Below are positions 1 to 20,255 of a stretch of 20,255 bases of DNA, piece after piece (positions within the stretch are counted from its first letter, which is position 1; the number at the start of each line of letters is the position of its first letter). Source of the DNA: a virus; the IMG/VR virus record IMGVR_UViG_3300044644_000337, positions 1 through 20,255 of that record; one strand, written 5' to 3'. The notes below the pieces were generated by a model. It was given only the letters and a program-made list of their open reading frames with translations, did not search any database and was not told the DNA's origin. Made by a program: the position numbers and the translations under genes.

Positions 1-312
1 CTGCTCGGGTTTGATCGCGGCTAGATACCGCTCCATCAACTCACGCACCGTGGCTTCGGGGTCACGCGCAACGTAAAACTCCCCGCGTGGTTCAAATATC
101 GCTTGGAACTTTTCTTGGCTCGGGCGTAATTTTCCTTTTTGTACCTTGATTTCTACCCAGCATATCCACGGGGTTTTGTCGGGCAGATTCCGTACGACGA
201 GACGATCCGGTACGCCGCCGTTTGAGGCGTAGTCGAGGACGACGAACCCGGCGGCTGTCAACGCCTGACTGATTAAACCGTCGTTCGCGTCCCGCCTCGC
301 TCGGTATCTCAT
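1..312 (-). CDS. VRR-NUC-like PD-(D/E)xK nuclease, C-terminus cut by window edge
   Basis: An open frame from ATG at 312 reads 104 codons to base 1 without a stop, so the 3' end lies outside the window. The protein begins MRYRARRDANDG. It has the nuclease core G-G-V-P-D36-R-L-V-V, then W-V-E54-I-K56 and G-K-L-R-P-S-Q-E-K-F. This D...ExK arrangement is that of the PD-(D/E)xK superfamily and most resembles VRR-NUC proteins, which phages often encode beside replication helicases. The start overlaps the stop of the upstream gene by 4 bp (ATGA). Family knowledge suggests a structure-specific DNA nuclease in replication or recombination; the exact substrate is inferred. A Holliday-junction resolvase of related fold is the alternative. 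Confidence 0.8.
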   Translation of the reverse strand, partial: MRYRARRDANDGLISQALTAAGFVVLDYASNGGVPDRLVVRNLPDKTPWICWVEIKVQKGKLRPSQEKFQAIFEPRGEFYVARDPEATVRELMERYLAAIKPEQ

Positions 313-692
313 CCCGTGCCTCGTTGATGCAGCGAATCAGCCATATCTGCCACCACACCCTTGTGCGTTTGTTTAGCCCTTTCACGCAGTCGCACCAATC
401 CTTTTTCACTGAACAACCAACGCACCATCGTTACAAGGTGCGGGTCACCGAGAATAGCAGCAGGGTCAGTTTCGCGGATAAGTTCACCCACACGACCTTT
501 CAGCCTCTCCACCTCATCGGGGTCGGTCACTCGGCACAACACCGCATCCAAGTACCGTAACCGTTGCAGTGACCCTTCCTTAAACGATTGTTCCCACCCA
601 GCCATAGCCTGTCTGTCGTAAAACTCGCTACGCTCGTGGTTGATGTCTTTAGGACTGGTTTCCTGTTTCCGATAAAGAATTTCATCTCCCAT
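309..692 (-). CDS. Hypothetical protein, charged, 127 aa
   Basis: Unrecognised soluble protein starting MGDEILYRKQETSPKD. It is rich in charged residues, with no membrane segment or cysteine pairs. The middle (about residues 40-95) looks helical, with repeated D/E and R/L positions (RLRYLDAVLCRVTDPDEVERLKGRV). An AAAGGTGAG ribosome-binding site sits just upstream of the ATG. The stop overlaps the start of the nuclease gene by 4 bp, so the two are probably translationally coupled. The neighbours suggest a role in DNA metabolism, but nothing in the protein itself proves it. Another reverse frame at 527-766 looks like a shadow. Confidence 0.65.
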   Translation of the reverse strand: MGDEILYRKQETSPKDINHERSEFYDRQAMAGWEQSFKEGSLQRLRYLDAVLCRVTDPDEVERLKGRVGELIRETDPAAILGDPHLVTMVRWLFSEKGLVRLRERAKQTHKGVVADMADSLHQRGTG

Positions 693-735
693 GTCTCACC
701 TTTAAGGTCATACCGACCCGATGACTGATGGTGAT

Positions 736-780
736 TCCGCACGGTTGAGACGTAGGAACGCCTCAATGGGATCGTGCGGA
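736..780. repeat. Nested inverted repeat in the gap between two leftward genes
   Basis: Outer arms TCCGCACG (736-743) and CGTGCGGA (773-780) pair perfectly. Inside them TTGAG (745-749) pairs with CTCAA (762-766) around a 12-base loop. A 9-bp direct repeat, GATGACTGA, flanks the structure at 720-728 and 783-791. It lies in the untranslated leader of the 127-aa gene. No T-run follows on either strand, so a simple terminator is unlikely. A regulatory RNA hairpin or protein-binding site is possible. Confidence 0.4.
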
Positions 781-810
781 GTGATGACTGACGGAGCCAT
801 CCGCTGTCGG

Positions 811-1209
811 CTACTTTTCACGGGTTACCCCGTTGCCATTTGCGCTTCCCGACTGACGCCGCGCACCCACAGGCTGGCTGCCCCGGTGTGGGTTTAGGGT
901 CATCTTGCGCGTAGTTTCCCCGACCAAGATGCCCGAGTAATTAGGCGTGGTGGGGTGGTTGACAGAACTAGAACAGTCCTTCAAACTTCCATCACGCTCA
1001 AATCGCAAGTTAAGCGTAAGGCAGCCCCCCTGCCGCGTCAAGCCCCCGCCAACCGGGGGCTTTTCGTTTCTAGCTTCCGTGACGGCATCACAGACAATCT
1101 TGATGACCGCTGCCCTCTCCCTTGCCTTACGCCGTGAAGCCCTTGCAGACGCACGGCGCTCGCTTATACGCGACCAATAATAAGCACGGTGGTAGGCGGT
1201 ACGGCTCAT
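811..1209 (-). CDS. Hypothetical basic protein, 132 aa
   Basis: Unrecognised protein with a very basic N-terminal half (MSRTAYHRAYYWSRISERRASARASRR, continuing in R/K-rich helix to about residue 40) and a low-complexity, Gly/Ser/Thr-rich C-terminal half. Its ATG overlaps the methyltransferase stop by 4 bp, which supports the N-terminal part as a real, coupled gene. The C-terminal half is less certain: its codons coincide with a strong hairpin on the other strand (1041-1064), and the amino-acid composition there resembles read-through of non-coding DNA. A nucleic-acid-binding role is only a guess from the basic residues. Confidence 0.5.
   Translation of the reverse strand: MSRTAYHRAYYWSRISERRASARASRRKARERAAVIKIVCDAVTEARNEKPPVGGGLTRQGGCLTLNLRFERDGSLKDCSSSVNHPTTPNYSGILVGETTRKMTLNPHRGSQPVGARRQSGSANGNGVTREK
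1041..1064 (+). terminator. Strong intrinsic terminator on the + strand, antisense to the leftward operon
   Basis: AGCCCCCG (1041-1048) and CGGGGGCT (1054-1061) form a perfect 8-bp GC-rich stem with a 5-base loop CCAAC, followed directly by a T-tract (TTTTCGTTT). This is the classic rho-independent arrangement for transcripts running left to right. On the minus strand the bases after the stem are CTTGACG, so it should not stop the leftward operon efficiently. No protein-coding gene on the + strand leads into it. Confidence 0.65.
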
Positions 1210-2309
1210 AACGCTTCTACGGCAGCGATACGCTCACCGATCCAACGCATCACTGGCACAGCCATGCTGTTGCCTATTGCCTTGTAACGTGGGCCGTCAG
1301 GTGACTCTGGTTTGTTGCGCCAAGGAATGTTGGTGTAACCGTCTAGGAAGCCTTGCAGCCGCTCGCACTCCACGGGCGTGAGGCGGCGGACTTGCGTGGC
1401 GGTTGCAATGGCTGGGAGTGGTCTGCCTCCGCCGGTTGGCGACCCTTTAAGCAACGGCCCTGTTGACTCGTCCATCGTATGCGCGTTGTTTTCGTAATCC
1501 ACGCCACCGATGTACGGCTGCGTTACAAAGTTGTGGTCACGGTTATGACCCGGGCCTTTGTGATCCGTTGCCATTAAAGTCTCTGCAACGCGCTCCACAA
1601 TGGCTTTGCCCTCATCAACCCATTGGTTGCTGCCCCACTTTGCCCCGTCATGGGCTTGCAACGTAGGCGCTATGGGGAAGGTTTCTGACGTTGGGTCAAG
1701 ACGCATTCCAAAGCTTGCTGTAAGGCACTTGGCAGCGTCTTGCCGCGTTTCTCGGCTCGACGCAGGATGCCCTTGCAGGCTGTGGCGCTCAAATAGAACC
1801 GCTGCGGCACGGTGCCAGTCTCCAAGGTATCCGACAACGAACACACGGCGGCGTCGCTGGGCCACTCCGAAGTATTGAGCGTCAAGAACCCGGTAGGCGA
1901 ACCCATACCCGAGTTCTGCCAACATTCCGAGGAAGGTTCCAAAGTCCCGTCCTCCGTTAGACGACAAGACGCCGGGGACGTTCTCCCATACCAACCACTT
2001 GGGGCGATAGCGTTTAGCAATTGCGCCGTAGGTAAGCATGAGGTTGCCACGCGGGTCTGCCAGTCCTTTTCGCAGTCCTGCGACGCTAAAGGATTGGCAA
2101 GGGGTTCCTCCCACAAGAAGGTTGATTGGTTCATCAGGCCATGCCTCGTATTGGGTCATGTCCCCATAGTTAGGGACGGTGGGGTAATGGTGTTTGAGTA
2201 CGGCAGACGGAAAAGGCTCAATCTCGCTGTACCACGCGGCTTTCCACCCAAGGGGATGCCAAGCCACCGTGGCAGCCTCTACGCCGCTGCATACGCTTCC
2301 GTAAATCAC
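1206..2309 (-). CDS. dcm: DNA C5-cytosine methyltransferase
   Basis: Transfers a methyl group from S-adenosylmethionine to C5 of cytosine in DNA. The conserved motifs appear in order: motif I near residues 7-13 (CSGVEAA), motif IV with catalytic Cys in GGTPC71QSFSVAG, motif VI W-E109-N-V, motif VIII Q151RRRR, then a variable target-recognition region of about 150 residues, motif IX (RRLTPVECERLQGF) and motif X (AIGNSMAVPVM). At 367 aa it is complete. The start is GTG at 2309, overlapping the upstream Cro-like stop (GTGA). No cognate restriction endonuclease is recognisable alongside, so it is probably a solitary phage enzyme that protects the genome from host restriction. The recognition sequence cannot be read from the protein. 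Confidence 0.96.
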   Translation of the reverse strand: MIYGSVCSGVEAATVAWHPLGWKAAWYSEIEPFPSAVLKHHYPTVPNYGDMTQYEAWPDEPINLLVGGTPCQSFSVAGLRKGLADPRGNLMLTYGAIAKRYRPKWLVWENVPGVLSSNGGRDFGTFLGMLAELGYGFAYRVLDAQYFGVAQRRRRVFVVGYLGDWHRAAAVLFERHSLQGHPASSRETRQDAAKCLTASFGMRLDPTSETFPIAPTLQAHDGAKWGSNQWVDEGKAIVERVAETLMATDHKGPGHNRDHNFVTQPYIGGVDYENNAHTMDESTGPLLKGSPTGGGRPLPAIATATQVRRLTPVECERLQGFLDGYTNIPWRNKPESPDGPRYKAIGNSMAVPVMRWIGERIAAVEAL

Positions 2310-2494
2310 CCGGGACGGGCCACCTTGCCCGCTTCATATTGCCAACGCCGAGCCTCTGGAACTTTGCCAGCCTTGACCCATTGCTGTACCGCGGCTCGGG
2401 TAACCCCAAAAGCCTTGGCAACAGCATATTGGGAGCCGTATTGCTTGATGAGTTGTTGCGGTTTCATGGGAGGGGAGGATAGGGGGGTTGACAT
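2306..2494 (-). CDS. Cro-like (YdaS-type) helix-turn-helix repressor
   Basis: Small DNA-binding protein with the helix-turn-helix QYAVAKAFGVTRAAVQQWVKAGKVPEARR, split here as QYAVAKAFGV followed by TRAAVQQWVKAGKVP. This matches the Cro/YdaS family of phage early regulators. Two starts are possible: ATG 2494 (MSTPLSSPPMKPQQL, 62 aa) or ATG 2467 (MKPQQLIKQYGS, 53 aa), the more typical N-terminus. Neither has a good ribosome-binding site. It heads the leftward operon and its stop overlaps the methyltransferase start. The first ATG lies inside the 17-bp palindrome at 2488-2504, so autorepression and control of the rightward promoter are likely (inference). Confidence 0.85.
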   Translation of the reverse strand: MSTPLSSPPMKPQQLIKQYGSQYAVAKAFGVTRAAVQQWVKAGKVPEARRWQYEAGKVARPG

Positions 2495-2516
2495 GGCCTG
2501 TCAAGGCAACTATCCT
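2488..2516 (+). promoter_or_regulatory. Rightward early promoter with overlapping palindromic operator
   Basis: TTGACA (2488-2493, consensus -35), a 17-bp spacer and TATCCT (2511-2516, -10-like) precede the rightward genes. The -35 box is the left arm of the palindrome TTGACATGGCCTGTCAA (2488-2504). A third TTGACA half-site lies at 2525-2530, near the expected transcription start. Binding to these sites would occlude RNA polymerase, fitting regulation by the adjacent Cro-like protein. A leftward promoter for the repressor operon should overlap this region; only a weak candidate (TTGTGT, 17 bp, GATAGT on the minus strand) is visible. Confidence 0.7.
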
Positions 2517-2550
2517 ATGCCTCGTTGACAAACACAACGGAGCAATAGAA

Positions 2551-2835
2551 ATGCCTACCTTTGAAACCAAAATCTACGCAATTGGCGTTTATTGGCAAGC
2601 CGAGATTGAATACAGCCTTGACGCAAACATTGACGTCACTGACGTATGGCTGCTTGGCTGCTATCCCGAGGGCTGTGAGGCGACACGCGCCGTTGATCGC
2701 AACGACTACGACCCGTACCGCGTCCGCGCCGACATCGGCTATTTTTCGCCAGCCGAATACGAAGAAATTTTGCGCCGTTGCAAACTTGACTTCGCCAAAC
2801 AATGCGCCGCTGCCGAGGAGGCGATGTATGAATAA
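2551..2835 (+). CDS. Hypothetical early protein, 94 aa
   Basis: First gene of the rightward operon. The ATG at 2551 was chosen because GGAG at 2539-2542 is well placed and an upstream in-frame TTG would start inside the promoter. The product begins MPTFETKIYAIGVYWQAEIEY and is acidic, with aromatic residues and a helical C-terminal half (SPAEYEEILRRCKLDFAKQ). The first half could form beta strands. It has no recognisable domain and no membrane segment. As the first early gene it might act in host takeover or regulation, but this is only positional inference. Confidence 0.7.
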   Translation: MPTFETKIYAIGVYWQAEIEYSLDANIDVTDVWLLGCYPEGCEATRAVDRNDYDPYRVRADIGYFSPAEYEEILRRCKLDFAKQCAAAEEAMYE

Positions 2836-2950
2836 GCAGCAATCACTCTGGCCGGTAGTCGTCCTGCTCATCATCCTTTACGGCATCGCTTGCATCGTTG
2901 AGCCTTGCGACGGTCACTCGTGTGACGCGGAGGTGTCCAATGTTCGATGA
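2828..2950 (+). CDS. Small single-pass membrane protein, 40 aa
   Basis: The frame starts MNKQQSLWPVVVLLIILYGIA and ends in a short polar tail with three cysteines (CIVEPC and HSC). Residues 7-23 form one hydrophobic segment. AGGAGG at 2815-2820 is ideally spaced from the ATG, and the gene overlaps the preceding stop by 8 bp and the next start by 11 bp, as expected in this tightly packed operon. The family is not recognised. It probably sits in the inner membrane; function unknown. Confidence 0.6.
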   Translation: MNKQQSLWPVVVLLIILYGIACIVEPCDGHSCDAEVSNVR

Positions 2951-3083
2951 ACTGCCGTGGGGTGACGACGGGGCCGACTGGTGGCAGCAACTCGACCTTG
3001 AGATGCAGGAACGCGAGGAACAAGAACGCATTGAAGCCTGCAACAACGCAATCAACCAATTGAGGAACGATCATGCAGAGTGA
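2940..3083 (+). CDS. Small acidic protein, 47 aa
   Basis: Starts MFDELPWGDDGADWWQQ with GGAGGTG upstream, then a highly charged helix (EMQEREEQERIEACNN). It overlaps the membrane-protein gene upstream and the ERF gene downstream (3073-3083). A longer frame from 2898 would lack this ribosome-binding site. Short phage proteins opening with MFDELPW are familiar in early regions, but I cannot assign a role. The acidic character could suit a protein-binding inhibitor, which is speculation. Confidence 0.6.
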   Translation: MFDELPWGDDGADWWQQLDLEMQEREEQERIEACNNAINQLRNDHAE

Positions 3084-3606
3084 AACTATTGGCGCATTGG
3101 CCGCCGCGCTGGCAAAGGCGCAAAGCCAAATCAGTGGGGCAGTGAAGGACGCGGCCAACCCGTTTTTTAAATCGAAATACGCTGACCTTGAGTCAGTCTG
3201 GCAAGCCTGCCGCAAGCCGCTCACCGACAACGGCTTGGCGGTTACGCAAACCAGCCGCTACACGACTGACGGGCTGATGTTGGTCACGACCCTGCTGCAT
3301 AGCAGTGGCGAATGGATCAGCGGCGAAATGCCGGTACTGACCAAGGATGCCAGCCCGCAAGCGCAAGGCTCGGGCATTACCTACGCACGCCGATATGCGT
3401 TGGCGGCCATCGTTGGGGTGTATCAGACCGACGACGACGCCGAGGCCGCACAGGCGCGTGGAATTAAGCCCGACCCCAAGGTGCTTGACCAAATTGCCGC
3501 TTGCGACTCCGCAGAGGCTCTCACGGCGTTGTTCAAGTCGCTGCCGGTGGATGCCCGCCAGTTGCACATGGACGCTTTTACGAACCGCAAGAAGGAACTG
3601 GCGTGA
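3073..3606 (+). CDS. erf: ERF-family single-strand annealing recombinase
   Basis: ERF proteins bind single-stranded DNA and anneal complementary strands during phage recombination and genome circularisation. The family core is clear: A-x-A-LAKAQSQISGAVKDAANPFFKSKYADLESVW near the N-terminus, LTDNGLAVTQT, LVTTLLHSSGEWISGEM, then QAQGSGITYARRYALAAIVGVYQTDDDAEAA at about residues 95-127. The C-terminal 45 residues vary, as is usual. The gene is complete at 177 aa, somewhat short for the family. It is followed at once by a YqaJ-type exonuclease, a standard exonuclease/annealing-protein pair analogous to Red exo/beta. Confidence 0.95.
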   Translation: MQSETIGALAAALAKAQSQISGAVKDAANPFFKSKYADLESVWQACRKPLTDNGLAVTQTSRYTTDGLMLVTTLLHSSGEWISGEMPVLTKDASPQAQGSGITYARRYALAAIVGVYQTDDDAEAAQARGIKPDPKVLDQIAACDSAEALTALFKSLPVDARQLHMDAFTNRKKELA

Positions 3607-4214
3607 TGGAACAGCGCACCGACGAATGGTTTGCAGCCCGGTTGGGTAAGGTCACCGCTAGCCGCGTGGCTGACGTTGTAGCCAAGACGAAAAACGGGTA
3701 CAGCGCATCCCGCGACAATTACATGGCCGACCTTATCGTAGAACGGTTAACGGGGCAGAAAGCGTCCTCGTTCAGCAACGCTGCGATGGACTGGGGTACT
3801 GAGCAGGAACCTAACGCTAGGGCCGCCTACAGCGCCCGTACAGGCGAGTTGGTGGAGGAAGTGGGGTTTATCCCGCACGCCATCTTGCACGACTCTGGCG
3901 CGTCTCCAGACGGCCGCATGGGTAATGGTTTGGTGGAGTTTAAGGCTCCCAACACGGCCACCCACCTTGAGTATTTGTTAGCCGGTAAACCCCCAGAAAA
4001 GTACGTCACCCAAATGCAGTGGCAGATGGCGTGTACCGGAGCGGCATGGTGCGACTTTGTGTCTTATGACCCACGCTTGCCCGAGCATCTGCAAATGCTC
4101 ATCGTGCGGGTGCCGCGTGACGACAAGCGCATTGCAGAGTTGGAAGGCGAGGTGCGTAAGTTCCTCGCAGAGTTAGACGACAAACTGGCAAAACTGAAGG
4201 AGTTGAAGGTATGA
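3606..4214 (+). CDS. YqaJ / lambda-exonuclease family recombination nuclease
   Basis: Processive 5'-3' double-strand DNA exonuclease family that makes single-stranded tails for the annealing protein. ATG 3606 overlaps the ERF stop by one base (TGATG) with GAAGGA upstream, giving 202 aa. Visible motifs: EQRTDEWFAARLGKVTASR (N-terminal family signature), W63-G-T-E66 region, catalytic S-P-D102-G with L-V-E111-F-K113, and Q136-M-Q-W-Q-M. These give the full PD-(D/E)xK active site. The last 30 residues form a charged helix. A longer frame from 3501 overlaps the ERF gene and is not needed. Its stop overlaps the next start by 4 bp. Confidence 0.95.
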   Translation: MEQRTDEWFAARLGKVTASRVADVVAKTKNGYSASRDNYMADLIVERLTGQKASSFSNAAMDWGTEQEPNARAAYSARTGELVEEVGFIPHAILHDSGASPDGRMGNGLVEFKAPNTATHLEYLLAGKPPEKYVTQMQWQMACTGAAWCDFVSYDPRLPEHLQMLIVRVPRDDKRIAELEGEVRKFLAELDDKLAKLKELKV

Positions 4215-4471
4215 ATTACGATCCGAACATGAAGGGCGTGCTGTTTCGCAACGACAAGGGCGAAAACGCCAGCAGGCCCGACTACCGTGGTACGTGCGTC
4301 ATCAACAACGTCGATTACAACGTGTCGGGCTGGATCAAGGCCAGCAAAAAGACGGGCGATAAATACATGAGCCTGTCATTTCAAGCCAAAAGCGAGGGCA
4401 AGGTGACTCGCCAGCCCGCCAAGACGGAAATGACCGAGGACAATTGGCATGACGACGCCATCCCGTTCTGA
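4211..4471 (+). CDS. Putative single-strand DNA-binding protein with SSB-type acidic tip
   Basis: 86-aa protein: a small beta-rich body (MKGVLFRNDKGENASRPDY, then CVINNVDYNVSGWIKAS, KYMSLSFQ), a short linker and the ending WHDDAIPF. Bacterial SSB proteins end in an acidic D/E-rich peptide finishing I-P-F, which recruits partner enzymes. The DDAIPF end here fits that rule. The body resembles DUF736-like small phage/plasmid proteins and could be an OB-like fold, but this is inference. It lies directly after exonuclease and annealing protein with a 4-bp ATGA overlap, so a role in handling the ssDNA intermediate is likely. Confidence 0.7.
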   Translation: MNYDPNMKGVLFRNDKGENASRPDYRGTCVINNVDYNVSGWIKASKKTGDKYMSLSFQAKSEGKVTRQPAKTEMTEDNWHDDAIPF

Positions 4472-5135
4472 CCTGCGCGTGTTTGTGGGCTGGGACAGCC
4501 GCGAGGACATCGCGTATCAGGTATGCCGCAAAAGCATCTTGAAGCACGCCAGCATTTTGGTGGATATACAGCCCATCAAACAGTCAGAACTTCGGGAGCA
4601 AGGACTTTACTGGCGTGAGCATGATCCGCTGTCGTCTACGGAGTTTTCGTTTACGCGCTTTTTGACCCCATACCTCGCCGGGTATGACGGCTGGGTCTTG
4701 TTTTGCGATTGCGATTTTCTTTTTCGGGGGGACATTGCCGCGATCACCGACTACATGGACGGGGCAAAAGCGTGCTTTGTGGTACAGCACGATTACCGGC
4801 CTACCGAGGCCGTCAAAATGGACAACAAGGCGCAGCATTTGTACCCACGTAAGAACTGGTCATCGTTCATGTTTATCAACTGCGGACACCCACAAGTCAA
4901 GGCATTGACGCCCGAGGTGGTCAATCGTGAATCGGGTATGTACCTGCACCGCTTTCAATGGCTTACCGATGACGTCATTGGGTCGCTGCCGGTCGCGTGG
5001 AACTACCTAGAAGGATGGTATTTCCGTCACGACTGCCCGAACCCGCAAGCCGTTCACTTCACACGAGGTGGGCCGTGGTTCCGCGACTACGTAGACGTTG
5101 AGTTTGGCAAGGAATGGCTAGAGGCCAGCCGTTGA
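4449..5135 (+). CDS. GT-A fold glycosyltransferase
   Basis: 228-aa protein with a nucleotide-sugar-transferase look: RVFVGWDSREDIAYQVC at the N-terminus, SSTEFSFTRFLTPYL, the metal-binding D-x-D in FCD87CD89FLFRGDI, VVQHDYRPTEAVKM, KNWSSFMFINCGHP and the C-terminal WLTDDVIGSLPVAWNYL. These match phage and bacterial glycosyltransferases related to LPS-type enzymes. No signal peptide or membrane segment is seen. It overlaps the SSB-like gene by 23 bp and the NinB gene by 22 bp, so it is fully built into the recombination operon. Acceptor unknown: host surface glycans (receptor masking), a host protein, or phage DNA are all possible. Confidence 0.88.
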   Translation: MTTPSRSDLRVFVGWDSREDIAYQVCRKSILKHASILVDIQPIKQSELREQGLYWREHDPLSSTEFSFTRFLTPYLAGYDGWVLFCDCDFLFRGDIAAITDYMDGAKACFVVQHDYRPTEAVKMDNKAQHLYPRKNWSSFMFINCGHPQVKALTPEVVNRESGMYLHRFQWLTDDVIGSLPVAWNYLEGWYFRHDCPNPQAVHFTRGGPWFRDYVDVEFGKEWLEASR

Positions 5136-5557
5136 AACGCATATTCCCCAAGGGTACGACGCCAGAACAGTTGGCCGTGGCTGCTGCACGTATGGTGCAG
5201 GGGCTATCGTCCGACCGGGCGTGGTGCATTGAGGTGCTGGAATGGAAGAAGCCGCGCACCAACCAGCAGAACTCGTTTTTATGGGGTGTGGCTTACCCCG
5301 CAGTCCTTGAGGGCGGCGGTGAGGCATTGCATGGTTGGACGCGGGACGACTTGCACGAGTATTTCCTTGGGGAATGTTTTGGCTGGGAGACGCTGGAAGG
5401 GTTTGGGCGTAAGCGTATGCGGCCCCTCAAGCGTTCCAGCAAATTGACCAAACAAGAATTTAGTGACTATCTATTGTTTCTTGAAACACGGTGCGCCCAA
5501 ATGGGCATCGTCATACCGGAGCCTATCATACCGGAGCCTATCTATGACGCAAACTGA
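5114..5557 (+). CDS. ninB: NinB-like recombination protein
   Basis: Resembles lambda NinB (Orf), a DNA-binding recombination mediator that assists loading of recombinases onto ssDNA. Recognisable stretches are WKKPRTNQQNSFLWGVAYPAV, GWTRDDLHEYFLGECFG and KRSSKLTKQEFSDYLLFLETRCAQMGI. Length (147 aa) is normal. Two starts compete: ATG 5114 with a poor ribosome-binding site, and TTG 5132, which overlaps the glycosyltransferase stop (TTGA) and has GAGG at 5121-5124. The second would give LKRIFPKG... (141 aa). The C-terminus carries a duplicated pentapeptide encoded by a 15-bp repeat. Confidence 0.88.
   Translation: MARGQPLKRIFPKGTTPEQLAVAAARMVQGLSSDRAWCIEVLEWKKPRTNQQNSFLWGVAYPAVLEGGGEALHGWTRDDLHEYFLGECFGWETLEGFGRKRMRPLKRSSKLTKQEFSDYLLFLETRCAQMGIVIPEPIIPEPIYDAN
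5511..5540 (+). repeat. Perfect 15-bp tandem duplication at the ninB-HTH gene junction
   Basis: TCATACCGGAGCCTA occurs twice head to tail (5511-5525, 5526-5540). It duplicates five residues at the end of NinB without a frameshift. The second copy supplies the GGAG that acts as ribosome-binding site for the ATG at 5544. Confidence 0.9.
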
Positions 5558-5756
5558 CGCGATTAGAGCGCACTTGCTGACAGGTGCGCCCATTACCCCC
5601 CTTGAAGCCCTAGACCGATACGGATGCTTTAGGCTCGCCGCTCGCATCATTGAATTGCGAAAGGCGGGGTTGGACATTGAAACGGTTACCGAAACCCGCA
5701 ACGGCAAGAAGTACGCCCGTTATGTGCTGCGCGGACAGGCCGAGTTATTCGCGTGA
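5544..5756 (+). CDS. Small helix-turn-helix protein, 70 aa
   Basis: Begins MTQTDAIRAHLLTGAPITPLEALD and continues RYGCFRLAARIIELRKAGL, then a short beta-wing (TVTETRNGKKYARYVL). This matches the winged helix-turn-helix family (HTH_39-like) common in phage ninB regions. ATG 5544 is chosen over an upstream frame start (5463) because GGAG precedes it at the right distance and the protein then begins where the family does. It overlaps the ninB stop by 14 bp and ends in GTGA overlap with the next gene. Probably DNA-binding; target unknown. Confidence 0.75.
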   Translation: MTQTDAIRAHLLTGAPITPLEALDRYGCFRLAARIIELRKAGLDIETVTETRNGKKYARYVLRGQAELFA

Positions 5757-6037
5757 ACCTACGCAAACAAGCCAAGGGCCGAGGCTGCACGGTACGCCTG
5801 CCGGGGGTGTGCAACCACAACAGCGAAACCGTGGTGCTGGCGCATATACGGATGCCCGGTATTAGCGGCATGGGGTTAAAGGCTGACGATCTACTGGGAG
5901 CGTGGGCGTGTAGCGCGTGCCACGACGCAATCGACCGCAGGGCGCATACTGACCTTGACCGCGACTATGTGCGTTTAGCGCACCTTGAGGGAATGGTTAG
6001 AACCATCGCACAACTACGAGCGGAGGGCGTCGTATGA
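5753..6037 (+). CDS. DUF1364 (YbcO-type) putative nuclease
   Basis: 94-aa protein starting at GTG 5753, overlapping the previous stop. The family pattern is clear: MNLRKQAKGRGCTVRLPGVC, N-S-E-T-V-V-L-AHIRMPGISGMGLK, DDLLGAWACSACHDAIDRR. Conserved Cys12, Cys20, His31 and the CSACH group fit a metal-dependent HNH-like nuclease. The E. coli relative YbcO sits in a cryptic lambdoid prophage near ninB-type genes, as here. It probably cleaves recombination intermediates (inference). Complete, with no anomalies. Confidence 0.88.
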   Translation: MNLRKQAKGRGCTVRLPGVCNHNSETVVLAHIRMPGISGMGLKADDLLGAWACSACHDAIDRRAHTDLDRDYVRLAHLEGMVRTIAQLRAEGVV

Positions 6038-6210
6038 TGGACGAATGGGAACAAGAATGGGATCGTATGACTCACACTTCGACCGAATACAAGAGAGAGA
6101 TTCGAGAAATGCGCGAACGTATATATCACTACCTCAAGCGCATTGCGGAACTAGAGGCCGAGGTGCATGAATTGCGTGCAAAGGACAGTCGGTGGGTGCA
6201 AGAACCATGA
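6034..6210 (+). CDS. Small coiled-coil protein, 58 aa
   Basis: The frame runs from ATG 6034 (or ATG 6037) to TGA 6210: MMDEWEQEWDRMTHTSTEYK, then heptad-like REMRERIYHYLKRIAELEAE and VHELRAKDSRW. The regular hydrophobic spacing predicts a coiled coil over about residues 22-50. GGAGGG lies just upstream. It overlaps the DUF1364 stop by 4 bp, and its own stop overlaps the next ATG by 4 bp, both typical of this operon. Function unknown. Confidence 0.65.
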   Translation: MMDEWEQEWDRMTHTSTEYKREIREMRERIYHYLKRIAELEAEVHELRAKDSRWVQEP

Positions 6211-6758
6211 GTTTTTGGGTAGACACGCCGTATGTCACGGCCTACGTCCGTAACGAGTTCTTGTACGACCAGCAAAGCGGTCACGGCGAGTTTACAGAAT
6301 GTACCGTGTTTGGTTTTCGCGCAGAGCCGATGCGGGTGCCGATGTTTCAGATTATGACGGCACAGGGGGCGCAGTGGGCGCGTATCCCTATCCATGCCTT
6401 ATGTTCTAAGCCATGCCTTGCCATAAGCCTTCAGGTTGCGTGCTGGTGGGACTCATTCAGTCGGTTCTGTGAGGTGCGCGAGGTGCAGTTCCTGCGTAAC
6501 CACCGGGTGCAGGCTATTGGACGCGATGGCGTCAAGCGCCCGGGCGTGTACCTGTTCACCGTGTTCTGGGCCAACGGCGGTTGGTCGGAAGTACCAGACC
6601 AAAGCAAGGATCATCACATTATCGCCTTAGACGGCGGGCAATGGATTGCGTACCCCAACAACAGGTTGTTGTGGGTAGACCCGTCTTGGATTAACGGAGA
6701 CGTTCCAAGGGATTGGAAGTCACCGTCAACGTCCTATAGCGTGGAGGCCATGCCGTGA
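6207..6758 (+). CDS. Hypothetical protein, 183 aa
   Basis: Unrecognised protein starting MSFWVDTPYVTAYVRNEFLY. ATG 6207 is chosen for the ATGA overlap; an in-frame GTG at 6192 is the alternative. Rich in aromatic residues (many Trp, Phe, Tyr) and cysteines (CTVFGF, ALCSKPC, VACWWD, RFCEV), and looks mostly beta. No membrane segment or signal peptide is seen. Its place after the nuclease genes suggests an early accessory role only. Confidence 0.65.
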   Translation: MSFWVDTPYVTAYVRNEFLYDQQSGHGEFTECTVFGFRAEPMRVPMFQIMTAQGAQWARIPIHALCSKPCLAISLQVACWWDSFSRFCEVREVQFLRNHRVQAIGRDGVKRPGVYLFTVFWANGGWSEVPDQSKDHHIIALDGGQWIAYPNNRLLWVDPSWINGDVPRDWKSPSTSYSVEAMP

Positions 6759-6871
6759 AACGACTTATAAACGCATTAGAACGGTTTTTAACCCGTTACA
6801 GTACGTATGACTGGAGGCACGTACCGCCGCCCGAATGGGCTGCCAAGCGTTCTGGCGTAGAGATTTGGTGA
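6755..6871 (+). CDS. Very small protein, 38 aa
   Basis: GTG 6755 overlaps the previous stop (GTGA) and has GGAGG (6743-6747) seven bases upstream. The product MKRLINALERFLTRYSTYDW continues with a Pro-rich turn (HVPPPEWAAKRSGVEIW). The first half could be an amphipathic helix. The stop codon TGA forms the first three bases of the tRNA 5' fragment. Short but well supported by spacing; function unknown. Confidence 0.5.
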   Translation: MKRLINALERFLTRYSTYDWRHVPPPEWAAKRSGVEIW

Positions 6872-6892
6872 GGGGTCGTCTAAAGGCAGGAC
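6869..6892 (+). pseudogene. 5' part of a split tRNA gene (acceptor strand and D arm)
   Basis: TGAGGGG (acceptor 5' strand, 6869-6875), TC, then D stem GTCT (6878-6881), loop AAAGGCA and GGAC (6889-6892). After this the tRNA pattern stops: no anticodon stem follows, and an intact tRNA-Gln begins at 6904. The acceptor strand pairs perfectly over 7 bp with CCCCTCA at 7559-7565, about 670 bases downstream. U1:A72 and G73 suggest a glutamine tRNA. Confidence 0.6.
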
Positions 6893-6903
6893 TTTTAGTA
6901 TAC

Positions 6904-6975
6904 TCACCTATAGTTTAACCGGCAGAACCCCGGGTTTTGACCCCGGTAGTCCTCGTTCGAACCGAGGTAGGTGAT
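6904..6975 (+). tRNA. tRNA-Gln (anticodon UUG)
   Basis: A complete cloverleaf: acceptor TCACCTA/TAGGTGA (7 bp), D arm GTTT-AACCGGCA-GAAC, anticodon arm CCGGG-TTTTGAC-CCCGG with anticodon TTG, variable TAGT, T arm CCTCG-TTCGAAC-CGAGG. U1:A72 is characteristic of glutamine tRNAs. No CCA is encoded (CTA follows the discriminator). It would read CAA codons, supplementing the host during phage translation or replacing the disrupted tRNA around it. Confidence 0.88.
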
Positions 6976-6979
6976 CTAA

Positions 6980-7558
6980 ATGCAAAACAGCATTGGCGAG
7001 CAAATCCGCGCTTTATTATTGCAAAGCATCCCGCATCGCGTTATTCGCGGCAAAATTAAGTGTTCTAGCGCAACTATTAGTTACCACGCTAGAAAATTAG
7101 GATTAGAAAAACAAAAACGGCCTGCATACGATTGGTTGGCAATTCAAAAAGACATTGCCGCTGGGATGTCTATGTATGGCGCCATTGCAAAATATGGGTT
7201 TAGCAAAGCAACGTGGCATACCGCCGTAAAAACAGGAAAAATAACAAAACAGAAGCGTTTTGCGGGTTATTCGTTAGACGAATTGATAACGGCTTTCCAC
7301 GGCAAAAGGCTATCGCCATATCAAAAACGATTGTTTCGGCGACACATAGCAAAAGAACAAAATGGATTTGCTTGCAGCGAGTGTGGGCTTGGCGAATGGC
7401 GCGGCAAAAAATTGTCGTTAGAGTTGGATCACATTAGCGGGAATCCAAAAGACAACCGACGCGAGAATTTGCGCTTGTTATGCCCTAATTGTCATTGCAC
7501 AACGCCAACGTGGCGCGGGCGTAACGTCAAACACCCGTTATCTAGGTTCGACTCCTAG
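6980..7558 (+). CDS. HNH homing-type endonuclease with N-terminal HTH
   Basis: 192-aa protein. Residues 5-45 (QIRALLLQSIPHRVIRG, TISYHARKLGL) form a helix-turn-helix, with a second HTH-like repeat at 50-82. The HNH zinc domain is C132SEC135, L-D150-H151-I-S-G, N163LRLLC168PNC171H172. The gene is clearly richer in A/T than its neighbours (many AAA, TTA and ATT codons), pointing to separate acquisition. It starts 4 bp after tRNA-Gln. The last residues and the TAG stop are supplied by the T arm of the tRNA 3' fragment, so the natural end was probably near residue 184. Free-standing homing endonuclease is the best reading. Confidence 0.9.
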   Translation: MQNSIGEQIRALLLQSIPHRVIRGKIKCSSATISYHARKLGLEKQKRPAYDWLAIQKDIAAGMSMYGAIAKYGFSKATWHTAVKTGKITKQKRFAGYSLDELITAFHGKRLSPYQKRLFRRHIAKEQNGFACSECGLGEWRGKKLSLELDHISGNPKDNRRENLRLLCPNCHCTTPTWRGRNVKHPLSRFDS

Positions 7559-8041
7559 CCCCTCAGCCATATACAGCGCACGTTCGTCTCGACGTCGTTT
7601 GACAAGGCCGGGAAGCACACGCCCACCGGCCTTTGTCCACTTTAGGAATTCGTCAGCCGCTTCCTCAAACTCGCCACGGTTGGTTTTCATGCGTAGGCTA
7701 GAGCGTTGCAGGCTGCCTAGCCCGACGTTGAAGGCAAAACTTACCAGTGCGTCAAACCGGCCTTGATGACCAAGAGCAGCAGGGCAAAGTCGGGCCACGC
7801 CGCGCTCAAACCGGCCAAGGTCTTGAGCAAGGATAGCGTCCACCTCTCCCATCGTGAGGGTGCGATCCCAGCCGTCGGGTATCGGTAAATTTCGTCGCTC
7901 CTCAAACGGCACCTTGGCGTGGTTGGGGTCTATGACATGGCCCACCGCAACCGTCCACAATAAAGCAGGACACCTGTAAGGGCGTGTTCTGACGCCCTCA
8001 TGGTGTTTAATCATGCGAATCGCGGCAGGGCTAACCTTCAC
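7538..8041 (-). CDS. Endolysin, GH24 phage lysozyme
   Basis: Cleaves peptidoglycan glycan strands at lysis. GTG 8041 overlaps the holin stop (GTGA), giving 167 aa and the family N-terminus VKVSPAAIRMIKHHEG. The active-site region is HHEGVRTRPYRCPALLWTVAVGH: catalytic Glu, then Cys where T4 lysozyme has Asp20, then Thr, with T4-like spacing (E-8-C-5-T). This Glu-Cys-Thr variant occurs in the family. Later motifs are ALVSFAFNVGLGSL and LPGLVKRRRDERALY. There is no signal-anchor, so export needs the holin. The last ten residues (MAEGLGVEPR) are encoded by the reverse of a tRNA T arm. Confidence 0.93.
   Translation of the reverse strand: MKVSPAAIRMIKHHEGVRTRPYRCPALLWTVAVGHVIDPNHAKVPFEERRNLPIPDGWDRTLTMGEVDAILAQDLGRFERGVARLCPAALGHQGRFDALVSFAFNVGLGSLQRSSLRMKTNRGEFEEAADEFLKWTKAGGRVLPGLVKRRRDERALYMAEGLGVEPR
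7542..7569 (+). pseudogene. 3' part of a split tRNA gene (T arm, acceptor strand, CCA)
   Basis: T arm CTAGG-TTCGACT-CCTAG (7542-7558), acceptor 3' strand CCCCTCA (7559-7565), discriminator G and encoded CCA (7567-7569). The acceptor pairs perfectly with TGAGGGG at 6869-6875. No matching anticodon arm is found directly upstream. It lies over the convergent ends of the HNH and endolysin genes. An encoded CCA and an intact 3' end are also features of phage attachment sites in host tRNA genes. Confidence 0.65.
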
Positions 8042-8523
8042 TTCTTGCCAAAAGCCTGCGTACCAAACCAAAACGCAATAATGCTGCTTAGGATCAGCAT
8101 TTCGTCATCCGAAAACACTTCGGCCATCGCAGCCGCAAACGGCACCCCTTGATGCCATGCGTACCACACCCCGGCAATGTTCAGCGCGACCAACTCCAGC
8201 ACGAAAATGTAGGTCACAACAGGACGGACGCTGGCTCGCAGGTTAATCATCCACTGACTCGCACCCTTGCCAATTTCGATGTCGTGCTGGTACAAAGCCT
8301 GCCTCTCCTCGCCAGCCGTCTGCGTCTGGATTTGCTCCAGTTTGATTTCCTCAACCCGTGCCTGCGCGATAAACCCACGCTCTGCAAGGGCCAACTCACG
8401 CTCTTTCTGGGCTGCGACAAGAGCCAGTTCATGCTTCTTGTCTTGCCGGTCTTGGAAGATTTGCAGAATCTTGGGTAGTCCACCTGCAAGGAACGACAGA
8501 AAGGTACTAATCATGGTCATCAT
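8038..8523 (-). CDS. Holin, 3TM (GTA-type) family
   Basis: 161-aa membrane protein. A hydrophobic N-terminus (residues 5-23, FLSFLAGGLPKILQIF) is followed by a long charged helix (25-80, with ALVAAQKERELALAERG), then two membrane segments at about 100-122 (VVTYIFVLELVALNIAGVWY) and 142-158 (ILSSIIAFWFGTQAF). This layout matches holins of the 3TM gene-transfer-release family. It forms inner-membrane lesions that let the endolysin out. It is coupled by 4-bp overlaps to genes on both sides and lies directly upstream of the endolysin. Confidence 0.85.
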   Translation of the reverse strand: MMTMISTFLSFLAGGLPKILQIFQDRQDKKHELALVAAQKERELALAERGFIAQARVEEIKLEQIQTQTAGEERQALYQHDIEIGKGASQWMINLRASVRPVVTYIFVLELVALNIAGVWYAWHQGVPFAAAMAEVFSDDEMLILSSIIAFWFGTQAFGKK

Positions 8524-8933
8524 TTGCTTGCCCTCACCACATCATCGCCCTTCGTGACAGTCACATGGTCGCCCTCGACATCGACACGCATCGGCATTTC
8601 CTTGCGGTCAAGTCGATCCAGTTTGTTAATCAGTTCTTTGATTACGCCAAACTCGGGCTTGTCTTCCTTCTCGTTAGCCCCGGCAATGTTGTTGAGCATG
8701 GAGATCAGCGCGGTCAGTGACGCACCCAATAGGCCCATTACCGCCGCAATCTTCTCGCCTTCCAAAGCAAGACTGGAAACGACACCAATGACCACGATGA
8801 CCGTGATGTACTTGAGGCCATCTTTGCCAATGGCTTTGCCTGCGACTTCTTTTGCCGAAGACTGCGCCTCAAGCCGATTCAACTCGGCTCGCACCTGCGC
8901 CTTGAACATTTCGATGTCGGTCGTCTCAGTCAC
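8520..8933 (-). CDS. Two-TM membrane protein of the lysis cassette
   Basis: 137 aa: an N-terminal charged helix (IEMFKAQVRAELNRLEAQ), two membrane segments at about 42-57 and 62-83 (ITVIVVIGVVSSLAL; AAVMGLLGASLTALISML), then a soluble tail with a charged helix (IKELINKLDRLDRK) and a short beta end. It is not assignable to a named family with certainty. The position between an XhlA-like protein and a 3TM holin suggests a second holin, an antiholin or a lysis regulator (inference). Overlaps of 4 bp on both sides. Confidence 0.75.
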   Translation of the reverse strand: MTETTDIEMFKAQVRAELNRLEAQSSAKEVAGKAIGKDGLKYITVIVVIGVVSSLALEGEKIAAVMGLLGASLTALISMLNNIAGANEKEDKPEFGVIKELINKLDRLDRKEMPMRVDVEGDHVTVTKGDDVVRASK

Positions 8934-9124
8934 TTTTGCAACGCCTCCACCAGCATCATTGCCATAGAACCCAACGCACCGACCAGCACCAGAATGACCG
9001 TGCCTCCGACTGAGATCACGAGTCTCTCCAGACGCTTTAAACGCGCATGGATCGCTTCGTACCGCACCGAACAGACATCAATGTGGCTGGTTACGGTCAC
9101 TTCCAGTTCTTGCACGGTGGTCAT
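8930..9124 (-). CDS. XhlA-like haemolysin/holin accessory protein
   Basis: 64 aa: a polar N-terminus with a short coiled coil (VRYEAIHARLKRLERLV) and a single C-terminal membrane helix at about 37-58 (ISVGGTVILVLVGALGSMAMML). This is the architecture of XhlA-type proteins, which sit in the membrane and cooperate with holins in lysis. It overlaps the next gene start by 4 bp. The small size and simple layout make the family assignment likely but not certain. Confidence 0.7.
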   Translation of the reverse strand: MTTVQELEVTVTSHIDVCSVRYEAIHARLKRLERLVISVGGTVILVLVGALGSMAMMLVEALQK

Positions 9125-9273
9125 TGCTTCACTTCATCCGGCACAGGCACCTGCGGCTCGGCCTGCTCCTTGATCTTGACGATGAGCGGCCACGCCCCCG
9201 TCTTGCTCGGCAAGTCGCCTAGCACTTGCAGGATTGCGTTCACTTCTTCAATGGACAGTTCTAGTTTAATCAT
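9121..9273 (-). CDS. Small conserved phage protein, 50 aa
   Basis: The frame runs from ATG 9273 to TGA 9121: MIKLELSIEEVNAILQVLGD, then LPSKTGAWPLIVKIKEQAEP and a Pro-rich tail. Small proteins of this type, opening with M-I-K-L-x-L-S-I-E-E-V-N, are common between tail-fibre and lysis genes of phages. It overlaps both neighbours by 4 bp (ATGA), which strongly supports it. It appears soluble and helical. Function unknown. Confidence 0.75.
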   Translation of the reverse strand: MIKLELSIEEVNAILQVLGDLPSKTGAWPLIVKIKEQAEPQVPVPDEVKQ

Positions 9274-9593
9274 GGCGTCACCCACGGCAGCGGCGGCGAC
9301 ACGATGGGCGGGTTGATTTGGTTCTCAATCTGCTGCTCCACCGCAGCCTCGGTCGCGTCCTTATCCACGCCATTCGCCCAGATCCAGCCCAGCACTTGAT
9401 CCTGCGTGAGGTCGGCATACGGGGTAAACGCACCCTGCACGACGGGAAACGAACAGGTCGAGTAGACGCTGCCGTTGTATTGGCCGTCTACGCCGTTGCA
9501 CTGCCAGTGCGCCGTGACGACGTAATCCGCGCCCTCTGCGGTTTGCGGGATGCAGTTAAGAACCGAGATGTTCCATGTAATTACCGTAGACAT
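9270..9593 (-). CDS. Conserved phage protein, DUF7936-like, 107 aa
   Basis: Starts MSTVITWNISVLNCIPQ, with beta-rich VVTAHWQCNGVDGQYNGSVYSTCSF, then YADLTQDQVLGWIWANGVDKDATEAAVEQQIENQ. The PYADLTxxxVxGW stretch followed by an E/Q-rich helix is a recurrent pattern beside phage tail fibres; I recall it as DUF7936 but cannot check. AAAGGAG at 9602-9609 is its ribosome-binding site, located in the end of the fibre gene. Probably a minor virion or assembly factor (inference). Confidence 0.75.
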   Translation of the reverse strand: MSTVITWNISVLNCIPQTAEGADYVVTAHWQCNGVDGQYNGSVYSTCSFPVVQGAFTPYADLTQDQVLGWIWANGVDKDATEAAVEQQIENQINPPIVSPPLPWVTP

Positions 9594-9597
9594 TTAA

Positions 9598-12180
9598 TTA
9601 TGCTCCTTTCAGCAAAGCCATTTCGGCTTCCAGTTTCTCAATACGGGCCATTGCTTCTTGCAGGGCGACGGCGGCTTTCATCAGCAAGATGGACGATTTA
9701 ACCGATTTGGTAGTGGTGCCAAGGTCGTTGCCCTCTGCGTCACGGTCGGCGTGTTCGTCCACCAACCCCGGCGAGGTCTGCTCAAGTTCCTGCGCCACAA
9801 CACCCAACTGCGTGATTTGCTGCGGGTCATCCTTCATCTTGAACTTGCGGAACCGCACAGCCTTCAAGTCATCCCATTGTGAGCCTGCGTCCACAATGTC
9901 GGTTTTCATCTTGGCATCAGAGATGGTGCCGTATGAGCCGTTTGTATTCGTGACGTTGCCAGAGTCGGCTACTTGGAATTTATAGGCTGCCGCTCCGTTG
10001 TTGTAATAACGAATAGCATAGAAAGTATTATTAGTCGTGTTTCTCTCGGCATATACCTGCAAAACTTCTTCTGTCAATGAAGCATTTGCAGATGAAAGCC
10101 TTAATGAATAATCATTCGCAGTTTGTCTAAGTTCGTGATATGCGCCAGTTGATCCAAGATATGCGCCGCTGTCACTCGCCTTGAAATACCCCCCGCTCGT
10201 GATGCGGGCGCGTTCGGTAACAGACGCCCCGGTATGGAAACGAATGTCGTCTGCGTTTATACGAAAACTGTAGTAAGCCGCAGTTGATCGGTTATAGATC
10301 TCAAGTTGCGCCAACCCTGAAGCATTAGGATTGAACTCAAATCCTTGAGCACCAGCATTAGAAACAACAAGTTTTGTGGAAGGACTTGTCGTCCCCAACC
10401 CCAAATTCCCACTCGCATTCAGCGTCATCATCTGATCGAAAGCGTTTGCTCCGGTGATTTGATTTCCTGCGGTGCCAGATGGCGCTGTATGCCAAGAATG
10501 AATACCGTTGTATTGCTGGTAGCGAAGCGCATATCCGGTGTTTTGATAAATGCGCTGGTTCGATGAATTTATGTAATTGTTGTATGAAACCTCTGTTGTA
10601 AGTCCAGAGTCCGTAAACAACCCCATCCACGAGCCAATTTGAATTGCTTTTTCGGTGCTTCTCCACAAACTCGGCGAGACGCCCAAGCCGAGGTTGCCGG
10701 AGGAGTCGAGAAATAGCGAATCAATACCGCCATTACGTACAACAAGATTTCCGGTAGTAAGTCGTGAAATTACTGCCGCGTTGTTGTCCGTTGCCCGAAC
10801 ATAAATACCGCCAAGGCTTGTGTCAGTTGTTTGCTTTACGTCAAGTTTTCCAGACGGCGAACTAGTCCCGATGCCGAGGTTGCCACTCGCATCCAGCGTC
10901 ATCGCCTGCGTGAACGAGATGTTCTGAGATACCGTTCCGCTCGACAGCGTTCCGCTTGATGTCGCGGTGAACACCGTCCCGACGTTGTTATTAGCCGCAC
11001 CGAACGCCGTCTGATTTCCCGACGTAATAATGGTGTACGAAACGCCGTTTGTGATTGTTGTCGTGTTGGCGGTGCCGGAGGGGGCGGTGAACCACAAGTG
11101 CTGTCCCGACGATTGTGCGTACCGGGTTGCCACATTCGATGTGGAGTATATGTAGTTGGAGCCGGTGAAATAGTTGTTGGCCCCTACCTGCATGGAAGTT
11201 GCGCCGCTGTTGCCAACATAGCAACCAGCGTTATTGAACTCCATCGTTTTTCCAAAACCACTCCACGCACTCGGCGTGACGCCCAAGCCGAGGTTGCCGG
11301 AGGTGTCAATGGTGGCGCGAATTGTTGTTCCAGTTTGAAAATCTAACCCAACATCACTTCCATAAATGGCGGCTTTCTGTGTTGCTGCCCCATTTGCACG
11401 GAAAGATATTTGAGAACCGTTATCTGATGCGCGGCCAAACAATGAAATAGCGCCACCGTTACTTTTTGCCGCAACTTCAAGAGAATCGCCTTGAATGGCG
11501 GCCGCTAAATTAACAAGAACGCGATTACTGGAAGTATCCACCTTAAATGTGGTGGTGCCAGCCCCAAACGTCGTCCCATCAAACGTCAGCGCACTCCCCG
11601 AAGTCGCCACCTTGCTGCCGTTCAAAAACAACACGCCGTTGGCGGTGCCGCCGGAGAAAGTAGGATTGTTAGTGAGAGTGGTGATGCTGGCGGAAGTGGC
11701 AATCAGGTTGGTGATCGTGGCCGAAGCAGAAGTTAGAACTGTGATATTTGCGCTGGCCGCGCTGATGTTCCCAATATAGTTCGTCGCGTCAACTACATCC
11801 GTGCCGTTGCTGACCAGAATGATCTTGGCCTTATTCGGCACCGACACGCCGGTTTGACCCGAAACCTTGACGGTAACTTGGCCGGACGAAGTGTTATTGA
11901 AGATGAAGTAGAGTTTCTTGTTGGCAGGAACAATAAGGTTCGTGCTGGCCCCACCCGTACCCGTCAGTTCAATGTACATGTTACGGGCGACACCGGTCGC
12001 GCCGTTCGGGATGGTGATCGTGGTATCCGTTCCCGTGGAAACGGCTTGAGTGACGTAACCTGAAATCGCCTGTTCGATCAAGGTTCCAAGGTTGGTGTTC
12101 GTGGTATTACCCCACGTACCGGCTTGGTCGCCCGTTCCGATCAGTTCAAGAGCAAGGTTAGTGCTGTATGTACTACTCAT
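9598..12180 (-). CDS. Tail fibre/spike with C-terminal S74 self-cleaving chaperone
   Basis: 860 aa, the largest gene. The N-terminus (MSSTYSTNLALELIGTGDQAG, TNTNLGTLIEQAISGY) is the virion-attachment type seen in aquatic phages. The middle is Ser/Thr/Gly/Asn-rich with repeats of S-G-N-L-G-L-G-V/T-S-P-S, the signature of trimeric beta-structured fibres. The C-terminal 107 residues are a peptidase S74 domain: YGTIS754DAKMKTDIV with the catalytic Ser, FRKFKMK, QLGVVAQELEQ, and a coiled coil (ALQEAMARIEKLEAEMALL). The domain drives trimerisation and then cuts itself off just before Ser754. Receptor binding is expected in the region before it. Confidence 0.93.
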   Translation of the reverse strand: MSSTYSTNLALELIGTGDQAGTWGNTTNTNLGTLIEQAISGYVTQAVSTGTDTTITIPNGATGVARNMYIELTGTGGASTNLIVPANKKLYFIFNNTSSGQVTVKVSGQTGVSVPNKAKIILVSNGTDVVDATNYIGNISAASANITVLTSASATITNLIATSASITTLTNNPTFSGGTANGVLFLNGSKVATSGSALTFDGTTFGAGTTTFKVDTSSNRVLVNLAAAIQGDSLEVAAKSNGGAISLFGRASDNGSQISFRANGAATQKAAIYGSDVGLDFQTGTTIRATIDTSGNLGLGVTPSAWSGFGKTMEFNNAGCYVGNSGATSMQVGANNYFTGSNYIYSTSNVATRYAQSSGQHLWFTAPSGTANTTTITNGVSYTIITSGNQTAFGAANNNVGTVFTATSSGTLSSGTVSQNISFTQAMTLDASGNLGIGTSSPSGKLDVKQTTDTSLGGIYVRATDNNAAVISRLTTGNLVVRNGGIDSLFLDSSGNLGLGVSPSLWRSTEKAIQIGSWMGLFTDSGLTTEVSYNNYINSSNQRIYQNTGYALRYQQYNGIHSWHTAPSGTAGNQITGANAFDQMMTLNASGNLGLGTTSPSTKLVVSNAGAQGFEFNPNASGLAQLEIYNRSTAAYYSFRINADDIRFHTGASVTERARITSGGYFKASDSGAYLGSTGAYHELRQTANDYSLRLSSANASLTEEVLQVYAERNTTNNTFYAIRYYNNGAAAYKFQVADSGNVTNTNGSYGTISDAKMKTDIVDAGSQWDDLKAVRFRKFKMKDDPQQITQLGVVAQELEQTSPGLVDEHADRDAEGNDLGTTTKSVKSSILLMKAAVALQEAMARIEKLEAEMALLKGA

Positions 12181-12191
12181 CTTTAGTTACC

Positions 12192-13094
12192 TCACGCCGC
12201 AATCTGCGTCCAATTTGGGTTTTGCGTCGTACTAATATCCGTCCAAGTCGCGCTTTGCGCGTTGTTAATTCCTGTCCAATTCGCGTTCTGATTGGTATTA
12301 ATCTGTCCCCAGATGTTGACTACCCCAACCGCGCCGGTTCCGGCTACCCCAGAGACTACAACATTTGAGCCTGACGATGTAGTGACTGTACCAACGGCTC
12401 CGTTAGCCGAAACACCCGTGACAAAAACCTTGATTTCAAGCCGTACATCGACCGTTCCAACTTCCCCTGTACCCGAGACTCCGATGACCGAGAGGTTCTG
12501 ATCGGTGACAACAAAAACTGTCCCAACCGCCCCGGTCGCAGCCACTCCGGTAACAGCAGCAACCGCTGCCGCTGCAACTAGGACATCCCCGACTTCGCCC
12601 GTAGCAGAAAGCCCGGTAACAGGAACAATAGCCGCTGCCTGTACCGTAACGGTGCCGACCGCTCCCGTCCCCTCAACGCCGGTAACGGCAAGGACTTGAT
12701 CCGTTTTAACGAATACGGTGCCAACGGCACCCGAAGCCTCAACCCCGGTAACAACCGCAACTGCCGAGGCCGCAACGACGACATCCCCTAACTGCCCGGT
12801 GGCTTCAACACCCGTGACGGAGATAACTTGGTCGGTAACGACAACAACTGTGCCAACGGCACCCGAAGCCTCAACGCCCGTAAGAAGGACATTGGCTACG
12901 CCAACAACCGTGACCGACCCAATCTGGCCTGTGGCTTCAACGCCTGTAACGGGGATATTTACGGAGCCCGTGACAACAACAGATCCTACCGCACCCGTTG
13001 CAGTAAGATTGCCAACACCTTCGCCCCAACCTTGTTCGCCCCAGCCTACGCCGGAAGCGTTCCAACCGTCGAAGGCGACTATGACGCCTGCCAC
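12192..13094 (-). CDS. Virion-type protein built of eleven 22-residue repeats
   Basis: 300 aa from GTG 13094. After a short head (MAGVIVAFDGWNASGVGWGE), the protein is about eleven copies of a 22-residue unit of consensus V-T-G-V-x-A-T-G-A-V-G-T-V-x-V followed by seven variable residues. It ends in three copies of a QNxNWTxI-type motif (NQNANWTGI, AQSATWTDI, TQNPNWTQI). The fixed period and Gly/Val pattern suggest a beta-solenoid or stacked beta-hairpin rod. It lies directly upstream of the tail fibre gene, so a tail or fibre-associated structural role is inferred. No enzymatic motif is seen. Confidence 0.8.
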   Translation of the reverse strand: MAGVIVAFDGWNASGVGWGEQGWGEGVGNLTATGAVGSVVVTGSVNIPVTGVEATGQIGSVTVVGVANVLLTGVEASGAVGTVVVVTDQVISVTGVEATGQLGDVVVAASAVAVVTGVEASGAVGTVFVKTDQVLAVTGVEGTGAVGTVTVQAAAIVPVTGLSATGEVGDVLVAAAAVAAVTGVAATGAVGTVFVVTDQNLSVIGVSGTGEVGTVDVRLEIKVFVTGVSANGAVGTVTTSSGSNVVVSGVAGTGAVGVVNIWGQINTNQNANWTGINNAQSATWTDISTTQNPNWTQIAA

Positions 13095-13101
13095 GGCCCC
13101 T

Positions 13102-13118
13102 GCCTAATTAAATTAGGC
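13102..13118. repeat. 17-bp inverted repeat before the repeat-protein gene
   Basis: GCCTAATT-A-AATTAGGC has 8-bp arms around a single base. It overlaps the stop of the 151-aa gene and lies just upstream of the AGGGG ribosome-binding site of the next gene. The loop is too short for an RNA hairpin, so a DNA dyad is more likely. Confidence 0.4.
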
Positions 13119-13568
13119 GATACGGAGGATTGCGGTTGATGCTGCAGCAGCCGGGAACTGGATAGTGAAGTTGCCCGCCGTCGAGGTTTTATCCCCGCCG
13201 AACGCCAGCACCGCCACCGCCTTGTTACTTTGACTGCTGTTGTAGATCAACGCGCCATTTGCCGTAATTGTGGCCGAGTCCCACGTAATGTCGTCAAAAT
13301 CCAAATACGCCGTCGTGCTGCTTGAAGTCGGTACTTGCGAGATCGTCAACGTCTTACCGCCAGCAGTGTAGTTCGTACCAGACGAAGAAACTTCGTCCGT
13401 AGTCGTATATGCCGTAGTAGACGCACTCAACGTAGCAGACGAGGTGTACAAAGCGATCTTGAAGACATCCGCAGCCGTCGAAGCCCGGATTACGCCGGTC
13501 CCAAAGTTGTGGATTCCGTCAAGAATCTCAACCTTAAACGACGTTGCCATTGCCTGAGTAATAGCCAT
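13113..13568 (-). CDS. Conserved virion-type protein, 151 aa
   Basis: Starts MAITQAMATSFKVEILDGIHNFG and continues with FKIALYTSSATLSASTTAY, TDEVSSSGTNYTAGG, YLDFDDITWDSATITANGALIYN and AVAVLAFGGDKTSTAGNFTIQFP, ending AILRIA. The protein is almost entirely beta and low in charge. This is a familiar structural protein of freshwater and marine phages, found between adaptor and tail-fibre genes, with no proven function. AGGAGATTGAG precedes the ATG; the same leader occurs at 14832. Likely a tail or capsid decoration component (inference). Confidence 0.75.
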   Translation of the reverse strand: MAITQAMATSFKVEILDGIHNFGTGVIRASTAADVFKIALYTSSATLSASTTAYTTTDEVSSSGTNYTAGGKTLTISQVPTSSSTTAYLDFDDITWDSATITANGALIYNSSQSNKAVAVLAFGGDKTSTAGNFTIQFPAAAASTAILRIA

Positions 13569-13580
13569 CTCAATCTCCTA
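13561..13580 (-). promoter_or_regulatory. Duplicated translation-initiation region, copy 1
   Basis: Twenty bases containing the ribosome-binding site AGGAGATTGAG, the ATG and the next codons (GCTAT) of the 151-aa gene. They are identical to 14825-14844, which starts another late gene. Confidence 0.7.
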
Positions 13581-13815
13581 AATGCTCTATAGCATTCATA
13601 AAACCGTTTTCAATCAATATGCGCCGCAGGTTCATCCGCTCGGATTCCTGTGCTTCCTTGAAGTACTGCGCCAGAACACGTTTAAGTTCTGAACGGTTAT
13701 TAATGCGAAGAAGGCGATCAACAGCACGATCTGCCATCTCGTCTGGCGTAAATCCACGACTGTCCGTGGTAAACACCTTTACCGTACCAAGTTCTAATCC
13801 ACCTTCAAAACTCAT
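13570..13815 (-). CDS. Conserved small late protein, 81 aa
   Basis: MSFEGGLELGTVKVFTTDSR, then GFTPDEMADRAVDRLLRINN and a charged helix with RVLAQYFKEAQESERMNLRR. The N-terminal third is beta-like and the rest helical. Such proteins recur next to the adaptor gene in related phages and are unassigned. It overlaps the adaptor stop by 4 bp. Soluble; possibly a tail-completion or assembly factor, inferred from neighbours only. Confidence 0.7.
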   Translation of the reverse strand: MSFEGGLELGTVKVFTTDSRGFTPDEMADRAVDRLLRINNRSELKRVLAQYFKEAQESERMNLRRILIENGFMNAIEHLGD

Positions 13816-14450
13816 GTGACCGGAATCCTCGCTTGTCCTGAACGGTACGCATCCTGACGATCCAGACCATCGCCCAGACGCTTCAATTGAGCAAGGGCTT
13901 CCTGATACTTCTGCTCGTAGTACTGCATCATATCGGCTTCGCCCTTGAGATAAGTGTACGCCTCGCGGAGCGATCCGTAGAGCAACACGGTCTCAAAGTT
14001 GTCCCCAAGCCACGATGTTGAATTAGTAACAATAGAAACCGGGTAATAGTAGTAATGCAGTTCGGCCGTGTACGCAACGTCTGGGGTCGGCCCAAGAATC
14101 ATGCTGGAGTTATTCCAGATAGCGTAGTACTTAGGCTTCCCATACGAGTTGGGTGGTGGATACGCAGCGCGGATGTAGTTCACATCCTTGTTTAGTAGGT
14201 ACTCGTACTCACCCGTAGTCGGGTCAATCACCGCAAGCGAGAACGTCGAGAGCCAATCAGACGGCAGGGAGAAATACTGAAATTGCGCCGTCATCGTACC
14301 GGTGACGTTCTTACGAATCGCCGGGATCTGGACTGAGTTATAAATCCGCTCTTCAGCCAACTGCACAAACGTAGGGATATTCGCTACAAAAGACGTTTCC
14401 GTGCTTTCGCAGTAATCCTGAATCAACGTTGAGAGTTGACTGTAGTTCAC
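13812..14450 (-). CDS. Head-tail adaptor, SU10-adaptor-like
   Basis: 212 aa starting MNYSQLSTLIQDYCESTETS, then IPTFVQLAEERIYNSVQIPAIRKN, a beta core (YFSLPSDWLSTFSLAVIDP, YEYLLNKDVNYIRAAYP, PKYYAIWNNSSMILGPTP) and a C-terminal helical hairpin (YGSLREAYTYLKGEADMMQYYEQKYQEAL). This order matches phage adaptor proteins of the SU10 type, which form a ring under the portal and join head to tail. Complete, with no anomalies. Overlaps both neighbours by 4 bp. Confidence 0.8.
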   Translation of the reverse strand: MNYSQLSTLIQDYCESTETSFVANIPTFVQLAEERIYNSVQIPAIRKNVTGTMTAQFQYFSLPSDWLSTFSLAVIDPTTGEYEYLLNKDVNYIRAAYPPPNSYGKPKYYAIWNNSSMILGPTPDVAYTAELHYYYYPVSIVTNSTSWLGDNFETVLLYGSLREAYTYLKGEADMMQYYEQKYQEALAQLKRLGDGLDRQDAYRSGQARIPVT

Positions 14451-14644
14451 GGAGACCAGCCAGACCGGTACTTGCTGTTGTTCTCAAGATTGATCTGAGA
14501 CACGAACTTCGTGCCCTTGGTCGCAGCGCCAGCACCCTTCATTTTCATGTGGGTAACGCCCTTGTTGACATCCTTCTCAGGATAGCCATTACGACCCGTC
14601 GAATCCGTGTTCGGCCTAATCTTGCCGGGGTTCAGTTCTTTCAT
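14447..14644 (-). CDS. Small basic late protein, 65 aa
   Basis: MKELNPGKIRPNTDSTGRNG, then YPEKDVNKGVTHMKMKGAGA and TKFVSQINLENNSKYRSGWS. Basic, Gly-rich and without a clear fold, as many accessory proteins of this late block are. Its stop overlaps the adaptor start by 4 bp, so it is co-translated with a virion gene. Not assigned; a virion component is plausible. Confidence 0.6.
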   Translation of the reverse strand: MKELNPGKIRPNTDSTGRNGYPEKDVNKGVTHMKMKGAGAATKGTKFVSQINLENNSKYRSGWSP

Positions 14645-14649
14645 GATGC

Positions 14650-14832
14650 TTACCTCGGGCCAGAAGACTTACGCATCGGGCTGCGCTGGTTCATCACCTT
14701 CGCCATATTCCGACCGTACTTCTTCATGTCGCTGTTGGTCTTGCCACCAGCACGCATGTTCTTGACCCGACCCGGACCGTGAGCCTTGCTCGCCGGGAGA
14801 GCCGCGTGTTTTTCAAGTTTACTCATAGCCAT
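14650..14832 (-). CDS. Small very basic late protein, 60 aa
   Basis: MAMSKLEKHAALPASKAHGP continues with GRVKNMRAGGKTNSDMKKYGRNMAKVMNQRS. Strongly basic with few hydrophobic residues. AGGAGATTGAG lies at ideal distance before the ATG, in a 20-base leader identical to that of the 151-aa gene. It is not a recognised family. Resembles in composition the basic proteins at 17101-18877; DNA or capsid binding is a guess. Confidence 0.6.
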   Translation of the reverse strand: MAMSKLEKHAALPASKAHGPGRVKNMRAGGKTNSDMKKYGRNMAKVMNQRSPMRKSSGPR

Positions 14833-14844
14833 CTCAATCTCCTA
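14825..14844 (-). promoter_or_regulatory. Duplicated translation-initiation region, copy 2
   Basis: The same 20 bases as 13561-13580, carrying AGGAGATTGAG, the ATG of the 60-aa gene and its second codon. The upstream gene's TAG stop lies inside it. Confidence 0.7.
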
Positions 14845-15219
14845 GGTCGTAACGACCGTTACCGTCCCGACTTCACCTGCCGGGGCTAAATCATTTGGGG
14901 TTAACCCGGCATCGTCTGCTCTAGCCCCTCCTACGGGAGCCCAGCCCCATTGTATCTGACGACTGCCATTTGCGCCGTCATTACCTACCGCAAAATAACT
15001 CGTATCCGGTCGTGGATTCCGCAACGCCTGCGGGTCGTCCACGGGGTACAAACCAAGCGATAATTGAGGCTGATCCGGCTCCCAACACTCCGAACATACC
15101 AAGATATTTACGTTCTTGGTCTTGATCACGAGCGACTTTAACTGCTTCAGTTTGTACTGAAACCCGCAGCGGTCGCACATGGCGATAGCGTTTTTGCCAC
15201 TGGCAAACCTGTTTGGCAT
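14842..15219 (-). CDS. Zinc-ribbon late protein with a C-terminal repeat motif
   Basis: 125 aa. The N-terminal half is a zinc ribbon: C15-D-R-C18-G-F-Q-Y-K-L, then V-C42-S-E-C45-W-E-P-D-Q-P. This is followed by LGLYPVDDPQALRNPRPDTSYF, a stretch shared by phage proteins of this kind. The last residues, AGEVGTVTVVTT, match the core of the 22-residue repeat in the protein at 12192-13094. The ATG overlaps the upstream stop by one base (TAATG). Role unknown; a structural zinc site in a virion protein is likely. Confidence 0.75.
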   Translation of the reverse strand: MPNRFASGKNAIAMCDRCGFQYKLKQLKSLVIKTKNVNILVCSECWEPDQPQLSLGLYPVDDPQALRNPRPDTSYFAVGNDGANGSRQIQWGWAPVGGARADDAGLTPNDLAPAGEVGTVTVVTT

Positions 15220-15944
15220 TAGTAGCCACCCAAGAAACTCTCACGTGGGACAAAGCGTACTGCGGCTTTCTCACGATCCTCGCCAGAAGCCAAATCCCAA
15301 GCCTCGTCATACTGAGCCTTCAAGACCTGAGTACGACCCTCTGCACCCGGAATCTTTAGCGACAGCATATAGGCCAGCCCAGCAACCATGCAGGGCAGGA
15401 AGCGGAACGGGATATCCTGACCATTAACGCCTGTACCGGGGTCAAACATACGACGCAGACGGGTGTAGTAAAGAATCCAAGTAGTGCTGTTATCGGGCTT
15501 CGGCCAGACCGTAAACTGAGGGTAAACAATTACGTTATCCGCACCCGTCGCGCCCGTGCGGCGATTAATCCAAATCTGAATCGGTCGGCCTGTCGCATTC
15601 TTGTTCGGTATTGATACGTAGGTGCTGGATGAAATACGCGAGATATTGATGTCCTGCTGATTGGTACCAGACCCAGTACGGATTACATGGTCAAGCAGGT
15701 CTACCGTATCCACCGGCAAATCATAAGTACCGACGTTGTAGGTCAAAGTGTGGGTGCCCTGCTCCAGCGTCCACAAGTTCACGCCACGATTAGCCCAGTC
15801 CATCAGAAGCAGGGCAAGACTACGCTTCGACGTACGGAAATCATAACCCGTACGCAATTCAGCCCCACAACGCTCAAAAGCCTCTTCAATAATAGTATTG
15901 AGGTCGAGGTTGAAGTCTGTCGTTGCTGTAGTTTTATCGACCAT
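15219..15944 (-). CDS. Putative tail/head-completion protein, 241 aa
   Basis: MVDKTTATTDFNLDLNTIIEEAFERCGAE, then SKRSLALLLMDWANRGVNLW, beta strands THTLTYNVGTYDLPVDTVDLLDHV and IQIWINRRT, the conserved DIPFRFLPCMVAGLAYMLSLKIPGA, and RTQVLKAQYDEAWDLASGEDRE. This is a widespread structural protein of podo-like and sipho-like aquatic phages, with a helical N-terminus and beta core like tail-adaptor proteins. Exact position in the virion is uncertain: head completion or tail tube adaptor. Complete. Confidence 0.7.
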   Translation of the reverse strand: MVDKTTATTDFNLDLNTIIEEAFERCGAELRTGYDFRTSKRSLALLLMDWANRGVNLWTLEQGTHTLTYNVGTYDLPVDTVDLLDHVIRTGSGTNQQDINISRISSSTYVSIPNKNATGRPIQIWINRRTGATGADNVIVYPQFTVWPKPDNSTTWILYYTRLRRMFDPGTGVNGQDIPFRFLPCMVAGLAYMLSLKIPGAEGRTQVLKAQYDEAWDLASGEDREKAAVRFVPRESFLGGY

Positions 15945-15962
15945 GAATATTATGCTCGTTTA

Positions 15963-17099
15963 CTATTCAAAATTAAGGCCGAAATCAGAAGGTGAGCGAT
16001 AAGATTTAAGTGCGTCATCACTATAATCTATATTCTTCTCTTTTAAAAAGTTCATTACTGTATTCGGATCAGTAGCACCTTCCCCTACTCTGTTATACCC
16101 TTTATTGGCTGCAAGAGTGTACATAGCCGAATTTCTTTGGGCGTCGGTTATTGGGGTGTTTTTTAATTCTTCATATCTAGCGGTTGTGTTTTTATTCCTT
16201 TCTAAACGGCTTTCATAATTTTTCAATTCTTCTGGATTTATGTATTCATTGTCGCCAAATTGGACATCTGCAGTGCCATACGCACCATTAGCAAACCGGT
16301 TATAGTAGTACGGATTCTTTACCTTGCCAGCATTAGGGTCCACCCACTTAGGGCGAGGTTGCACATCAGGCTGGAGAAGCGGCTGATTACCCACCCAGCC
16401 CGGACTTTCCCCCGCCCAGCCCGGACTTCCCCCCGCCCACGCATACTTAAATGGGTCCGACGACGGCTGGTTCGCTCCCTCATCAGGAATAAACATCTGC
16501 CTAGTCCTGTCGTCGAGGCGAACATCTGTAAGCATAGAACGCCCGACATTAAAGTCCGGGTTCAATTTCATGCCCGGAGGTGGGGCGTTGGGGTCTCTAT
16601 TTCCCCCTTGAACAGCGCGCAACTGGCCGAGCAGTGCAGCAATACCGCCGCCCATACCACCGAAGCCACCCATCATTGGGTTAAAGCCGCCGAAACCGCC
16701 TAAGCCGCCCATCATGGGGTTAAAGCCGCCCATACCGCCGAAGCCGCCATAACCGCCCATCATGGGGTTAAAGCCGCCCATACCGCCGAAGCCGCCATAA
16801 CCGCCCATCATGGGGTTAAAGCCGCCCATACCACCGAAGCCGCCTAAGCCGCCCATCATGGGGTTAAAGCCGCCCATACCGCCAAAGCCGCCATAACCGC
16901 CCATCATGGGGTTAAAGCCACCCATACCACCGAAGCCGCCAAAGCCGCTGACATTAAACGGCGCACCATAGGCACCGCCAAAACCACCCATGCTGCCAAA
17001 ACCGCCTAGTCCGCCACCCATTCTGTTGCCTATCTGGGGCGCAGAGACGGCCGGAGAGGGTTTCGGCTGTAAGCCTTGTTGGGTAGATACGTTGTTCAT
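15963..17099 (-). CDS. Glycine/methionine-rich repeat protein, 378 aa
   Basis: The N-terminal 30 residues (MNNVSTQQGLQPKPSPAVSA) lead to a Gly-rich region (about residues 28-155) built of the 16-residue unit M-M-G-G-Y/L-G-G-F-G-G-M-G-G-F-N-P. A folded-looking C-terminal half follows (LRAVQGGNRDPNAPPPGM, RQMFIPDEGANQPSSD, NPYYYNRFANGAYGTAD, LKNYESRLERNKNTTARYEELK, ending SDFGLNFE). The Gly/Phe/Met repeats may be disordered or self-associating. The first part is GC-rich; the 3' 300 bases are more A/T-rich, suggesting two origins. Late virion-type neighbours suggest a particle component; not recognised. Confidence 0.75.
   Translation of the reverse strand: MNNVSTQQGLQPKPSPAVSAPQIGNRMGGGLGGFGSMGGFGGAYGAPFNVSGFGGFGGMGGFNPMMGGYGGFGGMGGFNPMMGGLGGFGGMGGFNPMMGGYGGFGGMGGFNPMMGGYGGFGGMGGFNPMMGGLGGFGGFNPMMGGFGGMGGGIAALLGQLRAVQGGNRDPNAPPPGMKLNPDFNVGRSMLTDVRLDDRTRQMFIPDEGANQPSSDPFKYAWAGGSPGWAGESPGWVGNQPLLQPDVQPRPKWVDPNAGKVKNPYYYNRFANGAYGTADVQFGDNEYINPEELKNYESRLERNKNTTARYEELKNTPITDAQRNSAMYTLAANKGYNRVGEGATDPNTVMNFLKEKNIDYSDDALKSYRSPSDFGLNFE
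16669..16947. repeat. 48-bp tandem repeat array inside the glycine-rich gene
   Basis: The marker CCCATCATGGGGTTAAA recurs at 16708, 16756, 16804, 16852 and 16900, exactly 48 bp apart. A diverged copy at 16669 sits 39 bp before the first. Units differ at only a few positions, so recent slippage or unequal crossover is likely. Each unit is in frame, so changes in copy number keep the protein open. Confidence 0.9.
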
Positions 17100-17100
17100 G

Positions 17101-17355
17101 TTACTTCTTCAGGCCACGCAGCGTTTGCGCGAGACGGGCACGTTGACCCATCTTGCCCGGAGCCTTTGCGGCTTTAGCAAGTTTAGCAGCGGGAATCTTT
17201 TGCCCCGCCTTGACGCCAAGGCTGCTACGTAGCGCACCGGGCTTTTTAATGGCTTCTTTAATCCAGCCGCCTTTCTTCAACACGCCTCGCCCTTTAAGGA
17301 CATCAGCGCGAGTTACGCGACCATCACCGGTCAAATCAGGAAAATTTTTAGCCAT
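17101..17355 (-). CDS. Small basic protein with an EF-hand/dockerin-like N-terminus
   Basis: 84 aa. MAKNFPDLTGDGRVTRADVLKGRGV carries D-x-T-G-D-G-x-V-T-x-A-D-x-L, a calcium-binding loop like those of EF-hand and dockerin repeats. The rest is lysine-rich (IKEAIKKPGALRSSLGVKAG, KLAKAAKAPGKMGQRARLAQ). AGGGG precedes the start. Repeated versions of such proteins occur in the late regions of aquatic phages. Calcium binding is an inference from one motif; basic tail suggests nucleic-acid or capsid contact. Confidence 0.65.
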   Translation of the reverse strand: MAKNFPDLTGDGRVTRADVLKGRGVLKKGGWIKEAIKKPGALRSSLGVKAGQKIPAAKLAKAAKAPGKMGQRARLAQTLRGLKK

Positions 17356-17356
17356 G

Positions 17357-17602
17357 TCACATACCCCTACGTCTGTACGGCCTTACTTTTTCTTTAACAC
17401 CCTTGGGCTGCGAGACAAACTGCTTGCCTTGGGCCTTGCCTTTCCTTTTGGCAGCGGTGGTACGGGCATACTCAGAAGGGCTGAGAGCCTTGATCGCAGC
17501 CTCTGGTAGATACCTTTCGCCCGTGTCAGAAGATCGTTTACCACTCTTCGTTCTCCACTTCTGCTGCGTCCACGCTTTAAGAGACTGTTGAGGAGCCTTC
17601 AT
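17357..17602 (-). CDS. DUF5872-like small basic protein
   Basis: ATG 17602 is chosen because it overlaps the upstream stop (ATGA); the longer frame from 17668 lies inside the neighbour. MKAPQQSLKAWTQQKWRTKS, then GERYLPEAAIKALSPSEYAR and a basic tail (AAKRKGKAQGKQFVSQPKGV). The pattern SLxxWTxQKWRTKSGxxSxxTGERYLPxxAIKAL fits DUF5872, a family of uncharacterised phage and giant-virus proteins. Strongly basic. Possibly a packaged DNA-binding protein (inference). Confidence 0.75.
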   Translation of the reverse strand: MKAPQQSLKAWTQQKWRTKSGKRSSDTGERYLPEAAIKALSPSEYARTTAAKRKGKAQGKQFVSQPKGVKEKVRPYRRRGM

Positions 17603-17895
17603 CCACGATACCCGCCGCCTTTGGCCTTGTACTGCTTCGCCAGCAACTGAGCCTTTCTTGCGCTCCACTGCCCTGCTGCAGTACCCTGTACGGCCCGGCC
17701 CTTGATTGACTCAAAGAGCCGCTTACGCATACCGGGCTTCGTATAATTTCCCGCCTCGTTCACGCGGCTCTCGCCTCCCTTGGCGTAGGTTTTTATCGGT
17801 TTCCCAGTCCCAATTACGGGTTTTTCGTCCCCCCGGCGTTTTGCTCGGGGGACTTTTTTGGGATTGATATCACCCATGCCTCGGGACGGTAGCAT
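17599..17895 (-). CDS. Basic late protein with KGGES motif, 98 aa
   Basis: Start ATG 17895 overlaps the upstream stop by one base (TAATG); ATG 17877 is an alternative. Key stretches are IGTGKPIKTYAKGGESRVNE, AGNYTKPGMRKRLFESIKG, and GQWSARKAQLLAKQYKAKGGGY. This domain recurs in small phage proteins of marine and freshwater viruses but has no known function. It has the same basic character and the K-G-G-[ST] turn as its neighbours, though its K-G-G-E-S lacks the C-terminal peptide they share. Confidence 0.7.
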   Translation of the reverse strand: MLPSRGMGDINPKKVPRAKRRGDEKPVIGTGKPIKTYAKGGESRVNEAGNYTKPGMRKRLFESIKGRAVQGTAAGQWSARKAQLLAKQYKAKGGGYRG

Positions 17896-18383
17896 TAGAC
17901 AAACTTCCCTCTGGTTTTACCTTTCTTAGCGATGCCATCACCGCGACTTGCGGAGGACTTTATTGTACCCCCTTTAGCCTTCTTCTCTTCGGCAGACTTA
18001 ACCACATATGGTTTGCCCCGCCACAAGAAAGAACCACCTTCGCCCAGTTCTTTACGCCTAATCCCATAGGCTTTCTTAAACGGCATTTCGTCAAAACTTT
18101 CAGGCTCTGGAATAATGTACGGCCCTGCCGCTTTTACATTGCCCTTGTACGGAGATCTGCCGCGTTCTTCAATCTTACGCTCGCGGAGCATTTCCTTTAC
18201 TTCGCGCTCCCATTCTGGATCACGCTTCATATCTTTTACGTCTTGAAGTCGCCCACCTTCCGTAAACTTCTTAACTCGCGGCTTAGGCGGTAACGGCAAA
18301 CGGGGCTTCTTGATAGCAGATGCGCCAAAACGCGGCATCTTCTTTTTAAACATCCCCGCCGTGTATTTAGGAATGCGATCCAT
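17895..18383 (-). CDS. Basic late protein ending in the shared DGIAKKGKT peptide, 162 aa
   Basis: MDRIPKYTAGMFKKKMPRFG, then a Pro/Lys stretch (AIKKPRLPLPPKPRVKKF), a charged helix (DMKRDPEWEREVKEMLRERK), a possibly folded middle (KAAGPYIIPEPESFDEMPFK; SFLWRGKPYVVKSAEEKK) and the tail KGGTIKSSASRGDGIAKKGK followed by TRGKFV. The tail is nearly the same as those of the next two upstream genes. No known family. Location and composition suggest a virion or assembly protein; the tail may be a sorting or binding tag (inference). Confidence 0.7.
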   Translation of the reverse strand: MDRIPKYTAGMFKKKMPRFGASAIKKPRLPLPPKPRVKKFTEGGRLQDVKDMKRDPEWEREVKEMLRERKIEERGRSPYKGNVKAAGPYIIPEPESFDEMPFKKAYGIRRKELGEGGSFLWRGKPYVVKSAEEKKAKGGTIKSSASRGDGIAKKGKTRGKFV

Positions 18384-18392
18384 AATGGAGTC

Positions 18393-18644
18393 TTAAACAA
18401 ACTTCCCGCGAGTCTTACCCTTTTTAGCAATCCCGTCAGCACGCTTGGAGGCAGAGGACTTCACAGAGCCGCCCTTTTTCATGCCGGACATGCTACGTCG
18501 CTGCGTCTTTTCGTACGCTTCGCGCATCTTCTCAGCCATATCTTCTTGGCGGGCCTGTTCAAGTGCCTCACGTTCTTTTCGTGCTGCCGTAGCCTGTGCG
18601 GAGGACCGACGCGGCCCTTGCGGACCTTTTGACATAAAGTTCAT
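18393..18644 (-). CDS. Basic coiled-coil late protein ending in the shared DGIAKKGKT peptide
   Basis: ATG 18644 overlaps the upstream stop (TAATG) and gives 83 aa; a GTG at 18650 is also in frame. MNFMSKGPQGPRRSSAQATA leads into a long charged helix (ARKEREALEQARQEDMAEKM, REAYEKTQRR) and the tail KKGGSVKSSASKRADGIAKK then GKTRGKFV. The helix is a likely coiled coil. The tail is identical to that of the 162-aa protein in its last 13 residues. Function not known. Confidence 0.7.
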   Translation of the reverse strand: MNFMSKGPQGPRRSSAQATAARKEREALEQARQEDMAEKMREAYEKTQRRSMSGMKKGGSVKSSASKRADGIAKKGKTRGKFV

Positions 18645-18877
18645 TAGCACTTCCCGCCCATCATCATTTTGACGATCTTGCCCTTAGTCTTGCCCTTCTT
18701 GGCAATACCGTCAGCGCGGCTGGAAGCAGAACCGCCCTTGGAGTAGGCCATACCGCCCATCCGCATGTTCTTCATGCCTTTCATTTCGGCCTCTTCGTGC
18801 CGAACCATGGACTTCGGGGCGCCCTTCTTTTTCATAAAGGACACTTCTTTACGCATCATCGCCTTTGACTCTTTCAT
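18644..18877 (-). CDS. Basic Met/Lys-rich late protein with the shared DGIAKKGKT peptide
   Basis: 77 aa: MKESKAMMRKEVSFMKKKGA, PKSMVRHEEAEMKGMKNMRM, then SKGGSASSRADGIAKKGKTK and a final GKIVKMMMGGKC. The shared peptide is here followed by a hydrophobic, Met-rich end and a terminal Cys. TTAGGAGCG is the ribosome-binding site. Methionine and lysine together are unusually frequent. Not a recognised family. Confidence 0.7.
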   Translation of the reverse strand: MKESKAMMRKEVSFMKKKGAPKSMVRHEEAEMKGMKNMRMGGMAYSKGGSASSRADGIAKKGKTKGKIVKMMMGGKC

Positions 18878-18890
18878 TTCAATTCGCTCC

Positions 18891-18904
18891 TAATTTGCAA
18901 ATTA
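18891..18904. repeat. 14-bp perfect palindrome in an AT-rich gap
   Basis: TAATTTGCAAATTA is its own reverse complement. It sits between the stop of the DUF6321 gene and the ribosome-binding site of the next gene, in otherwise GC-rich DNA, overlapping the T-rich tail of the weak terminator at 18899-18929. Confidence 0.5.
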
Positions 18905-18929
18905 ATAAAAGGCTTAGCAGTTCCAAGCC
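18899..18929 (-). terminator. Weak intrinsic terminator candidate
   Basis: On the minus strand GGCTT (18929-18925) pairs with AAGCC (18915-18911) around a 9-base loop, followed by TTTTATTAATTT. The stem is only 5 bp and overlaps the end of the DUF6321 gene. It may give partial termination within the late operon. Confidence 0.35.
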
Positions 18930-19168
18930 CTCAACGATTTGTTGATCCGGCTATTCGGGTCGTTTGCCGTCTTGGCGCTCGTCAGTTTCTTCTTCATGCC
19001 TGTCATACGGGCACAGAATGACTTCTTGCGAGGCCCACCTTCCGGTTGAGGACGCTTCAGCCCCGGCTTACCCGGATTGGCACGGTTGTAAGAAGCCCTG
19101 CCTTTTGCGTTGAGTCCGCCAGCAGGGTTTTTCCCCTCTTTCCGTTGCCAAGCAGGGGTCTTAGCCAT
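18914..19168 (-). CDS. DUF6321-like small basic protein
   Basis: 84 aa: MAKTPAWQRKEGKNPAGGLN, AKGRASYNRANPGKPGLKRPQ, then KKSFCARMTGMKKKLTSAKT and ANDPNSRINKSLRAWNC. The runs W-x-R-K-E-G-K-N-P-x-GGLNAKGRASYN and S-F-C-A-R-M-x-G-M-K-K-K match DUF6321, highly conserved across unrelated aquatic viruses. Invariant-looking Cys in SFCARM and the final Cys are present. It overlaps the upstream gene by 8 bp. The strong conservation implies an exacting role, still unknown. Confidence 0.8.
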   Translation of the reverse strand: MAKTPAWQRKEGKNPAGGLNAKGRASYNRANPGKPGLKRPQPEGGPRKKSFCARMTGMKKKLTSAKTANDPNSRINKSLRAWNC

Positions 19169-19466
19169 AGATCACCATCGTCGAAATAACGGCTGACGGG
19201 ACGATGTAGATGCTGGTCTGGAAAAGCAGACCCTCACCGGGCAACAGTACGTAGTCCGGCGCAGTGGAACTTGCCTTGGTGTTCACTGCAATCTTAACCG
19301 GGCCGCTTGCCCCACCGTCATAGAACGTCACGGTGCCTGCGCCGCTATCTGGCACGATATAGATCGCCTTTACGCGAGAACGGCCGATAACGAGGCTATT
19401 TTGATCCAGCAGGTCGCCAGCAGAAGTGGCGACCTTACTAGCAAGGACATCTGTTTGCATACCCAT
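19161..19466 (-). CDS. Conserved virion-type protein, 101 aa
   Basis: MGMQTDVLASKVATSAGDLLD, then SRVKAIYIVPDSGAGTVTFY, DGGASGPVKIAVNTKA, and LLPGEGLLFQTSIYIVPSAV with a final beta strand (STMVIYG). A beta-sandwich-like small protein with few charges. AGGAGA is well placed before the ATG. Common in the late blocks of aquatic phages next to MSRTTFSGPV-type proteins; probably a decoration or tail component (inference). Confidence 0.7.
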   Translation of the reverse strand: MGMQTDVLASKVATSAGDLLDQNSLVIGRSRVKAIYIVPDSGAGTVTFYDGGASGPVKIAVNTKASSTAPDYVLLPGEGLLFQTSIYIVPSAVISTMVIYG

Positions 19467-19490
19467 CCTGAGTCTCCTGTAATGGATGAA

Positions 19491-19506
19491 GGGGGCTTAC
19501 GCCCCC
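19491..19506 (-). other. GC-rich hairpin with GNRA-type loop between two late genes
   Basis: On the minus strand GGGGGC-GTAA-GCCCCC forms a 6-bp stem closed by a GTAA (GNRA) tetraloop. It follows the stop at 19516 and precedes the ribosome-binding site of the next gene. Only TT follows, so it is a poor terminator; an mRNA-stabilising or attenuating hairpin is more likely. Confidence 0.5.
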
Positions 19507-19515
19507 CACGAAATC

Positions 19516-19749
19516 TTACGGGACGAGACTGGCGTACAGACCGATGTAAAGCGTGGTGCTGCCGATGAGAACCGGGATGCGACCTGCCTGAACCGATACC
19601 GTGCCCGACACCGAACCCGTGGTCAGTTTGGTGCTGCCAATCGTGAGCGTGGTGCAAAGCAGGTTGGTGATGACGGCAGAATCGCCAGCGATAGAGCCCT
19701 CAAAGCCGTTGTCAGACTTAACCGGGCCAGAAAATGTAGTACGACTCAT
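19516..19749 (-). CDS. Conserved virion-type protein (MSRTTFSGPV family), 77 aa
   Basis: Starts MSRTTFSGPVKSDNGFEGSI, then GDSAVITNLLCTTLTIGSTK, LTTGSVSGTVSVQAGRIPVL and IGSTTLYIGLYASLVP. Almost all beta with Ser/Thr/Gly repeats and few charges. GAGG is 8 bases upstream of the ATG. The opening MSRTTFSGPV is a recurrent start of small structural proteins in phages with similar late blocks. Role in the particle unknown. Confidence 0.75.
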   Translation of the reverse strand: MSRTTFSGPVKSDNGFEGSIAGDSAVITNLLCTTLTIGSTKLTTGSVSGTVSVQAGRIPVLIGSTTLYIGLYASLVP

Positions 19750-19794
19750 TGAAAATACCTCACATGCGAGTCAAGCCTGCCAGTCTGCATGTCG

Positions 19795-20196
19795 TCAGTC
19801 GGGGCTGTCTGGCAAGCGGATTTTTCCCGATGACTCTATATACGCCGTGACTTGGGGGGTGTCAACAAGTTGGTTTGACTTTCTCAAATTCTCTTCCCGC
19901 GTGATAACTCGCAGGTTCCAAGGCACGTGCAGCCCACATACAAACTCAGATCGAAGCGGCACGATGTGGTCTACGACGTACTGCTCTCCTGTAGTTTTCG
20001 TCATAGTTATGGCTATTTGATACAACTGCCGTATTTCACTTTTCTGTTTGCGGGAGAGCCAACGTGGAGTTGCTTGTCTATGTTTACGCCGCCTAGCCTT
20101 AGTATCCGCACGGATTTGCAGCAAATTATTGCGTTTCCACGCATTACGATATTCGCGTAACACTGCTTTGGGGCGGGTAGCCGCTGCTTGGATCAC
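19795..20196 (-). CDS. HNH endonuclease, 5' end apparently frameshifted
   Basis: From GTG 20196 the frame gives 133 aa: basic helices (LREYRNAWKRNNLLQIRADT, KARRRKHRQATPRWLSRKQK), then an HNH domain VVD76HIVPLRSEFVCGLH90VPWNLRV, EENLRKSNQL. This is a common phage HNH of the free-standing type. The frame is open upstream of 20196 and reads NDWYTANREK, typical for the family, but has no ATG before a TAG at 20244-20242. A run of ten A's there (20225-20234) marks a probable one-base shift: with nine A's it would join a frame that is open to the window edge. The real gene thus probably begins outside the window. Confidence 0.8.
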   Translation of the reverse strand: MIQAAATRPKAVLREYRNAWKRNNLLQIRADTKARRRKHRQATPRWLSRKQKSEIRQLYQIAITMTKTTGEQYVVDHIVPLRSEFVCGLHVPWNLRVITREENLRKSNQLVDTPQVTAYIESSGKIRLPDSPD

Positions 20197-20255
20197 CTTT
20201 TCACGGTTAGCGGTGTACCAGTCGTTTTTTTTTTGGTTTAACTAATCGAGGTTTG

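Follow-up and report, generated by a model that had tools for sequence, protein, structure and literature searches.

Why should three consecutive small proteins of one virus, unlike one another over most of their length, end in the same peptide? The question is raised by a 20,255-base virus record (the window), for which an earlier note had described the shared ending as a portable tag kept by selection, and had offered capsid targeting, a scaffold or DNA-binding motif, and protease processing as its possible functions. We followed the peptide through viral sequence collections, asked where its genes lie, and weighed what such a tag might do.

The three tagged proteins and their surroundings

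The three proteins, read from their translations, are all encoded on the minus strand. Protein A (17895..18383, 162 aa) ends in KGGTIKSSASRGDGIAKKGKTRGKFV (17898..17975) followed by a stop codon, and protein B (18393..18644, 83 aa, with its ATG at 18644) ends likewise in KGGSVKSSASKRADGIAKKGKTRGKFV (18396..18476) and a stop. Protein C (18644..18877, 77 aa) carries the peptide as part of KGGSASSRADGIAKKGKTKGKIVKMMMGGKC (18647..18739); its terminus reads KGGSASSRADGIAKKGKTKGKIV-KMMMGGKC, so that eight residues, omitted in the earlier note, follow the shared peptide before the stop. The consensus of the three endings is KGGxxxSSASxRADGIAxRGKTxGKxV/C, and a motif search of the record returns these three copies only. 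The stop codon of C overlaps the start codon of B in the sequence TAATG. Relatives of A at loci L111 and L060 retain its first ∼40 residues (MDRIPKYTAGMFKKKMPRFGA...) and the tag, but not the middle. When the tags are compared codon by codon, identical codons, synonymous differences, and replacements number 5, 10, and 1 between A and B; 4, 9, and 3 between A and C; and 7, 7, and 2 between B and C, which bears out the claim that the copies differ at many synonymous positions.

No function had been assigned to the peptide, and our searches agree with this. A, B, and C have no significant match in Pfam, PHROGs, or NCBIfam, and together with seven other tagged proteins they return nothing from PADLOC. 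A PDB profile search with the tag gave nothing relevant, only chance citrate-lyase fragments, and no description of the tag was found in the open-access literature (PMC).

The usual neighbor of the tagged cluster is a DUF6321 protein, encoded here at 18914..19168 (minus strand; PF19846, E = 1.5e-19), whose gene adjoins the cluster in 72 of the 74 tagged loci that include an adaptor. Direct fusions of DUF6321 to the tag at loci L096 and L115 show that an already established, conserved protein of the head region can acquire it; a literature search on DUF6321 found nothing relevant. A cement-like small protein (19516..19749, minus strand) resembles the cement protein of DSL-LC04 at its N-terminus (TTFSGPV). 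The head–tail adaptor (15219..15944, minus strand) is 96% identical to that of the tag-clade locus L060, which encodes a major capsid protein (MCP) and three tags; the window's own MCP gene probably lies beyond the contig's right end. Two small basic proteins without a tag are encoded on the minus strand at 17599..17895 (phrog_17747, its start codon overlapping the stop of A in TAATG) and 17357..17668 (phrog_14910). We also note, on the minus strand, a 378-aa protein (15963-17099) encoded between the tagged cluster and the adaptor, which contains glycine-rich GGFGGMGGFNPMMGGYG-type repeats and has no match in Pfam or PHROGs, and a small protein (17101-17355) that starts with an EF-hand-like loop, DLTGDGRVTRAD; a protein of locus L004 joins the same loop to the tag. 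A tRNA-Gln (TTG) gene lies on the plus strand at 6904-6976.

Distribution and conservation of the tag

The tag is shared far beyond chance. A back-translated degenerate DNA pattern matched at least 120 stretches of viral contigs in IMG/VR, with one to five tagged ORFs per locus. Among the matches listed, 225 complete ORFs contain the motif, which lies exactly 3 residues from the C-terminal end in 182; another 38 end 10-14 residues beyond it, as C does, the longer extensions being often GGKC-like or GGGMAKGKK-like. Random mid-protein positions, which the earlier note had named as evidence against its reading, are not the pattern seen, as only 5 of these 225 ORFs run past the motif by more than 14 residues. 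Among the matches listed there are 240 unique tagged proteins, which reduce to 215 bodies in 111 body clusters, and the description of the peptide as a portable C-terminal tag holds. In the GTDB genome collection a narrower pattern matched one MAG contig, and tblastn of two tag versions against 50,697 phage records gave no match except a spurious one (E = 7) in MW202803; the tag is effectively absent from both sets.

The tags are under strong purifying selection, as the earlier note had proposed, with a pN of 0.17 between tags against a pS of 0.73. Among homologous bodies the median identity is 0.22 where their tags reach 0.86, and tags on unrelated bodies are still 0.79 identical. Since the first set was selected by motif, which fixes some residues by construction, invariance was measured again by profile on MCP-anchored intervals, some loci of which had also been found by motif. 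In these MCP–adaptor intervals D, G, and T are invariant in 157/157 tags, the second G in 156/157, and K in 154/157. Over the tagged proteins from every locus, cysteine is nearly restricted to the tag, where it makes up 172 of 6,720 residues and occurs at the DG[I/C]A position and as the final residue; the bodies have 3 in 22,802.

The copies were also said not to stem from a fresh duplication. Codons for the same residue agree within a locus at a rate of 0.49, where codon usage predicts 0.35 and the rate between loci is 0.42. These values reject fresh duplication as a general account and point to a mostly independent history of the copies; the claim needs the amendment that some recent copying has taken place. 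A different account takes the conserved 3′ ends to be chiefly joints for recombination, where short stretches of homologous DNA let the bodies be shuffled and the peptide itself does little. The relatives of A, which share both ends and differ in the middle, would fit such an account, as would the 133 of 272 tag stop codons that overlap an ATG. A pS of 0.73, however, is near saturation and leaves little exact homology, while the amino acids are held, and we regard this account as very improbable.

Head-gene neighborhood, capsid clade, and bodies

In long records the gene order runs from terminase through a portal-size protein, a GroES-like protein, an acidic scaffold-like protein, and two small proteins to the MCP, after which come the cement-like and DUF6321 genes, the tagged cluster, the adaptor, and the tail genes, with some genes missing or uncalled in individual records. 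Pfam supports the terminase, capsid, and adaptor assignments and, weakly, that of GroES (G004 proteins); the scaffold-like protein is probably a scaffold, judged by its position and acidity. The MCP matches Phage_capsid_4 and Mu-like gpT, families that we take to have the HK97 fold. Across 330 MCP-bearing loci, wherever both flanking genes are present, every one of the 145 strict tags is encoded in the MCP–adaptor interval and in the same orientation; none precedes the MCP, follows the adaptor, or occurs on the opposite strand. In each of 20 longer records the matches are grouped in a single cluster that spans no more than about 4 kb.

The tag also follows the capsid phylogeny. Mapped on the MCP tree, the tag label requires 13 changes versus 58 when shuffled, and the best split places 72 tagged and 12 strict-tag-free MCPs inside one clade and 3 tagged and 98 tag-free MCPs outside it. 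For each of the 12 exceptions inside, the locus contains relaxed tags or a related motif, RGxGxAxKG, at some point. When intervals are chosen by MCP, tags occur in 31/38 in this clade versus 3/94 elsewhere, a comparison that is descriptive since the clade was defined with tag labels. Common ancestry alone could produce the concentration.

The head module of the tag-clade phages is shared with several cultured phages. Relatives found through the scaffold-like protein or the MCP are HTVC023P, HTVC027P, CRP-901/902, 023Pt_psg01, Pag-Yong1, and DSL-LC04, the last a metagenome assembly; they are without a strict tag, and no tag-like match was found in the scanned regions of five such relatives. As a separate observation, OQ594354.1, OL906435.1, and PP438419.1 have an identical length of 65,014 bases and identical match scores under the claimed hosts Synechococcus, Planktothrix, and Planktothricoides, and are possibly one phage or a contaminant.

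Tag identity is 0.807 within one genome versus 0.789 between genomes. Genome-specific coevolution of the tag, tested in this way, is thus very weak, and gives little indication of a partner particular to each genome. Such weak coevolution would suit a partner outside the phage, and one could suppose that the tag directs its proteins to a host component, serving as a signal for localization, degradation, or protection from degradation and playing no part in the particle; the often hydrophobic or Cys termini would agree. Confinement to the head interval and concentration in one capsid clade are unexpected for a host signal, to which we assign a low probability.

Related motifs extend the observation beyond the strict tag. 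Among tag-clade phages with enough downstream sequence, 39/41 encode a small related-motif protein (e.g., KIRGTGAATKGVMARGPMA) within 2.5 kb after the adaptor, often at ∼0.6 kb; in the window, a small protein downstream of the adaptor (14447..14644, minus strand) has the related GAGAATKG motif, a second motif class. In the cultured Pelagibacter phage HTVC023P, the unrelated gp32 and gp51 both end in RGxGAAxRGxxFxGVx. The likeness to the tag is that two unrelated proteins of one phage have a common C-terminal peptide; the motif, however, is of a different class without DG..KGKT, and HTVC023P falls outside the tag clade. These related motifs suggest a broader class of C-terminal labels.

The bodies to which the tag is attached are hypervariable, basic, and nearly cysteine-free, with a median length of 87 aa. 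Those tested against Pfam, PHROGs, NCBIfam, and PADLOC belong to no family, except for the KQH domain of body cluster 1, and contain no enzyme family and no receptor-binding or Ig-like domain. The KQH domain occupies the N-terminal ∼45 aa of the longer members of cluster 1 and matches two PHROGs annotated as virion structural. It is also N-terminal in phiKZ165.1, in a BUCT555 protein encoded between terminase and MCP, and in 121Q gp51 and CBB_322, whose N-termini match the KQH profile with E of about 1e-16 to 1e-23. CBB_322 has been detected in virions with 30 peptides (PMC5259590), as has phAPEC6 gp161c (28.98 kDa) with 6 peptides (PMC7247149); from size and gene order, the latter is probably the counterpart of 121Q gp51. 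The jumbo-phage proteins CBB_322, 121Q gp51, and phiKZ165.1 thus resemble cluster 1 in their N-terminal domain and differ from it in having no C-terminal tag. This link to the virion covers one body family only. Protein C is a shortened member of that family without the KQH domain; where it aligns with a tagged KQH protein, the two are 72% identical. In two AlphaFold2 models built from shallow alignments, confidence is low over the tag; the sole region predicted with moderate confidence is the KQH domain in one of them.

Some bodies contain recurrent modules. One of ∼31 residues, FxxAFxxARxxGxxxFxWxGKxYxT, occurs repeatedly in the tagged bodies of cluster 0 (e.g., L006 and L047) and is found also in the unrelated crAss-like cr107_1, in microviruses, and in RHEph01 gp034, the gene of which lies between portal and scaffold. 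A GKxY module in protein A was not accepted, its best profile domain scoring 3.7 bits, and a VTKE...LRDYLN module had no match in phage records.

Small, variable, disordered bodies encoded beside a cement-like protein might also suggest display, with the tag anchoring the proteins outside the capsid in the manner of decoration or whisker anchors. The absence of receptor-binding and Ig-like domains from the bodies tested and their median length of 87 aa speak against such an arrangement, which we think has only a small chance of being right.

A proposed C-terminal docking peptide and its counterparts

A constant C-terminal peptide, changing bodies, and genes beside the capsid gene together suggest a label for loading the capsid. 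The reading that we prefer, and to which we give an even chance, is that the tag is a C-terminal capsid-targeting or docking peptide of an uncultured clade of aquatic phages. It would recruit small proteins, hypervariable and for the most part disordered, to the inside or the surface of the head during assembly, and one constant binding site, presumably on the capsid shell or the scaffold, would load many changing cargo proteins. The tagged proteins would then be virion components recruited by the tag, and their changing bodies may act in infection or counter-defense, as T4 internal proteins do. Among the functions that the earlier note had offered, capsid targeting is best supported on the grounds of the MCP–adaptor position, the concentration in one capsid clade, and the body family with a domain in common with proteins detected in virions by mass spectrometry. 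DNA binding retains a low probability, and protease processing gained no positive support. The T4 prohead protease cleaves after an xxE-type site; no glutamate at a conserved position was found in the tag, and, unlike in T4, no head-protease family was recognized among nine G004 proteins tested.

The strongest competing idea is a cationic, glycine-rich tail that binds nucleic acid or phosphate, with packaged DNA or host RNA as its target and the tagged proteins as condensing or host-takeover factors. The mean net charge of the 27-residue tag is about +5.6, the bodies are basic too, and GIAQRGKT fits the Walker A pattern (GxxxxGKT) by inspection, its K and T being near-invariant. Yet the invariant aspartate, the fixed distance from the C-terminus, and the position-limited K/R exchange suggest specific docking; the residues after GKT are usually too few for a P-loop fold, and the PDB profile search returned nothing relevant. 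We consider this tail unlikely. A P-loop NTPase proper was rejected, the GxxxxGKT pattern notwithstanding, on length and for want of a predicted fold.

Two known systems resemble the proposed docking peptide in part. T4 internal proteins are diverse, with only their targeting sequence conserved (PMC3012670), and the T4 capsid-targeting sequence of the internal proteins and Alt is, like the tag, a short conserved terminal peptide on several diverse head proteins (PMC3012670, PMC5694885). One peptide on diverse bodies is therefore common to both. The T4 sequence, however, is N-terminal, 10-20 residues long, and removed by the prohead protease, whereas the tag is C-terminal, about 25 residues long, and has no evident cleavage site, and its packaging is what we infer. 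Encapsulin cargo-loading peptides (compare PMC7355545, PMC8346489) are C-terminal and load cargo into an HK97-fold shell; the tag shares the C-terminal position and the nearby HK97-type shell gene. They differ from the tag in sequence, in having folded enzymes as cargoes, of which the tagged bodies tested give no sign, and in serving a compartment of the cell where the tag would serve a phage head.

A more far-reaching version, which we put forward tentatively and hold to be doubtful, is an uncleaved C-terminal code for capsid loading: the peptide would be read by the heads of phages in an abundant aquatic clade, rapidly changing disordered proteins would be packaged and injected, and the KIRGTGAATKG and RGxGAAxRG classes would mark further proteins, including some in a cultured pelagiphage. 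HTVC023P is a cultured system that offers a test. Internal and ejected proteins of phages are hard to recognize because they evolve fast, and a label in the sequence would let a motif search find hundreds of uncharacterized proteins of abundant aquatic phages. The tag would also serve as a packaging tag in work on phage heads. It would suggest, finally, that the pairing of a constant targeting peptide with changing cargo, as in T4, evolved anew in the opposite polarity.
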